From Methylobacillus arboreus (GTDB lineage: Bacteria > Pseudomonadota > Gammaproteobacteria > Burkholderiales > Methylophilaceae), in assembly GCF_020532725.1 (NCBI RefSeq), contig NZ_JAJAVC010000003.1, positions 558,001-622,000 of the forward strand: DNA of 64,000 nucleotides, written 5' to 3'. Made by a program: the position numbers and the translations under genes. The notes under the pieces were generated by a model that saw nothing but the letters and a program-made list of their open reading frames with translations, searched no databases and was not told where the DNA came from. Each line of letters opens with the position of its first letter. Position 1 is the stretch's first letter. This document shows, in pieces, positions 1 to 64,000 of this stretch.

Positions 1-56
1 TTAAATCGTCCCAAGTTCGCTGCAAAGGCGATTAACAATTGTTAATACTTGAATAT

Positions 57-88
57 AAAAAAGCCCGGCCTGTCGGGCTCGGGCTTTT
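57..88 (-). terminator. Terminator of the fhc operon
   Basis: Reading on the minus strand, AAGCCCG and CGGGCTT pair around a short loop and are followed by a run of six T. It lies 20 bases past the fhcC stop codon and closes the minus-strand operon. Confidence 0.8.
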
Positions 89-108
89 GATTGGAGCAGC
101 TCAGGAGG

Positions 109-915
109 TTACTTGAATACCAGGATTTCACCTTTGCCGTCATTGGCAATATCGCCAGAATAGCGTTGTACACGGTTCTTGTTGATATTGGCAAACTTGC
201 TGGGCAGGTTGCGGAACGACTTGAACATCAGGCTCAGGAAGGGCAGGGTATGGGTGCCGCAGTCCTGCAAGGTTGCATGCAGCTTGGGTTCCTGCGTCAG
301 CAGCAATGTGCCACGGCGCATGCCGTAACCCACATATTCACCGACGCTGCCGAGTACGCCTATGGTGCCGGCCAGCATGCGTGAAGCGAGATAAGCGCCG
401 GCGTTGCCCTCGATCAGGATAATGCCGCGGCGCATCTGGTCGCCAGCGCGTTCGCCTGCATTGCCGCTGATGAGGACGATACCGCCCTTCATGCCCTTGC
501 GGTCGCCAGGCAGCGCTGCGGCGAGAAAGTCGCCGACATTGCCCTTGACCTCGATCAGGCCGCCTGCCAGACCGCTGGCGACAAAGGCATCTGCATTGCC
601 GTTGAGGACGATATGGCCGCCACGCATCTGTAGACCCAAATAGGAACCGGCACCGCCATTGACGGTGATGCGTCCCGTCTTCAGTTTGTTGCCAATGAAG
701 TCCAGCTTGCCATTGGCATTGTTGAAGACGATGTCGGCTGCATCATCGCCAGCAATGTCAAACAGGCTGTCCACGCGCAATTTCTCGCGGCCACTGTCGA
801 GCGGGATGGCGGCAATATCCGCTTGGCTCTTGCCTGCCAGGTTGTCGGGAGTGAGTGGAGAGAGATCCACGCGTTGCTGTAATGTTGCTTTTAGAGTGAA
901 GGTCAAAGCGCTCAT
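109..915 (-). CDS. fhcC: Formyltransferase/hydrolase complex subunit C
   Basis: Subunit C of the Fhc complex, which moves the formyl group from H4MPT to methylofuran and hydrolyses it to formate in the cytoplasm. The 268-residue protein shows the repeated glycine pattern (G-x-I-x-x-x-G-N-A/V-G) of the FwdC/GltB-C beta-helix fold, running from about residue 90 to 220. FwdC is the archaeal formylmethanofuran dehydrogenase counterpart. An open frame extends upstream to 1014, but the ATG at 915 overlaps the fhcD stop (ATGA) and matches the family start, so translational coupling is likely. It is the last gene of fhcBADC. The identification is firm from sequence and context. Confidence 0.93.
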   Translation of the reverse strand: MSALTFTLKATLQQRVDLSPLTPDNLAGKSQADIAAIPLDSGREKLRVDSLFDIAGDDAADIVFNNANGKLDFIGNKLKTGRITVNGGAGSYLGLQMRGGHIVLNGNADAFVASGLAGGLIEVKGNVGDFLAAALPGDRKGMKGGIVLISGNAGERAGDQMRRGIILIEGNAGAYLASRMLAGTIGVLGSVGEYVGYGMRRGTLLLTQEPKLHATLQDCGTHTLPFLSLMFKSFRNLPSKFANINKNRVQRYSGDIANDGKGEILVFK

Positions 916-1820
916 GCCATGATCTCCCTTAACTTGAAGTGATAGGGACCGAGTTTGCCGCCGTAGTTGCCGGCGGAAATGCGCTTGATGCCGTTCTTGG
1001 CGCCCAGTTCGCATGCGGCAGCGATGCCTGCGCGCATGGCGACGCGGATGTCCGGATCGGTGAGGCCGTCGATCACGATTTCCATGACGGATTCGATCTC
1101 GGGAGAAAGCTCGGTCTTGGTGATGCCTTTGAGCGTGGGGCAGAAGGCATCGTTGGTCGATGCGATCAATGCCTTGTACTTGGAGCCGACCTTGGAGCCG
1201 GAGCGCACTACGCCGCCGGGGAAAGGCATGATGACATTGGGTACCTTGCTCATGGCGTCAATCGCGGCTTCGCATGCGGCGAGTGCCTGTGGCTGCGATT
1301 CTGCCAGGATCAGGAAGTTGCCGCCGCCAACCGAGCGGATCATGCCGGTGCTTTCTTCGGTGAGGAATTCTCCGTCCATCACGGGGACGCGCCAGTAGCG
1401 CTTGCCGTTGAATACCTTGGATGTCTGGAAGCCATCGCCGAAGAAGCGCAGATTCTTGCCCAGGTTGATCTTGGTAATCTCCGGGTATCCCTCGTCAATA
1501 CCTGAGAATGCAGCAGCGGTGGGGCAGGTCAATACGCACTGGCCCATACGGGTTTCCAGTTGCTTGATCAGCACCGCGCTGCTCATCGCGAACATGAGGA
1601 TGGATACGCCAGGGCGGCCGTCTGGGGTTTCTTCGGGAGTGAGTTCGCGCTCTATGCCTGCTTCCACGCCGCAGGCAATCACCGAGGTGGCAAAGCCAGT
1701 CATGGCGCGCGCTGCGTTATAGGCCCAGCGCAGGTTTTGCGCGGTGATGATGACACGGGTGCCGCGCATGCCGAAGGCTTCGGCAAAGGTGTCGTCTATG
1801 GTTACGCCGTTGATAATCAT
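912..1820 (-). CDS. fhcD: Formylmethanofuran:H4MPT formyltransferase
   Basis: Subunit D (Ftr homologue, 302 residues) catalyses transfer of the formyl group between dephospho-H4MPT and the methylofuran carrier within the Fhc complex. The whole length resembles the Ftr family: it starts MIINGVTIDDTFAEAFGMRG and has the conserved stretch VRSGSKVGSKYKALIASTND near residue 205. Its start overlaps the fhcA stop by one base and its stop overlaps the fhcC start, so three subunits are tightly coupled. In bacteria the direction is towards formate, opposite to CO2-reducing methanogens; that is family knowledge and not seen here. Confidence 0.95.
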   Translation of the reverse strand: MIINGVTIDDTFAEAFGMRGTRVIITAQNLRWAYNAARAMTGFATSVIACGVEAGIERELTPEETPDGRPGVSILMFAMSSAVLIKQLETRMGQCVLTCPTAAAFSGIDEGYPEITKINLGKNLRFFGDGFQTSKVFNGKRYWRVPVMDGEFLTEESTGMIRSVGGGNFLILAESQPQALAACEAAIDAMSKVPNVIMPFPGGVVRSGSKVGSKYKALIASTNDAFCPTLKGITKTELSPEIESVMEIVIDGLTDPDIRVAMRAGIAAACELGAKNGIKRISAGNYGGKLGPYHFKLREIMA

Positions 1821-3496
1821 TATGCTGTCTTCTCCCTTCGACCCTTGGACTCCTGAACAATCACCTTGCCGCGGCCGTCGTCTTCAAGCTCGGCGGCACT
1901 GACCTTGTAATTTTCCATGTTCATGGTGTGGTAACGGTCGAAATATTGCTTGAGATCCTTTTCAATGCTGCGGTCAAAGTCGGGTTTGACCGTATGCGTG
2001 CTGCCCCAGGTGACCTTCACGACTTGACCGTCCCTCACTACCAGCTCGCCATCCTTGAATACATAGTCAGGCTTGGCAAACATGGCTTCGCGGTCGGGGT
2101 TGTCGGTATAGACGGTAATGTCGCCGGCCCCGCCGACGCCGAGGTGGCCGCGGTCGTGCAGGCCGACTAGCTTGGCAGCGCCGGCACGGGTCATGATGGC
2201 AATTTCGTACAGGCTGTATTCACGATCAATCGAGGTCAGCGTGCTCATGGCCTGGGCATCCAGGTTGAGCTTGGTGAACATGTCATTGCGGAAGCTCTTG
2301 TCCATCAGCAGGCGGATTAGGTGCGGGTAGCTGGTGAAAGGCGCGCCGTTCGGGTGGTCGGTGGTGAGGAAGATGCGCCATGGGTCTTCCGTCAGCAGGA
2401 AGATTTCCAGGCCGATTGCCCATTGCAAGGCATTGACGAAGTTCTGGTCCTTATACTTGAACGGCACGACGCCGCAACCGGAGTCGCACTCGATGTCCAT
2501 GAGCACAGACTTGTTCGGCGATGCGTGACCCGAGTTGGCATACTGGCGCATGGTGTCGCCGGAAGCGGTAACCGTTTGCCCAAACAGGATTTGGCCGACA
2601 TCAGCCGAGACGTTCTTGTGTTTGTTGAGCGCTTCGGCAACAGCGGCTGCGCCCGAGGAGAACTTGCGGTCGCCTTCAGTACCGTAACTATGGAACTGGA
2701 TGTGGGTGAGGTGGACAGGGTAGCCTTCGACCGCACCCATGGTCTTGAGCGTGGTTTCGACGTTGCCGGGCACACCGAGGTTATTGCCATGCACATGCAG
2801 CGGATGGGCGATGCCCAGTTCATAAACGGCACGGGTCAAGGATTGCAGTATCTCGCGCGGTGTTACCTGGTAGTGGATATTTTGCTCATCCAGGTCCAGT
2901 GCGCGCTGGTTGAACTTGAAGGCATTGATGCCGCCCGGGTTGACGACCTTGATGCCGATGGCCTGCGTCGCATGCAGAATCCAGGCGACATAATCGTTGA
3001 TCGCGTTCTGGTCCTTCTTGGCTGCCAGCAGGCGCAGGAAGTAATCATCGCTGCCGATCATGGCGTAGCCACCCTTGTCCAGGATGGGGATGTCGCACAT
3101 TTCCAGGTGTGACTGGCGCGCATTGACAGGGGACAGCGCTGGCTCGAAGCCTGCGGTGTATCCCATTTCTGCGTAGCGGTAGCCGGTATTCAGGGTGGAT
3201 GGGGCGGCATGGCCACAGCCGGCGCGGCAGGCGTCAGTATGCGTGGTGGCGGAGTTGCGGTGGTCTTCCGGCAGCATCAGGCGGGCGATATTCACTTTGC
3301 CGCCGCCGATATGCGTATGCATGTCGATCGCGCCGGCCATCACTACCTTGCCGCGCAGGTCGTATTCCTGGTCTATGGTTTCATTATTTCCGGGACGGTC
3401 AATGATGCGGCCATCACGGACAAAAATGTCCATGACTTTGCCGTCAATCTGGTGCGCAGGATCATAAACCCGGCCACCTGTCAGTTTAATCAGCAT
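1820..3496 (-). CDS. fhcA: Formyltransferase/hydrolase complex subunit A
   Basis: Subunit A (558 residues) is the amidohydrolase-fold hydrolase that releases formate from formyl-methylofuran. Visible metal-site motifs are DMHTH (His60 and His62), HVHGNN and HLTHIQFH in the middle, and TTDHPNG in the second half, the pattern of FwdA/FmdA in the urease/dihydroorotase superfamily. The start ATG at 3496 lies 22 bases after the fhcB stop. Length is normal for the family. Together with FhcB, C and D it completes the four-subunit complex. There is no sign of damage. Confidence 0.95.
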   Translation of the reverse strand: MLIKLTGGRVYDPAHQIDGKVMDIFVRDGRIIDRPGNNETIDQEYDLRGKVVMAGAIDMHTHIGGGKVNIARLMLPEDHRNSATTHTDACRAGCGHAAPSTLNTGYRYAEMGYTAGFEPALSPVNARQSHLEMCDIPILDKGGYAMIGSDDYFLRLLAAKKDQNAINDYVAWILHATQAIGIKVVNPGGINAFKFNQRALDLDEQNIHYQVTPREILQSLTRAVYELGIAHPLHVHGNNLGVPGNVETTLKTMGAVEGYPVHLTHIQFHSYGTEGDRKFSSGAAAVAEALNKHKNVSADVGQILFGQTVTASGDTMRQYANSGHASPNKSVLMDIECDSGCGVVPFKYKDQNFVNALQWAIGLEIFLLTEDPWRIFLTTDHPNGAPFTSYPHLIRLLMDKSFRNDMFTKLNLDAQAMSTLTSIDREYSLYEIAIMTRAGAAKLVGLHDRGHLGVGGAGDITVYTDNPDREAMFAKPDYVFKDGELVVRDGQVVKVTWGSTHTVKPDFDRSIEKDLKQYFDRYHTMNMENYKVSAAELEDDGRGKVIVQESKGRREKTA

Positions 3497-3518
3497 ATTT
3501 CTGGTTCCTTGATCTTGC

Positions 3519-4814
3519 TTAAGCGGCCTTGAGCGCAGACTCTATTGAAGAGAGCACGTCACTAAGTGTCGGCAGGCTGGTTTCACGCAGCTTGCGCAGT
3601 GGCAGCGTGACCGAGCTGTCGCTGCGGAACTGTGCACCATTGGCTTCCAGGCCAGGGATCGCAATCGGGATGAAGACATCCGGTGCCTGCTCGAACTGCA
3701 TGGCGGGATGGCCGATGACGATGGTGGGCACATTGCTCTTGGGAGGAAGACGCTCGGGATTGAAGCTATTGATCCAGACTAGGACATCGGTTTCGCCCTC
3801 GGCCAGCAGGCGCGAGGTGTCGTAATGGTAAGGGTCGTAGTCAGGATAACCGCGGCGATAGGAGTTGCGGAACGGATAGCCGCTGATCCAGGTGCTGACG
3901 TTATAGGCCGTCACATCGCCGTCATTACCGCTCAGTGGCAAGCCGGCGCTGCGCGTAGTCTTGTTCAGTTCCTGCACGATGCCGACAATATTCTGGATGG
4001 AAAGCTCGGCATGCGGGAAATCCAGTGCGCTGCCTGTCCAGGCAATCACGCTGTATTTGGCTGCCTTGAGGCGTTCTGCCAGTTTTTCCAGTGCTTCGCG
4101 GGAAATGCCAGCGACGTTGTCTGTCTTGAGTGGTTTTCCAGCAACGATTGCGCGCAGTGCTGCGAGCACTTCAGGCACACGATCAAGATCGCAGGGCAGC
4201 ACATCAGGCTGTTTGCCTGTAGGTGAAACGCCTGGTGTGGTATTCAGGTCGCGGCCGCCCAGGTAGACGATTTCACGCTCAGCAGTGTTCTCGGTGAACA
4301 TTGCTTCCTTGTTCCAGATCACGCGCTCGAAAAAGCGCGGGAAGTAGCTGACGATGTCGGTACCGATGACCAGCAATAGATCAACCCGGTTTTTCACTTC
4401 GCTCAATGTGGTGATGTACCAGCCTGAGTTTTGCATGACCAGGATATTCTTCATTGAACTCTTGGAATTCATGTGGTCAATGGTGGCGCCAGCGCTTTCG
4501 GCAAGGTTCATGACCGCACGCATGCCATATACGTCTGTTGCTAGGCCGCCCAACAAAGGATGCTTGGCATGACGGAATAAAGCGGTGGCTTTCTCTATGG
4601 CTGCTTCCAGGGTGGAGGGCTGTCCATCGATTGCTGGTGCTGCATTGGTGCGTGGCCGTCCGAAGAAGGTCTTACTTTTGGGACAGGGCGGGGATTCGAG
4701 GGAAAGGTTGCCGTCAGCATCTCGATTGAGCTTGAGGTCGTCGCTCAGTAGCCCGTCAGCAGGGTAAGCAACAGCTTCCAGCGTGGCTGCCGGAAAATGG
4801 GTTGATTGGGTCAT
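3519..4814 (-). CDS. fhcB: Formyltransferase/hydrolase complex subunit B
   Basis: Subunit B (431 residues from the chosen start) is homologous to FwdB/FmdB, the molybdopterin subunit of archaeal formylmethanofuran dehydrogenase. Bacterial FhcB is known to have a structural role and to lack redox chemistry. The frame is open upstream to 4886. I place the start at the ATG at 4814 (MTQSTHF) because GGAG sits four bases before it, whereas the ATG at 4823 has no clear ribosome site. It is the first gene of the minus-strand operon. It stands opposite the beta-RFAP synthase gene, with a shared 270-base control region between them. Confidence 0.9.
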   Translation of the reverse strand: MTQSTHFPAATLEAVAYPADGLLSDDLKLNRDADGNLSLESPPCPKSKTFFGRPRTNAAPAIDGQPSTLEAAIEKATALFRHAKHPLLGGLATDVYGMRAVMNLAESAGATIDHMNSKSSMKNILVMQNSGWYITTLSEVKNRVDLLLVIGTDIVSYFPRFFERVIWNKEAMFTENTAEREIVYLGGRDLNTTPGVSPTGKQPDVLPCDLDRVPEVLAALRAIVAGKPLKTDNVAGISREALEKLAERLKAAKYSVIAWTGSALDFPHAELSIQNIVGIVQELNKTTRSAGLPLSGNDGDVTAYNVSTWISGYPFRNSYRRGYPDYDPYHYDTSRLLAEGETDVLVWINSFNPERLPPKSNVPTIVIGHPAMQFEQAPDVFIPIAIPGLEANGAQFRSDSSVTLPLRKLRETSLPTLSDVLSSIESALKAA

Positions 4815-4850
4815 GTTCTCCATCCGAAAACTGGTTAGTTCCTTAAGGTC

Positions 4851-4952
4851 CATGCCTCGATCAGGCATGATGTAAACCGGTGACACCGATTGTTATTGCG
4901 CAGGCTTGTAGGCTGCAGGCGGGATTATACTCCTTGATCATGCCTGAGAAAA
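4851..4952 (-). promoter_or_regulatory. Promoter and inverted motif pair before fhcB
   Basis: On the minus strand a perfect -10 (TATAAT, 4929-4924) lies about 103 bases before the fhcB start; the matching -35 (TTTTCT) is poor. The spacer holds CAGGCATGAT on the minus strand (4946-4937). The same ten bases occur on the plus strand at 4864-4873, inside a second palindrome (CATGCCT, five bases, AGGCATG, 4851-4869). A regulator binding both copies would bridge the promoter and leader. The regulator is unknown. Confidence 0.45.
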
Positions 4953-5058
4953 AGCGTGTGGACATGTCAATTCGTATTTGTGTGAAACCGCCTTCCAAGC
5001 CATCGCAGTGGGATGCGAAATTCTCGGGCTGGACTTTTTAAACCATGGTCGGCTGGGC

Positions 5059-5064
5059 TACAAT
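5059..5064 (+). promoter_or_regulatory. Candidate -10 for the beta-RFAP synthase gene
   Basis: TACAAT stands 22 bases before the GTG at 5086. No good -35 is seen at 16-18 bases upstream. If used, it rules out the far upstream TTG at 4978 as the translation start. Confidence 0.3.
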
Positions 5065-5085
5065 AGCAGATTATTGGCGCCAAAA

Positions 5086-6096
5086 GTGCCGGTTTTTCGC
5101 AAGCTGAAGGAAATTATCATCAATAAGCAGGGCGTCAGTGTTGTTACCACGGCACGGTTGCATATGGGGTTCTTCGATCTCAATGGAGACTTGGGGCGCC
5201 GTTTCGGCAGTATCGGGGTTTCTCTTAATCAACCCGCTACCGAGTTGTACGCCTGGCATGCTTCCACTTTTACCGCAGAAGGGCCTGGCGCCGCGCGGGC
5301 CGTGCGCATGGCCAGGAAGCTGGCCGAATCTCTCCGCCTGGAGGGCGGTATGCATATCCGGCTGGTCAACACTATTCCCGAACATTCAGGCCTTGGTTCC
5401 GGCACCCAAATGGCATTGGCTGTCGGGCTGGCGCTCAATCGCCTGCATGACCTTGGGTTGATCATTCGTGATGTTGCGATGTTGACGGAGCGCGGGGCGA
5501 GATCGGGTATCGGCCTTGGTACCTTTGCCTCGGGCGGTGTCATTATTGATGGCGGGCGAGGCGCGCAGACGGTAGTGCCTCCGGTGATCGCCCGGGCTGA
5601 ATTTCCTGAAGACTGGCGTATCATCCTGATTTTCGATCATACACAGACCGGTGTGCACGGCGAGGCTGAAATTGCTGCCTTTCGCAACCTTCCACAATTT
5701 CCGGCGGATGCTGCTGCTATCTTGTGCAGGCATGTGCTGATGCAGGCATTGCCGGCCTTGGCCGAGCATGATTTGCCGGCATTTGGCGCGGCAATTCGGG
5801 AGTTGCAGGTACGCACGGGCGATCATTTTGCACCTGCTCAAGGCGGGCGCTATGCCAGTCCACGCGTTGCTGAGGTCTTGGCATGGCTGGAGGCGGAAGG
5901 CGTGGCGTGTTTTGGCCAGAGTTCGTGGGGGCCGACTGGGTTTGCAATCCTGCCGGATGAGAATGAAGCCGAGCGCGTGATGGCAAGGTTACAGGCGCTA
6001 TTCAGCCGTCATGGAGCCTTGGAGTTCTTGCTCTGTGAGGGGCGCAATGAGGGAGGCGTCGTGAGTGACCTCCCGGAAACTGTTGCGGTGGTTTAA
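5086..6096 (+). CDS. Beta-ribofuranosylaminobenzene 5'-phosphate synthase
   Basis: Catalyses the first committed step of H4MPT synthesis, joining p-aminobenzoate and phosphoribosyl pyrophosphate with loss of CO2. It corresponds to the methylotroph gene called orf4. The GHMP-kinase-like fold is shown by TARLHMGFFDLNG near the N terminus and the glycine motif PEHSGLGSGTQMA about 80 residues later. The start is uncertain. The frame is open back to a TTG at 4978, but similarity begins near 5130. GTG 5086 is the last canonical start before it with a plausible promoter; an AAGGA at 5107-5111 precedes only ATT/ATC codons. It is read divergently from fhc. Confidence 0.85.
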   Translation: MPVFRKLKEIIINKQGVSVVTTARLHMGFFDLNGDLGRRFGSIGVSLNQPATELYAWHASTFTAEGPGAARAVRMARKLAESLRLEGGMHIRLVNTIPEHSGLGSGTQMALAVGLALNRLHDLGLIIRDVAMLTERGARSGIGLGTFASGGVIIDGGRGAQTVVPPVIARAEFPEDWRIILIFDHTQTGVHGEAEIAAFRNLPQFPADAAAILCRHVLMQALPALAEHDLPAFGAAIRELQVRTGDHFAPAQGGRYASPRVAEVLAWLEAEGVACFGQSSWGPTGFAILPDENEAERVMARLQALFSRHGALEFLLCEGRNEGGVVSDLPETVAVV

Positions 6097-6211
6097 GAGC
6101 GACTAACAACACTCTCCTGGCGCGTCGTTGCCTTGCCTTGTCGTACTGCTTGTACTGCCTGAGGCAGGGCGCCTAGCCAGGATCGCTTTGCTGAGTTTTG
6201 TTAGCCGCTCT
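6096..6211 (-). repeat. Palindrome-bounded repeat element, family C
   Basis: The 154-base gap before mtdB is filled by an inverted-repeat element. The ends AGAGCGACTAACAA and TTGTTAGCCGCTCT pair over 14 positions. The single mismatch becomes G-U if the minus strand is transcribed. An inner pair, TCCTGGC and GCCAGGA, encloses a core with GTACTGCTTGTACTGCC and a small TGCCTGAGGCA hairpin. The left arm begins on the last base of the orf4 stop codon. I recall similar core sequences from other betaproteobacterial genomes but cannot name a family. Confidence 0.55.
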
Positions 6212-6250
6212 AAGAATAATTAACTGGAATTTAAATCATAAGGTGGAATT

Positions 6251-7150
6251 ATGGAAAAAGTATCGATATTGCATTTGATCACGGCAGCAAAGAATGCCAG
6301 CCCGTTTGATGTCAATATGGCATTTGACGCCGGTTTCGACAAAATCGTGCCATATACCAATGTTGAGTTGAAAGAAGTCACTGGCTTGGTGCAGGACGCG
6401 ATTTTCTCCCGCAGTCCAAGCGGCGTAAAGCGTGAAAGCGTCTTCATCGGCGGGCGTGATATCGACGTGGCAATGGATATGCTCGACACGGCACGTAAAG
6501 CCATGGTGCCTCCTTTTGAGATTTCTGTATTTGCTGACCCGTCCGGCGCTTTCACGACAGCTGCCGGCATGATGGCGAAGGTTGAACAGCACCTGATCAA
6601 GAATTTTGGCGGTGATCTCAGTGGGCGCAAGGTCAGCGTATTTGGCGCGACTGGCCCGGTTGGCGGGTGTACTGCCGTGATTGCGGCCAAATATGGCGCT
6701 GAAGTTGAACTGGTTGCGCACCGCGCCGTGGCGGATGTGGAAGAAAAAGCGGCTTCCTACAACAAGCGCTACAACATTAATATCGGCTATACCGATGGCA
6801 GCACCGACGAGTTGAAGCAAAAGATTTTGCACCGCACCGATATTGCCTTGTGCGCCGCGGCTGCGGGCATCCAGGTGATCAGCCTGGCGCAGATGGCAGG
6901 TTCGCCTACCCTTAAGGTGGCGGCCGATGTCAATGCAGTGCCGCCAACCGGTGCCGAAGGCGTGGATGTGTTTGCGGATGGCGTGGCGATTCCTGGTACT
7001 AATGCATTCGGTATTGGCGCGCTGGCAATCGGCAACGTCAAGTACACCACCCAGCACAACCTGCTCAAGCAAATGCTCGAAGCAACTGAAAAGAAGGTTT
7101 ATCTGGATTTCCTCGCTGCATTTGAGACTGCGCGTAACAGCATCAAGTAG
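6251..7150 (+). CDS. mtdB: NAD(P)-dependent methylene-H4MPT dehydrogenase
   Basis: Oxidises methylene-H4MPT to methenyl-H4MPT with NAD(P)+, the second step of formaldehyde oxidation after Fae. The 299-residue protein has the Rossmann motif FGATGPVGGCTAV at about residues 130-142 and the MtdA/MtdB-type N-terminal domain starting VSILHLITAAKNASPFD. An AAGGTGGA ribosome site precedes the ATG. Whether MtdB or the related MtdA is meant rests on context: it sits with mch and the H4MPT genes, and the folate-linked MtdA is absent, so MtdB is favoured. The next gene starts five bases after its stop. Confidence 0.9.
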   Translation: MEKVSILHLITAAKNASPFDVNMAFDAGFDKIVPYTNVELKEVTGLVQDAIFSRSPSGVKRESVFIGGRDIDVAMDMLDTARKAMVPPFEISVFADPSGAFTTAAGMMAKVEQHLIKNFGGDLSGRKVSVFGATGPVGGCTAVIAAKYGAEVELVAHRAVADVEEKAASYNKRYNINIGYTDGSTDELKQKILHRTDIALCAAAAGIQVISLAQMAGSPTLKVAADVNAVPPTGAEGVDVFADGVAIPGTNAFGIGALAIGNVKYTTQHNLLKQMLEATEKKVYLDFLAAFETARNSIK

Positions 7151-7155
7151 CTGAT

Positions 7156-8286
7156 TTGGCGCGCAAGCTTGTCATTGCTGCTGTTTGTGCCAGGCCCTAT
7201 GTGGCCATGGCGTGCGCGGCAGGTTATGAAGCGGTTGCGCTGGATATTTTTGCCGACGTGGATACGCAGGCAATGGCAAGCCGGGTGCTGCAACTGCCTT
7301 ACGCGGATGGAGGATTTGAGCCAGCAGGCTTTGAAGCGGCATTGTCAGCGCTGAGTGTGCAGGATGATGTGTACGGCTTTGTCTATGGGAGTGGCTTTGA
7401 GGCTGCCCCTGAATTATTGAATATCGCGGCTGCCTATATGCCGGTGATTGGCAACAGTGCCGAGGTTGTTGCAGAGGCAAAGGCTGTCCCGGGATTTTTC
7501 AACCTGTTGGCAAGGTTGGAGATTCCTTACCCGGAAACATTGACGGAACCTCCCGCAGCCATGTCTGGCTGGCTGTCCAAACATGCAGGCGGGTCGGGCG
7601 GTACGCATATCCGTCGCATGAGTGGTACGGTTGGGATGTTGCCAGGAGCTTACTACCAGCGTGAATTGATCGGTGTGCCGGTTTCCGCGCTGTTTGCTGC
7701 TGATGGTGCAAAGGCCGTTGTGATCGGCTATAACCGCCAGAGCGTCTCGGCATTTGCTGATTTGCCATTTCGTTATGGTGGCCTAGTCAGCAATGCAGAT
7801 TTGCCGGATGTTTGCTGTGAGGCTTTATATTCCGCTGCGCAGAAGTTGACCCAGGCCTTGCAATTGAGAGGAATCAACAGCGTTGACGCGATACTGGCGC
7901 TGGATGGCCAGACCTATATCCTGGAACTCAATCCACGGTTAACGGCGAGTGCGGGCTTGTACAGGGCGCGCACCAGTATGATGCAAATGCACTTGAATGC
8001 CAGCCAGGGAATGCAGGTAGCGCCTGATGTCAGCAGCAATGCCCAGGCGCAGGCTGTTTTCTATGCAGCGCAGGCTTTTGTGGTGCCTGAGGTAGTGCAT
8101 TGGCCAGAATGGGTTGCTGATATACCGCTTGCTGGTAGCAGCATTGCTCCTGGATATCCGGTTTGTACAGTCTATGCTGAAGCTAGGACGGCAACCGCAG
8201 CATGGGATCTGGTACAGCATAGATTGCAAGTGGTGTCTGCGATACAACATGGAAAATCAATAGCGCGGCATGCCGATATAGTATAG
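7156..8286 (+). CDS. ATP-grasp protein of the H4MPT cluster (orf17 type)
   Basis: A 376-residue ATP-grasp protein matching the gene called orf17 in methylotroph H4MPT clusters, where it is needed for the pathway but has no assigned reaction. Visible features are an N-terminal domain starting ARKLVIAAVCARPYVAMAC, an ATP-lid stretch GWLSKHAGGSGGTHIRR at about residues 136-152, and a metal-binding end ILELNPRLTASAGLY near 255. Translation starts at a TTG five bases after mtdB, with only a weak ribosome site, so coupling to mtdB is likely. It probably ligates an amino acid onto a carrier precursor; this is inference. Confidence 0.8.
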   Translation: MARKLVIAAVCARPYVAMACAAGYEAVALDIFADVDTQAMASRVLQLPYADGGFEPAGFEAALSALSVQDDVYGFVYGSGFEAAPELLNIAAAYMPVIGNSAEVVAEAKAVPGFFNLLARLEIPYPETLTEPPAAMSGWLSKHAGGSGGTHIRRMSGTVGMLPGAYYQRELIGVPVSALFAADGAKAVVIGYNRQSVSAFADLPFRYGGLVSNADLPDVCCEALYSAAQKLTQALQLRGINSVDAILALDGQTYILELNPRLTASAGLYRARTSMMQMHLNASQGMQVAPDVSSNAQAQAVFYAAQAFVVPEVVHWPEWVADIPLAGSSIAPGYPVCTVYAEARTATAAWDLVQHRLQVVSAIQHGKSIARHADIV

Positions 8287-8327
8287 TGCCGCGAACATAA
8301 TTTAATTGAATGGGAAAGTGAACAAAA

Positions 8328-9311
8328 ATGAGTGAAAGCAAACTTGACGTCAGTTTTTGGCCCAGTGTGAATCAGCTGACCAATCCTTTGGTCAAGCATT
8401 TGGTCGATAATGCTAAGGTCTTGCGCCTGCTGGTGGAGAAATTGCCAAGCGGCGCGACTGTGATCGATGCGGGTATCAAGGCAGAAGGCGGCCTGGAAGC
8501 CGGCCGCTTGATTGCCGAGATTTGCATGGGCGGCCTGGGGCATGTCAACTTGCATTCCTCCAGCACTTTCCCGCACTGGCCATGGACACTGTCTGTGCAC
8601 TCCAATAACCCGGTATTGTCTTGCCTGGGCAGCCAGTATGCGGGCTGGAGCCTTTCCCATGAAAAGTTCTTCTCTCTCGGTTCCGGCCCGGGGCGTGCGC
8701 TGGCTGGCCGTGAAGAGCTCTATAAGGAGCTGGGTTACAAGGATAGCGCCGATGCTGCAGTGTTGGTGCTTGAAAGTGACAAAGTGCCACCTCAGGAGGT
8801 GATCGAGAAGGTTGCCCGCGATACCGGCGTGAAAGCAGAAAATCTAACCTTCATCCTGACGCCGACCCGCAGCCTGGCTGGTACCGTGCAGATTGTCGCA
8901 CGCGTGCTGGAAGTGGCACTGCACAAGATCCATACCCTGCATTTCCCGCTGGAGCATGTGGTGGATGGTGCAGCGAGCGCGCCATTGCCGCCTCCGGCAC
9001 CGGATTTTCTCATCGGCATGGGCCGCACTAATGATGCGATCCTGTTTGGCGGCCATGCGCATATTTTCGTTAAGGGCAGCGACGAAGCAGCGGCCAAGCT
9101 GGCGCAGGAATTGCCAAGCAGCGCTTCCCGCGACTACGGCCGTCCGTTTGCCGAGGTGTTCAAGGCAGTCAACATGGATTTCTACAAGATTGACCCCCTG
9201 TTGTTCAGCCCGGCCGCAGTGACAGTGACAGCCGTCGAATCGGGCAAGAGTTTCACTGGCGGCAAGTTGGATGCCGCCTTGCTGGATCAGTCGTTCGGCT
9301 ATAGCGCATAG
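8328..9311 (+). CDS. mch: Methenyl-H4MPT cyclohydrolase
   Basis: Converts methenyl-H4MPT to 5-formyl-H4MPT, the step between MtdB and Fhc. The 327-residue protein matches Mch throughout, for example [20 protein letters not shown], the [14 protein letters not shown] segment and the C-terminal [20 protein letters not shown] region. A GGGAAAG ribosome site lies before the ATG. The stop codon shares a base with the GTG start of the next gene. It is cytoplasmic and undamaged. Confidence 0.95.
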
Positions 9312-10234
9312 TGGATTACCGCATCCCGGTTTTTACCGATGATCCCGGCTGGCACGGCAAGCGTCTCAAGGAGGTGTTTGCCGCGCGCGGATATGAGGCG
9401 GTTTTTATTTCTCTCAAGGATTGTGCCTTCAACATCGGAGGGAATGGACAGCCTGCAGTACTGATCCCTGGGTTTGAGAATGGGTTGCCCAAAGGGGTCT
9501 TTGTGCGAGGCGTTCCGGGAGGTACGTTGCAGCAAGTGATTGCGCGACTGGATGTCCTGCATGCACTGAAACTGCTTGGTGTGGTGGTATATAACGACGG
9601 ACGTGCTGTCGAGCGTACCGTTGACAAAGCGATGACCAGTTTCTTGCTGCATCTCAACCAGGTGCCGACGCCACAGACCTGGGTCTGCGAATCCCGGCAT
9701 CAGGCCCATGATGTCTACCTCAGGGAAACCATGGCGGGGCGCCCCCTGGTTATCAAGCCCTTGTTCGGTTCGCAGGGGCAGGGGGTGCGCAAGCTGACGC
9801 GGGAAACGCCTTTTCCTGTTCCCATGGAAGAACATGTGGACGGGCTTTATTACCTGCAGTCGTATATCGATAGCGGGGAGGGAGCTTGGCATGACCATCG
9901 CGTATTCGTGATACGCGGCCATGCTGTGGCGGCAATGATTCGGCACGGCAGCCATTGGGTCAATAATGTGGCGCAGGGCGGCCGCTGTGAGGTCATTACC
10001 GCGGAAGGTGAATTGGCGCAGCTGGCCGAAGCTGCTGCTCGCGCCGTCAGTGTCGATTACTGTGGTGTTGACATCATCAGGGGGCGTGATGGTCGACCGT
10101 ATGTACTGGAGGTCAATAGTATTCCTGCGTGGAAGGGCTTGCAGGGCGCTACTGGCCTGAATGTAGCACAACTCTTGGTGGATGATTTTCTTTCCTGTAT
10201 TCATGCGCAGCCAGCCTTGACCGTTGTGTCATGA
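9311..10234 (+). CDS. RimK-like ATP-grasp ligase (orf5 type)
   Basis: A 307-residue ATP-grasp protein of the RimK group, the gene that follows mch in methylotroph clusters (orf5). The ATP-binding strand RPLVIKPLFGSQGQGV lies near residue 145, and the metal-binding VDIIRGRDGRPYVLEVNS near 250. RimK relatives add glutamate to proteins or cofactors; MptN does so on H4MPT in archaea. The substrate here is unknown, since bacterial dephospho-H4MPT is thought to lack the glutamyl tail. It starts with GTG overlapping the mch stop and ends overlapping the next start (ATGA). Confidence 0.8.
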   Translation: MDYRIPVFTDDPGWHGKRLKEVFAARGYEAVFISLKDCAFNIGGNGQPAVLIPGFENGLPKGVFVRGVPGGTLQQVIARLDVLHALKLLGVVVYNDGRAVERTVDKAMTSFLLHLNQVPTPQTWVCESRHQAHDVYLRETMAGRPLVIKPLFGSQGQGVRKLTRETPFPVPMEEHVDGLYYLQSYIDSGEGAWHDHRVFVIRGHAVAAMIRHGSHWVNNVAQGGRCEVITAEGELAQLAEAAARAVSVDYCGVDIIRGRDGRPYVLEVNSIPAWKGLQGATGLNVAQLLVDDFLSCIHAQPALTVVS

Positions 10235-11076
10235 GCAGCCAACAGATCGCCGAAGCGCTCCGTGCGGCATGCATGGCTGAACTTACCAGCCTCAAGCCTG
10301 GCAATGTGCATATATTTGCCGATGGTCATGGCATGGTGGTACAGCAATTTATCCAGAGTGCTGATGCGGTCGCTGCGGTGATTGCACAGCCAGGCCTGTC
10401 AGTAGGGCAGCGTATCCTGGCTTCGGTGGAAGCGACCTGGCAAGTGGTGGATTGCAATACCAATCTGGGTATTGTGCTCTTGTCGGCTCCGCTGGTTCAT
10501 GCCGCCTTGTCTGGCGGGGAGGGTTCATTGCAACAGCGGGTGCAACAAGTCCTGAACCAACTCGATATTAAGGATTCCGAGCTTGCCTTCAAGGCCATTG
10601 TCCGTGCTTCCCCCGGCGGTTTGGGCAAAGCTGATGCCAATGACGTGCACGAGGTGCCCAGCATTACATTGTGCGAGGCCATGCAGTTGGCCGCAGGACG
10701 TGATCGTATCGCCCGGCAATACACATCTGGCTTTGAGGATATCTTTGGCATTGGCCTTGAGGCTTATGGCAAAGCGCTGGCGCGTTGGCAGAACCCTGCC
10801 TGGGCGACCACTGTGTTGTACCTGACGTTCTTGAGCAGTTTCCCGGATAGCCATATTCAGCGCAAATATGGCCTGTCGCAGGCGGAAGAGGTGAGCCGCC
10901 AGGCTAGTCTGCATCTCGATGAATTATCGTCATACGACAACCCTAAACTTTATCAACACAGCTTGCTCAAGTTTGATGCAGCGCTCAAGGAGCAAAAGCT
11001 AAATCCTGGAACCAGTGCAGACCTCACTGTAGCCACCTTGCTGGCGTATGAGCTGTCAAGAGGCGGTGCTCTATAG
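10231..11076 (+). CDS. CitG-like protein of the H4MPT cluster (orf7 type)
   Basis: A 281-residue relative of triphosphoribosyl-dephospho-CoA synthase (CitG/MdcB), known as orf7 in methylotrophs and needed for H4MPT-linked growth. The motifs AELTSLKPGNVH (residues 14-25) and SPGGLGKADANDVHEV (near residue 128) correspond to the conserved CitG segments. CitG transfers a phosphoribosyl unit from ATP, so a role in building the ribose-phosphate part of the cofactor is plausible but unproven. The start ATG overlaps the preceding stop. A 131-base leader with hairpins separates it from transaldolase. Confidence 0.78.
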   Translation: MSSQQIAEALRAACMAELTSLKPGNVHIFADGHGMVVQQFIQSADAVAAVIAQPGLSVGQRILASVEATWQVVDCNTNLGIVLLSAPLVHAALSGGEGSLQQRVQQVLNQLDIKDSELAFKAIVRASPGGLGKADANDVHEVPSITLCEAMQLAAGRDRIARQYTSGFEDIFGIGLEAYGKALARWQNPAWATTVLYLTFLSSFPDSHIQRKYGLSQAEEVSRQASLHLDELSSYDNPKLYQHSLLKFDAALKEQKLNPGTSADLTVATLLAYELSRGGAL

Positions 11077-11094
11077 TTATGCATAATTTTCGGT

Positions 11095-11207
11095 TATACT
11101 AGTCCGATTCCCTCGGAGGGTCTGAAGCCTATTCCCTGGCTGACCAGCCTCCAGTCGGGCGCAAGTTTTCAAGCGTAATATTCTGTATTTTCTCAAGGAG
11201 GAGCAAT
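11095..11207 (+). promoter_or_regulatory. Promoter and structured leader of tal
   Basis: TATACT at 11095-11100 is a fair -10, with a poor -35 about 17 bases earlier. The following 100 bases contain a small hairpin CCCTC-G-GAGGG, then GGCTG-AC-CAGCC, and end with the very strong ribosome site AAGGAGG seven bases before the ATG. Confidence 0.4.
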
Positions 11208-12158
11208 ATGGCTAATTTATTCGATCAACTGAAGGAATTCACGACGATTGTTGCGGACACTGGTGATGTGGAAGCGATCAAGAGCGTAAAGCCTTACGAT
11301 GCAACAACCAACCCATCCCTGTTGCTGAAGGCAAGCACCCTTCCACAATATGCTCCGCTGATTGACGAAGCAATTACATATGCCAAGTCCCAAAGCAGTG
11401 ACAAGGCACAACAAATTGAAGATGCTGCCGACAAGCTGGCAGTGCTGATCGGCCAGGAAATCCTCAAGCATATCCCTGGCAAGATTTCCACCGAAGTGGA
11501 TGCACGTCTGTCTTTTGATACAGATGCGATGGTGCAAAAGGGCCGCAAGCTGATCAAGCTGTACCAGGATGCCGGTATTTCCAAGGATCGCGTACTGATC
11601 AAGCTGGCTTCCACCTGGGAAGGCATCAAGGCTGGTGAGATTCTTGAAAAAGAAGGCATCAACTGCAACCTGACCCTGCTGTTCAGCTTCGCGCAAGCAC
11701 GTGCCTGTGCTGAAGCTGGCGTGTTCCTGATCTCCCCATTCGTTGGTCGTATCCTTGACTGGTACAAGGCCAAGACTGGTGAAACTTACACTTCTGAAAC
11801 CGATCCAGGCGTGCTGTCTGTTCGCAAGATCTATGCATACTACAAGGAACACGGTTACAAGACTGTCGTGATGGGCGCTTCTTTCCGTAACACCGGTGAA
11901 ATCACTGCGCTGGCTGGTTGTGACCGCCTGACTGTTTCCCCTAACCTGTTGGAAGAGCTGAAGGCGACTGAAGGCAATCTGCCACGCTTATTGGTTGACA
12001 ATGGTGCAACCAAAGAACGTCCTGCTCTGTTGACAGAGAAGGAGTTCCGTTTTGAGCAGAACGAAGATGCCATGGCGACTGAAAAGCTGGCCGAAGGCAT
12101 CCGTGGTTTTGTCGTGGATCAAAACAAGCTCGAAAAGGCACTTGCAGAAAAGCTGTAA
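11208..12158 (+). CDS. tal: Transaldolase
   Basis: Transfers a dihydroxyacetone unit between sugar phosphates in the rearrangement phase of the RuMP cycle, regenerating ribulose 5-phosphate for Hps. The 316-residue length and the motifs [16 protein letters not shown] (residues 27-42) and [16 protein letters not shown] (Schiff-base lysine in IKLAS, near residue 132) place it in the TalB class. Codon choice is strongly biased to abundant tRNAs and the ribosome site is near consensus, as expected for a highly expressed gene. It is bounded by its own leader and terminator. Confidence 0.95.
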
Positions 12159-12166
12159 TTTTGCAT

Positions 12167-12208
12167 GCCGGATGCTGCGGATTATATGCGTTGACATCCG
12201 GCTGTTTT
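12167..12208 (+). terminator. Terminator-like hairpin after tal
   Basis: GCCGGATG and CATCCGGC form a perfect eight-pair stem with a 20-base loop, followed by TGTTTT. It starts nine bases after the tal stop. Confidence 0.65.
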
Positions 12209-12258
12209 GCCGATTAAGATTGTTGTTCCGCTTTTTTGTATAAAAAGTAGTTTTAAGT

Positions 12259-12288
12259 AGTACTAATATTTGAGTACTAAAATATTTG
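12259..12288 (+). promoter_or_regulatory. Tandem repeat in the hps control region
   Basis: AGTACTAATATTTG (12259-12272) is followed directly by AGTACTAAAATATTTG (12273-12288). Each begins with the palindrome AGTACT and the two are 14 bases apart, a little over one helical turn. The pair lies 22 bases before the GTG start of hps in an AT-rich leader. It could be a regulator site or part of the promoter and leader; no regulator is known. Confidence 0.35.
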
Positions 12289-12310
12289 TAACCCATTTGG
12301 AGGAAGTATC

Positions 12311-12940
12311 GTGGCATTAACCCAAGTCGCATTAGATTCACTGGATTTCGACGCAACTGTAGCGCTGGCTGAAAAGGTAGCTCCGCACGTTGACATTCTT
12401 GAAATTGGTACTCCAAGCATCAAGCACAACGGTATCAAGTTGCTGGAAACTTTGCGTGCCAAGTTCCCAAACAACAAGATCCTGGTTGACCTGAAGACAG
12501 CTGATGCAGGCTTTTACGAAGCTGAGCCTTTCTACAAGGCTGGTGCTGATATCGTTACCGTTCTTGGTATTTCCGATCTCGGTACTATCAAGGGTGTTGT
12601 CGATGCTGCTAACAAGTACGGCAAGAAGGCTCAAGTTGACCTGATTAACGTTGCAGACAAGGCTGCTCTTAGCCAAGCTGCTGCTAAGCTGGGCGCACAC
12701 ATCATTGGCGTTCACACTGGTCTGGACCAACAAGCTGCTGGCCAAACTCCATTCAGCGATCTGTCTGTGATTGCTGACCAGAACCTGGGCGTTGAAATTT
12801 CTGTTGCTGGTGGTGTTAAGCCAGCTACCGTGAAGCAAGTTAAGGATGCTGGCGCGCACATCATCGTCGCTGGCGCTGCTATCTACGGTGCTGCTGATCC
12901 AGCTGCTGCTGCTGCTGAAATCACTGCTCTGGCTCGCTAA
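12311..12940 (+). CDS. hps: 3-hexulose-6-phosphate synthase
   Basis: Condenses formaldehyde with ribulose 5-phosphate, the entry step of the RuMP cycle. The 209-residue TIM-barrel protein carries the family segments ILEIGTPSIKHNGI, VDLKTADAG (catalytic Asp and Lys, near residues 59-67) and GVEISVAGGVKP near the phosphate site. It starts with GTG after GGAGGAAG. Codon usage is extremely biased, suggesting very high expression. It is followed by its own terminator, and phi comes next. The partner enzyme Phi isomerises the product to fructose 6-phosphate. Confidence 0.97.
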   Translation: MALTQVALDSLDFDATVALAEKVAPHVDILEIGTPSIKHNGIKLLETLRAKFPNNKILVDLKTADAGFYEAEPFYKAGADIVTVLGISDLGTIKGVVDAANKYGKKAQVDLINVADKAALSQAAAKLGAHIIGVHTGLDQQAAGQTPFSDLSVIADQNLGVEISVAGGVKPATVKQVKDAGAHIIVAGAAIYGAADPAAAAAEITALAR

Positions 12941-12964
12941 TTACTGTTTAAGTAGTAATAGCAC

Positions 12965-13010
12965 AAAATCCACCACACGTAGCTCAATGAGCTAGTCTGG
13001 TGGATTTTTT
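12965..13010 (+). terminator. Terminator after hps
   Basis: AATCCACCA and TGGTGGATT form a nine-pair stem around a loop that can itself fold (TAGCTCAATGAGCTA), followed by a run of T. It would favour much more hps than phi message from a shared promoter. Confidence 0.8.
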
Positions 13011-13051
13011 ATGAGAATTGAAAAATTCATATACGTTTTAAGGTGAACGCT

Positions 13052-13597
13052 ATGAACAAATATCAGGAACTTGTAGTCAGCAAGCTGACTAATGTCATTA
13101 ACAATACAGCAGAAGGCTACGACGACAAAATTCTGAGTCTGGTCGATGCTGCTGGCCGTACCTTTATTGGTGGTGCTGGGCGCTCTTTGCTGGTTTCGCG
13201 TTTCTTTGCCATGCGTTTGGTTCATGCGGGCTACCAAGTCAGCATGATTGGCGAAGTGGTGACGCCAAGCATCCAGGCTGGTGATCTCTTCATTGTGATT
13301 TCTGGTTCCGGTGGCACCGAGACCCTCTTGCCACTGGTGAAGAAGGCCAAGAGCCAGGGTGCCAAGGTAATCTTGATTTCCATGAAGGCACAATCTCCAA
13401 TAGGCGATTTAGCTGACTTGGTTGTTCCAGTCGGTGGAAATGATGCGCACGCTTTTGACAAGACGCATGGCTTGCCTATGGGCACCATTTTTGAGTTGTC
13501 CACCCTGTGGTTCCTGGAAGCGACTATCGCCAAGCTGGTAGATCAGAAGGGGCTGACAGAAGAGGGCATGCGCGCGATTCACGCAAACCTCGAGTAA
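13052..13597 (+). CDS. phi: 6-phospho-3-hexuloisomerase
   Basis: Isomerises 3-hexulose 6-phosphate to fructose 6-phosphate, the second RuMP step. The 181-residue protein is a single SIS (sugar isomerase) domain: FIGGAGRSLLVSRFFAMRL near residue 35, the phosphate-binding ISGSGGTETLLPLV near residue 88, and the C-terminal FELSTLWFLEATIAKL. A GTG nine bases upstream is in frame, but the ATG at 13052 is better placed after AAGGTGA. It has its own terminator 23 bases past the stop. Confidence 0.95.
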   Translation: MNKYQELVVSKLTNVINNTAEGYDDKILSLVDAAGRTFIGGAGRSLLVSRFFAMRLVHAGYQVSMIGEVVTPSIQAGDLFIVISGSGGTETLLPLVKKAKSQGAKVILISMKAQSPIGDLADLVVPVGGNDAHAFDKTHGLPMGTIFELSTLWFLEATIAKLVDQKGLTEEGMRAIHANLE

Positions 13598-13620
13598 CAA
13601 CTCGGCATTACCCTGGCGGC

Positions 13621-13655
13621 AACCCGGTGTATTTTAGGTACACCGGGTTTTTTGT
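13621..13655 (+). terminator. Terminator after phi
   Basis: AACCCGGTGTA and TACACCGGGTT form a near-perfect stem with a seven-base loop, followed by six T. Confidence 0.88.
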
Positions 13656-13722
13656 TGCTTAATTTTTATAATGAATTGAACTTCCATTTAAAGTCTGTGT
13701 ACTAAAGGCCGTTACCTGGGGG

Positions 13723-13980
13723 GTGTTCCCGTTATATTCGTGGCCGCGCCGGAACCGGTTTTTGTGCGGAGCAAGGCAAGAGGAGAGAAGTTTGGTCATT
13801 CCAAATGAACGACGAGTAACGCAGAGCCGTGCGAAAACCGGCTCCGGCCCTTCGGGTTGCTGTGGCAACTGGCCCCATGCTGCGTTACGGAACTTGGCAA
13901 GGGAGTGCCATTGCCCGCGTCCCGTGCCTTGCCTGTCACCAGTTGCCACAGCAACGCGGACACGAATATAACGGGAACAC
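13723..13980 (+). ncRNA. Structured repeat element, copy A (candidate RNA)
   Basis: A 258-base element between phi and fae. The ends are perfect 20-base inverted repeats (13723-13742 and 13961-13980). Inside, 13755-13769 pairs with 13827-13841 over 15 positions, three of them G-U on this strand. A CCCTTCGGG turn follows. Then a 17-pair stem (13856-13872 with 13939-13955) encloses about 66 bases with a GGCAAGG/CCTTGCC hairpin. Copy B at 27123-27309 has the same core with different outer arms. No open frame is convincing. It is called ncRNA on structural evidence only; transcription is unproven. Confidence 0.5.
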
Positions 13981-14062
13981 ACCCTTGTTGCCATGAAAAT
14001 ATAGCCCAGGACGCTGTCGTGGCAGCTAAGATCAGGTTTTTCGTATGGAAGCAAATTATTGA

Positions 14063-14101
14063 TGTGACAATTCACATAGTTTTCATAAAACTATGTATAA
14101 T
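14063..14101 (+). promoter_or_regulatory. fae promoter with nested inverted repeats
   Basis: A consensus -10 (TATAAT, 14096-14101) lies 19 bases after TTCACA (14071-14076), 110 bases before the fae start. Two inverted repeats cover it: TGTGA-CAAT-TCACA (14063-14076) over the -35, and ACATAGTTTT-CAT-AAAACTATGT (14074-14096) filling the spacer up to the -10. The 23-base palindrome looks like an operator, since no T-run follows. The regulator is unknown. Confidence 0.5.
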
Positions 14102-14210
14102 ATTTTGCAAATTTTAGGCTTGACGTTAAACAGACGTAAGGCATTTTGATGGCATAGCTAACCCAGCAATGTCGGCTTGTTTCTACGGAAACTTTATATT
14201 GGAGAATGAA

Positions 14211-14747
14211 ATGGCAGTTATTGATCGCGTTTTAGTAGGTGAAGCTCTTGTTATTGACAACCGTCCTGACGGCAGCGGCCTTGACCTGCTGAACGTAGCC
14301 CACATCGATCTGATTATTGGACCACGCGGTAGCGCTGCAGAAGATGCTTTTGCACGCACTCTGACCGATCAGAAGGAAGGCGTTAACGGCCTGCTGGCGA
14401 TCGTTGCTCCTAACCTGATGGTTAAGCCAGCAACTGTGATGTTCAATAAGGTAACTATCAAGAACGGTAAGCAAGCTGTTCAAATGTTTGGTCCAGCACA
14501 ACGCGGTGTCGCATTGGCTGTTTTGGATAGCGTAGCTGACGGTACTATTCCTGCAGAAGAAGCAGACGACGTATTCATCTCCGTAGGCGTATTCATCGAC
14601 AGCCGTGCTGACATTGATGAGCGCATTCAAGAGTGGAACTACCAAGCCACCAAGCAAGCGATCAAGAATGCAGTGAATCGTGAGCCTAAGGTAGCTGAAT
14701 TGCTGAAGACTTACAAGGATTCTGCTCACCCATTCCAAGCTAAGTAA
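14211..14747 (+). CDS. fae: Formaldehyde-activating enzyme
   Basis: Speeds the condensation of formaldehyde with dephospho-H4MPT to methylene-H4MPT, feeding MtdB. The 178-residue protein shows the Fae core: VAHIDLIIGPRGSAAEDAF with the catalytic His at residue 31, NLMVKPATVMFNKVTI, and MFGPAQRGVALAVLDSVADG. Compared with the Methylobacterium extorquens sequence as I remember it, about nine extra residues stand before the catalytic His. The frame opens at 14169, but the ATG at 14211 has GGAG and matches the family start. Codon bias is strong. It has its own promoter region and terminator. Confidence 0.95.
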   Translation: MAVIDRVLVGEALVIDNRPDGSGLDLLNVAHIDLIIGPRGSAAEDAFARTLTDQKEGVNGLLAIVAPNLMVKPATVMFNKVTIKNGKQAVQMFGPAQRGVALAVLDSVADGTIPAEEADDVFISVGVFIDSRADIDERIQEWNYQATKQAIKNAVNREPKVAELLKTYKDSAHPFQAK

Positions 14748-14796
14748 TCCTTTAGCCCAGGAAGTCCGATGTCGCCATCATGACGTCGGTATCAAT

Positions 14797-14832
14797 AAAA
14801 ACGCCTTGATATTTTGCTATCAGGGCGTTTTT
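14797..14832. terminator. Shared terminator between fae and the HisA-like gene
   Basis: ACGCCTTGATA pairs with TATCAGGGCGT (one G-U). The stem is flanked by A-runs on the left and T-runs on the right, so it can stop transcripts in both directions. It overlaps the stop codon of the minus-strand HisA-like gene. Confidence 0.8.
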
Positions 14833-15539
14833 GTTTTATGCGCAAGTATCGTCTGTAATGCTGCTTGATCCAGGTTGCCATTATGCAGGGCGCTGGCAAT
14901 CAGCGCCCCCTTGATTCCTCTCGCATCTAGGAGTTGAAGGTCTGCGAGGTGACGTATGCCGCCAGCAGCGTAAATGTAGTGCGATGGGTGTTGTGTGCGG
15001 AATTGGCTCAGGCTTGCGATATCTGGTCCGCTGTAACTGCCAACATGCGGCAGGCTCATCACGATAATGTCGCTAGGCCAGAATTGGGCGCTCTGTAGCA
15101 ACTCAGGCGGCCCCTGGTAGCCAGCCAGGGTGAAATCAAGTGAAAGAATATGCTTGCCTGCGCACACCTGCGAAAGTTGGTGCCAGGTGGCAATGTCGGG
15201 AATGCTTTCAGTGCCCAGCACCGGACGTAGGCGATCATGCGCCCAATATTGAATATCTGCGATGGAGTTGATCCCTGCATCAATCCAGATTTCAAGCCCA
15301 GGATGTTGTTGGAGTAGTTGGTTGATCAGGCCTAGGTGGTGTCCACGCTTTTGTATGGCGTCCAAATCGGCAATGTAGACAACTGGGAATGGGTATAATC
15401 TGAGCAATGCCTCAAGAATTTCCGATACTGCACTGCTTTTGCAAAGGCTGGATGTTAGTGGCTGGTAATGTGCACGCTCACCTTTGCGGGCGTGGACCAC
15501 GAGGCCATTCATAAGATCAATCACTGGTATGACTTCCAC
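14820..15539 (-). CDS. HisA/HisF-related TIM-barrel protein
   Basis: A 239-residue TIM barrel of the hisA/hisF-related family found in methanogens and H4MPT methylotrophs, distinct from histidine biosynthesis. It begins EVIPVIDLMNGLVVHARKG, has VVYIADLDAIQKR and WIDAGINS in the first half, and YIYAAGGIRHLADLQLL at the second phosphate site. The frame is open to 15698, but the GTG at 15539 follows GGAG and fits the family N terminus. The gene is convergent with fae and divergent from the ATP-grasp gene, whose start codon lies 11 bases inside it. A role in methylofuran or pterin assembly is inferred from neighbours only. Confidence 0.72.
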   Translation of the reverse strand: MEVIPVIDLMNGLVVHARKGERAHYQPLTSSLCKSSAVSEILEALLRLYPFPVVYIADLDAIQKRGHHLGLINQLLQQHPGLEIWIDAGINSIADIQYWAHDRLRPVLGTESIPDIATWHQLSQVCAGKHILSLDFTLAGYQGPPELLQSAQFWPSDIIVMSLPHVGSYSGPDIASLSQFRTQHPSHYIYAAGGIRHLADLQLLDARGIKGALIASALHNGNLDQAALQTILAHKTKTP

Positions 15540-16551
15540 AACTACTCCTTTTTCTTCGACAACCCATATCCTGGTTTTTGAATACCTGACAGCGGGAGGA
15601 TTATACCGCGAGCCTATTCCTGCATCTCTGGCACAGGAAGCAGTGTTGATGCGGGATGCCATGCTGGATGCCATGAGCCGGGTTGCGGGCGTTGGCATTC
15701 TGTCTGCGCATGATGCGCGGTTGCCGATGCCAATCTATATGTCACACTGCCATGTGCTGCAAGATGGTGATGCGCCATGGCAAGTGTGGGCATCATTGAT
15801 TGCCGAGGCGGATCTGGTCTGGTTGGTAGCCCCGGAAAGCGCTGGCGCCTTATCTCAATTGACCGAGCTGGTCGAAATGTCCGGTAAAGCATTGCTTACA
15901 AGCACGGCAGCAGCGGTGAAGATTGCAAGTAGCAAATGGCGGACCTATGAGCAATTGCGCTTGGCCGGCTTGCCCATGGTGGCAACGACTCGTGTTCCCG
16001 ATCACTCTCAAGCCAGGAATGGCTGGGTGACCAAGCCTGATGATGGCGTGAGTTGCGATGACGTCCATTACTTTAATGATGCTGATAGCCTGGAGCGTTG
16101 GCTAACGCAGGGACCTACCGCCAGTCATATTATCCAGCCTTATATCGAAGGAAAGGCTGCCAGCTTCACCATGCTGTGCCGTGATGGCCAGGCCTGGCTG
16201 TTGACGTGCAACCAACAGTTGATCCACGTTGATCAAAAAAGCATTCAATATCGGGGCGGTATAGTGAATGGTCTCATGGAACACTGGGCAGGCTTCGACC
16301 AGATTGCGCAACAGGTTGCCGCAGCCATCCCAGGGTTATTCGGCTATGTCGGCGTGGATCTGATAGTCGGGGACGATGGGCGGTTGCATGTGCTGGAAGT
16401 GAATCCGCGCCTGACCACTTCTTTTGCCGGGCTTGAGGCTGCAATTGCCTATAACCCGGCGCGGCTGTTGCTGGACTTGTTTTATAATGAAGACTTCAAG
16501 CTGCCGTCTGGTTTGCAGCGCAATCGAATTGAAATCAATCTGAATGACTGA
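15529..16551 (+). CDS. ATP-grasp ligase, MfnD-like
   Basis: A 340-residue ATP-grasp protein whose N terminus (HILVFEYLTAGGL) and C-terminal metal site (GVDLIVGDDGRLHVLEVNPR) resemble archaeal tyramine-glutamate ligase MfnD of methanofuran synthesis. Bacterial methylofuran carries a polyglutamate tail on a tyrosine-derived unit, so a glutamate ligase is expected here. The frame opens at 15484; the ATG at 15529 is the nearest sensible start but has a weak ribosome site. It overlaps the divergent HisA-like gene head to head. The stop overlaps the next start, beginning a tight five-gene run to 20004. Confidence 0.72.
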   Translation: MTSTTTPFSSTTHILVFEYLTAGGLYREPIPASLAQEAVLMRDAMLDAMSRVAGVGILSAHDARLPMPIYMSHCHVLQDGDAPWQVWASLIAEADLVWLVAPESAGALSQLTELVEMSGKALLTSTAAAVKIASSKWRTYEQLRLAGLPMVATTRVPDHSQARNGWVTKPDDGVSCDDVHYFNDADSLERWLTQGPTASHIIQPYIEGKAASFTMLCRDGQAWLLTCNQQLIHVDQKSIQYRGGIVNGLMEHWAGFDQIAQQVAAAIPGLFGYVGVDLIVGDDGRLHVLEVNPRLTTSFAGLEAAIAYNPARLLLDLFYNEDFKLPSGLQRNRIEINLND

Positions 16552-17620
16552 AACCATCCCGTCACCCCAACATTATTTAGGCTGGGACATTGGTGGCGCC
16601 AACCTGAAAGCGGCATTGGTCCGCCAGGATGGTGTTGCCACCGAGGTAGTGCAGGTTCCATGTCCGCTATGGCAGGGGCTTGAGCAACTGGATGCTGCCC
16701 TTGACTTAGTACTTTCCCAACTTGGCGTAGAAGTCATACGCCACAGTGTGACGATGACCGGAGAGCTTGCGGACATTTTCCCAGACCGGCCAACGGGTGT
16801 TTGGGAGATTGCATCACGCGTGCGTGCCAAGTTGAGTGGCGATGTGTTGTTTTTTGCTGGGCATAATGGCTTTGTGTCGCTGGAGCAGGTGCAGTCCTGT
16901 GCCAATGCGATTGCATCGGCTAATTGGCTGGCGAGTGCTGCCTTTGTTGCACGCAAACTCAAGCAGGGTTTGTTCATTGATATAGGCAGTACCACAGCGG
17001 ATTTTGTCTTGTTACAAGAGGGAAAACCCGCGAATCTGGGGAAAACCGATGCCGAGCGGATGCAGCACGAAGAGTTGGTCTATACCGGCGTTGTCCGTAC
17101 ATCGCTGATGGCCCTGGCTACCAGCATCCCTTTTGCCGGGCAATGGCAGAATGTTGCCGCTGAGCATTTTGCGACGACCGCCGATATTTACCGCCTGACA
17201 GGTGAGCTGGACCCGGCAGAGGATATGGGGGCTACTGCTGATGGCGCAGGCAAGACGCTTGAGGAAACCAGCAGGCGTCTGGCACGCATGGTGGGGCGGG
17301 ATGCTTCCGATGCTGACAAGGCTGCATGGGTGCATCTGGCGCAGGCTTTCAAGCAGCAACAGCTTGATCTGTTACGCCGTGCGGCTTTGCGTAACCTTTC
17401 CCGCAACCTGATTCGCCCTGGCACTCCTTTTATTGGTGCAGGGGCAGGTACGTTTCTCGTGCGTGAATTGGCTCAGCAGCTTGGCCATGAGTTCATTGCG
17501 GCCAGTTCGCTGTTGAAGGCCGAGTCTGACCAAGTGCGGAATTGGGCTGGCGTTTGCCTCCCTGCTTACGCTGTTGCCAATCTGGGTATTCCTTCGTCAG
17601 GTTCGGAGTCATCATGCTGA
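16544..17620 (+). CDS. Hydantoinase/oxoprolinase-fold protein, MfnF-like
   Basis: A 358-residue protein of the family annotated as H4MPT-linked C1 transfer pathway protein, related to hydantoinase/oxoprolinase and to archaeal MfnF. MfnF couples the furan diphosphate to gamma-glutamyltyramine in methanofuran synthesis. ASKHA-type phosphate motifs are visible: YLGWDIGGANLKAAL at residues 9-23, FIDIGSTTADFVLL near 145, and GAGAGTFLVRELA near 300. The start overlaps the ATP-grasp stop by eight bases, and the last bases overlap the pabB start. Transfer of the MfnF reaction to this protein is inference from family and neighbours. Confidence 0.75.
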   Translation: MTETIPSPQHYLGWDIGGANLKAALVRQDGVATEVVQVPCPLWQGLEQLDAALDLVLSQLGVEVIRHSVTMTGELADIFPDRPTGVWEIASRVRAKLSGDVLFFAGHNGFVSLEQVQSCANAIASANWLASAAFVARKLKQGLFIDIGSTTADFVLLQEGKPANLGKTDAERMQHEELVYTGVVRTSLMALATSIPFAGQWQNVAAEHFATTADIYRLTGELDPAEDMGATADGAGKTLEETSRRLARMVGRDASDADKAAWVHLAQAFKQQQLDLLRRAALRNLSRNLIRPGTPFIGAGAGTFLVRELAQQLGHEFIAASSLLKAESDQVRNWAGVCLPAYAVANLGIPSSGSESSC

Positions 17621-18996
17621 GACGGGAACTTCCCTATCAGGCTGATAGCTCGGCCCTGTTTGCAAAAATAGCGCACCAGCCATGGGCGATCTACCTGGAC
17701 AGCGGACATCCGGGCAATGATTACGGCCACTACGACATCATGGTGGCAGATCCTGTCATGACCTTCACTACTCGCGGAAGCGTGACCGAAGTGCTTGATC
17801 AGCATGGAGTGCATGAATCGAATGATGATCCGTTTCTTCTATTGAAGCAGGCATTGCACCAATACCCACGCCTAGAGTCCGACCTGCCGTTTACAGGCGG
17901 TGCGGTGGGGTATTTCAGTTATGACCTTGCCCGCAATCTAGAATCCTTGCCTGATCACGCGGAAGATGGCGAGCATATCCCTGAGATGATGGCGGGGATT
18001 TATGACTGGGCAGTGATCGTTGACCACCGCAAGCGGCAAACCTGGCTGGTGTGTTGTGCCATTCTGGAAGAGCGCAAGTCTAAATGGGCGTCATTGTGCG
18101 CGCTATTCGATGGCGATGCCGTACAGCAGAGTGATGGTTTTATCGTCAATACAGAGGCGCGTTCCAATTTTGACGAAGCTGGCTATCAGCGGGTGTTCGA
18201 GCGTATACAGCGCTATATCCACGAAGGGGACTGTTATCAGGTTAACCTGGCGCAACGGTTCAGTGCTAATGCCAGTGGTGATGCATGGCAGGCTTATCAA
18301 TACTTGCGCAAAATAGGTTCCGCCCCTTTCATGGCCTTCATGAACCTGCCTGGCGTACAAGTGCTTTCCGATTCGCCGGAACGCTTCCTCCAGGTGAGCG
18401 GGCGCCATGTGGAGACCCGTCCGATTAAAGGAACGCGGCCACGCTCTGTTGATGCGGATGAGGATGCAAGGCAGGCGGATGACTTGAAAAGCAGCCTCAA
18501 GGATAGGGCCGAGAACCTGATGATTGTCGATTTGTTGCGCAATGACATTGGCAAGAGCTGTGCAACCGGCTCGGTCAGGGCAGATCGCCTGTTTGCGCTC
18601 GAAAGCTATACCAACGTCCATCACCTGGTCAGCACCGTGACGGGTAAGTTGAGTGACCAGCACGAGGCTGTGGACTTGTTGCGCGGGGCATTTCCCGGCG
18701 GGTCCATTACCGGGGCGCCCAAGCTCAGGGCGATGGAAATCATTGAGGAACTGGAGCCGCATCGCCGAGGTGTGTATTGCGGCGCGATTGGATATATCGG
18801 GTTTGATGGCAATATGGATACCAATATTGCCATCCGTACTGCCATCTATTCGCACGGAGAAATCCGTTTCTGGGCTGGAGGTGGTATCGTAGCAGATTCA
18901 GAAGCCGATAAAGAGTATAGGGAAACCTGGGACAAGGCATCAACCATGCTAAAACTCATTGAACATTTTCGGGGTGACCAAGATGTGGGTAATTAA
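17614..18996 (+). CDS. pabB: Aminodeoxychorismate synthase component I
   Basis: Makes aminodeoxychorismate from chorismate on the way to p-aminobenzoate, which is both a folate precursor and the substrate of beta-RFAP synthase in H4MPT synthesis. The 460-residue protein carries the chorismate-enzyme motifs TRPIKGTRPR (the Lys marks PabB rather than TrpE), DLLRNDIGKSC and GSITGAPKLRAMEIIEELEP. The ATG at 17614 overlaps the previous stop; a longer open frame from 17542 lacks similarity. Placement inside the cofactor cluster suggests a supply role for H4MPT. Confidence 0.93.
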   Translation: MLRRELPYQADSSALFAKIAHQPWAIYLDSGHPGNDYGHYDIMVADPVMTFTTRGSVTEVLDQHGVHESNDDPFLLLKQALHQYPRLESDLPFTGGAVGYFSYDLARNLESLPDHAEDGEHIPEMMAGIYDWAVIVDHRKRQTWLVCCAILEERKSKWASLCALFDGDAVQQSDGFIVNTEARSNFDEAGYQRVFERIQRYIHEGDCYQVNLAQRFSANASGDAWQAYQYLRKIGSAPFMAFMNLPGVQVLSDSPERFLQVSGRHVETRPIKGTRPRSVDADEDARQADDLKSSLKDRAENLMIVDLLRNDIGKSCATGSVRADRLFALESYTNVHHLVSTVTGKLSDQHEAVDLLRGAFPGGSITGAPKLRAMEIIEELEPHRRGVYCGAIGYIGFDGNMDTNIAIRTAIYSHGEIRFWAGGGIVADSEADKEYRETWDKASTMLKLIEHFRGDQDVGN

Positions 18997-19612
18997 ACTG
19001 GGAGGCAGCCTTTTAGGTTCGCCCGAACTCAATATCTGGCTGGATATCGTCGCGCGTCATGGGGACGGCCAGGTGCTGATCGTGCCGGGGGGCGGGATTT
19101 TTGCCGATGCAGTGCGCGATGCGCAGATGAGTAGCGGTATTGACGATTCGACCGCACATCGGATGGCGGTGATGGCAATGGACCAATATGGCGTATTGAT
19201 GACCGGGCTGAGCCCGCGCCTGGTGACCGCGCGTAGCGAGCTTGAAATTGCCGAGCGCGGTTGGCAGCATCGCGGCATTGTCTGGCTGCCGAGCGACATG
19301 ATCTGTGCCGATGAAAGCATTCCCATGAATTGGGGCATCACTTCCGACAGCCTTGCGGCTTATCTCGCGGCCAAACTCAATGCCGAACACCTGATCCTTG
19401 TGAAATCCTCGCGCCCGGATGCTGACCAGCAAGTGTCGCTAGAGAAGCTCACCAAGGAAGGATTTGTCGATAGTGCGTTTGGCGATCATATTGCAGGCAA
19501 GGCATTCAATACCTGGGTAGTGGGGCGCCAGGACTGTGTGGCATTCAATGAAGGCTTCATTGAGGAAGAGCTCGTGCGGGTTGGCTTGCCGGTGCGCTGT
19601 TCCTGGAACTAG
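18983..19612 (+). CDS. Amino acid kinase family protein, MfnE-like
   Basis: A 209-residue member of the amino acid kinase superfamily: MWVIKLGGSLLGSPE at the N terminus and LIVPGGGIFADAVRDAQ near residue 33 are the ATP-site signatures. In archaea MfnE of this family phosphorylates the aminomethyl-furan intermediate to the diphosphate used by MfnF. Finding it two genes after an MfnF-like protein supports the same role here, by inference. The ATG at 18983 overlaps the pabB stop; an upstream frame to 18959 has no support. A ribosome site for the next gene follows directly. Confidence 0.75.
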   Translation: MWVIKLGGSLLGSPELNIWLDIVARHGDGQVLIVPGGGIFADAVRDAQMSSGIDDSTAHRMAVMAMDQYGVLMTGLSPRLVTARSELEIAERGWQHRGIVWLPSDMICADESIPMNWGITSDSLAAYLAAKLNAEHLILVKSSRPDADQQVSLEKLTKEGFVDSAFGDHIAGKAFNTWVVGRQDCVAFNEGFIEEELVRVGLPVRCSWN

Positions 19613-19623
19613 AGGAGAAAAAT

Positions 19624-20004
19624 ATGAGCGAACAGAAAGAACGTACCTATAGCGAAGCGGAAATCAAGGCAAAGCTGTTGGAAACGGAATTGCTGCATTG
19701 GTATTACGAGGATGGCTGGATCCGGCGCAAGTACAAAACCAGTGGCTGGAAAGCTACCTTGATGGTGGTAAATACCATAGGTCACCTAGCAGAAGCAGCC
19801 TGGCATCATCCGGATCTCACGGTGTCGTATGCCTTCGTCATCGTCAAGCTCAGCACCCATACGGCCAAGGGTATTACCGACAAGGACTGGGAGCTGGCAC
19901 GCAAGATAGAGTCTGTCATCCAGTGGCAACCCGGGAAAGAGCAGGGAGCTTTGGAAGGCACCCCCAATGACGATGCACGCTTCAAATATATTAAATATGA
20001 CTAA
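19624..20004 (+). CDS. Pterin-4a-carbinolamine dehydratase-like protein
   Basis: A 126-residue protein whose C-terminal two thirds resemble pterin-4a-carbinolamine dehydratase (PhhB/DcoH). WHHPDLTVSYAFVIVKLSTH around residues 59-78 matches the active-site histidine segment, followed by GITDKDWELARKIE. An N-terminal extension of about 20 residues is present. No aromatic hydroxylase is nearby, so a role in pterin chemistry of H4MPT synthesis or recycling is more likely than tetrahydrobiopterin recycling; this is inferred. It is the last gene before a strong terminator. A GAGGAGA ribosome site precedes the ATG. Confidence 0.75.
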   Translation: MSEQKERTYSEAEIKAKLLETELLHWYYEDGWIRRKYKTSGWKATLMVVNTIGHLAEAAWHHPDLTVSYAFVIVKLSTHTAKGITDKDWELARKIESVIQWQPGKEQGALEGTPNDDARFKYIKYD

Positions 20005-20029
20005 TTGATAGTTTTTTAATTCAATCATT

Positions 20030-20070
20030 AAAAACGGCCAGGATTATTCATCCTGGCCGTTTTTTTATTT
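20030..20070 (+). terminator. Terminator ending the cofactor operon
   Basis: AAAACGGCCAGGA and TCCTGGCCGTTTT pair perfectly around a seven-base loop and are followed by more T. The A/T symmetry would also stop leftward transcripts. Confidence 0.92.
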
Positions 20071-20236
20071 CTTTTGGCATTTTGTTGTTAAAGAAATTGA
20101 TGAATATGACGATACAAATTTTACATGTTTCATATTTTTCATATTTACTGTATTTATCAATGTGTGTATGCTTTATTCAAATGGCATTGCTTAAGTCGTA
20201 ATGCCGCAAATGAGTAGCCCATGTAAGGAGAATGCA

Positions 20237-20416
20237 ATGTTCGCAATGATGAAGCAATGGTTGATCGATTTCTATCATGATGAAGAGGGGGCGAGTGGTA
20301 TCGAATATGCCCTGATTGCGGCTATGGTGGCTGTTGTCTTAGCTACATTTACTACTGATATTTCAGGAAAAATAAATACGATTTTTACTAATATTAGTAC
20401 TTCATTAGGTAGCTGA
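20237..20416 (+). CDS. flp: Flp/Fap-type pilin
   Basis: Structural subunit of the Tad (Flp) pilus, 59 residues. The prepilin peptidase site is visible as G18 followed by ASGIEY, with the conserved Glu at +5 and Tyr at +6, then a hydrophobic segment ALIAAMVAVVLATF. The ATG at 20237 follows TAAGGAGA; an upstream in-frame start at 20201 would add residues not seen in Flp leaders. It is the first gene of the tad operon, preceded by about 170 AT-rich bases without a clear promoter. Mature pilin is about 41 residues. Confidence 0.93.
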   Translation: MFAMMKQWLIDFYHDEEGASGIEYALIAAMVAVVLATFTTDISGKINTIFTNISTSLGS

Positions 20417-20425
20417 GCCGTAGAT

Positions 20426-20923
20426 ATGGATGCCCTTATGTTGTCTTTATGGGCTTTATATGTTGTCTTTTTTGATCTTACTCATAGAAAAATTCCTAAT
20501 TTTTTTAGCTTCGGGGCAATAGGTCTTGGATTGGCCTATATGTCAATAACAGGGCAAGTTTACTACTACGGCCAACCCATATCCTCTGCCTTTTGGGGTT
20601 TGGCCGTAGCTTTTCTTCTGACGATCCCTGGATATGCCACCAAGACACTAGGTGGCGGGGATGTGAAATTATTGGCAGCCATTGCCGTGCTATGTGGTGT
20701 CAAGGTGGTAGTGGCCAGTTTTGTACTGGCGTCGATTGGCGTGCTGGCAGGATTGGTGATTTGGTGGCACCTGACGCCGCAATTGATGGCATCGGGTTGG
20801 ATATCAGTGAGCCGGGAAGGCCGCAAGCAACGCTATATCCCATTCGGGGCGGCACTGGCATTGGCAATGTGTGTGGTTATCCTGTTTCCGGAAATGTGGG
20901 GAATGGAATTATGGCATCTATAA
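20426..20923 (+). CDS. tadV: Prepilin peptidase TadV/CpaA
   Basis: Inner-membrane aspartyl protease that processes Flp and the TadE/TadG pseudopilins. The 165-residue protein is almost entirely hydrophobic and has the two catalytic aspartates in FFDLTHRKIPN (Asp17) and GGGDVKLL (Asp79). It is the short class lacking the N-methylase domain, as usual for tad loci. Its 3' end overlaps the tadE start by 13 bases. Confidence 0.92.
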   Translation: MDALMLSLWALYVVFFDLTHRKIPNFFSFGAIGLGLAYMSITGQVYYYGQPISSAFWGLAVAFLLTIPGYATKTLGGGDVKLLAAIAVLCGVKVVVASFVLASIGVLAGLVIWWHLTPQLMASGWISVSREGRKQRYIPFGAALALAMCVVILFPEMWGMELWHL

Positions 20924-21393
20924 AAAGTACATTGAGGAAAAGCACATCAAGACAATGCCAGTCAGGTGCGGCTGCCATTGAGTTTGCCATGTTGTTCATG
21001 CTGTTCTTCACGTTGTTTTATGCCCTAGTGACTTACGCCATTGTCTTTCTGCTGCAATCATCATTTGTATTTGCCGCATCTGAAGGCGCGCGCTCTGCTA
21101 TTGCCGTGGATCCAATGGCGTCCACTAATGTGAACAGTGTAATGGCAGCAAGGGTAAGGCATACGGTGGGCAGTACCTTGACCTGGCTGCCTGAAAATAT
21201 CCGGCAGCACGTGCTGGGTGAAAATAACGGCAATGTAGTGGTGGATGTGGCGGGGGATAGTTTGACTGTACGGGTGGTTTACCACAATTACAGCGGCAAT
21301 CCAGTCATCCCCATTCTGAATATTCCCGGTTATGGGCCCATGTTGCCCATGCCTCTGCACTTACAAGGTAATGCCAGGATAAATCTAGCTTGA
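20911..21393 (+). CDS. tadE: TadE-family pseudopilin
   Basis: A 160-residue minor pilin. GAAAIEFAMLFML is the TadE processing site and start of the membrane segment, with Glu at +5. A long open frame starts at 20593, but it lies inside tadV; the ATG at 20911 gives the normal short leader (KSTSRQCQSG). After the hydrophobic segment the rest is a small periplasmic domain. It is expected to be cut by TadV and to help pilus assembly. Confidence 0.87.
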   Translation: MASIKSTLRKSTSRQCQSGAAAIEFAMLFMLFFTLFYALVTYAIVFLLQSSFVFAASEGARSAIAVDPMASTNVNSVMAARVRHTVGSTLTWLPENIRQHVLGENNGNVVVDVAGDSLTVRVVYHNYSGNPVIPILNIPGYGPMLPMPLHLQGNARINLA

Positions 21394-21435
21394 CCCTGGC
21401 ATTACTGCTGATTTCAACAGCGGGCCATAATAAAA

Positions 21436-22332
21436 ATGAGCGGAAATGCGTTAAGGATTACAGCAATCCTTTTATTTATCGGGGCGGTATTGGTGGGCTG
21501 GTATGGTATCAGGATGAGTCATCAGCCTGAGGTTCATACGCCAGCCCCGGTTTCTATTGTGCGTTATTCCCAGGTTGTGGCACGCCAGGATGTTCCCGCT
21601 GGACATGTATTGCTGCCAGAGGATCTGGCACTGGACGAAAGTGAAACCCAGAACCAGCTTGCCTACACATCTACCGCAAGTTTGGTCGGGCGAATGGTGG
21701 AAAGCCATGTGGAAAAAGGCGCCATCTTGCTGCCTAGTCATTTTCCGCAACGTGGCCCAGCCGCCCAATTGCTCAAGAGTGGCGAGCGAGGCGTTGCAAT
21801 TAAGGTAGACGACGTGGTGGGGGTGGGTGGATTCATTCAGCCTGGCGACCATGTTGATGTGCTTGTATATCTCAACAACAGTAATGGCATGACTACAGAC
21901 AGCTCCGCACAATCCATCCTCAAGGATGTGCGCGTTCTCAGTTACGGTGAAACCCTACAGCAGGATGTCTCCTCCTCAAGTATCTCCCCCGGATCTGCTT
22001 CGATGCTTGTCAATGGCAATGATGACAAGCATCAGGCGCTGAGTGGACATTCTGCTGTAATCGCCGTGAAAGAGGAGGATGTGGCGCGCCTGATGCTGGC
22101 AGCCAGCGGCGGCACTTTGCGCTTGTCGCTACGAGGGGCAAATCCAGAGTTGCCGAGCAAGGCAAGTGATTTGGTTCGTTTGTCAGAAATTGCCGGAACA
22201 CAGCAGAAGCCACCGGTTCAAGCGGCATCCCGATCAGTAAAAACATTGCCTGTACAGAAAAAAACCGAAGTGATCAGCGTCATCGTCCACGCCGGTGATA
22301 AGACAGAAACAATCAGTTTCAAAGGACAGTAA
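21436..22332 (+). CDS. rcpC: Flp pilus assembly protein RcpC/CpaB
   Basis: A 298-residue periplasmic protein with one N-terminal membrane segment (ITAILLFIGAVLVGWYG) followed by a SAF domain. The segment VVARQDVPAGHVLLPEDL at about residue 48 and the RGVAIKVDDVVGVGGFIQPGDHVDV stretch (here from about residue 117) are typical of CpaB/RcpC. It is thought to work with the RcpA secretin in the outer-membrane part of the machine. The stop abuts the next start without a gap. Confidence 0.88.
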   Translation: MSGNALRITAILLFIGAVLVGWYGIRMSHQPEVHTPAPVSIVRYSQVVARQDVPAGHVLLPEDLALDESETQNQLAYTSTASLVGRMVESHVEKGAILLPSHFPQRGPAAQLLKSGERGVAIKVDDVVGVGGFIQPGDHVDVLVYLNNSNGMTTDSSAQSILKDVRVLSYGETLQQDVSSSSISPGSASMLVNGNDDKHQALSGHSAVIAVKEEDVARLMLAASGGTLRLSLRGANPELPSKASDLVRLSEIAGTQQKPPVQAASRSVKTLPVQKKTEVISVIVHAGDKTETISFKGQ

Positions 22333-23697
22333 ATGGCTGCGTTGAACTCAAGGGGAAAACTGGTCTGGATATTGGGGATTGGCTTATTGCTGCTGGTGCA
22401 GAGGGCGTGGGCCGAAGATATTTTGGTCAGCATGGGGCAGCAAAAGATATATGAGCACACGGTGGCATTACATCGCGTCGCTGTCGCCAATCCTGATGTG
22501 CTGGCTGTCACCATGACCAGTCCCAGGACCTTGATAATTGTTCCCAAGGCCGTAGGCGCAACTGAAATCAGCTTGTGGGATGGTAAGACAAGTCAGCCCA
22601 ATCGAGTACTGCAAGTCAGTGTGGCACCCTCTCTTGCGCTTGAGGAGCAAGGATTAAAAGCTGCGGATGTAGATCAATTACATATTGAGGCAGCGGGTAG
22701 TGGTGTTGCGCTGGCTGGAGAAGCGCTCTCACTAGAGGAGCATGCGCGGGCGCTGGAGTCCTTGCAAAAAGACCGTAACGGGCCGCTTGATGTATCGAAT
22801 AGTGAATTTGAAAGCCACGTACAGATTGACATCAAGGTGGTGGAGGTTAGCAGGCAGAACGCCATGCGCTTTGGTTTTTTGGTCGGGCGCAATGGCGGCA
22901 ATCGCAGGGGTTTTGGTGTTGTGTCCCCGCCTGACACGCTATCAGGAGTAGAGAGAGATGCAACGGCAACGGGCTTCAACTTTGTCAGCGGCTCGGGTTT
23001 TTTACCTGTCTTGAATGCCTTTAATGTCGTATTTGGCAATAATGGCTCCGGTTTGCTGGGCACATTGAGCATACTTGAAACCAATGGTTTTGCTTATACG
23101 CTTGCCGAACCGTCGCTATCTGCGATCTCAGGCCAAACTGCCACGTTCCTCGCCGGGGGTGAGTTCCCTGTGCCGATCCGCACAGGGGGCGGGTCAGATA
23201 GCGCCATCACGATCCGTTACAAGGAGTACGGCGTTAGGCTAATGCTGACCCCCACCATCCTCAGTGGCGAGCGGATTTTCCTCAAGGTGGCTCCCGAAGT
23301 CAGTGAGCTGGATTTTGCCAATGCAGTGCAGACTGGTGGGGTGGCCGTTCCTGGACTCAAGGTCAGGCGTACGGAAACCAGTGTGTCGCTGGGGAATGGC
23401 GAAAGCTTTGTAATCAGCGGCATGGTGAGCCGTAACACGGTCAACAACATAGACAAGATGCCCTGGTTGGGAAATATCCCCATCATCGGGGCATTTTTCA
23501 GTTCCAAGCGCTTCGATCGTGAGGATAAGGAGTTGCTGATGGTGGTCACTCCGAGGCTAGTGCGCCCCATTGCACGCAATGCAGCGTTGCCCGCATTGCC
23601 GGGCGAAGAGCTCAAGCATTACAAGCCGTCATTCAGCGAGTTTTTCCTCTCGCGTGATGCCTATCCAAAACCAAGTTCAACAGGGATGTCACGCTAA
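22333..23697 (+). CDS. rcpA: Type II/IV secretion secretin RcpA/CpaC
   Basis: Outer-membrane secretin through which the Flp pilus leaves the cell, 454 residues. A signal peptide (LVWILGIGLLLLVQRAWA) is followed by the N-terminal pilus-assembly domain and, from about residue 230, the secretin domain. There GFAYTLAEPSLSAISGQTATF, GGEFPVPI and the closing VPGLKVRRTETSVSLGNGESF and MPWLGNIPIIGAFFSS segments are typical. The stop TAA shares a base with the tadZ ATG. Confidence 0.92.
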   Translation: MAALNSRGKLVWILGIGLLLLVQRAWAEDILVSMGQQKIYEHTVALHRVAVANPDVLAVTMTSPRTLIIVPKAVGATEISLWDGKTSQPNRVLQVSVAPSLALEEQGLKAADVDQLHIEAAGSGVALAGEALSLEEHARALESLQKDRNGPLDVSNSEFESHVQIDIKVVEVSRQNAMRFGFLVGRNGGNRRGFGVVSPPDTLSGVERDATATGFNFVSGSGFLPVLNAFNVVFGNNGSGLLGTLSILETNGFAYTLAEPSLSAISGQTATFLAGGEFPVPIRTGGGSDSAITIRYKEYGVRLMLTPTILSGERIFLKVAPEVSELDFANAVQTGGVAVPGLKVRRTETSVSLGNGESFVISGMVSRNTVNNIDKMPWLGNIPIIGAFFSSKRFDREDKELLMVVTPRLVRPIARNAALPALPGEELKHYKPSFSEFFLSRDAYPKPSSTGMSR

Positions 23698-24938
23698 TGC
23701 AAGATAGCCGCAATTACATTGTTGTCAGCAATGGTGATGAGTGCATACGCTGGCTCAGGAACATCTCCGATCATTCCAGCAAGTTTATCTTTGTGGAAGA
23801 GCAGAATATTGCCAAGGTATTCCAGCTGGTGGATGCCGTCGATATCAATGCAGTATTGCTGCACATGCGCTCACAGGATTTCCGCCAGGAGGTCGCATTA
23901 TCACCGGCATTCCTGCAGGAGATCGCGTTTATTGAAGAGATCAGCTCCACCAGGCCTGATCTGCCGGTGCTTGCCCTGGCGGATACTGCCGATGAGCAGC
24001 TGCTGTTGACGATCATGCGTGCGGGCGCAAGGGATTTTATTCGTATCGGCAGCAAAGAGAATGAACTGCTTGCCATTCTCGGGCGCTACAGTCTGCGCAA
24101 TGCCATCAAGCGTGAACAAGCCATTCCGCAGCAGGCAGCAGGCAAGATTACTGCCATTATCAATGCCAGGCCCAGTCCGGATTCTGCCATGTTGGCGGTT
24201 CATTTGGCGCAGGCAATGCAGGAGAAGGAATCTACCCTGCTGGTCGATTTGGGGATCCCGCATGCGGACAGCCTGTTGTTCATGGGCGTGCAGGGGAAAT
24301 ATAGTTTTGTTGATGTCATGCGTAACCTGGCCCGTGTCGATGCGACCTTGATTGACACCGGGTTCACCCGCCATAAGTCTGGCTTGTCGGTGCTTTCCAT
24401 GCCCGATGACCCTGAAGACGATTTCCAGATTTCCCCTGCTGACATCTATACCGTTCTACGCACATTGAGAAAGCATTTTTCCCAGGTGGTGATTAACCTG
24501 GGGGGAATCACCCGCGTGGATTTTCTGCAGCTGTTACTGTCTGCAGTGGACCGTACCATTCTCGTGGCTGAGCAGAGCGTGCCCAGTTGCAAGCGCAATT
24601 ATGAGTTGTTGCGCGCCCTGCGTACGCAAAAGCTGGAGCTGCATAATACCGGGTTGGTGCTGGATCATTATCTTGCCCGCCTGATGCCGGATGCGGACAA
24701 TATTGCCAGTTCATTTGACTTGCCTGTGCTGGCCTTGCTGCCACCTGCGGGCATGATCAGGTTATCTGCAGTCAATACTGGTGAAAGCATTCTGGAGCAG
24801 AGTCCGAAAAGTCTTTATGCCATTCGGATACGTGAGCTTGCGAACACCTTGCTGGAAACCCGGGGGAAATCGCGCAGGCAAGGCCTGGTTGCCAGCGTGC
24901 AACGCCTGTTCGGTGATTTCCATCTGATCAGGTCGTAA
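23697..24938 (+). CDS. tadZ: TadZ/CpaE pilus localisation protein
   Basis: A 413-residue protein with a receiver-like N-terminal domain (to about residue 130) and a MinD/ParA-like C-terminal domain, the layout of TadZ/CpaE, which positions the Tad machine at the cell pole. The place of the Walker A loop reads ITAIINARPSPDSAML, without the glycine-lysine signature, so nucleotide binding is doubtful. This kind of loss is known in some TadZ proteins. DLGIPHADSLLFMG and VINLGG keep the rest of the fold. Confidence 0.85.
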   Translation: MQDSRNYIVVSNGDECIRWLRNISDHSSKFIFVEEQNIAKVFQLVDAVDINAVLLHMRSQDFRQEVALSPAFLQEIAFIEEISSTRPDLPVLALADTADEQLLLTIMRAGARDFIRIGSKENELLAILGRYSLRNAIKREQAIPQQAAGKITAIINARPSPDSAMLAVHLAQAMQEKESTLLVDLGIPHADSLLFMGVQGKYSFVDVMRNLARVDATLIDTGFTRHKSGLSVLSMPDDPEDDFQISPADIYTVLRTLRKHFSQVVINLGGITRVDFLQLLLSAVDRTILVAEQSVPSCKRNYELLRALRTQKLELHNTGLVLDHYLARLMPDADNIASSFDLPVLALLPPAGMIRLSAVNTGESILEQSPKSLYAIRIRELANTLLETRGKSRRQGLVASVQRLFGDFHLIRS

Positions 24939-24947
24939 CTACCTATC

Positions 24948-26201
24948 ATGAGACTCTCTGAATATGGGTTTGACCTCAAGGCTGCGGAACAGTCGCAAGA
25001 CACCAAGCTATTGCTGCATAGCTATTTGATTGCAGAGATCGAGCAGGATCGGGCTGATCTGTCCAATATGTCGCGCCAGCAGATGTTCACTTATGTCAAC
25101 AGCAAGGTGTACCGCTATGTGGCGGAAAAACAGCTGGTAGTGAGTGCATATGACCTGGAAAAATTGACTGAGGAAATGGTCGATGAACTGGCCGGCTTCG
25201 GCCCGTTGGAAACCTTGATCAAGGATGATGGCATCAACGACATTCTGGTGAATGGCGCCAAGGATATTTTTGTGGAGCGCAAGGGCAAGCTTGAGAAAAC
25301 CCAGTTGCGCTTTATTGATAACGAGCACGTGTTGCGCGTGATTCGCCGGATTCTTTCCCCGCTTGGCCGTCGAGTGGATGAGGCCAGTCCTACCGTAGAT
25401 GCACGCTTGCCGGATGGCAGCCGGCTGAATGTCATTATCCCACCGCTCGCCTTGAACGGCCCTTGCATGTCCATACGCAAGTTTCGCAAGACGCCTATCC
25501 TTGGCAATGACCTGCTGGCATATGGCACCTTGAATTCGCAAATGCTGAGTTTTCTCACCAATGCCGCCCAGCGCCGGGTGAATACCATCATCAGCGGGGG
25601 TACCGGGGCGGGGAAAACCACTATGCTGAATTTCATGAGCCGTTCCATCCCCAGTGGCGAACGTATTGTCACGATAGAGGATGCAGCGGAACTCAGGCTT
25701 GAGCATGAACATGTCGTACGCCTGGAAACGCGTCCGCACAACCTTGACGGCGTGGGAGAAGTGTCTGCGCATGACCTGGTGCGCAATGCGCTCCGGATGA
25801 GGCCAGACCGTATTATTCTCGGCGAAGTGCGCAGCAAGGAGGTCATGGACATGCTGCAGGCCATGAATACCGGCCATGAAGGCTGCATGAGCACCGTGCA
25901 CGCCAACAATCCATCGGATGCTTTGTTGCGCCTGGAAACATTGGCCGGCCTGGCTGGGTTCCAGGGTGCCGAGACGACCTTGCGCAAGATGATTTCTGCA
26001 GCCATAGAGCTGATTGTCCAGGTGACGCGCATGCCCGATGGCAGGCGCAGGATTACGTCCATTGTCGAAGTGGTGGGGATACGGGACGACCGCTTCGTGA
26101 CGAATGAGTTGTTCAGCTATAACCCGGATCTGGAACAGTTTTCCAGCCTTCCGGTAACGCCGAGCAATCCCAAGCTTCGTGGCGCACTTGCCTTCAGTTA
26201 G
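24948..26201 (+). CDS. tadA: Tad pilus assembly ATPase TadA/CpaF
   Basis: Cytoplasmic hexameric secretion ATPase that powers pilus extension and retraction in Tad systems, 417 residues. Seen in order are an all-helical N-terminal domain, GFGPLETLIKDDGINDILVN near residue 84, Walker A SGGTGAGKTT near residue 217, the Asp box TIEDAAELRL, Walker B RIILGEVRSKEVMDML and the His box STVHANNPSDAL. All are intact. It sits ten bases after tadZ and eight before tadB. Confidence 0.95.
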   Translation: MRLSEYGFDLKAAEQSQDTKLLLHSYLIAEIEQDRADLSNMSRQQMFTYVNSKVYRYVAEKQLVVSAYDLEKLTEEMVDELAGFGPLETLIKDDGINDILVNGAKDIFVERKGKLEKTQLRFIDNEHVLRVIRRILSPLGRRVDEASPTVDARLPDGSRLNVIIPPLALNGPCMSIRKFRKTPILGNDLLAYGTLNSQMLSFLTNAAQRRVNTIISGGTGAGKTTMLNFMSRSIPSGERIVTIEDAAELRLEHEHVVRLETRPHNLDGVGEVSAHDLVRNALRMRPDRIILGEVRSKEVMDMLQAMNTGHEGCMSTVHANNPSDALLRLETLAGLAGFQGAETTLRKMISAAIELIVQVTRMPDGRRRITSIVEVVGIRDDRFVTNELFSYNPDLEQFSSLPVTPSNPKLRGALAFS

Positions 26202-26209
26202 GAGGAGTG

Positions 26210-27121
26210 ATGAATAGATGGATCGTTCTATCGTTTTGCATCATGTTGCTGGTATTGGCCTTGTTGTTATGGTCCGCAAGCAAACAGAAGCAGGTCCAGG
26301 CCAAGGCACGGCTCAATTTTGAACAGGCTTTGCCCTATTTCGGCAAGATGGACAACCTATTGCCGGGACAGCATGAAAGCTGGATAACACGCGCCAGGCT
26401 GCGCTTTGCGGTGGCATTTTGGTTTGAGCCGGCACCTTGGCATATCGTCGTGATTGGTGGATTCCTGCTGCTTTTTCTCATGCTGGGCAATGTCTACATG
26501 CCGATGTGGCAAGCCTCATTGTGTACGCTGATATTGGCTGCCGTTGTGCTGGTAGTCGTTCCCTATCTTCGTTTACGTCGGCACCAGCGCGTGATTGTTG
26601 CGCAAATCCCGCTTTTTATTGACCAGGTTTCGCGGGCGCTATCCACCGGAAAGAGTGTGGAAGGGGCGGTGCGTGGCGTGACCGAGGATATGCAAATGCC
26701 GCTCCGCGCAGTATTGGATCGTGTGGTGCGTGCGACTGACCTCGGGGTGAGTTTTGCCGATGCGATGCAAGCGGCTGCCGAGCTGCACCACATCAAGGAG
26801 CTGGGGCTGATTGCATTGGCAATCCGTATCAGCAGCAATTATGGCAGTTCGCCGCAGGAGCTTTTGAAAAGCATTGTGCAGATGATACGCCAGCGTGAAC
26901 AGGCACAGCGTGAGCTCGCCGCCATGACGGGGGAAACCAAGATTACTGCCTGGGTGTTGTCATTAACGCCTTTACTGATTGTGGCCTACATGTTTTCAAG
27001 TAATCCGGGATACATCGACATGATGCTGAATGATCCATCCGGCGCCTTGATATTCAAGGCGGCGTTGATCATGCAAGGTGTGGGTATCCTGATTTTTTGG
27101 CGCATGATGAAGAGTATTTAG
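26210..27121 (+). CDS. tadB: Tad inner-membrane platform protein TadB
   Basis: A 303-residue member of the T2SF family that forms the inner-membrane platform with TadC. Membrane segments lie near the N terminus (VLSFCIMLLVLALLLWSA), around residues 80-120 and at the C terminus. The T2SF domain is marked by FIDQVSRALSTGKSVEGAVRG and MTGETKITAWVLSLTPLL. The ATG at 26210 after AGGAGGAG is preferred over a GTG three bases earlier. Structured element B follows directly after its stop and separates it from tadC. Confidence 0.9.
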   Translation: MNRWIVLSFCIMLLVLALLLWSASKQKQVQAKARLNFEQALPYFGKMDNLLPGQHESWITRARLRFAVAFWFEPAPWHIVVIGGFLLLFLMLGNVYMPMWQASLCTLILAAVVLVVVPYLRLRRHQRVIVAQIPLFIDQVSRALSTGKSVEGAVRGVTEDMQMPLRAVLDRVVRATDLGVSFADAMQAAAELHHIKELGLIALAIRISSNYGSSPQELLKSIVQMIRQREQAQRELAAMTGETKITAWVLSLTPLLIVAYMFSSNPGYIDMMLNDPSGALIFKAALIMQGVGILIFWRMMKSI

Positions 27122-27122
27122 G

Positions 27123-27309
27123 GCCTGTTGATGTTTTGTTTACGACCGCGCCGGCGCCGGTTTTTGTGCGGGGTAAGGCATGAGGAGAGAAGTTTGGTTA
27201 TTCCAAATGAACGACGAATAACGCAGCACCGTGCGAAAACCGGCCCGGCCCTTCGGGTTGCGCGCCAAATGGCGCAGCAACGCGGCGCGCGAACAAAACG
27301 TCAACAGGC
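27123..27309 (+). ncRNA. Structured repeat element, copy B (candidate RNA)
   Basis: A 187-base element between tadB and tadC. The outer arms, 18 bases each (27123-27140 and 27292-27309), pair fully with one G-U on this strand. The 15-pair core stem CCGGTTTTTGTGCGG / CCGTGCGAAAACCGG is identical to copy A, and most of the 57 bases between its strands are shared. The CCCTTCGGG turn and a GTTGC/GCAAC stem also recur, but the tip of the last stem is GCGCC-AAAT-GGCGC instead of the long arm of copy A. Transcription with the tad operon is expected from its position. Confidence 0.5.
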
Positions 27310-27315
27310 TCTGGC

Positions 27316-28218
27316 ATGAATACCTGGGTAGTCATCAGCGTCGTGGGCTTGTTGGCAGGCAGCGTGATATTGATGATCGCTGAATTTTCAAAGCGTACAC
27401 GGCGTGATGCGAATGCCCGCTTCGATGAAGTTTTTGGCCGTAGGCGTGGCGTTCACCTGCCATCGCCAAAACGGGGCCTGGAGCGCTTTATCGAGCAGCT
27501 TTCCATCCTGCCTTCAAGCAAGGACCGAGAAATCCTCAAACTCTTGGTACAAGCAGGCTATAGGGGCAGGGCGCGGATTGTTTTCAATGCGTTTGTCCGC
27601 CTGGGGCCACTGGCCTTTGCCATCGTCGTGATGCTGGTGACATTGATACAAGGCCAGGACATGTTCCGTTGCCTGTCGCTTGCCTTGTTTGGATTTGCCT
27701 TTTTCTATGTTGGTATCCGCTATTTGCTGCGTTGGCGGGCAGCGCGCCGGCGCAAGCTGATCAGCAAGGAGATCACTACTTTTCTGCACCTGTTGGTCAT
27801 GCTGTTCGATTCCGGTTTATCACTGGAGCATTCCTTACGCATTATGGTGGAGCAGGCTGGGGACATCATGCCTCATCTGGCGCAGGAGCTACAACGCGTG
27901 CTGGCCAGGATCAGCACAGGGCAAGATCGAGGAGAGGCATTGCTCAGCATGAGCCAGATGCTCGATATTCCCGAATTGAGCGAGGCAGTTGCCATGTTGA
28001 AGCAGGTGGCAGAGCAAGGGGGTAATGTGCGTGATTCCATGATGCGTTATGCCGCGCTGGTCGAGGAGCGCCAGTTTTCCATATTACGCGAGCGTGTCAG
28101 CAAGCTCTCGGCCAAGATGACGATCGTGATGATGATATTCATGTTTCCGGCGTTGATGATCTTTATAGCCGGCCCTGGCTTTATTGGGTTGGGCAAGGCA
28201 TTGAGTGGACAGGGGTAG
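27316..28218 (+). CDS. tadC: Tad inner-membrane platform protein TadC
   Basis: A 300-residue T2SF-family membrane protein, partner of TadB. An N-terminal membrane segment (VISVVGLLAGSVILMIAEF) is followed by FIEQLSILPSSKDREILKLL, two central membrane segments, FLHLLVMLFDSGLSLEHSLR and a C-terminal membrane hairpin MTIVMMIFMFPALMIFIAGP. The ATG lies only seven bases after the right arm of element B, with no strong ribosome site, so the element may influence its translation. Confidence 0.9.
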   Translation: MNTWVVISVVGLLAGSVILMIAEFSKRTRRDANARFDEVFGRRRGVHLPSPKRGLERFIEQLSILPSSKDREILKLLVQAGYRGRARIVFNAFVRLGPLAFAIVVMLVTLIQGQDMFRCLSLALFGFAFFYVGIRYLLRWRAARRRKLISKEITTFLHLLVMLFDSGLSLEHSLRIMVEQAGDIMPHLAQELQRVLARISTGQDRGEALLSMSQMLDIPELSEAVAMLKQVAEQGGNVRDSMMRYAALVEERQFSILRERVSKLSAKMTIVMMIFMFPALMIFIAGPGFIGLGKALSGQG

Positions 28219-28222
28219 AGAA

Positions 28223-28981
28223 ATGGATAAATCCAGATGGATAAAATGGTTGCTGGCTATTAGTTTGTTGTGGACTGCATTGCCTATATTGGCAGATGGC
28301 AAGGAGCAGAAGAATGGCAAGCCAGTTTGCGCTGAAGCCAGCCAGGAGGACAAGACACAGCTTGAAATGGTGGGCCGGGTGCTGGGGGAGGGCAAGGCAT
28401 ATGCCGCCCTTGCCTTCCTGGATGCAGCGAAGCTGGACTCTCCTGCGGCCAAGTTGTACCGGGCACATGCCTTGCGCCAGACTGCCCAGTTTGAACAGGC
28501 TGGTGTGCTTTATCAGCAGTTGGTTTCAAGTTGCGTGGGCGGGTTGGCATACCAGGGGCTGGGCCTGCTGGCTGAAATGCAGGATCAGCATGAAGCCGCG
28601 ACAAATTACCTCAAGTCTGCAAGCAGGATGTTGCCTGTGGACAGCAGGGTTCGGGGTGATTATGGCTATGCATTGATGATGTTTGGCGATAACCAGGCAG
28701 CTCTGACCGAACTGCTGACGGCAATAGAGTTGGATGGCAATAACCGTCTGGCCATCAATAACCTCATCATGCTGATGTACAAGACAGGACAGGATGAGCG
28801 GGCCACGCAACTTGCGCGGGATTTCAGCGTCAGCGAACAAAATCTGCAGGGGATTCGTGAAGCCAGTGGCTTGCCTGCATTTCAAGTCAATCAACGCCAG
28901 CAATTCTCGCTGGGCAGTTGCTATGGCAATACCCAACTTTGCACCGGCATTCTTAGTCCCCAGCTGGAGGTGGTCCAATGA
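28223..28981 (+). CDS. tadD: TPR protein, TadD-like
   Basis: A 252-residue exported protein with a signal peptide (WIKWLLAISLLWTALPILA) and tetratricopeptide-like helices from about residue 45 to 200 (for example SRVRGDYGYALMMFGDNQAALTEL). TadD proteins of this kind are needed for Flp pilus assembly, probably as pilotins. No lipobox is seen, unlike many TadD proteins, so a soluble periplasmic form is likely. The start is the ATG at 28223. Its stop overlaps the next start (ATGA). Confidence 0.8.
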   Translation: MDKSRWIKWLLAISLLWTALPILADGKEQKNGKPVCAEASQEDKTQLEMVGRVLGEGKAYAALAFLDAAKLDSPAAKLYRAHALRQTAQFEQAGVLYQQLVSSCVGGLAYQGLGLLAEMQDQHEAATNYLKSASRMLPVDSRVRGDYGYALMMFGDNQAALTELLTAIELDGNNRLAINNLIMLMYKTGQDERATQLARDFSVSEQNLQGIREASGLPAFQVNQRQQFSLGSCYGNTQLCTGILSPQLEVVQ

Positions 28982-29250
28982 TCAGGAAACTCAATGTAAC
29001 AGGCTTGTTATGCCTGAGTATTTTTGCGAATTGTGGATGGGCAGCGGATGAACAATCGGAGCCGGAGAGAAGCGAAGCATTGTCGCAGACTGAGCAATGG
29101 CTGACCTTGCAGCGTGAAGGAAGCCAGGCATCCCTGAACAAGCAAAACCTGTCAGGGCCTGCCATGGATAACATCCACAAACGTTATCTCGATAGCTTCA
29201 CTCGTCCGATTCCTGAACGATTTGATCCAGGTCAGTTCAACCGGCAGTGA
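28978..29250 (+). CDS. DUF3613-type exported small protein
   Basis: A 90-residue protein with a signal peptide (LLCLSIFANCGWA). Its middle has the pattern TEQWLTLQREGSQAS, and SGPAMDNIHKRYLDSFTRPIPERF follows; this is what I recall of DUF3613 proteins, which are encoded inside betaproteobacterial tad operons. Function is unknown; a periplasmic role in the Tad machine is inferred from position. Its start overlaps tadD and its stop overlaps tadG, so it is translated with them. Confidence 0.7.
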   Translation: MIRKLNVTGLLCLSIFANCGWAADEQSEPERSEALSQTEQWLTLQREGSQASLNKQNLSGPAMDNIHKRYLDSFTRPIPERFDPGQFNRQ

Positions 29251-30974
29251 TGCATGCCATGCATACCGCTACCAAAAAACATCAGCAAGGCGCGATCGGC
29301 CTGTTTGGCGTGCTGACTCTTATGATGGCGGTGTTATTTGTAGCCGTTGTCGTGGATAGTGGCCGCTTGTGGATGATCAAGCGGCAGTTGCAGAATGTGG
29401 CTGACATGGCGGCAATCGCTGCCGGAGGCCAGGCTGGTGGATGCATGCAGGGCAATAATACCAATATGCAGCAACTGGTCATGGCTGCAGCGCAAAATGC
29501 TGCTGTGGCCAATGGTTATCAAGGCAATCTGGCTTCTGCGCCAAATATAGTACAGCTGGGGAGCTACAGTACAAGTGATGGTGTTCGCAATTTTATTGCC
29601 AATAACGAACGCCGTGCTGTGCGTGTTCTGGCAACCCAGGAAGTACCTTCCAGTTTGTTTGCTGGAGGTATTTTTAATCAGCGGGTCCTGTTGCGGGCAG
29701 AAGCGGTGGCAGCGACACGTAATCCATATGCGGTTTTTCGGGTCGGATCGACAGCTCTTGCTATTAATACCGCTGAATCGGAGTTATTGAATTCATTGCT
29801 TGGGCGAATGCTACAGACGAATGTCGCATTGAATGTTTTATCTTATAGAGGATTGGCTAATACCAATATCACCTTATTGGACTTATTACGCGCAGGGCAA
29901 GCGAATGGATTGACGGTCGGTTCCGTGTCTGAACTGCTCAATGCTCCGCTGGGGCTCAATAATTTTATGCAGTTGCTTAATGTGGCGGTGACTCAAAATG
30001 GCAGCAATGTACAGCTATTGGAAGGCGTGGATCGAGGGGTTGTCGAGAATGCACTGACGAAGCTTTTGGGTGCGGCGAATAGTACTGAAATCAAGCTAGG
30101 CAATATACTCCAAGTGAGCAATCCAGATTCCAATGCAGTGGCTGCCGCGGGGGTGAATCTCCTGTCACTGATTCAGACAGCGGCATTGGTTGCCAATGGG
30201 AACAATTTTATCAATTTGCCACTAGGCGTTAGCCTGCTTGGATTGGCTAATATCAATACACAGATACGTGTAATAGAGCCGCCAAAATTGGTAATGGGTC
30301 CGCCAGCAGTTTCAGGAGGAGTGGCGTGTACAATAGCCAGGACTGCACAGGTTCGGGTTGAAACCAATGTGTATCCTTCTGCGGTACTTAGCGTCTTGGC
30401 ATCCGTCGATCTCAAGCTTTCACTCGAGGTTGCCCAAGGACGCGCTGAGTTGATGGATATTCGCACACGGACAGGACAAACCGACGTTGTGATTGATGCA
30501 TACCCAGGGCTGATCAATTTAAGGTTGACTAAAACAGGTGACTTATCTAAGCCAGCAGAAATTAAAGCATTAGCGGGGGTTATTAGTACAAATGTCGGTC
30601 TACTCAACAATCCCGGCCAATCTTCACCGGCAAATAGTTCGATTACATTTAACGTCAATCATCCTGTGGCCGGGAATGTGCCTAAATCGGCCAATAGTTA
30701 TGCTGGTACGAAAAGTCTGGCAGATTATACGAAACAGAGCCAACTTGTAATTGAGAATGTATGTCTTGTGGGGATTTGCTTGGATTTCATTGTCGGGCCC
30801 ATTATAAACACAGTGATTACCCCGGTGATCAATGGGCTGGTTGTTCCGTTACTTACGATGGTGACGGCTAATGTGCTTGATCCCTTGCTTAAGTTGCTTG
30901 GTATTAACGTCGCTGGAATGACTGTAATATTGGATGATGTGAACTCCGGCAGTTCACAAGCACTTATACGATGA
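29250..30974 (+). CDS. tadG: TadG-like pilus assembly protein
   Basis: A 574-residue protein with one N-terminal membrane segment (GLFGVLTLMMAVLFVAVVV) followed by DSGRLWMIKRQLQNVADMAA, the signature of the TadG N-terminal domain, then a long periplasmic part. The middle and end are unusually rich in Asn, Leu, Val and Ala and more AT-rich than the rest of the operon, suggesting fast divergence. No von Willebrand metal site was recognised. The ATG at 29250 overlaps the previous stop. It ends 11 bases from the convergent sugE-like gene with no clear terminator between. Confidence 0.8.
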   Translation: MHAMHTATKKHQQGAIGLFGVLTLMMAVLFVAVVVDSGRLWMIKRQLQNVADMAAIAAGGQAGGCMQGNNTNMQQLVMAAAQNAAVANGYQGNLASAPNIVQLGSYSTSDGVRNFIANNERRAVRVLATQEVPSSLFAGGIFNQRVLLRAEAVAATRNPYAVFRVGSTALAINTAESELLNSLLGRMLQTNVALNVLSYRGLANTNITLLDLLRAGQANGLTVGSVSELLNAPLGLNNFMQLLNVAVTQNGSNVQLLEGVDRGVVENALTKLLGAANSTEIKLGNILQVSNPDSNAVAAAGVNLLSLIQTAALVANGNNFINLPLGVSLLGLANINTQIRVIEPPKLVMGPPAVSGGVACTIARTAQVRVETNVYPSAVLSVLASVDLKLSLEVAQGRAELMDIRTRTGQTDVVIDAYPGLINLRLTKTGDLSKPAEIKALAGVISTNVGLLNNPGQSSPANSSITFNVNHPVAGNVPKSANSYAGTKSLADYTKQSQLVIENVCLVGICLDFIVGPIINTVITPVINGLVVPLLTMVTANVLDPLLKLLGINVAGMTVILDDVNSGSSQALIR

Positions 30975-30985
30975 TGACATTCTGA

Positions 30986-31303
30986 TCATGGCGTGGCCAG
31001 CTTGAGGCCGATGATCCCTGTGATGATGAGCGCTACACTGATCAACCGAATGGCGCTGGTGGGTTCGTTGAACAGGAATATGCCCATGATGACAGCACCT
31101 ACCGCACCGATACCGACCCAGACTGCATAAGCTGTCCCCATAGGCAACGAGCGCATGGCGATACTCAATAGCACGACGCTCAAGACCATGGCCACGATAG
31201 TGCCGACGCTGGGCCAAAAACGGGTGAAGCCGTGGCTGTATTTCAGGCCCACTGCCCAGACGATTTCGAGCAAGCCTGCAATGATTAGGGTAAACCAAGC
31301 CAT
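30986..31303 (-). CDS. gdx: Small multidrug resistance protein, SugE/Gdx type
   Basis: A 105-residue inner-membrane protein with four membrane segments. The conserved Glu lies in [18 protein letters not shown] (Glu13). The [14 protein letters not shown] motif is typical of the SugE/Gdx branch, which exports guanidinium, rather than EmrE. No guanidine riboswitch is seen in the 24 bases before it, which belong to the gap after the preceding small gene, so it is probably read with that gene. Substrate is inferred from family. Confidence 0.82.
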
Positions 31304-31327
31304 TAAAAATCCTTTAATGCCATCATC

Positions 31328-31513
31328 TCAATGACTACAGTTGTTATTCTTGAAGGGACCTTTGATTTTGGCCCAACCGGGGCCAGGCGAGGTTTGCAGG
31401 CAGACCAGCTTGCCATCCAGCTTGCTCTGCCAGAGGTACCAGGGAGCGGGGGCTGCAGCCAGCGGAGCTGACCACAGTAGTAGCAGAAATATTAATCGCC
31501 AAGCAGCTTTCAT
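31328..31513 (-). CDS. Small exported protein of unknown function
   Basis: A 61-residue protein with a clear signal peptide (LIFLLLLWSAPLAAA) and a short mature part of about 40 residues, starting APWYLWQSKLDGKLVC and ending in NNNCSH. It has two cysteines that could form a disulfide. It lies 41 bases after the RND pump gene and 24 before the SugE-type gene, all on the same strand, so it is probably part of the efflux operon. I do not recognise a family. Confidence 0.6.
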   Translation of the reverse strand: MKAAWRLIFLLLLWSAPLAAAPAPWYLWQSKLDGKLVCLQTSPGPGWAKIKGPFKNNNCSH

Positions 31514-31554
31514 GCAGGCATTTTACCGTTAATTTTCTCGTCCAGGTTGCTTGC

Positions 31555-34500
31555 TCATGCCAGTGTCTGGCGTTTTTCAAAACGCCCGAGGTGCAGCATG
31601 ATGGCGGGCATAATCAACAGGTTGAGCAGGGTGGATGTAACCAACCCGCCTACGATGATCGTGGCCATGGGTCCTTCTATCTCACGGCCCGGTTCCCCGC
31701 TGCCAATAGCAAGAGGCAACAGGCCAAGGCCGGTGACCAGGGCGGTCATGAGGATGGAGGGCAGCCGTTCTGAGGCGCCACGGATGGCGGTGTCCAGATT
31801 CCATTGCAGGCCTTCATGGTCAACCAGGTGCTGATAATGCGAGATCAGCATGATGGCATTGCGCAAGGTGATGCCGAACAAGGTGACAAATCCCACCATT
31901 GAACCAATGGAAATCCAGCCGCCTGCCATAACGACGGCAAACACACCGCCAATCAGCGCAAAAGGCAGGTTGAGAAAAGTGAGCATAAGGTTGCGCAGGT
32001 TGCCCAATGCGATGTAAAGCATGAGAAATATGCCGCCGAATGCGAGCAGGGAGTGGATGATGAGTTCCTGCCGTGCCTGGCTGCCCGCTTGTGCTTCACC
32101 GCTGAAAGCCAGGTAATTGCCGGGTGAAAGCGTGACTTCGGTATTAATGTTCTGCCTTGCCCGGTCATAGAAAGCGTGAATATCACCCTCTTTCAGATTG
32201 GCGGTGACAGTCTGGATGCGCTTGCCTCCTTGATGCAATATCTTGGACTGGCCATTTTCCTGGCGGATATCTGCCACATCCTTGAGCTGCAGCATGCGTC
32301 CTTCGTTGTTGCGCAAAGGCAGTTTGCCTACCTGTGTAATGTTTTGCCGTGCCTCTGGCTCCAGCACTACTGCCACGCCAATGACGCGATTGCCTTGGTA
32401 GACCTGGTTTACCGGCATGCTTTCATAGGCAATTCGGATAGTGTCCAGCACATTATTGGGATGCAGGCCGAATTGCAGCAGCTTTTCCGGAAGCAACCTG
32501 ATCACTAGCTGTGGCGTACCGGGGGGAGACTGGATCATGACATCCGTGGCCCCGGGTGTTTCAGCAAGCGCTGCTGCCACCGCAGCTGCATCCCGGTTGA
32601 GGCTGTCGAGATCGCGACCGAAGATGTTGACCACCAGGGCAGCAGCATAACCCGAGATGGTTTCTTCTATGCGTTCCGTGAGAAAGGTATTGATGGCAAA
32701 GTTGACGCCGACAAAGCCAGGGTAGCCTGGACCGTCGTCATCCATGCCGGAGAGTTTTTCACGGATTTCTTCCAGAATACGACGTTGCTCCGCACCAGAA
32801 AGTGAACCGATTTCGATCTCGAATTCGCTGTAGTGGGTGCCGAATGTATCGGCCCCATTGGGCGCGCGGCCTACCCATTGGGCGACTGAGCGCACGCCGT
32901 CGATGCCTTGCAGCACTTCTGTGACTTTCTTGCCGATGCGTAGCGATTCCTGCTCCGATGTGCCAGGCACTGCCGTCATATGCATGATGTAATGGCCTTC
33001 ATGCAGGCTGGGAATGAATTGTGTCTTGAAAAGCGGCAGGGAGGTAAGGCCGAGCGCAATGAACATCATGGTGACACCAAACAATACTTTGTAATGTTGC
33101 TCGATCCTCTGCAGGTAGCGCACGTAATGACGCTTGATAAATCGAATCAAGGGCGAGTCTTCAGTCTTGAGGTTGGCGGATGGGCCCAGCAGCAAATAAC
33201 AAAGTGCGGGGGTGATCGTGAGCGCGATCAACAAGGAAGCCATGATGGCGATGATGTAAGCCATCCCCAGCGGGGCGAACAATTTGCCGGCAACGCCGCC
33301 TATGGTGAGCAATGGCACAAACACCAGTGCCACGATGAACGTGGCATAGACCACCGAGCTGCGCACTTCCATGGATGCCTTGAATACGACTTCATGCAGC
33401 GGCGCTGGTGTTGCCAGCAGGCGGTTTTCGCGTATGCGGCGGAAAATGTTTTCCGAGTCTATGATGGCATCGTCCACTACCTCGCCCAGCGCAATGGCGA
33501 GTCCGCCCAGTACCATGATATTGAGGCCAATGCCGAAGTGCTGCAAAACCAGGATGGCGGCAAGCAGTGAAAGCGGAATGGCTGTGGCGGAAATAAAGGC
33601 AGCCCGGACATTGAACAGGAACAGGAAAAGTACGGCGATGACCAGTGCGGAGCCGATCAGGATATCCGTTTGCACACTGTCGATGGCCGTTTCAATAAAA
33701 TTGGCTGGGCGGAATAACGCCGGGTGTACGGTGACTTCCCTGGCATCCAGCACAGACGCCAGCTCTTTCAGGGCGGCTTCGACTGCCTGGGTGACGCCTT
33801 TGGTATTGGCACCAAGTTGCGACTGCACGGAGAGATAGATGCCGGTCTTGCCATTGATAGCCGCTGCGCTGATGGATGGGATCGCGCCTTCTACTACCTT
33901 GCCGATATCGGAAATACGCAAGGTCTGGCCTGAAGCATGCAATAGCGTCGTGCGCGCCAGTTGTTGCGGGCTCAGGGCCTGGCCCTCGGTATTGATGATA
34001 ATGCGCTGGTTGTTGTTTTCTATGAACCCGGCGCCGCGGATGCCTGTGCTACGGCTGACGGCATTGGCGATTTGTTGCAGCGACAAGTTGTAACGTACCA
34101 GCTTGGCTGGGTCAACCTGGATCTGGAACTGGCGGATTTCGCCGCCAAATACATTGACGTCAGCAACACCCTGGACTGCCATTAAATGCGGCTTGATGGT
34201 CCAATCTACCAGGGTGCGCAACTCGCTCAGGTTCCTGACATCCGAGGTAAGCCCGATCCCCAGCACCGTACTGGCTGACGAGGTCAGGGGGGTGATATTG
34301 GGTACAATGCCTGTGGGCAGCGTGATGTTCAGTGTGGAAAGCCGTTCGGCAATCACCTGGCGGTTGCGGTAGATGTCCGTGGATTCGTCAAAAATAACGG
34401 TGATCACCGAGAGGCCTGGAATGGATTGTGACCTGATGCTGCTGATACCAACGGTACCGGCAATGCCGTTTTCCAGTGGCTGGGTGACTAGGGACTCCAC

Positions 34501-34680
34501 CAGTTCGGCTGAAAGGCCGGGAGACTCTGTCTGGATGACAAGCTGAGTAGGGGCGAACTCCGGGAAGACATCCAAGTGGCTATGGACGGTTTTATAGATA
34601 CCATACAGCACCGTCATCAGTGCCAGTGCAATCATGACACCGCTGTGGCGGATGGAGAAACGGATCAAGGCTGACATCAT
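31555..34680 (-). CDS. Heavy-metal-type RND efflux pump (CzcA/CusA family)
   Basis: A 1041-residue inner-membrane pump driven by proton influx. It has the RND layout: a membrane segment at the N terminus, a large periplasmic loop, six membrane segments, a second loop and five more segments. HME-family marks are PEFAPTQLVIQTESPGLSAE near residue 40 and ALGEVVDDAIIDSENIFRR near residue 405, with the proton-relay acidic residues. The variant motif differs from classical CzcA and CusA, so the exported metal cannot be predicted. The start is the first of two ATGs, after TTAGGAG. Adaptor and outer-membrane genes lie upstream in the same operon. Confidence 0.88.
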   Translation of the reverse strand: MMSALIRFSIRHSGVMIALALMTVLYGIYKTVHSHLDVFPEFAPTQLVIQTESPGLSAELVESLVTQPLENGIAGTVGISSIRSQSIPGLSVITVIFDESTDIYRNRQVIAERLSTLNITLPTGIVPNITPLTSSASTVLGIGLTSDVRNLSELRTLVDWTIKPHLMAVQGVADVNVFGGEIRQFQIQVDPAKLVRYNLSLQQIANAVSRSTGIRGAGFIENNNQRIIINTEGQALSPQQLARTTLLHASGQTLRISDIGKVVEGAIPSISAAAINGKTGIYLSVQSQLGANTKGVTQAVEAALKELASVLDAREVTVHPALFRPANFIETAIDSVQTDILIGSALVIAVLFLFLFNVRAAFISATAIPLSLLAAILVLQHFGIGLNIMVLGGLAIALGEVVDDAIIDSENIFRRIRENRLLATPAPLHEVVFKASMEVRSSVVYATFIVALVFVPLLTIGGVAGKLFAPLGMAYIIAIMASLLIALTITPALCYLLLGPSANLKTEDSPLIRFIKRHYVRYLQRIEQHYKVLFGVTMMFIALGLTSLPLFKTQFIPSLHEGHYIMHMTAVPGTSEQESLRIGKKVTEVLQGIDGVRSVAQWVGRAPNGADTFGTHYSEFEIEIGSLSGAEQRRILEEIREKLSGMDDDGPGYPGFVGVNFAINTFLTERIEETISGYAAALVVNIFGRDLDSLNRDAAAVAAALAETPGATDVMIQSPPGTPQLVIRLLPEKLLQFGLHPNNVLDTIRIAYESMPVNQVYQGNRVIGVAVVLEPEARQNITQVGKLPLRNNEGRMLQLKDVADIRQENGQSKILHQGGKRIQTVTANLKEGDIHAFYDRARQNINTEVTLSPGNYLAFSGEAQAGSQARQELIIHSLLAFGGIFLMLYIALGNLRNLMLTFLNLPFALIGGVFAVVMAGGWISIGSMVGFVTLFGITLRNAIMLISHYQHLVDHEGLQWNLDTAIRGASERLPSILMTALVTGLGLLPLAIGSGEPGREIEGPMATIIVGGLVTSTLLNLLIMPAIMLHLGRFEKRQTLA

Positions 34681-34690
34681 GGCTCAGCTC

Positions 34691-35743
34691 CTAATCGTCG
34701 TTTTCATTCGTGATCTGATACTTGAGCTCTTCCGAGAGCAATAGCTGGGCACCATTGGTGACAATGGCATCTCCCGCTTTGATCTTGTCCCGATTGAACC
34801 AGCCATGATTGCTTTCAATCTCCGTGCTGATTGGTTTACGCACGAATTTCTCTGAATCCTGCTTGCGGTAGACCCAGGCTTTTCCGCCGTACCAGACTAC
34901 GGCATTCTGCGGAATAACCACGCCTGTTATCGTCTTGGCGGTGTCCAGCTCCTGTGAACTAAGCCGCATGCCTGCACGTAAATTGACTGCAGGTGCTGTG
35001 TAGAAGTAGGTCTTGCCCTGTAGCACGGGGTCTGCCTGCGGCGACAATGCAAGAAAGTGAGCGGTGATTGGGGGCAGGCCGCTACCAACTGGGGTAATAC
35101 TCAAGGTCGGGCTGGGTTCTGTTTGTTGAGGCGGTAGCACTATGCGCAGCAATACTTGTTTATATTTAAGCAAGGCATTGATTTCAGGCGTTGTGTTGCG
35201 CTCCAGTGCGGCTAGCCCGAGTTGCGCGCCCCATTGCTGGCGTGCGCTATAGCGCAGGTTGTCCAATGCTGCTTCATAGGCTTGCAGCTTGGCCTGGTCG
35301 CTTTTATACAAAGCCTCTGCCGCGACCAGCATGCGGTCAGAGATATTGCGGTCATTCTGGTTCAGCAGTGCAAGGCGTTCATAATCGTTCTGGCTATTGC
35401 TCAAGGCGGCCTTTGCCACTGCCAGGTCGCCCAACGCATTCATATACCGCGTACGCAGATCCAGCAGTCCGTCCAGGCTGAGCACGCTGCCTAATCCTTC
35501 CAGCACCGGCTGGTGCTTTGCCAGCGCCAGGGTTTCTGTACGAATGTCGCTTTGTTGTTGCGTCTCTGCACTTAATGCAACGGTAATGACGCCTGTCTCG
35601 GTATGCATGCGCAACGGGCTTTCAATCTCTTCCTCTTCATTGAACGCCTCAAATTCATCCTTACTGAACAGAACCAGCAACCAGAGCAGCACAACGATCA
35701 TGCATGCCTGGATGATGATGACGGCAACGGCTTTTGGGGTCAT
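34691..35743 (-). CDS. RND efflux membrane fusion protein
   Basis: A 350-residue periplasmic adaptor anchored by an N-terminal segment (VIIIQACMIVVLLWLLVLF). A coiled-coil hairpin region lies around residues 90-165 (LRTRYMNALGDLAVAKAALS onward), with a beta-barrel and membrane-proximal part near the C terminus (AGDAIVTNGAQLLLSEELKY). It lacks the metal-binding N- and C-terminal extensions of CusB and CzcB and is divergent from them. The start overlaps the stop of the outer-membrane gene (ATGA), and it ends ten bases before the pump gene. Confidence 0.8.
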   Translation of the reverse strand: MTPKAVAVIIIQACMIVVLLWLLVLFSKDEFEAFNEEEEIESPLRMHTETGVITVALSAETQQQSDIRTETLALAKHQPVLEGLGSVLSLDGLLDLRTRYMNALGDLAVAKAALSNSQNDYERLALLNQNDRNISDRMLVAAEALYKSDQAKLQAYEAALDNLRYSARQQWGAQLGLAALERNTTPEINALLKYKQVLLRIVLPPQQTEPSPTLSITPVGSGLPPITAHFLALSPQADPVLQGKTYFYTAPAVNLRAGMRLSSQELDTAKTITGVVIPQNAVVWYGGKAWVYRKQDSEKFVRKPISTEIESNHGWFNRDKIKAGDAIVTNGAQLLLSEELKYQITNENDD

Positions 35744-37191
35744 GTCGTTGTTTCCTGAATAGGCGTGTGCAAACGATTGGAGCGGGCGGGAATATTCGGT
35801 ATGGGGTCAAGATTTTCCAGAGGCAATTGCATGCTGTCCTCCAGTGCTGCAGCTGCACGTTGCACCTGGTATTCGGCGGTTAACAACCGTTGCTGGGCAA
35901 GCACATTTTCCAATTGGTAGGTGACGAGTTCCAGGCGGTCGGCAAACCCGTGCTCAAAGCGCAGCTTGGCTTGAGCTGCCTGCGTCTGCTGCGCCTCATA
36001 TAGACTGCGAGCTTGCTCAAGCGCTTGCAAAGCGGCGCGGTAACGGCTCTTTGCGCTGTCCATGGCAGCTATTACCCTGGCCTGCAAGGCTTCGAATTGT
36101 GCTGCTTCGGTTTCTCGCAGTGCCGTGGCTTCAGCAATTAGCCCCTGGTTTCTATGCAACACATTCAGCAGGCTGCTGATCCCCAATGACCAGATATGAA
36201 AGCCTTCTTCATAATCATAGGCAGGTATCAGGTTAATATCCGGATACTGCCGGGCAATCTCCAGTCTTAACCGTGCTTCGCTCGCGGCATAGCTTGCAAG
36301 TCCCGCGCGGATATCCACACGGTTGAGTAAAGCTGCATCCTGCGCGGCAGGATTGAGGCTGTTGGTGATATCAATATCATGCCGGGCATCAAGCACTTGT
36401 TCATGCGTATAGCGTTGTAGTCTTAGTTGCTGGAACTTATCCAGAGGCAGCCCCGAGTTGCTGGCAAGCTGGGTTTCTAGCCCTTCGATGCGCCCTTGTT
36501 CTTCCACCAGTGCTTGCTGCACTCTTTGCCATTGCAACCTGGCGTTACTGAGCTCCACGCTCGAAATCATGCCTGCTTGCAGCCTGGTATTCAGCATTGA
36601 AACGATGTCGTTACGCAGGCTGGATTCCTGCTCAAGCATAGACAGGTTTTGCCGGGCGGCATTGTATTCAATCCAGCTGGATAGCAGGCGATAACGCAGA
36701 TTCCAGGCAGTCTGGGCAATGTTCAACCGTGCGGTTTCGGAAATATTGGTTGCGAGATCAATCCGTGCCTGACGTTTGCCAGCGGTTTCAATCGGGATGC
36801 TGAAGCTAAGACTATAAACTTCAGGGACTTCAGGCTCGGTTCGGCGCCCTGCACCCAGTGACCCACTGGGATTGGGACGTTGTCCTGCAGTGGCGATTGC
36901 TGCCATCGCGCGGCTGAGTTGAGCACGGGCAACATCAAGGTCGGGATGGAAATAGAGTGCGCAATACATCAGCTCACGCCATCCCCATTGCTCAGGCAGC
37001 GTGGTGTAACCTTCCTCGCTCAAATAGGCGACAAAGCCACTATCTCCCGTATCGTGTGCCCGCAATGAGACCTGCCCATGGGCTGCAGCAAGCGGATGCG
37101 CATGATATTGCTGATAGCCGCATCCTGTTACCAGCAAGCTGCACAGGGTTATCGTAGTCCATAGTCCGGGCGGTTGTTTTATTGTTCTCAT
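35740..37191 (-). CDS. Outer-membrane efflux lipoprotein (TolC/CzcC type)
   Basis: A 483-residue outer-membrane channel protein. The signal ends at a lipobox, LLVTGC, followed by GYQQ. Two TolC-type repeats are visible, each with long helices: roughly residues 70-240 (LDVARAQLSRAMAAIATAGQ) and 290-460 (LRLEIARQYPDINLIPAYDY and a long Ala/Gln-rich helix). The frame opens at 37248; the ATG at 37191 gives a normal lipoprotein signal but has only a weak ribosome site. First gene of the efflux operon. Confidence 0.85.
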   Translation of the reverse strand: MRTIKQPPGLWTTITLCSLLVTGCGYQQYHAHPLAAAHGQVSLRAHDTGDSGFVAYLSEEGYTTLPEQWGWRELMYCALYFHPDLDVARAQLSRAMAAIATAGQRPNPSGSLGAGRRTEPEVPEVYSLSFSIPIETAGKRQARIDLATNISETARLNIAQTAWNLRYRLLSSWIEYNAARQNLSMLEQESSLRNDIVSMLNTRLQAGMISSVELSNARLQWQRVQQALVEEQGRIEGLETQLASNSGLPLDKFQQLRLQRYTHEQVLDARHDIDITNSLNPAAQDAALLNRVDIRAGLASYAASEARLRLEIARQYPDINLIPAYDYEEGFHIWSLGISSLLNVLHRNQGLIAEATALRETEAAQFEALQARVIAAMDSAKSRYRAALQALEQARSLYEAQQTQAAQAKLRFEHGFADRLELVTYQLENVLAQQRLLTAEYQVQRAAAALEDSMQLPLENLDPIPNIPARSNRLHTPIQETTT

Positions 37192-37410
37192 CGCGCCGCC
37201 GTTGTTCACTCCACTTGCGATAGTACAGCCTGAGTTGCCTGTCGGCAATTCTAGTCAAAACATGCGGCATATTGCTTGAATAACATACAGGATATTCATT
37301 AGCCGTATAGCCTTTAGAAAGCTTTGCAGAGAAAGTTCGGGACGTTATGAAGGAGTGGTTTGGCGGAAGGAAAACTGGCGGGGATTTATGAATCGCCCAA
37401 AAAGGGTAGC

Positions 37411-37659
37411 TTAGCCTGCAATAATGGCTTGAACTGAGTTCAACGCGTCTTGCAATGTTTCTTCGGGAAGGGTGTTGATACTGCTTGCAAGTAGCTCTGC
37501 AGCCTCTTCAGTCCCAGTCGGGAGGTCATGGCTGTCCAACTCGGCAATTAGGCCTGCCGCTGCACCTGTTACCTTGAGTAATGCATGGCGCTCACGCATG
37601 AGTATTTCTAGCTCGGAGCGCAACATGTTGATTTCATCTTGATTAATTGAGCTTTGCAT
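37411..37659 (-). CDS. Small hypothetical protein
   Basis: An 82-residue acidic protein. The first 35 residues (DEINMLRSELEILMRERHAL) look like a coiled coil; the rest is helix-prone and rich in Ala, Leu and Glu. No signal or membrane segment. It stands alone between the efflux operon and the decayed island. No family is recognised. A usable ribosome site (AGAAAG) is only fair, so the call rests mainly on an intact frame with sensible composition. Confidence 0.45.
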   Translation of the reverse strand: MQSSINQDEINMLRSELEILMRERHALLKVTGAAAGLIAELDSHDLPTGTEEAAELLASSINTLPEETLQDALNSVQAIIAG

Positions 37660-38026
37660 AAGTTACTTTCTTGTAGAGCTGCATTCTAACGCAAGTCAGC
37701 AAAAATATCCCTTTCAAATACAAATTCAAGATGGCGAAATAATAGACTTAATGGATTCATTGCTAATGGGAATGCTTCATACATATATGATATAACTGCA
37801 ATATTATGGCAGTCGAATTTTTACATGTCTGGTTATGTCTTATCACCAGCCAGGATAGTCCGCACCATGGTGCGTGCTGAATAGTATTTGTTCTGTCATT
37901 TTTAACTCTTTATCAATCCATTCAATTGGCATAGTGTTTGCTTGATTAAAGTGTTTTAAATTAGTAGCTTAATGATGATTTTTTACTAGCGGTAATCGAC
38001 AAATACTTTTTCAGCAAGGAGCTAAC
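37660..38026. other. Intergenic, AT-rich left edge of the island
   Basis: About 370 bases with no convincing gene. The base composition drops clearly below that of the efflux operon. It probably holds the promoter of the plus-strand gene at 38027; no consensus elements could be fixed. Confidence 0.5.
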
Positions 38027-38329
38027 ATGGCTATTCTCGTGACTGGCGTTAGATTTAATGAAAATGGAAAAGAGGTAACCCATGTTGAATGGGGTACTGT
38101 TTATGTCTACAACCCCAAGCGGTGGGTAACTCAACCACAGGTGACAGATGTGCATGATCTGATTAATGCACTTAACGAGGGCACAATGGTGCAAAGCCGA
38201 TTTGTCATTGGTGGAGACCAGGTTCTGGGCCCGGCGTTGAAATTGAAGTCACTGGCAAGCGGTGGTAAAACCATTCAAATGGCTCAACGAAAAAAGCAAC
38301 AGGCATTGAGCGATCTTCCTCATGTATGA
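38027..38329 (+). CDS. Hypothetical protein
   Basis: A 100-residue basic protein (MAILVTGVRFNENGKEVTHV start) with a beta-rich first half and a lysine/glutamine-rich end (MAQRKKQQAL). It has a good ribosome site, AAGGAGC, six bases before the ATG. No signal peptide or membrane segment. I do not recognise it. The next sequence downstream is a phage tail remnant, so it may belong to the same decayed element. Confidence 0.5.
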   Translation: MAILVTGVRFNENGKEVTHVEWGTVYVYNPKRWVTQPQVTDVHDLINALNEGTMVQSRFVIGGDQVLGPALKLKSLASGGKTIQMAQRKKQQALSDLPHV

Positions 38330-38485
38330 TTGTTATAGACACAGATGTACGATTTTCCAATGATGGATGTGAAGTTACCTCCCTCGCATATGGGCGTGGT
38401 GGATGTACATGATTCCGCGATTAGGTTGATACACCTAAGCTGGCTGAAGTAATCGAAGTGATGAATTTAATCAACAGGAGCCGCA

Positions 38486-38681
38486 ATGACTGCTCTTTTT
38501 TTTTGAGGCGTTTCGCGATGTGCCTTTGCAGAGTTTTGGCGATGAAGCAATTGAGTGTCGCATTATCCGGCTTAAACCAGCTCACACCCAAGTAATTTTT
38601 GCTTATGTAGGGGATGAATAAATGAGAAGAATTGACACGCCGAACAGCGTTGAGGAGATGTTTGGTATCAGGAAAATGTAG
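38486..38681 (+). pseudogene. Phage tail gene remnants
   Basis: ATG at 38486 after AGGAG starts MTALFF and runs into a tract of nine T (38496-38504). Removing one T gives EAFRDVPLQSFGDEAIECRI and then RLKPAHTQVIFAYVGDE, ending at TAA 38621. The next ATG follows directly and gives MRRIDTPNSVEEMFG before an early stop at 38681. The RIDTP start is common in tail-fibre genes of Mu-like and related phages. These look like the end of one tail gene and the start of the next, both broken. Confidence 0.45.
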
Positions 38682-38761
38682 CACCAAGGCGGCAGGAATT
38701 CTAGCGACTGAGCTGGCAGCCTGATCTAGGCTTTGGTTCAATCTAGCTCGGAGGGGATTGC

Positions 38762-39146
38762 TTCCACCCAGATTATGTGCCCCCGGACTCTGAGAACAAT
38801 GAGCTTATATGCAGCATTCGAACTAAGGGCGCTGCTGTCACCTTAGCAACTTGCATTCTGGAGACGTGGAAGGGAACAACCAGCGGCACAGTTTGGAATC
38901 GGGTTTCGGAGTTGCACTGGCAAAATAGCCGCATGTTCTGGGCCCTATTGGGCGCCAGGCGGCAAATACGTGCCACCCGTCACGCGTTGCTACTCCAACT
39001 GGAACGGCTGGCAAGGCGATTTGCTACTGGTGTCGGCCATCTGATCAACCCACCTCTACCCAGGCCCCACCAAGGAGAGAACTCCCATGACCGACGCCAT
39101 CAACGCTCCGTCCGCCGCGCGACGCCGTCTTCGTGAAAGGATATAA
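38762..39146 (+). other. Decayed coding remnants, probably from a mobile element
   Basis: One frame reads PYWAPGGKYVPPVTRCYSNW and NGWQGDLLLVSAI before a stop (about 38940-39043), which looks like a real protein end, but it has no intact start. At 39087 an ATG after AAGGAGAG gives MTDAINAPSAARRRLRERI and stops after 19 residues. The composition is more GC-rich than the flanks. No family is named. A 119-residue open frame (38777-39136) crosses this region in another phase and is probably spurious. Confidence 0.35.
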
Positions 39147-39220
39147 AATGACTATTAGCTCCAACGGATATAAATATGTAACCTAATGTTTTACTTGCCT
39201 TTTATTTCATAAAGGGGGGC

Positions 39221-40012
39221 GTGAAAAAATTATTAGCGATCACCTTGCTTGGTTTATTAAGCACCAATGCAAATGCGGCAGTGGTTGGCACCTTTAGTAT
39301 TAGTGATATTAATATCGACTTTACAAGTGGCGGGAGGTCTGATGAAATTATTGGTAAAGTAATCTTTGATGGTTCTTATCTATGTGGTTCTGTTTCTGCA
39401 GAGTCTAATGGTCAAGAACCGCAAACTTATGCATGGAACAATCAGCCTACGCTGGATAGTATCAGCTCTATCTCTCCTAGTACTGAAATATCATTGACAA
39501 CTGGCAGTCCGCTTGATTCTGTGGGTGCTAATATTGCCATTGATGTGACGAATGGGCATGTGCAGGGGGAAGGTGTAATTGGATTCAGATTTGCTGATAA
39601 TCAGCAGGTGGGTATCCCCAGAATTAAATACAATGTGTCTTATGATGTGCTTATTGATAACGCTGCAACTGAGCTAGAAGATTATTACTATTTTGAACAA
39701 GAATGGGTTATTTTAATGAGGAATGGCGATACGATCACAGAATTTGGTATTCCTACCCACCATGATAACTCCTGATGGGATTACCATGATGGTGGGCAGG
39801 AGTATCATGTTTCAAGAAGTGGTATTGAAGTAGAGCTTCCATTAAGTTAAATAGGGTTTGGGGCTAGAGATTTCTCGGGAGAGGAGATTCAATTTAGGTG
39901 GCGATTCAACGTACATTCAAATATATCAACCGTACCAGAGCCATCTACATATGTATTGCTTGGCTTAGGCCTTGGGTTATTAAGTTTTGCTGCTCGACGC
40001 AAAGGTAACTAA
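39221..40012 (+). pseudogene. PEP-CTERM protein gene with two in-frame stops
   Basis: One continuous reading frame of 264 codons from GTG 39221 (after AAAGGGGGG) to TAA 40012, interrupted by TGA at 39773-39775 and TAA at 39848-39850. It has a signal peptide (LLAITLLGLLSTNANA), a secreted beta-rich domain, and a perfect PEP-CTERM end: VPEPSTYVLLGLGLGLLSF then AARRKGN. Such proteins are anchored and processed by exosortase. As it stands only a 184-residue secreted fragment without the sorting signal could be made. A paralogue lies at 44941. Confidence 0.85.
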
Positions 40013-40016
40013 ATGA

Positions 40017-40086
40017 ATGTAGTACTGACAACAAGCCACCTTCAGGTGGCTTCTTTATTGTTTCAAACTTCCCTGATTTTGAGACG
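40017..40086 (+). repeat. Downstream repeat shared with the second PEP-CTERM gene, copy 1
   Basis: About 68 bases after the first PEP-CTERM gene match the sequence at 45819-45888 with few differences (TGTAGTACTGACA start, then a terminator hairpin, then CCCTGATTTTGAGACG). This shows that the gene and its terminator were duplicated together. Confidence 0.75.
40032..40057 (+). terminator. Terminator after the first PEP-CTERM gene
   Basis: AAGCCACCTTCAGGTGGCTT forms an eight-pair hairpin and is followed by CTTT. Confidence 0.75.
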
Positions 40087-40103
40087 CACCGCTCTTTAAG
40101 ATT

Positions 40104-40461
40104 TCACTCAAGCATTTCATTATCACCTGGAGAGGGATATGCCCTCGCACGTTGACGGATTCTTTGCCTGGACTCAGGCCTTGTGGTATCGACGATTATT
40201 TCATTTGTTTTTGACGTGCCCATGCCGACTGTACTGGTCGCATTCATCGGCCCTATTTTGCAGTATTTGTCGAGAAGATCGCCAAATATTTTATTCGGGA
40301 TTTTGGGTTTGTCGCTGACCAAGTCGCGAGAGATATCGACCGAGCAGGCATTGACCTACGCTTTGGTCCCAAAAGGTTTTAGATTTGCGCTTATAATTGA
40401 CCATGACCTTTGCGCGCCATGTGCCTTCCTTAGGTTCTCCTGATGGATACCATCTTGGATT
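40104..40461 (-). pseudogene. Tyrosine recombinase remnant next to tRNA-Leu(UAG)
   Basis: On the minus strand one frame gives EGTWRAKVMVNYKRKSKTF, like the N-terminal arm-binding part of phage integrases. A second frame gives SDKPKIPNKIFGDLLDKYC, which matches SGKSGAIPNKTFADLLDRY in the integrase remnant at 47155-47884. The catalytic half is missing. It lies at the 3' side of the tRNA-Leu, the usual place for an integrase of an element inserted in a tRNA. Confidence 0.6.
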
Positions 40462-40612
40462 CTCCGGTCAATTTCGCGTAAAGCACACGTAAAATTGCGT
40501 AACGCATACGAAAACCGCATAAAATAGGGCGCTTGCTTTTTGGTGTGAGGTCCCAGAACATGCGCTTTGGGTTATGATTTGATTAAATTTATTGGGATTT
40601 GCACCAATGATG

Positions 40613-40697
40613 TGGTGCGAAAGGAGAGACTCGAACTCTCACGCCTTGCGGCGCTGGAACCTAAATCCAGTGCGTCTACCAATTCCGCCACTTTCGC
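40613..40697 (-). tRNA. tRNA-Leu (anticodon UAG)
   Basis: 85 bases including an encoded CCA. The acceptor ends GCGAAAG and CTTTCGC pair. The D arm is GGCGGAATTGGTAGACGC, the anticodon stem CTGGA/TCCAG holds the loop TTTAGGT, a long variable arm GCCGCAAGGCG is present as in class II tRNAs, and the T arm is GAGAGTTCGAGTCTCTC. The anticodon is TAG. Confidence 0.95.
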
Positions 40698-40789
40698 TTA
40701 CACTTTAAGCTGCCTAGGCAGGAGCAAGATTATAGCGCAGTTTTTTGCGCATGGGTAAGCTATGTGTAGTCGATATGGGAGCGGCAATA

Positions 40790-42562
40790 ATGAACTATGG
40801 AAATCTTGTAGCAAGATTGAAGGGTGCATTTAAGTTTGCACCATTTAACACTGACAATTTTACAGGACAAACATCTGTAGACTCGGGGTCGGAGTTTGTT
40901 CAAGTTTTTGATAAAACGAAGATTTATACAAGAGATGCTTATAGATCCCCTTTAAAGGCCATTGGAATTCCGGGAAATTTTATTGAGTCTGCAACTTCAG
41001 GCACAGTCGTGGCTACTCCAACACCGGCCCCTCAATTGCCACTGCCTAAATTTAAAGGCAAGCCAGCTAAGAAAGTTGATATCCTCGTAGGCGTGCCCTT
41101 TTATATGGATGAGGTGCAGGCTAATTGGCTTATTAAGGGTGCTGCGAATGTATGGTCGGATGATTCATGGAATTTCGAGAGTACAGATGGCCTGGCAACC
41201 CTTCGGAACTATGACATTGACTCTTCTTTTAGTAGAGGAACGAACGTGCTTTTGAATAATGATCGTAACCTTGTCTATACTGCTAATCCGCCAATGGGTC
41301 AGAACTGGGTTCCTGCAGGACATGCTCCTAACCCGGCAGGAGATAATGAGTATTGGTTGAAAAAACCCGCTCTTAGCTATGATCCTGAGCGTCATAGAAA
41401 CACCGGGCATGGTCATGGCGATAGCAAATTCATGCTCGCTAAAACACTAAAGGATTTAGCCGATGTCGGGGTGGATTACATCAGAGTTCAGCAACGCACC
41501 AATCCGCCATTATTGGCGGACGGCGAAAGGTGGGAAGTGCCTGAAACAAACTATAGCTATTTTACTACGGTGATCTTGAATGATTTGCCTAGCGATTTAG
41601 TAGGGCCAAACGGTATTCAGCCTGTTTTTTGGATTCAATCTACCGGATACACTGCATCAAGAGGAGGTTGGAATAAGGACTCCAGTTACACAACAGCGGA
41701 AACTTCTATCGATAATACGACAAATCATAGATTGTATCGCGTCAGGGGGGGGCAAGCGGTGTCTCCTAATGAACCATCACCCAGTAACAACCCTACAAAA
41801 TGGGAACTTGTACCAATGCCTCCTGAGTGGGTTAATTTGGCATCTGTCTATGCTAACTCTTTGTATAGAAATAAAGTTATGTCATTTATGCATACACCTG
41901 CCGCAAATTTTTCAGATCGAACACCGAGGCGACTTGCACTTGTGTATGCCCACGAAGGCGGTCAATTAGGTGGAACCGATACTATTGGCTTTAATACTTT
42001 TCGATTCTGGCTTCGTGAGTTCTCTGCAAAACTGGTTGTGGATTCTGGCGGGTTTTTTGAAGGAGTTGCTTTCCTTGCTCGAAACTCTATTGCACCTACT
42101 GTTGCGGACGGGGTAACTTATTCAAATGGTTGTATTTCATACGATGATGATTGGAATGCGGCTCGTATATTGCTTTTGCGGGGTGATTATGAGGGTTGGG
42201 GCGCATCTTTTGCAGAAACGCAGAAGCCCCGTTTAGAACGATCCATGCAAGGACTGTATGATAACTTCGGAACCTTTAACGGGAACATGGCAAATGGACA
42301 GTCTCGCCGTGTTTATGTAGTACCAGCGTCTCTTGTTTCAGTAGCGCCTCACCCTTCAGGTTTTTACTACCCTGGACATAGTCCAGAATTGTTCTCCAAG
42401 TTTATTGCGAGAGCAATCGTTCGTATTCAGGCCGGTAATGGCTACCCTATACTTGATCTAGCGAATGCTGGCGAGCTTGCAGAAATGGGAGCTGGTATGT
42501 ATGTGAACAACCTTAATTTTTACGCATACCTTGACGCGGCGGCGGAGAACCTGCTGGAATAG
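40790..42562 (+). CDS. Large protein of unknown function
   Basis: A 590-residue protein from the ATG at 40790, chosen because GGGAG lies eight bases before it; the frame is open back to 40745. No signal peptide or membrane segment. Residues about 65-85 form a Pro/Ala/Lys linker (TPTPAPQLPLPKFKGKPAKK). After it comes a domain with aromatic- and Asn/Asp-rich motifs (SDDSWNFESTDG, HRNTGHGHGDSKF, YAHEGGQLGGTD, GCISYDDDWNAARILLLRGD). The end is LANAGELAEMGAGMYVNN. I recognise no family. It starts beside tRNA-Leu and is AT-rich like an acquired gene. The radical SAM gene is convergent with it, 126 bases away. Confidence 0.75.
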   Translation: MNYGNLVARLKGAFKFAPFNTDNFTGQTSVDSGSEFVQVFDKTKIYTRDAYRSPLKAIGIPGNFIESATSGTVVATPTPAPQLPLPKFKGKPAKKVDILVGVPFYMDEVQANWLIKGAANVWSDDSWNFESTDGLATLRNYDIDSSFSRGTNVLLNNDRNLVYTANPPMGQNWVPAGHAPNPAGDNEYWLKKPALSYDPERHRNTGHGHGDSKFMLAKTLKDLADVGVDYIRVQQRTNPPLLADGERWEVPETNYSYFTTVILNDLPSDLVGPNGIQPVFWIQSTGYTASRGGWNKDSSYTTAETSIDNTTNHRLYRVRGGQAVSPNEPSPSNNPTKWELVPMPPEWVNLASVYANSLYRNKVMSFMHTPAANFSDRTPRRLALVYAHEGGQLGGTDTIGFNTFRFWLREFSAKLVVDSGGFFEGVAFLARNSIAPTVADGVTYSNGCISYDDDWNAARILLLRGDYEGWGASFAETQKPRLERSMQGLYDNFGTFNGNMANGQSRRVYVVPASLVSVAPHPSGFYYPGHSPELFSKFIARAIVRIQAGNGYPILDLANAGELAEMGAGMYVNNLNFYAYLDAAAENLLE

Positions 42563-42688
42563 TACATTTTCGCACTCCTGATAGTGCCGTAGCCAAGCAC
42601 ATATGCAATGTTAGGTTTAGGATTGCACTGAACCTATCGAAGTCACTACAACCATCGAGTCGTTGCAGGGGAATATGTGCGTTTGCAA

Positions 42689-43756
42689 TTAATTCCTAAT
42701 ATGCCTAATAACTAAAGAAATATAGTCTTTTATTCCCCTGCTGAAAATGAATGAGCAATGTCTTTGGCAGCTTGTCATCATTTTTCGATGTATTATAGCG
42801 TTATTATTCTTAATGATTGAGTCAATTGAATCATAATTTAAAATGTTGCCAATAGTCTCATCGTATCTTTCGCACAATTTAATTTTTCCATCAGACATGA
42901 TAAAGATATTTTGCATGGATGTGCTACAAAATCTTCTTTTCTCGATTGATCCTTCAAAGTACTTAGTCCACGATTTTAAATTTGAAATTGAATTAAGAAT
43001 AATCTTATTATTATTCTTAATTCTTTCCAATAGTATGTTTACTTGTTTATTAATTTCCTCACTCTGCTTTGGCATTAAACGGGCTGATCCATGATCCTCT
43101 GAAAAAACTAATACTGGTTGATAATGAATTCCACCAGCTTTCACAGATTGAGCAAAATCTGATAAATTACTAATTTCATTTATATTTTCACTTGTTATTA
43201 CTGTTTTGATTCCAATAAATGTTTTACTTCTCAATTTCTTTGCAATTTGAATCAATATATTAATATTTGTTTTTACTGATTCAACTCTATCAACTCCACG
43301 TATTTTTTTATATGTATCTTTATCAAGGCTATCTAATGAAACATGAACTGCGAATGGTTTATGTAGTAAGATATTTTCAGCCTTATTTTCGTTAAGAATT
43401 ATTCCATTAGTTACTATGGTGAATATAATATTAAGTTTGTTGCAATGACCGAGAATCAAATCAAAATCTGGGCGTAAAGTTGGTTCTCCTCCGACAAAAC
43501 TAATTTTTATGTTGGAGTTATGCTTCTTAAGTTTATTCAATGTGTCAATAACTTGTTCTGTAGTCATCTCGCCCGGTAACGGTTTTATTGTATAGGAACT
43601 GCACATTGCGCATCTTGAATTACATTGGGTATTGATTAGAAATACCGCATTAGAATACCTAACAGGTTCAATTTTGAAAAAGTAATATAATAAATTCTGG
43701 GATACTCCGTTAAAGTAGCTATGTGCTAATCTTGCAAAAGAAAACAGCTTATTCAT
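42689..43756 (-). CDS. Radical SAM protein with C-terminal cysteine cluster
   Basis: A 355-residue radical SAM enzyme. The iron-sulfur motif is CNSRCAMC at about residues 46-53, followed by the glycine-rich SFVGGEPTLRPD. The C-terminal part has cysteines in RRFCSTSMQNIFIMSDG, KIKLCERYDE and SCQRHCSF, spaced like a SPASM or twitch domain that binds further clusters. Such enzymes often modify peptides, but no small precursor gene is seen beside it. The gene is very AT-rich, with codon use unlike the rest of the window, which indicates recent transfer. The ATG follows AAAGGGG. Substrate unknown. Confidence 0.85.
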   Translation of the reverse strand: MNKLFSFARLAHSYFNGVSQNLLYYFFKIEPVRYSNAVFLINTQCNSRCAMCSSYTIKPLPGEMTTEQVIDTLNKLKKHNSNIKISFVGGEPTLRPDFDLILGHCNKLNIIFTIVTNGIILNENKAENILLHKPFAVHVSLDSLDKDTYKKIRGVDRVESVKTNINILIQIAKKLRSKTFIGIKTVITSENINEISNLSDFAQSVKAGGIHYQPVLVFSEDHGSARLMPKQSEEINKQVNILLERIKNNNKIILNSISNLKSWTKYFEGSIEKRRFCSTSMQNIFIMSDGKIKLCERYDETIGNILNYDSIDSIIKNNNAIIHRKMMTSCQRHCSFIFSRGIKDYISLVIRHIRN

Positions 43757-44940
43757 TTTTCCCCTTTCATTTTCTATATCTAATTATTTTTAGAGATTCA
43801 GTTTAGCCATTTTTTAGGATTTTATAAATAGTCTGATATACCTAATGATGGCATGAGTATTAGTCATGCCGTTTTATTCTTCGGATCAGTTCAAATGCAG
43901 TCAGCTTCTTGATTAGTCTTGTCTAGGCTATGGTTTTGTATCATAGAATGTAGGGTCTTCCAGCATGGTCTTTTCCCTGGTGCGCTTAAAAGTGTATTCA
44001 CTGTTTCACGCACGCTGAGTGGCCGTGTCGTCATTTTCCCTGAAATGGCACTCAGGCTCGAAAAATAGCTAGGCATGAAAAATGGAGGCAAGGCTGATCT
44101 ATGGCTTGCTGAAAAAGCATCTTACGACCTGTTATAGGTCAGATGATCATTCAAGCCAAAGATCAAGCCTGTATATCGGCTGCAAAGAGCAGCCAGCTAC
44201 TTGATAGCGATCAAGACCAAAGTACTAGCCCATCGCAACAGCATGAAAGAAACTATGTACCTGATGCGAATACCAGCCAATGCGGCCCGATCACACAATA
44301 GCTGTCTTGGTTCTTCCTTTCAGGTTTTTTAGATATAGGTGTTTGCATCAGTCCTGGAGAAGTTCTCACAGGGTTTGTTCCCTGTAATGGTACAAAGCTT
44401 TGCCATACCACAATGATTGGTCAGCCATTGAATGCATACCTTGCCTCTATTGTTAATGTGGTGTTTTGTGATGGTAATGCCAGTGTGAGGTCAGTGCATA
44501 GTATTCTTGCGCACTTAGAGGGATCATCTGGAGCCTCGTTAAAGTGCTTCATGAACAAAACTCGCGCATGTTTCGTCCTTATTTGGCACCTGACGGACAA
44601 TATATCGTGGTGAGTGACGTGCCCAATTGAAATGACTACAAGGGTAACTTGCATTTAATACCTGCTAGTTAGGTCAGCTATTTTCGATGCATAACAGATA
44701 GCTATTAATGCTAAATAGTTAGTGCAGCGAGATTATATATAACTATAAACTCATTTTGTAAGATGCTTTATTTAGGTTCCGAATGGGATTGTGAAGAAAT
44801 TTTTAATTATTTCAATATCGTTACTGGGACTAACTTGATTCAGTGACACAAAATCTAATAGCTTAGTCTGTTTGCCCTATTGTCCTGGAATGGGAAATGG
44901 TTATCCTCTTTAAATTAATAATTATTTGGGGAGAGAGAAA
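43757..44940. other. Gene-poor stretch, probably decayed
   Basis: About 1.2 kb without a supportable gene. A terminator-like hairpin, GGCATGA-N7-TCATGCC followed by GTTTT, lies at 43850-43875. Short frames at 43891-44091 (minus) and 44413-44613 (plus) lack ribosome sites and family likeness. About 44340-44415 reads FASVLEKFSQGLFPVMVQ, faintly like an IS4-type transposase start, but this is too short to call. The last 60 bases hold the AT-rich leader of the next gene. Confidence 0.4.
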
Positions 44941-45812
44941 ATGAAGAAAGCAGTTGTAACGTTGTTTTTACTGTCTGTCAGTAGCGTAGCGAATGCCACA
45001 ATGGTGGGAAGTTTCAATATCAGTGATTTCAGTATTAATTACGTTCGGTTTGCTGGAAATCAACAAGGCCCAAATGGGGGAATGTACTCAAGATATGAAT
45101 TGTTAGAGATCGCGAATATTGACCCCACATCGGTAAGTGGGAGTTTGTATTCCAGGTATTCGCCTCAAGCAGGGCAGGGTGGTTTGCCTCCTGCCAACTA
45201 CATTGACGTGAATGGTATACAGACCCAGATCGACCCTCTCTAAGCTTCCATGCCGATGGAATTCAATTAGATGCAACTGGATCTACTCCAACTCAACCTG
45301 GTAACTTCAACTCGAATTATGTAGTTGATGGTGCTAGCTTGAGTTTTGATGGAACCTTTAGTGGAAGTTTCACCAATGTCATACCTGGTCAGTTTTTAGA
45401 GATCAGCTTTAATTCTAATGGTTTTGGGATTGCCGACCCAGATCTGCCATTGGGTCGTGGCTTACAGTATTTCGAGATACAGTTTAAACTCTTTGGTGAT
45501 TATGAACTGTATGCAATTAACCCTTGGGGTAATGAGCTGAACCCGTGGAATATGTACGAGGGTGCTTATTACAATTTCAGTACTGGATGGACCCAATTTG
45601 AGCCCGGTGTCAGAGATGTGGAGTGGAACACTGATGTTCAATTCAGATATATACTCCCTGCCGATGTTTCAAGTTTACGATACGAGATTACTTACAGTTA
45701 TTGGATCAGGGAATTTGTACCTGCAGTACCAGAACCAAATACTTACACAATACTAGGACTGGGTCTGGGTTTATTAGGTTTTGCAGCACGTAACAAACGC
45801 AAGCTCAAGTAA
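44941..45812 (+). pseudogene. PEP-CTERM protein gene with a frameshift
   Basis: Starts at ATG 44941 after GGGGAGAGAG. A signal peptide (VVTLFLLSVSSVANA) and the segment MVGSFNISDFSINY parallel the paralogue at 39221. The first frame ends at 45243. The second frame, open from about 45225, runs to 45812 and ends with VPEPNTYTILGLGLGLLGF and AARNKRKLK, a full PEP-CTERM signal. A single-base shift near 45225-45240 explains both. The two halves together make about 290 residues. No exosortase gene is in the window. Confidence 0.85.
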
Positions 45813-45818
45813 AAGTTT

Positions 45819-45888
45819 TATGTAGTACTGACACAAGCCACCTTCGGGTGGCTTTTTTATTGTCTCAAATTTCCCTGATTTTGAGACG
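45819..45888 (+). repeat. Downstream repeat shared with the first PEP-CTERM gene, copy 2
   Basis: Matches 40017-40086 with a few substitutions. The similarity ends at GAGACG in both copies; after that, this copy runs into the lysis-gene remnant. Confidence 0.75.
45834..45860 (+). terminator. Terminator after the second PEP-CTERM gene
   Basis: AAGCCACCTTCGGGTGGCTT forms an eight-pair hairpin with a TTCG loop and is followed by TTTTT. Confidence 0.85.
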
Positions 45889-45902
45889 AGCCAATCTTTT
45901 AG

Positions 45903-46493
45903 GGTATGCCGATCATCCGCGTAATGTGGTGGATCTTCCAAAGCTTACTATCAAGTCCATGGCAGCAGGGCGCTATCAGGTCCTGGGATTACTATCGACG
46001 TAAGTTGAAATTGGTAGGCGGTTTTACGCCAGCCAACCAGAACAAGGTGGTTATTCAGCTGATCCGCGAATGCAAAGCGTTGACAGGCATCGAGGCTGGG
46101 CGAATTGTCCTACCAATTGTTTTGCTCTCTTTATTGTGGATGCGCAATGAATTTCTGGAGGATGAACTGGTATTCGCTCACAAGCTGCATTATGACTATG
46201 TGGCTCAAGTTTCAATTGGTGTCGCTGAGCAGCAAGCCACGTTGATAGAGCAAGCACGCCAGGCTGAAATTATCATGGACGAGACAAGAAAGAACCACTT
46301 GGCCACCATTTCTCATTTACAGGATTTTTACAATGAAAAAATCAAGGCTGATATTGCACCTCTTACTCGAACTGGTACTGACCTGCGTAGTCAGTTGCGC
46401 ATCGCCCTCGATGCCGAAGCCTATGTGGCCAGGCGACCAGCCGATCCTAACGGATATATTGAGCGGACTACCGGAGGCGGGGGGAAGCAGTAA
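45903..46493 (+). pseudogene. Lambda R-type endolysin remnant fused to Rz-like spanin
   Basis: One frame reads YADHPRNVVDLPKLTIKSMA then AGRYQVL. After a frameshift the next reads SWDYYRRKLKLVGGFTPANQ and then NKVVIQLIRECKAL. In lambda endolysin R these correspond to the DHPRKLV, STGAGRYQLLS and WWDAYRKQLGL segments in the same order. The endolysin end is lost, and the frame continues into a membrane segment (IVLPIVLLSLLW) and a coiled-coil helix (HLATISHLQDFYNEKIKADI), as in the inner-membrane spanin Rz. Both catalytic and start regions of the endolysin are missing. Confidence 0.7.
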
Positions 46494-46635
46494 TGCAGCC
46501 GGTGTTGGAGAGGATTGCAAAGCGCTCCAAGGGCAATATGGAGTCCTTGAGTTCGGATGCGCGATGACAACACAAGACTACAATACGCTAGCCATTAGGG
46601 CTGCAAACCTATGCAAAATTTATAATTGCAAATGA
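46333..46635 (+). CDS. Rz1-like outer-membrane spanin lipoprotein
   Basis: A 100-residue lipoprotein starting inside the Rz-like frame in the +1 phase, the classic Rz/Rz1 nested layout of phage lysis genes. The signal LILHLLLELVLTCVVSC ends in a lipobox (VVSC). It is followed by a proline-containing stretch (ASPSMPKPMWPGDQP). An AGGA ribosome site lies nine bases before the ATG. The usual Rz1 is shorter; the 40-residue cysteine-containing tail (CKALQGQYGVLEFGC) is also seen in longer Rz1 forms. It may be intact although its partner is damaged. Confidence 0.65.
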   Translation: MKKSRLILHLLLELVLTCVVSCASPSMPKPMWPGDQPILTDILSGLPEAGGSSNAAGVGEDCKALQGQYGVLEFGCAMTTQDYNTLAIRAANLCKIYNCK

Positions 46636-46802
46636 TTAATATTGGCGAGACCAATTTGCGAGTTTTTTCTTTCCAACATACTTATTGAATTCTTCTTTCA
46701 AGTTCGGCGGCCGAAAAACTTGCCGCATTCTATCTGCCCCAGTCCGCAAATAAGAAAAGCGTGCAATTGCTTTCAAATGCTCTGATTGAGGTGAAACTAA
46801 GG

Positions 46803-47228
46803 TTAAAAATCCAATTTAATTTCCAGAAATGCAACCAAATCCGAAAATCCCGTTGTTTGGGTCAACTCTGCATACATACTCAAATTGAGATGAAAGCGAA
46901 ACTTTTTCGATAGTTTCTTTAGTTGCAGATGCGAAACTTTTGATTTGAAAGTTTTGTCCCAATCAGTATGCAAACCAAATTCTTTGAAATTTTCAATGAA
47001 ATTACTCAAAGTTTGATTGGTTTGTGGGGAAAATCTTATAGATGTTATTTTTGGTGCAATTAAACAAGTATGTCTAAAATATAAAGCTTTGGATATTTTG
47101 GAGGAAAGTATTGCTAATGCATCTATAAACTCTGGGGAAAGTGTTTGGGTGGGATCAAATGGATATAAACCACCGAATCCATACATTGCTAGAGAGTGGC
47201 ACCTCGCGTTTACCAGTCTTGCTATCAT
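46803..47228 (-). CDS. Hypothetical open frame beside the integrase remnant
   Basis: A 141-residue open frame on the minus strand, AT-rich and rich in Lys, Phe and Ser (SKISKALYFRHTCLIAPKIT). Its first 25 codons overlap the integrase remnant in another phase, so the true start is unclear and it may be the tail of a broken gene. No integrase C-terminal motifs (H-x-x-R, Tyr) are present. No family recognised. Confidence 0.3.
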   Translation of the reverse strand: MIARLVNARCHSLAMYGFGGLYPFDPTQTLSPEFIDALAILSSKISKALYFRHTCLIAPKITSIRFSPQTNQTLSNFIENFKEFGLHTDWDKTFKSKVSHLQLKKLSKKFRFHLNLSMYAELTQTTGFSDLVAFLEIKLDF

Positions 47229-47884
47229 GGCTCACTTGGCAGACTCTATTTTCTATATTCACCATCGGCCATTTCAAGCGGGTCATTTCCTTCAGCCTCA
47301 TCCCCGTTTCGATAGCAAAGAGCATGATGGCACCGACCCTTGATGTGCCTGTTATCGGTGGCTCATCAACATAATAGCCGCAGCTATGCAGCATAATGAT
47401 CTCTTCGGTTAAGAGCACATCCCGGGAGGGTGTGGGAGGGGGGGATTTCTTTGAAGGGGTTATGGGTGAGCCACTTCCATTCCTTGACGGCCATAGAACA
47501 GGCGTTGCTCAGAATATTCCATTCGCGGCGGACAGAGGCATCAGCAACTTCCTTGCGCCGCTGGTTCCGCCAGGCTGTCATATGGCTGGAATTGAGTTCG
47601 CGTAGATTGACCTGGGCTACAGGGTATTTCTTTAAAAGCGCAATGGGGAGCTTTTCCCAGCGCTCCCCACGCTTGTTGGGGCTGACTTCCTCTGCATAGC
47701 GGTCAAGTAGGTCAGCAAAGGTTTTATTCGGGATGGCCCCGCTCTTTCCTGATATTATGTCTGCTTCGTGGCTTGAAGCTTAGGCTGTCGCCTCGGCTTT
47801 GGTGGGAAAGGTTCCGGAAACGAATTGTCCCTTGATTCGGATCTGGACTCGCCAGGATGAGCCGCGTTTTTGATAGGTCGCCAT
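47155..47884 (-). pseudogene. Tyrosine recombinase (integrase) pseudogene next to tRNA-Leu(CAG)
   Basis: From ATG 47884 the frame gives MATYQKRGSSWRVQIRIKGQ and FVSGTFPTKAEATA, a typical phage integrase arm-binding start, then an in-frame TAA near 47781. It resumes with SGKSGAIPNKTFADLLDRY and MTAWRNQRRKEVADASVRRE, and shifts frame in a G-run near 47440. It ends in ETGMRLKEMTRLKWPMVN and VCQVSHDSKTGKREVPLSS, which hold the first catalytic Arg and the Lys region. The HxxR and Tyr part is absent. It lies at the 3' side of the tRNA. Confidence 0.85.
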
Positions 47885-48028
47885 TTGGCACACTCTTTGG
47901 TGCAAAATTGGCACAGTTTAGTCTAAAAAATAGCGGGAAGCATAGGAAATTGGGGGAAGCTGTTAGCAAAAAAACCAGCACTCTCGGGCTATAAGCCTTC
48001 AAATCACTGGTTATCTGTATTGTTGGGA

Positions 48029-48115
48029 TGGTGCCCAGAAGAGGACTCGAACCTCCACAGTGTTACCACCACTAGGACCTGAACCTAGCGCGTCTACCAA
48101 TTCCGCCATCTGGGC
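48029..48115 (-). tRNA. tRNA-Leu (anticodon CAG)
   Basis: 87 bases including an encoded CCA. The acceptor ends GCCCAGA and TCTGGGC pair. The D arm is GGCGGAATTGGTAGACGC, the anticodon stem CTAGG/CCTAG holds the loop TTCAGGT, a long variable arm GTGGTAACACT is present, and the T arm is GGAGGTTCGAGTCCTCT. The anticodon is CAG. Confidence 0.95.
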
Positions 48116-48159
48116 ATCGATTAACAATCGAGCCGCGCATTCTATAGGAAAGTTATACT

Positions 48160-50709
48160 TTGTCAACGAAAAAAAAACAGATTAAAAAAACCAATGTGAG
48201 AAAAGCTTCGCCGGCCCGCAAGGCAAGGGGGGCTAGGGTTGCCGACCCTTATGCCGAGCGTGAATCGGCAAATTATGCCAATCCTTTGCCAAGCCGGGAA
48301 TTCATTCTTTCGGTCATGACTGAGCAGGGGGTTCCTATCACGGTGGAGCAGCTATACAAGCTGGTGGGTATAAAGAAATCCGAACAGGAGATTTTTGGGC
48401 GGCGTTTGGCAGCGATGGAGCGTGACGGGCAGATTATCCAGAACCGCAAGGGTGCCTTGTGCATCGCGGGGAAAGTCAATTTGTTGGCAGGCAAGGTACA
48501 AGGCCATCCCGATGGGTTTGGATTTTTTATACCGGATGCCGGAGGGGATGATTTATTCCTTTCCCCGCGTGAGATGGCGCAAGTCATGCATGGCGACCGG
48601 GTCATGGTGCGTCCAGCCGGGCTGGATAGGCGAGGCCGGCCGGAGGGCAGGATTGTTGAGGTGCTTGAGCGTTCGACCAAGACGCTTGTCGGCCGTGTCA
48701 TCAGCAGCCATGGCGTGACTATCGTGGCGGCAGAGGATAAGCGGGTTAACCAGGACATCCTGATTCCTTACCACCTGGATATGGGGGCAAAGGATGGCCA
48801 GGTGGTGATGGTCGAGTTGACCGAGCAGCCTTCATCCCATGCCAAGCCGGTTGGCAAGGTGGTTGAGGTGCTGGGCAATTATGCTGATTCCGGCATGGAA
48901 ATCGAAATTGCCTTGCGCAAGCATCGCTTGCCTTATGAGTTTTCTCTAGAAGCGCTCAATCAGGCGAAGAAATATCCCAAGCAGGTGCGCGCCGCCGACT
49001 GGAAGGATAGAGTGGATTTGCGTGAGTTGCCCTTGATTACCATTGATGGCGAAACTGCGCGGGACTTTGATGATGCAGTTTATTGTGAGCCACAAGGCAA
49101 GGGTTGGCGGCTGGTGGTGGCAATTGCCGATGTGAGTTTTTATGTAAAGCCTGGAGATGCGCTGGATAGGGATGCCTATGAGCGCGGCAATTCAGTCTAT
49201 TTCCCGCGCCGGGTGATTCCCATGCTGCCAGAGGCTTTGTCCAATGGATTGTGCTCGCTCAATCCGGATGTAGAGCGGCTGTGCATGGTATGTGATATGC
49301 AGGTGAGCAGCACGGGTAGCGTCAAGCAGTACAAGTTTTATCCTTCAGTCATGCGTTCCAAGGCACGCATGACCTATACCAAAGTCTATGACATGATCAG
49401 CAATCCCGAGGGGGAGGTTGCGCGTGAATATGACTGGTTGGTGCCGCATGTGCAGCATTTGTATGCGTTGTACAAGGTGATGCTGACCACGCGTGAAAAG
49501 CGGGGCGCAATCGAGTTTGAAAGCAATGAGACGCTGATGGTGTTCGATGATAACGGCAAGATCGAGCGCATTGAGGCGACCTCGCGTAATGAAGCGCACC
49601 GGCTGATTGAGGAATGCATGTTGGCAGCCAACGTCTGTGCCTCTGATTTTCTCGCCAAGAATGAACATCCTGCGCTATATCGTATCCATGATGGGCCGAC
49701 GCCGGAAAAGTTGGAGGCGCTGCGTACTTTTATGGGTGAGTTTGGCTTCAGTGTTGGCGGAGGCGATACGCCGCATGCCAAGGATTATGGCAGATTGCTG
49801 ATCCAGATCAAGGGGCGCCCCGATGAGCAATTGTTGCAAACTGTGCTGTTGCGTTCCATGCAACAGGCGGTTTACAGCCCGGACAATATCGGTCACTTTG
49901 GTTTGGCGTACGAGTCCTATACCCACTTTACCTCGCCAATCCGCCGCTATCCCGATCTGCTCATTCATCGCGCCATCAAGGCGGTGTTGCATGGCGAGAA
50001 ATATAAGGCGGGCGATTGGCAGGAGCTGGGCAAGCACTGTTCCATGACGGAAAGGCGTGCTGATGACGCGACACGTGATGTGGAAGCCTGGCTCAAGTGT
50101 TATTACATGCAGGATAAGCTCGGTGAGGTATTTGACGGCACGGTAGCTGGCGTGACCAGCTTTGGCCTGTTTGTGGCGCTGGATGGCGCCTATGTCGAGG
50201 GCTTGCTGCATGTGACCGAGCTTGGCAATGATTATTTCAATTACGACAAGGCCAGGCATGAAATGCTGGGAGAAAGAACCGGCGTGCGTTACCGATTGGG
50301 TGATAGACTGCGCGTCAAGGTAAGCCGGGTGGATCTTGAAACCAGCAAGATCGACTTTACTCTGGTTGCCAGGGACGAGCCCGTAGAGGCATCATCTGCC
50401 TCCGCTGAGCCGGTCAAGCAGCACCGTGACAAGACGGCTGCTGTACACAATTCGCAGAAGGCCAAACCAGTGGCTCAGGAGCAGGAAGTTGCGAAGCCAT
50501 CTAGGCGGCGCAAATCAGCTGCTAGTGCTAATAATGCCAAGGGGGCCGAACCGCTGATTGAGGCATTGGTGCAAGGGGTGGCCGGCAAACCCCGGGCACG
50601 CAGGACGGCTGCCAAAGCTACAAGTAAAAAGCCGGCAGCCAAGCCGGCGCGTGCAAGTGGCGGAAAATCTCGCGCCAATGTGACAACCAAGGTAAAGAAA
50701 GCTAGTTGA
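48160..50709 (+). CDS. rnr: Ribonuclease R
   Basis: Processive 3'-5' exoribonuclease that degrades structured RNA, 849 residues. In order: a basic N terminus, a winged-helix-like region, cold-shock domains with GHPDGFGFFIPD near residue 115, the RNB catalytic domain with ARDFDDAVYCE near 303, an S1 domain with DGTVAGVTSFGLFVALDG near 661, and a Lys/Ala-rich tail. It starts with TTG after AGGAAAG; there is no ATG upstream. The rlmB gene follows four bases after the stop, the usual pairing. Confidence 0.95.
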   Translation: MSTKKKQIKKTNVRKASPARKARGARVADPYAERESANYANPLPSREFILSVMTEQGVPITVEQLYKLVGIKKSEQEIFGRRLAAMERDGQIIQNRKGALCIAGKVNLLAGKVQGHPDGFGFFIPDAGGDDLFLSPREMAQVMHGDRVMVRPAGLDRRGRPEGRIVEVLERSTKTLVGRVISSHGVTIVAAEDKRVNQDILIPYHLDMGAKDGQVVMVELTEQPSSHAKPVGKVVEVLGNYADSGMEIEIALRKHRLPYEFSLEALNQAKKYPKQVRAADWKDRVDLRELPLITIDGETARDFDDAVYCEPQGKGWRLVVAIADVSFYVKPGDALDRDAYERGNSVYFPRRVIPMLPEALSNGLCSLNPDVERLCMVCDMQVSSTGSVKQYKFYPSVMRSKARMTYTKVYDMISNPEGEVAREYDWLVPHVQHLYALYKVMLTTREKRGAIEFESNETLMVFDDNGKIERIEATSRNEAHRLIEECMLAANVCASDFLAKNEHPALYRIHDGPTPEKLEALRTFMGEFGFSVGGGDTPHAKDYGRLLIQIKGRPDEQLLQTVLLRSMQQAVYSPDNIGHFGLAYESYTHFTSPIRRYPDLLIHRAIKAVLHGEKYKAGDWQELGKHCSMTERRADDATRDVEAWLKCYYMQDKLGEVFDGTVAGVTSFGLFVALDGAYVEGLLHVTELGNDYFNYDKARHEMLGERTGVRYRLGDRLRVKVSRVDLETSKIDFTLVARDEPVEASSASAEPVKQHRDKTAAVHNSQKAKPVAQEQEVAKPSRRRKSAASANNAKGAEPLIEALVQGVAGKPRARRTAAKATSKKPAAKPARASGGKSRANVTTKVKKAS

Positions 50710-50713
50710 TTGA

Positions 50714-51469
50714 ATGAGTGATGTACGTATTTTATTTGGCTTTCATGCCGTATTGAGCCGTTTGCGCCAGCATGGTGCCAGCATCCAGGAAATTCTTATA
50801 GATAAGGAGCGCGTGGACGCCCGCATGAAAGATCTGTTGCATATGGCGGAAAACGCCAATGTGAGGGTGATGCAGGTCGAGCGTGCGCGCCTGGATGGTA
50901 TTGCAGGCGCTAATGCCCGCCATCAGGGTGTGATTGCCCGCGTGGAGGATACGCCGATTCCTTATAAGGATATTCACGATATTCTGGAATCTGACCTCAA
51001 GGAGCCTCCATTTTTCCTGGTGCTGGACGGTGTGGAAGATCCACATAACCTGGGTGCATGCCTGCGGGTGGCGGATGCCATGGGCGTGCATGCCGTGATT
51101 GCGCCCAAAGACCGGGCGGCCGGTTTGAATGCGACTGTGCGTAAGGTGGCATGCGGCGCAGCAGAAACAGTGCCTTTCATCGCGGTGACCAACCTGGCGC
51201 GTACCTTGCGCGAGCTTCAGGAAGCCGGCGTATTTGTGGTTGGCACGGCGGCAGAGGCAACGTCCGATCTTCCGTCAACAGACTTGTCAGGCCCACTTGC
51301 ATTGGTGCTGGGGGCTGAGGGCGCCGGCTTGCGCAGGTTGACACAGGAAACCTGTGATAGCTTGATCAGTATTCCGATGTTTGGCTCGGTCGAGAGTTTG
51401 AATGTCTCAGTGGCGAGCGGGATTTGCTTGTATGAGGCGCGCAGGCAGCGCAGCCTGCAGCAGGTGTGA
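50714..51469 (+). CDS. rlmB: 23S rRNA (guanosine-2'-O-)-methyltransferase RlmB
   Basis: SpoU-family enzyme that methylates G2251 in the peptidyl-transferase P loop. The 251-residue protein has an N-terminal substrate domain ([15 protein letters not shown]) and the SPOUT knot motifs [33 protein letters not shown] and [18 protein letters not shown]. It is co-transcribed with rnr and followed by a terminator. Confidence 0.95.
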
Positions 51470-51471
51470 GG

Positions 51472-51493
51472 AAACCCGCCGATGGCGGGTTTA
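51472..51493 (+). terminator. Terminator after rlmB
   Basis: AAACCCGCC and GGCGGGTTT pair around GAT directly after the rlmB stop; the T-run is short. Confidence 0.75.
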
Positions 51494-51619
51494 TTGTTCC
51501 GGGCTTTACCGGCTAGTAAGTATCACCTGTTTATCACGAAATTGTGTTAGCTTGGTGATGTAAGCGCTTGGTTTTTGCAGGTAAATGCTCAGCAAATATT
51601 GCGTGCCAGCTTTATTTTA

Positions 51620-51646
51620 GGCCGTTAAAATGGTATTTTATCGGCC
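51620..51646 (+). promoter_or_regulatory. Imperfect palindrome before ndk
   Basis: GGCCGTTAAAAT and ATTTTATCGGCC are nearly complementary and lie 43 bases before the ndk start, followed by TTTCC. It could be a leader hairpin, weak terminator or operator. Confidence 0.3.
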
Positions 51647-51688
51647 TTTCCGTCGTTGTTTTTATCTATATTATTCTTTGGAGTCATC

Positions 51689-52114
51689 ATGGCTGTTGAA
51701 CGTACCCTTTCCATTATCAAACCCGATGCAGTTGCCAAGAACGTGATCGGCAAGATCTACACCCGTTTTGAAGATGCCGGCCTCAAGATCATCGCTTCCA
51801 AGCTGGTGCAACTGTCTCAGGCCGATGCTGAGGGATTCTATGCTGTCCATAAAGAGCGTCCTTTCTTTAACGACTTGGTCAAGTTCATGATCTCCGGCCC
51901 TGTTGTGGTGCAAGTGCTGGAAGGCGAGAATGCCGTGCTTAAGCATCGTGAACTGCTGGGAGCTACTGATCCCAAGAAGGCCGACCCAGGTACCATTCGC
52001 GCTGACTTTGCTGACAGCATCGATGCCAACGCTGTGCACGGTTCTGACTCTCTGGAAAATGCTGCGACAGAAATCGCTTATTTCTTCGCACAGTCCAACG
52101 TTTACAGCCGCTAA
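51689..52114 (+). CDS. ndk: Nucleoside diphosphate kinase
   Basis: Balances nucleoside triphosphate pools by phosphate transfer from ATP through a phospho-histidine. The 141-residue protein has [15 protein letters not shown] at the start and the active-site NAVHGSDS near residue 115. The frame opens at 51656, but the ATG at 51689 after TTTGGAG gives the family N terminus. Codon bias is strong, as for an abundant enzyme. rlmN follows after 13 bases. Confidence 0.96.
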
Positions 52115-52127
52115 GGTTTAAAATCGC

Positions 52128-53216
52128 ATGACGGTCAATCTTCTCAATTTCAATCAGGCAGCGCTCGCTGAATACTTCCAGAGTATTGGTGAGAAGCCTT
52201 TTCGCGCCAAGCAGATGATGCGATGGATGTATCATTTCGGCGTGAATGAGTTTGCGGAGATGACCGATATTGCCAAGGCGTTGCGTGAAAAGCTCGCCGC
52301 GGAGGCCGTGATTGCGCCTCCGTCAGTCCACCTCGAGCAGATATCGGAAGACGGTACGCGCAAGTGGTTGATTGACGTAGGCGCAGGCAATGGCGTTGAA
52401 ACCGTTTTTATCCCTGAAGATGACCGCGGCACCCTTTGCGTTTCGTCCCAGGTGGGATGTGCATTGGATTGCACATTCTGCTCCACCGGGCGCCAGGGGT
52501 TTAACCGCAATCTCAGTGTGGCCGAGATCATTGGCCAATTATGGGTGGCCAACAAGGCATTGGGACGGGATCCCAAGGGGGACCGCATCCTGAGCAATGT
52601 TGTGATGATGGGGATGGGCGAGCCATTGGCCAACTTTGACAATGTCGTGTCTGCCATGAATATCATGCTGGATGACTCTGCATACGGCCTGAGCCGCCGC
52701 CGGGTTACACTGTCGACTTCCGGCATGGTGCCTGCAATGGACCGATTGCGCGAGGAGTGTCCTGTGGCGTTGGCAGTGTCGCTGCATGCCCCCAATGACG
52801 CCTTGCGCGATGAGATTGTTCCGATCAACCGCAAATACCCATTGGCAGAACTTATGGCTGCCTGCCAGCGTTACCTTGAAAAGGCGCCGCGTGATTTTGT
52901 CACCTTCGAATATGTTATGCTGGATGGCGTCAATGATACGCTGGAGCATGCCAAGCAGTTGCTGGATGTGGTCAGGGATGTGCCGTGCAAGTTCAACCTG
53001 ATTCCATTCAATCCTTTCCCCAATAGCGGGTACGATACCTCCAAGCCGGATAATATCCGCCGGTTCCGCGATATTCTCATGCAGGCCGGCTATATCGTCA
53101 CCACGCGCAAGACGCGCGGCGACGACATTGATGCGGCTTGCGGCCAATTGGCCGGCAAGGTGCAGGACAAGACCAAGCGTTCATTACGCCGTATCAAGGT
53201 GGAGGCGGTTGCGTGA
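52128..53216 (+). CDS. rlmN: 23S rRNA/tRNA adenine-C2 methyltransferase RlmN
   Basis: Radical SAM enzyme that methylates A2503 of 23S rRNA and A37 of some tRNAs, 362 residues. The cluster motif is [15 protein letters not shown] near residue 108, preceded by the N-terminal accessory domain ([17 protein letters not shown]). The C-terminal catalytic Cys lies in DIDAACGQL. Its stop overlaps the pilW GTG start. Confidence 0.95.
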
Positions 53217-53956
53217 GGAAATACCTGGTGATGGTTACCGGGTTGCTGCTTGTTGCGTGTGCTGGCTCAGAAACCAGGCAGGATACCGAGGCAACCCGTG
53301 AAAGCGCGCGCGTCCACACAGAGCTTGGCGCGGGCTACTATGCCCAGAACCAGATTGCCGTAGCCCTGGAGGAGTTCGAGATTGCCGCGCGCGTGAATCC
53401 CTATTATGCACCGGCTTATAATGGCTTGGGCTTGGTGTACGGCACTTTGCGCGAGGATGAAAAGGCCGATGCGGCATTCCGCAAGGCCTTGCAGCTTGAT
53501 CCGAAAAGCTCGGAAACCCGTAACAATTACGGCAGTTTTCTCTGCGCGCGCAACCGCATTGACGAATCAATTGTCCAGTTCAGCGAGGCGGTGAAGAACC
53601 CGCTGTATGTCACGCCTGGCGTTGCGTATATGAATGCGGGTACGTGCCTGTTGCGCAAGAAGGATGTCAAGCAGGCAGAGCTTTATCTTCAGCATGCCTT
53701 ACAACTGCAACCCCAGTTATTCCAGGCAGGTTACCAATTGGCTGTGATTGCCTATACTCGAGGGGAGTATGACGTCGCGCGCAATTATTTGAGCCCGGCG
53801 CTGGAAAGCGATACGCCGACTGCGGAAATGCTGTGGCTGGGTATTAAGCTTGCGCGTGAAACCAGGGATCGAGATGGTGAAGCCAGTTATGCTTTGCAGT
53901 TAAGGAGAAAATTCCCCAACTCGGAGCAGACAAAACAATTATTGTCAGGGCAGTAA
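53213..53956 (+). CDS. pilW: Type IV pilus biogenesis/stability lipoprotein PilW
   Basis: A 247-residue TPR lipoprotein that pilots the PilQ secretin in type IV pili. Signal and lipobox are [16 protein letters not shown] units follow from about residue 37 ([20 protein letters not shown]) to 235. The frame opens at 53138 within rlmN, but the GTG at 53213 overlaps the rlmN stop and gives a normal lipoprotein signal. The position between rlmN and rodZ is conserved in proteobacteria. Confidence 0.88.
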
Positions 53957-53957
53957 T

Positions 53958-54887
53958 ATGAGTGAGCAGAATTATCCTGATCAGGAGTTACAGGCAGCCC
54001 CCGCCTATATTGACCGCATCGGGCCGGTGCTGATTGCCGCGCGTGAGAATCTGCGGTTGACTGTGGATGATGTCTCTAACCGTTTGCGCCTGAGCTTGCG
54101 CCAGGTGCATGCGCTGGAAAGCGATGACTTTGCCGTGCTGCCCGAGGCGGTCATTACCCGCGGCTTTATCCGCAACTACGCACGCTTGTTGGGCATTGAC
54201 GCTGCTCCCTTGTTGCATGTCTACAGCCAATATGTGCCGGTGCAGGACAATCAGGCGATCAGCATTCCTTCTGCCAATATTGTCATTTCCGGCGAGGCGG
54301 GCACATCATGGCGGCCATATGTCTGGGTTGGTGGCTTGCTGGTATTGTTGCTGTGCGCCTGGATACTGTATGTGGATTTCTTCCAGAAGCATGACCCGGA
54401 AGCCGGCCTTGCGGATACATCGGTATCTGAATTTCTGAATGGTGAAAACATCCTGTCTGATAGCGCTTCCATAGATAGTGCCGTCGCTCCGGAGCCGGTG
54501 TTGCCTGCCTCCTCTGAAGCACCCACTACGACTGCCCAGTTAGCAGAACCGATTGCTGCTGCGGACACTCCACCTGCCTCGGAGGCTGCTGCAGCGCCTG
54601 CACCGGCACAAGCCGCAAATATTGCCAACCAGGCCCTGCCTGAAGGCGAGGGTGCGCGTCTCAAGTTTTCTGTAAGTGAAGCCACTTGGGTAAGTATTTC
54701 GGACGGTAGCGGCAAACAAATCCTGAACAAGACGCTGGCCGCCAGCAGTGAGGAAATCATTGATGGCAAGCCGCCCTTCAGAGTGGTGGTGGGCAATGCA
54801 AATGGCACCAAGCTTGAATATAACAACCGCCCGGTTGACCTGATACCTTATATCAAGGTCAACGTGGCTCGTCTGACATTGGAGTAG
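53958..54887 (+). CDS. rodZ: RodZ-like helix-turn-helix membrane protein
   Basis: Links MreB to the cell-elongation machinery at the inner membrane. The 309-residue protein has an N-terminal Cro-like HTH (LTVDDVSNRLRLSLRQVHAL, residues 34-53), a membrane segment near residue 115-135 (GGLLVLLLCAWILYV), an Ala/Pro-rich periplasmic linker and a C-terminal DUF4115 domain (FSVSEATWVSISDGSGKQIL). It lies one base after pilW and three before ispG. Confidence 0.92.
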   Translation: MSEQNYPDQELQAAPAYIDRIGPVLIAARENLRLTVDDVSNRLRLSLRQVHALESDDFAVLPEAVITRGFIRNYARLLGIDAAPLLHVYSQYVPVQDNQAISIPSANIVISGEAGTSWRPYVWVGGLLVLLLCAWILYVDFFQKHDPEAGLADTSVSEFLNGENILSDSASIDSAVAPEPVLPASSEAPTTTAQLAEPIAAADTPPASEAAAAPAPAQAANIANQALPEGEGARLKFSVSEATWVSISDGSGKQILNKTLAASSEEIIDGKPPFRVVVGNANGTKLEYNNRPVDLIPYIKVNVARLTLE

Positions 54888-54890
54888 TAC

Positions 54891-56180
54891 TTGGATTATC
54901 AGACCAGTCTCAGCAGACGTACCACCAGAACCGTCATGATCGGCCATGTGCCTGTAGGTAGCAGCGCCCCCGTGGTCGTGCAGTCCATGACCAATACCGA
55001 TACTGCGGATGCACCTGCCACGGTGCAGCAAGTCTATGAGCTATGGCGCGCAGGTTCAGAAGTCGTGCGTATTACAGTGAATTCGCCTGAAGCGGCGGCC
55101 CAGGTCGGCACCATCAGGCGCCAGCTTGATGATATGGGCTGCAATGTGCCCTTGGTTGGTGACTTTCACTTCAATGGCCACCGCCTGCTGGCGCAATATC
55201 CTGATTGTGCGGAGGCCTTGGCAAAATACCGCATCAATCCTGGCAATGTGGGCAAGGGTTCCAAGCGTGACGAGCAGTTTTCTGCGATGATCCGCGCGGC
55301 AATTGACTACAACAAGCCGGTGCGTATAGGCGTGAACTGGGGTAGCCTGGACCAGGCCAAGATGGCGCGCATGATGGATGAGAATTCCAAGCGCGCCGCG
55401 CCATTGAGTGCAGAGGCGCTGATGCGCGAAATGCTGATCCAGTCCGCGCTGGAGAATGCTGCAGAAGCCGAGGAGCTTGGCTTGCCGGGTAACCGCATCA
55501 TCATCTCCTGCAAGGTGAGCGCGGTGCAGGACCTGATCAAGGTATATCGCGACCTTGGCAGCCGTTGCGATTATCCTTTGCACTTGGGGTTGACCGAAGC
55601 GGGCATGGGCTCCAAGGGGATTGTGGCTTCAACCGCCGCCTTGTCCGTGCTGTTGCAGGACGGCATAGGCGATACCATCCGCGTTTCACTAACGCCGGAA
55701 CCTGGCGAATCGCGTACCAAGGAAGTCGTCGTGGCGCAGGAAATCCTGCAGACCATGGGGATACGCTCGTTCACGCCGCTTGTAACGGCATGCCCGGGTT
55801 GTGGCCGTACTACCTCCACCTTCTTCCAGGAACTTGCCCAGAAAATCCAGCGCTATCTGCGCGACCAGATGCCGATCTGGCGCAGCCAGTATCCGGGTGT
55901 GGAAAACATGAGCGTGGCCGTGATGGGCTGCGTGGTGAATGGGCCGGGTGAATCCAAACTGGCTAATATCGGCATCAGCCTACCTGGAACGGGAGAAGTG
56001 CCTGTGGCACCTGTTTATGTCGATGGCGAGAAGACCGTGACGCTCAAGGGCGAAGCAATTGCCGATGACTTCAAGGTGATTGTTGAGGAATATGTGCGCA
56101 TCAATTATGCCGAGGGAGGCCGCTTGCGGCAGAGTAGCCCGAGCAAGGGCTCGAAAACCATACCGCTCAAGGCGATCTGA
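54891..56180 (+). CDS. ispG: 4-hydroxy-3-methylbut-2-enyl-diphosphate synthase
   Basis: Iron-sulfur enzyme of the methylerythritol phosphate isoprenoid pathway (GcpE), 429 residues, the long proteobacterial form. It opens [17 protein letters not shown]. The cluster cysteines are in CPGCGRTT near residue 303 and GCVVNGPGE near 346. Translation starts at TTG with GGAG eight bases before it. hisS follows after 24 bases. Confidence 0.94.
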
Positions 56181-56204
56181 AAATTAGATTGAGTTCAAGT
56201 ATTT

Positions 56205-57464
56205 ATGTCCGATAAGTTTCAAAGCATCAAGGGTTTCTACGACATCTTGCCGGCAGATACCGCGCTCTGGCAAAAGCTGGAGGACGGCGCACGACGTGTG
56301 CTGGCACAATATGGCTACCGCAATATCCGCCTGCCGATTGTCGAACCTACCGAACTGTTCATCCGCGGTGTGGGCGAGCATACCGATATTGTCGAAAAGG
56401 AAATGTATTCCTGGGAAGACAAGCTCAATGGCGACCGCCTGACCTTGCGCCCCGAGGGGACTGCCGGATGTGTCCGCGCGGTTGTCGAGCACAGCCTGAC
56501 TTACAACGGCCCACAACGCCTATGGTACATGGGGCCGATGTTCCGCCATGAGAATGTACAAAAAGGCCGCCAGCGCCAGTTTCACCAAATAGGCGCCGAG
56601 GCTTTTGGCTATGCCGGCCCGGATGTGGATGCCGAGCAGATTGTCATGCTGGCCCGGCTCTGGCGCGAACTGGGGGTGGCGGATGCGGTGGAGCTGCAAC
56701 TCAATACCATTGGAGATGCTGCGGAACGTGCCGATTATCGCCAGGCGCTGATTGCCTATTTTGAGCAGCATGTTGATATCCTGGATGCAGATGCAAAACG
56801 CCGCCTGCATGCCAACCCCTTGCGAATCCTTGATAGCAAGACCTCCGCAATGCGGGCCGTGATCGAAGCCGCGCCCAGACTGCTCGATAGTCTGGGTGAG
56901 GAAAGCCGCGCGCATTTTGATGGCCTGACGCGTCAGCTGGACCAAATTGGCGTCAAGTGGGTGTTGAACACCCGCCTGGTGCGCGGGCTGGACTATTACA
57001 ACCGTACCGTTTTTGAATGGGTGACCAGCAAGCTCGGCAGCCAGGGCACGATTGCCGGCGGCGGACGCTACGATACGCTGGTGCAAAGCCTGGGTGGCAA
57101 GGAAACCCCAGCATGCGGTTTTGGCATCGGTCTTGAGCGTGTCTTCCTGTTGATGCAGGAGTGCGGGATCGGGGCTGTGCAAAGCCCGGATGTCTATCTG
57201 GTCAACGTGGGCGAGACAGCTGCCAGCGCAGCGTTGCCGATTGCCGAAGCCTTGCGCGACAGCGGGCTGAGCGTGAATCTGCATGCGGGCGGCGGCAGTT
57301 TCAAGTCGCAAATGAAGAAGGCCGACCAGAGTGGCGCACCTTATGCGCTGATTCTCGGGGATGACGAGATCGCCGCCAACGAGGTTTGCCTGAAACCGTT
57401 GCGCGAAAGCGGCGAGCAACGCAGAATGTCCCTGTCCCAAGCCATAGAGGCGCTACATACATGA
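56205..57464 (+). CDS. hisS: Histidyl-tRNA synthetase
   Basis: Class II aminoacyl-tRNA synthetase, 419 residues. Seen are LRPEGTAGCVRAVVEH (motif 2 entry), GPMFRHENVQKGRQRQFHQ (motif 2), the histidine-specific LVRGLDYYNRTVFEW, GGGRYDTLV and the motif 3 GFGIGLERVFLL, then an anticodon-binding domain. The stop overlaps the start of the following ABC ATPase (ATGA). Confidence 0.96.
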   Translation: MSDKFQSIKGFYDILPADTALWQKLEDGARRVLAQYGYRNIRLPIVEPTELFIRGVGEHTDIVEKEMYSWEDKLNGDRLTLRPEGTAGCVRAVVEHSLTYNGPQRLWYMGPMFRHENVQKGRQRQFHQIGAEAFGYAGPDVDAEQIVMLARLWRELGVADAVELQLNTIGDAAERADYRQALIAYFEQHVDILDADAKRRLHANPLRILDSKTSAMRAVIEAAPRLLDSLGEESRAHFDGLTRQLDQIGVKWVLNTRLVRGLDYYNRTVFEWVTSKLGSQGTIAGGGRYDTLVQSLGGKETPACGFGIGLERVFLLMQECGIGAVQSPDVYLVNVGETAASAALPIAEALRDSGLSVNLHAGGGSFKSQMKKADQSGAPYALILGDDEIAANEVCLKPLRESGEQRRMSLSQAIEALHT

Positions 57465-58294
57465 CCGAGCTTTTGCGCATTGAGCATCTGACGATTACAC
57501 CCAAGTCCGAACCCGGACATTTACTGGTCAACAATGTCTCGTTTGCGCTGGAGACAGGCAAGACGACTTGTATCGTCGGTGAATCCGGCAGTGGTAAAAG
57601 CCTGACTGCATTGGCGGTGATGGGCTTGTTGTCGGATCAGTTGCAGTTAAAAAGCGGCGCTATCCATTTCAAGGGGCACGATATTGCACATGCCAGCAAT
57701 GTCCAGTTGCGTAAGATTCGCGGCAGGGAAATTGGCATGATATTTCAGGAACCCATGACTTCGCTTAACCCGGTACTCACGGTCGGGTACCAGATCGGCG
57801 AAAGCCTGACCCAGCATCTCAAGTTGACTGGTGCTGCGCTTAAGTCCCGGGTTGCCGGCCTATTGCAGCAAGTCGGCATCCCGCCCGAGCGGGCAGGCAG
57901 CTATCCGGACGAATTGTCTGGCGGCCAGCGCCAGCGCGTCATGATAGCCATGAGCATCGCCTGCGAGCCTGCCATGCTGATTGCCGATGAGCCAACTACT
58001 GCGCTGGATGTGACTGTGCAGGCGCAAATTCTCAAGCTGCTGGATGACCTCAAGACCCGGATGAACATGGGCATGCTGTTTATTACCCATGATTTTGGCG
58101 TGGTCGCGGATATTGCCGATAACGTGGTGGTCATGTTCCGCGGCGAGATTGTCGAATCCGGGCCGGTGCAGGATGTGCTGCAACATCCCCAGCACCCTTA
58201 TACCCGCGCTCTGCTGGATTGCGTGCCGGATGCGGATGGCAAGAAGCCGCTCAAACCAATCGACTATGCCTGGTTGAATGCAGGAGCCGCCTGA
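57461..58294 (+). CDS. Oligopeptide-type ABC transporter ATPase (DppD/OppD group)
   Basis: A 277-residue ATP-binding protein: Walker A GESGSGKS near residue 41, EPMTSLNP Q-loop region, signature [10 protein letters not shown] and Walker [12 protein letters not shown], ending with the [13 protein letters not shown] segment of peptide-import ATPases. The frame opens within hisS; the ATG at 57461 overlaps the hisS stop. No permease or binding protein is nearby, so the pair with the next gene must use membrane partners encoded elsewhere. Confidence 0.88.
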
Positions 58295-58295
58295 T

Positions 58296-59111
58296 ATGAG
58301 CGTCACCTCAGAAAACAATATCCTTGTTGCCAGCCATCTTAATAAAACCTATACCCAGCGTAGCGGGCGCTTTGGTTTTGGCAGCAGCAAGACCAAAGCA
58401 CTGGACGATGTGAGTATTTCACTGCGTGCAGGTTCCACCTTGGCAGTAGTGGGAGAGTCGGGCAGCGGTAAATCCACTTTGGCGCGTTGTCTGTTACAAT
58501 TGCAGCCCTTGGATAGCGGCGAAGTCATATTTCAGGGCAAGAATCTGGCTGGTCTTTCCGGTCACGACTTGCGCCAGGAACGCCGCCATTTGCAGATGAT
58601 TTTTCAGGATCCTTTCGCCTCGCTCAATCCACGCATGAAAGTGCGCGAGATTGTGGCTGAAGGCCTGGTGATCCATGAGGTCGGCACAGCAAGCGAGCAG
58701 CAGGACAAGGTAGCCCGCATGCTTGAGCGCGTTGGCTTGAGCACGGCTGACATGAACAAGTATCCGCACCAGTTTTCTGGCGGGCAGCGGCAGCGGATTG
58801 GCATTGCCCGCGCATTGGTGCTGCAACCCAAGGTAGTGGTGTGTGATGAGCCGGTTTCTGCGCTGGACGTGTCGATTCAGGCGCAGATTTTGCTGTTGTT
58901 GCAAAGCCTGCAGCAGGAAATGGACTTGAGTTATATCTTTATCAGCCATGACCTGCGCGTGGTGCGCCATATTGCGGATGATATTGCCGTGATGTACAAG
59001 GGCCGCATCGTGGAGCAGGGGAAGGTGGAGGAGGTATATGCTGCGCCAACCCAGGACTACACCCGTAATTTGTTGAATTCTATCCCTGGACGCAAGTCAC
59101 AGGCTGCGTAA
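58296..59111 (+). CDS. Oligopeptide-type ABC transporter ATPase (DppF/OppF group)
   Basis: A 271-residue partner ATPase: Walker [10 protein letters not shown] near residue 54, DPFASLNPRM, signature FSGGQRQRIGIARAL, Walker B VVCDEPVSALD and the end APTQDYTRNLLNSIP. The ATG at 58296 uses the GGAG inside the end of the previous gene. The pair lies between hisS and yfgM, which are usually adjacent in related genomes. Confidence 0.88.
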   Translation: MSVTSENNILVASHLNKTYTQRSGRFGFGSSKTKALDDVSISLRAGSTLAVVGESGSGKSTLARCLLQLQPLDSGEVIFQGKNLAGLSGHDLRQERRHLQMIFQDPFASLNPRMKVREIVAEGLVIHEVGTASEQQDKVARMLERVGLSTADMNKYPHQFSGGQRQRIGIARALVLQPKVVVCDEPVSALDVSIQAQILLLLQSLQQEMDLSYIFISHDLRVVRHIADDIAVMYKGRIVEQGKVEEVYAAPTQDYTRNLLNSIPGRKSQAA

Positions 59112-59125
59112 TTTTAGGAAATAGC

Positions 59126-59752
59126 ATGGCATACGATTTGGAAGAGCAGGATCAGCTGGACGCACTCAAAAGCTGGTGGAAACGTAATGGCAATATCATT
59201 GCTGGTGTTGCAGTCCTTGCACTGGTTGGCATTGGCGGCTATGAAGGCTGGAAATATTACCAGTACCAGCAGTCGGGTGCGGCTTCTGTTCAATATCAGA
59301 ACATGGCTAATACCGATATCAAGGATGCTGCAAAAATCCGTGCCTTGTCTGCGGAGCTGATGGATAAGTATTCCTCAACCCCATATGCTGGGCGGGCCGC
59401 TGTGGCTGTGGCCAAGCTCAACTACCAGGAGCAGGATATTGACAGCGCCAAAGCCCAACTGGGATGGGCTGCCAAGAATGCTAAGGAAGATGCGGTCCGG
59501 GCGATTGCATTGCTGCAACTGGCATCCATCCAATATGAAGAAAAAGCGTATGACGCTGCATTGAGTACATTGTCCGAAAAGCATGACGCTGGTTATGCCG
59601 GCCTGTTCGCAGACCTCAAGGGTGATGTTCTGGCCGCGCAAGGCAAGACCGAAGATGCCAAGGCCGCTTACAAGGAAGCGCTAGCCAAGCTGGATATCCA
59701 GGGTGATTACTACAAATATACTGAGCATAAGCTGGAAGCGCTTGGTAGTTAA
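59126..59752 (+). CDS. yfgM: YfgM-like TPR membrane protein
   Basis: A 208-residue inner-membrane protein of the UPF0070 (YfgM) family, an ancillary factor of the Sec translocon and periplasmic chaperone network. It starts AYDLEEQDQLDALKSWWKRN, has one membrane segment (IIAGVAVLALVGIGGYEGW) and a periplasmic TPR-like domain. It is followed directly by bamB, the usual order. Confidence 0.88.
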   Translation: MAYDLEEQDQLDALKSWWKRNGNIIAGVAVLALVGIGGYEGWKYYQYQQSGAASVQYQNMANTDIKDAAKIRALSAELMDKYSSTPYAGRAAVAVAKLNYQEQDIDSAKAQLGWAAKNAKEDAVRAIALLQLASIQYEEKAYDAALSTLSEKHDAGYAGLFADLKGDVLAAQGKTEDAKAAYKEALAKLDIQGDYYKYTEHKLEALGS

Positions 59753-60934
59753 GTGGAGCTAAGTTTGCGTTTAATTTCATTCCTTGTTGTCGCAGCCTTT
59801 GCCATTAGCGGTTGCACCACTATTACTGATCTCAAGACCGATATTTCCGAGCGGATGTTCGGGCGCGATCAGACGGATCCACCTGCTGAGCTGGTGGATT
59901 TCAAGCCAAGTTTGAAGCCCAGCATTGTCTGGTCTGCCAAGGTTGGTGAATCAGGTGTGGCCGATTTTATCCCGGCAGCGGCTGAAGGCTTTGTCTATGC
60001 CGCGAGCGGTAATGGCGAAATTGCCAAGTTTGAGGCGATCAAGGGCAAACAGGTCTGGAAGATTAATGCTGGCGAAGCCCTCACCGGCGGCGTGGGTCTG
60101 GGTAGCCAGCTAGTGCTCGTGGGCACACCTACGGGTTATGTATTGGCATACGACCTGGATGGCAAATTGCTCTGGAAATCCAAGGTAAGCAGTGAGGTGC
60201 TGAGTGCACCGCAGGTGGATAATGGCGTGGTGGTGGTGCGTTGTGGTGATAGCCGGATTTTCGGTCTGAATGCCAAGGACGGTGCGCGCAAGTGGGTATA
60301 TGAGCGCGCAACGCCAACTCTGACGCTGCGCAGCAGTGCGGGTGTCACTATTGCAGATGGCGCAGTCTATGCTGGTTTTGCCGGCGGCAAGCTGGTTGCA
60401 TTGCGTGCTGATGACGGCAAGACCTTGTGGGAGGCTTCTGTCTCGTTGCCCAAGGGCACAACCGAACTGGAGCGGATTGCCGATATTACCAGCCTGCCAG
60501 TGGTGGATGGTTCCCTGGTTTATTCGGTCGCCTATCAGGGGCGCGTGGCAGCTGTTGAACGCACGACAGGCCGTATCAGCTGGACACGCGATATTCCAAG
60601 TTACACCGGCCTGGGTGCCGAGGAGGCACGGGTTTATGTTTCTCATGAGACAGGTGCCGTATTTGCATTGGACTACTCCAGTGGCCGTACCTTCTGGCGT
60701 CAGGCTGATCTCAAAAACCGTCACCTGAGTGCTCCGCTACCCATGGGCGGCGTGGTGGCAGTGGGTGATGTGGAAGGCTATGTGCATTTCATGGACAGGG
60801 ATGAGGGCAACTTTGTTGCCAGGCTGCAGACAGAAAAAAGCGCCATCATGCCGCAGCCTGTTGCGCTTGGAACCAATGGCTTCCTTGTTCAAACCCGCAA
60901 GGGTGGCCTGTTCGCGGTTTCAGTCGCTCAGTAA
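59753..60934 (+). CDS. bamB: Outer-membrane assembly lipoprotein BamB
   Basis: Beta-propeller lipoprotein of the BAM complex that inserts outer-membrane proteins. The signal ends in a lipobox, AFAISGC. Repeated PQQ-like blades follow, for example [20 protein letters not shown] and [20 protein letters not shown]-like segments (here [20 protein letters not shown]). The start is either GTG 59753 or TTG 59765; the latter has GGAG seven bases before it and gives a standard signal length (389 residues). The stop shares bases with the der ATG. Confidence 0.92.
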
Positions 60935-62433
60935 TGATGCTACCCACCATTGTCCTGGTAGGCCGACCCAATGTTGGCAAATCCACCTTATTCAACCGCC
61001 TGACCAAAACACGTGATGCCTTGGTGGCAGACCTGCCCGGGCTGACGCGCGACCGCCATTATGGCCGCGGCGTAGTAGGCAGCAAGCCGTATCTGGTTGT
61101 GGATACCGGTGGTTTCGAGCCATTGGTTGATACCGGCATCCTGAAGGAAATGGCGCGCCAGACATTGCTGGCCGTTGACGAAGCCGATGTGGTGATCTTT
61201 CTGGTGGATGGGCGCAATGGCCTGGCGCCGCAAGACAAGGTGATTGCCGAGCGTCTGCGCAAGAGCCAGCGTCCTATCCTGCTGGCAGTGAACAAGACCG
61301 AAGGCATGCAGCGTGCGATTGCCAGCGCCGAGTTTCATGAGCTTGGCCTGGGTGATCCTTTATCTATTTCTTCTGCCCATGGCGAAGGCGTACGTGACCT
61401 CGTCGAACTGGCGTTGGAAAATTTCCCCGAGCCTAGCGAGGAAGAGGATGAGGCTACCAATAAGGTGCCCAAGGTGGCGATTGTCGGGCGTCCGAACGTG
61501 GGCAAGTCTACCCTGGTAAATGCATTGCTGGGCGAAGAGCGCGTGATCGCGTTCGACCAGCCCGGCACCACGCGGGATTCCATTTATTTGGATCTTGAGC
61601 GTAATGGCAAGAATTACACCATTATTGATACCGCCGGCGTGCGCAAGCGTGGCAAGGTCTTTGAGGCGGTTGAAAAATTCTCTGTCATCAAGACCATGCA
61701 GGCGATCGAGGAGGCCAATGTCGCCATCCTGGTCGTTGATGCGCAGGAAGGCATTACCGAGCAGGATGCCCACGTTTCAGCCTATATCCTCGAGAGCGGC
61801 CGTGCGTTGGTCGTGGCCGTGAACAAGTGGGATGGCCTGGAAGAGGACAAGCGCGAGTGGATCAAGCGCGAGATAGACCGCAAGCTGCAATTCCTGGATT
61901 TTGCCAAGTTCCATTACATTTCTGCGTTACGTAAAAAAGGCTTGGGCGAATTGTTTGGCTCTGTGGATGGCGCTTACAAAGCGGCCATGGCCAAGCTTTC
62001 AACGCCGCAACTGACCAGGGTACTGGAAGATGCCACTATGCAGCATCAACCACCTATCAGCAAGGGCATACGCCCCAAGCTGCGCTATGCGCACCAGGGC
62101 GGCAGCAACCCGCCGATTGTGGTGATTCACGGCAATCATATTGATGGTATCAAGGATAGTTACAGGCGATATCTTGCAGGAGTGTTCCGCAAGGCATTCC
62201 AGCTGACTGGCACGCCATTGAGGGTGCAATTCAATCAGGGTGCAAACCCATTTGCCGAGTCCGAAGAGCGCAAGCAGGGCGAGGGTATCGTCAGCATGCG
62301 CAGGCGTAAGACTGCTGAGCGTGCCGTTATGAATGCACGCAAGAATGAAGAAAAAGGGCGTAAGGTAAAGGCGCAGCCAGGTGTGGTGGCAAGTGCACGC
62401 AACTTGAAGAAAAAACCGGTGCTAAAGAAATAA
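60934..62433 (+). CDS. der: Ribosome assembly GTPase Der
   Basis: Double-domain GTPase (EngA) needed for 50S subunit assembly, 499 residues. The G1 motifs [12 protein letters not shown] (residue 9) and [12 protein letters not shown] (near residue 186) mark the two domains, with DTGGFEP and [10 protein letters not shown] as G3. A KH-like domain ([12 protein letters not shown]) follows, then a Lys-rich tail of about 60 residues. A strong terminator follows. Confidence 0.96.
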
Positions 62434-62476
62434 GAGATATTGTTTGTGTATCGGTTTGTTTAGTAAGTTGAATTGA

Positions 62477-62506
62477 TTAGCCGGGCAAAAGCCCGGCTAA
62501 GTTTTT
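62477..62506. terminator. Terminator between der and bamD
   Basis: TTAGCCGGGC and GCCCGGCTAA pair perfectly around AAAA and are followed by GTTTTT. It serves der and, in the other direction, can act on the convergent bamD. Confidence 0.92.
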
Positions 62507-62516
62507 AGATGGTTTG

Positions 62517-63320
62517 TTAGAGCAGGCTTTCCCAGAACTTCCACCAGACGCGCTCTTCGCTAGGAACATTTTTCCCTAGCATCGGGCTGTCAGGGTAATT
62601 TTTTGCCAGCACGCGCTTGGTATCATCGCGCAGGTCATCCATGCTCATGGCATCGTAAGCACTGATCAGAATGACCAATGCTTCCTCGATGTGAGGCGTA
62701 TCAGGGTAGAACTCCAGTACATATTTGCAACGGTTGGCTGCAGCAACGTAAGCCTGGCGCTTCATGTAGTAACGCGCAACATGCAGTTCATGCTGCGACA
62801 ATGAATTGACCAGATAGCTCATGCGCAGGGTTGCATCCTTGACGTAGCGGCTATTGGGATAGCGGTTCACAAGTTCCTTGAGCGCAAGAAAGGATTCACG
62901 CAGCGATTTTGGATCGCGGTCGCTGATTTGTTGCTTGGTCAGTTTCTCGATCACGCCACGCTCGTTGAAGGTGGATAGCCCCTTCATGTAGTAAGCATAG
63001 TCTACGTTGGGATGGTTGGGGTGCAGCTTGATAAAGCGGTCGGCTGCCGCCATGGTCGCAGCCGGGTCATTTTTCTTGTAGTGGGCATAAATCACTTCAA
63101 GCTGGGACTGGGTGGCATAGCGGCCATGCGGATAGCGTGATTCCAGTATCTGGAAATACTTGATGGCTTTGTCATAGTCGCGGGTATTCATGTTTTCTTC
63201 CGCGGCAGCGTAGATACGCTGTACTGGCCAACCCTTGGTTTCATCCAGTTCGGTAGGCGCGCCAAAAATCGCGCAGCCCGTGAGCCAGAGTACTGCAATT
63301 AACGCTAAACTATGCTTCAT
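62517..63320 (-). CDS. bamD: Outer-membrane assembly lipoprotein BamD
   Basis: Essential TPR lipoprotein of the BAM complex, 267 residues. Signal and lipobox are LIAVLWLTGC. TPR helices from residue 30 (AAEENMNTRDYDKAIKYFQI) to 230 include QSQLEVIYAHYKKNDPAATM and the conserved FPDTPHIEEALV-like stretch (FYPDTPHIEEALVILISAYD). The gene is divergent from rluD, as in many proteobacteria. Confidence 0.94.
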   Translation of the reverse strand: MKHSLALIAVLWLTGCAIFGAPTELDETKGWPVQRIYAAAEENMNTRDYDKAIKYFQILESRYPHGRYATQSQLEVIYAHYKKNDPAATMAAADRFIKLHPNHPNVDYAYYMKGLSTFNERGVIEKLTKQQISDRDPKSLRESFLALKELVNRYPNSRYVKDATLRMSYLVNSLSQHELHVARYYMKRQAYVAAANRCKYVLEFYPDTPHIEEALVILISAYDAMSMDDLRDDTKRVLAKNYPDSPMLGKNVPSEERVWWKFWESLL

Positions 63321-63407
63321 TTACAAAATCCATGATTAAGGTTGTGGATGCCGATTAACACAATGTCACTACCCTGTATCCAGGGCGATATTTTTTGATT
63401 ATAACCG

Positions 63408-64000
63408 ATGAGCAACGCCACTACGCCTATTACGCTTACAATTACACAAGAACTTGGAGGGCTACGCCTCGACCAGGCCTTGCAGCGCCTGATGCCGGAG
63501 CATTCCCGCTCTCGCATCCAGGGCTGGATCAAGGATGGCCTGGTTACCATTGCCGAGGAAACGCCCACCGCCAAGTTCAAGGTCTGGGGCGGGGAGCAGG
63601 TGCAGATCATTGCCCAGACCGCGCCTGAAGCATTAGCTTTTGAGCCAGAAAATATTCCGCTGGATGTGGTGTTTGAAGATGAGCATATTCTCGTCATCAA
63701 CAAGCCTGCCGGCCTGGTCGTGCATCCCGCCGCGGGCAACTGGAACGGCACACTGCTCAACGCCTTGCTCTACCATGCACCACAACTCAAGGATGTGCCA
63801 CGTGCTGGCATCGTGCATCGGCTTGATAAAGACACCAGCGGCCTGCTGGTTGTTGCCAAGACGCTAGCGGCGCAGACCAACCTGGTGCGCCAGTTGCAGG
63901 CACGCACGGTCAAGCGCGAGTATCGCACCATTGTCTGGGGGCAGGTGTGGCGCAACGGCAAGATAGACCAGCCTATAGGGCGCCATCCGCATGCGCGGAC
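63408..64000 (+). CDS. rluD: 23S rRNA pseudouridine synthase RluD (5' part)
   Basis: The frame from ATG 63408 runs off the window end, giving 197 residues. The N-terminal S4 domain is seen as LRLDQALQRLMPEHSRSRIQ and WIKDGLVTI. The catalytic domain shows VFEDEHILVINKPAGLVVHP and the active-site Asp in GIVHRLDKDTSGLLVVAKT. RluD modifies U1911, U1915 and U1917 in helix 69 of 23S rRNA. The ribosome site is weak. The divergent partner is bamD, 87 bases away. Confidence 0.93.
   Translation, partial: MSNATTPITLTITQELGGLRLDQALQRLMPEHSRSRIQGWIKDGLVTIAEETPTAKFKVWGGEQVQIIAQTAPEALAFEPENIPLDVVFEDEHILVINKPAGLVVHPAAGNWNGTLLNALLYHAPQLKDVPRAGIVHRLDKDTSGLLVVAKTLAAQTNLVRQLQARTVKREYRTIVWGQVWRNGKIDQPIGRHPHAR

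Follow-up and report, generated by a model that had tools for sequence, protein, structure and literature searches.

Elements A and B in the window

The window, i.e., the whole stretch of 64,000 nucleotides from Methylobacillus arboreus that was analysed, carries two related elements, A and B (Table 1). Element A lies between phi and fae (gene names as in the preliminary description), which are co-directional, and element B is inserted at the stop codon of tadB, just before tadC. Both elements were found where the preliminary description had located them, and its account of the closing arms, which pair at 20 of 20 positions in A and over 18 bp with one G–T in B, and of a shared core containing TTTGG-N5-CCAAA was confirmed. 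Both elements are also much more strongly folded than chance would give, with z = −8.2 for A folded as DNA and z = −7.9 for B folded as RNA, each relative to dinucleotide shuffles. The fourth stem that had been described for A contains a second, reversed copy of the 55-nt module, which had been overlooked; it is this module that has been deleted in B.

The tadB and tadC genes are adjacent without any insert in six relatives (G001, G002, G003, G004, G005 and G007), showing that B is an insertion, as exactly this junction is empty in all six. A check for target site duplication showed that the left TA of B is present and the right TA lost, while the ends of A, including its left terminus, are decayed. 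We also note that B provides the last letter of the stop codon of tadB (TA-G) and that a few bases separate its end from the start of tadC (27119–27316), so that the translation of tadC may be affected.

Table 1. Features of elements A and B, in window coordinates
Feature	Position	Strand	Remarks
Element A, full-length two-module MITE (family 1)	13723..13984	+	262 bp
A left outer arm (terminal inverted repeat)	13723..13742	+	pairs with 13961–13980
A hairpin 1 with module 1	13751..13845	+	55-nt module at 13771–13825; R1 match 75.2 bits, E = 1.8e-15
A tip CCCTTCGGG	13848..13856	.	separates hairpins 1 and 2; CCC-NNN-GGG conserved between modules
A hairpin 2 with module 2, reversed	13859..13952	-	module at 13879–13932; R1 minus-strand match 84.1 bits (L006 1616–1709)
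A right outer arm (terminal inverted repeat)	13961..13980	+	pairs with left arm
Element B, shortened copy (module 2 deleted)	27119..27311	+	193 bp
B left outer arm	27121..27142	+	resembles IS5-family IS ends
B hairpin 1 with module 1	27153..27247	+	module at 27173–27227; R1 match 75 bits (L001 1534–1628)
B tip CCCTTCGGG	27249..27257	.	
B short hairpin GTTGCGCGCCAAATGGCGCAGCAAC	27257..27281	+	remnant at the site of the lost module 2
B right outer arm	27290..27311	+	

The family in M. arboreus

A DNA search of the window's genome returned about ten related copies, one of which (L004) is 86% identical to A over the whole length. Comparison of the copies revealed a common plan, in which a TAGGGYCTGTT... 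end is followed by hairpin 1, the CCCTTCGGG tip, hairpin 2 and an inverted matching end. The element is a palindrome of about 270 bp whose two hairpins carry the same 55-nt module on opposite strands. The closing arms of A and B had been considered unlike in sequence; seen from the other copies, however, both are drifted versions of a single inverted-repeat end, approximately TAGGGYCTGTT-SMY-GTTWTRTTY, of which A carries the variant CCC/GGG and GTTATATTC, and B the variant GAT/GTC and GTTTTGTT. The genome also contains a second family, which follows the same two-module plan but differs in its arms (TAGAGCCTGTTCACGATC...) and ends (TAGAGCCTGTTCACGATCTTTTCATAGGG); its loci are L053, L054, L057, L058, L061, L063, L064 and L065, several of which are shortened.

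The suggestion that A and B belong to a multi-copy and apparently undescribed repeat is borne out. Apart from chance miRNA matches far below threshold, an Rfam search of A and B returned nothing. A literature search by sequence strings returned no paper and one by keywords returned general MITE and ERIC papers, so far as these sources go; an earlier partial description in the ERIC literature is possible (e.g., Zo 2011, cited in PMC10969869). No transposase bracketed by the family ends was found in the M. arboreus genome, whether by end pairs or by PF13340, suggesting that the copies are probably orphans.

The module and its distribution

The module, with the consensus GCAAGGC...GGTNATTCC...AACGCNGC, closes both hairpins. 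A covariance model, R1, was built from 24 modules that had been aligned without gaps together with their arms. In this alignment, 85.9% of the cells are paired vs. 56.1% in shuffles, and the pairing falls to 32–40% when the partners are slid. Both sides have changed at 34 of the 38 pairs, i.e., the arm covariation that the preliminary description proposed to check is present. The search of genomes with a covariance model, also proposed there, gave R1 matches in 162 of 399 genomes of the order (E ≤ 0.001) and in 113 of 398 genomes across the phylum (E ≤ 1e-4); ten candidates were scored per genome, so that the copy numbers are minimum values. Independently of R1, named genomes were scanned for an exact pattern, which was found in Colwellia, Shewanella, Pseudoalteromonas, Pseudomonas, Azotobacter, Halomonas, Thiobacillus, Nitrosomonas and others among the matches listed. 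The modules are arranged (+,−) in 108 of 110 adjacent pairs, with a spacing that is nearly always 7–15 nt, and the tip across about 110 elements reads mostly CCC-TNC-GGG on one strand and C-GNA-G on the other.

In the phylum search, a family found outside the class in small MAG-derived genomes (f79) has many carriers, with up to ten copies scored. Genome G309 has 239 matches to TAGGSYCTGTTGACGTTT when up to one mismatch is allowed, which suggests a burst of more than 100 copies; many contigs break within these matches. Solo palindromes, consisting of two inverted ends with almost nothing between them, were observed at L110 and L111 in genome G210 and at L118 in G309, and are possibly deletion products of the element.

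Terminal repeats and transposases

In G210, ten near-identical copies of 268–270 bp lie at unrelated sites, most of them flanked by CT...AG. The 21-bp ends of these copies (AGAACCCATTTCATAAATAGG) also bracket an element of ~855 bp, and about ten such end pairs occur in the genome; L105, the one ~855-bp element that was examined, has two overlapping frames that encode an IS5-family transposase. A plasmid search with the G210 element gave no match. For family 1, a similar IS is found on an Azotobacter chroococcum plasmid, where an IS5-family element of ~860 bp has the ends CTAGGGTCTGTTGACGTTTC and CTAGGGCCTGTTGACGTTTC. The ends of this Azotobacter element (CTAGGGYCTGTTGACGTTTC) resemble those of B, and a comparison with both ends of B gave a score of 12, with p about 0.0005 by shuffling, while the decayed ends of A match the IS ends weakly, with p about 0.02 at best. 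An IS5-family transposase as the universal partner of these elements is not supported, as NF033580 matched in only 6 of 16 carrier genomes and none of the matches was recognised with the ends of the local element.

Outer arms of the type TATACCCAAACCACTTCAAGATGCAGG are seen on the copies in Colwellia, Shewanella, Pseudoalteromonas and Vibrio. A query of this type returned 264 plasmid records, in many of which the match lies at an annotated IS630-family transposase, and two IS630-family plasmid elements that were examined whole have such ends on both sides, the right side being imperfect. The Colwellia-type copies share their TATACC...CTTGAAGATGC ends with IS630-family elements and match R1 with E = 1e-14 to 1e-18, as does the copy on a Pseudoalteromonas plasmid with E = 1.9e-16. 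Depending on the genome, one homologous core thus has ends of the IS5 type or of the IS630 type, and the simplest reading of these sequences is that the core may have moved between the IS5 and IS630 systems. On the E. coli plasmid pHNFP671 (L272:1389–3539), an IS630-family element directly adjoins the cfr resistance gene.

Strand bias and the maintenance of pairing

Selection on the fold of a transcribed strand would tolerate G–U pairs on that strand but not A–C mismatches, and this distinction was used as a strand test on about 110 elements. The preliminary description had put A and B forward as a candidate RNA or RNA-mobilised repeat, i.e., the + strand would be transcribed, its RNA fold selected, the arms changed in a compensatory manner and G–U pairs tolerated. 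The stable fold, the strong covariation and a tip that is UNCG-like when one strand is read agree with such a functional RNA, and so does an excess of G–U within and next to the module: at most 8 pairs from the module, the hairpins hold 153 G–T vs. 24 A–C in the module's own orientation, and inside the module the counts in that orientation are 37 vs. 15 and 101 vs. 34. However, the outer arms, read on the strand with the TNC tip, contain 2294 Watson–Crick pairs, 65 G–T and 69 A–C, and the module hairpins at 9 or more pairs from the module contain 94 G–T and 98 A–C. Outside the modules, the mismatches are therefore unbiased between strands, an outcome that the preliminary description had itself named as counting against its reading. 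Its observation that the non-Watson–Crick pairs are all G–U on the + strand is correct for A and B, where the four G–U pairs lie at wobble positions 5, 6 and 8, which are conserved next to module 1, but it does not hold generally across the copies. Even the excess near the modules changes strand between the first and the second module of an element. The tip is not decisive: UNCG-type loops are exceptionally stable in RNA and GNA-type loops in DNA, and the tip would form a UNCG tetraloop as RNA on one strand and an equally stable GNA loop as DNA on the other. In addition, no Rfam match was found, the elements have no preferred orientation where the flanking genes are co-directional (13 vs. 15, p 0.85), and the copies behave as DNA insertions with transposon-type termini, as is evident from B interrupting a junction that is empty in the relatives. 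A functional RNA is thus rejected as the main reading, and we regard it as very improbable. A role at the mRNA level after insertion has a reported precedent in Yersinia, where the orientation of ERIC affects the stability of the upstream transcript (PMC2229807), and the positions of B within the tad gene cluster and of A between co-directional genes would be suited to it; yet the 76 contexts show no preference in orientation or for convergent or divergent neighbours, and such a regulator appears unlikely.

If the fold of an RNA is not what keeps the arms paired, two other processes come into question. Replication template switching has been documented in E. coli (PMC7202029), and it creates and maintains hairpins with compensatory changes (PMC8794818). 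Among the ten copies in G210, substitutions occur at only three sites in 270 bp, and the mirror positions 15 and 256 of 270 have changed together in two copies (L100 and L101), as a one-step template switch between the arms during replication would give; one further copy has a 2-base gap. Template switching predicts that paired arms drift without strand bias, and such drift is what is seen. Alternatively, the folded DNA strand itself may be selected, i.e., hairpins or cruciforms formed from single-stranded DNA would be needed for transposition or for binding of a host protein, and pairing would not be a matter of mutation bias. This is consistent with arms that are paired in nearly every copy across classes, with one module per strand, each in its own orientation, and with the strand-specific wobble pattern of the module, in which position 20–36 is G–T in 76 of 146 cases. 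In contrast, the mirrored double change in G210 is explained by templated correction without any selection. We consider selection of the folded strand a serious possibility, although somewhat less probable than its opposite. Both processes can act together. The mismatches and wobbles of the module have been kept from Beta- to Gammaproteobacteria, and since template switching would erase such imperfections, their retention argues that the module is under selection.

Comparison with known repeats

Among the repeats most similar in kind are ERIC (also IRU or RU-1; 127 bp, in enterobacteria and vibrios), which are likewise palindromic, non-coding and MITE-like, with TA ends, a long hairpin, multiple copies and a mostly intergenic location. 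The Colwellia/Vibrio-type members even have similar ends (TATACCC...TTCAAG.TGCAGG). However, E. coli ERIC is a single, shorter palindrome without the double module or the tip, and R1 scored it at only 7.2 bits (E 0.25 in 727 bases), which is not above the neighbouring chance hits, so that membership in ERIC was rejected. Nor do A and B have the TATACCC...GGGTATA ends of ERIC: their ends are of the TAGGG(Y)CTGTT type, and within the superfamily TATACC ends occur only elsewhere. When E. coli ERIC (L246:301–427) was compared with IS630-family elements carried by Vibrio and E. coli plasmids (L272 and L273), its ends resembled theirs with a score of 13 (p about 0.0005), and on this basis it is possible that IS630-family elements mobilise ERIC.

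With IS5-derived MITEs, the family shares terminal inverted repeats as in IS5-family IS of ~855–860 bp and a probable CTAG/TA target, but its interior is not an IS remnant; it is a conserved double-hairpin core that also occurs between IS630-type ends. IS630-mobilised MITEs such as RUP of pneumococcus (PMC2229807) also use a TA target, and the gammaproteobacterial members have ends as in an IS630-family transposon; RUP differs in host group and core, and A and B are not IS630-ended. REP/BIME and REPINs resemble the element in their paired palindromes of opposite orientation, high copy number and extragenic location (PMC3116915, PMC3733652), whereas REPs are palindromes of 20–40 bp with a GTAG or CGTC tag and the element here measures about 270 bp and has long terminal inverted repeats, so that size and anatomy do not agree. 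Integron attC sites and retrons were also considered as readings, and both were set aside when the IS ends came to light.

Interpretation and significance

A and B belong to a family of dispersed DNA insertions, which have ends of the transposon type around a conserved double-hairpin core. Both are short (262 and 193 bp), non-coding and bounded by terminal inverted repeats, and both dispersed copies and occupied and empty sites were observed. Ends common to an autonomous IS in the same genome were seen in G210; for family 1, the matching IS is that of Azotobacter. We therefore interpret A and B, with a probability of roughly 0.8, as copies of a non-autonomous DNA transposon (MITE) that has IS5-type inverted-repeat ends, carries the double hairpin as a conserved cargo and keeps its arms paired mainly by template switching. 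An IS5-family transposase acting in trans would move the element, which would insert at CTAG/TA sites. The two hairpins, set in opposite orientation around the CCC-NNN-GGG tip, would present one module on each DNA strand, and template switching during replication, of which G210 provides a direct example, would transfer a change from one arm to its partner, such that pairing is kept while the sequence drifts. Judging from its conservation, the module is most likely a one-strand hairpin bound by a host or transposition factor, and with one module per strand the element could work in either orientation. Against this account, this IS5 subfamily is missing from most of the carrier genomes tested, the link between ends and transposase is sequence-based, and selection of the folded DNA strand is another process by which the arms would stay paired.

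The presence of the same core between IS630-family ends elsewhere suggests that the core outlives changes of transposase. MITEs are normally remnants of one IS, and it is unusual for one core to occur with the ends of either of two unrelated transposon families. The finding also implies that strong covariation need not mean RNA; counting G–T vs. A–C by strand separates the two cases and could be used in RNA-discovery scans. The IS630-type ends make IS630-family transposases testable candidates for the mover of ERIC-like repeats, which is listed as an open question in a review (PMC2229807). The element has a conserved core that is widespread, being found in between about a quarter and two fifths of the sampled genomes, and it is absent from the libraries and papers searched. 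Tentatively, and with odds that we put slightly below even, the double-hairpin core may be a persistent, transferable non-coding cassette that is repackaged between IS5 and IS630 ends across Pseudomonadota, as its 55-nt module, of which each strand has one, would be recognised in the form of a single-stranded hairpin by a conserved factor that aids its spread.
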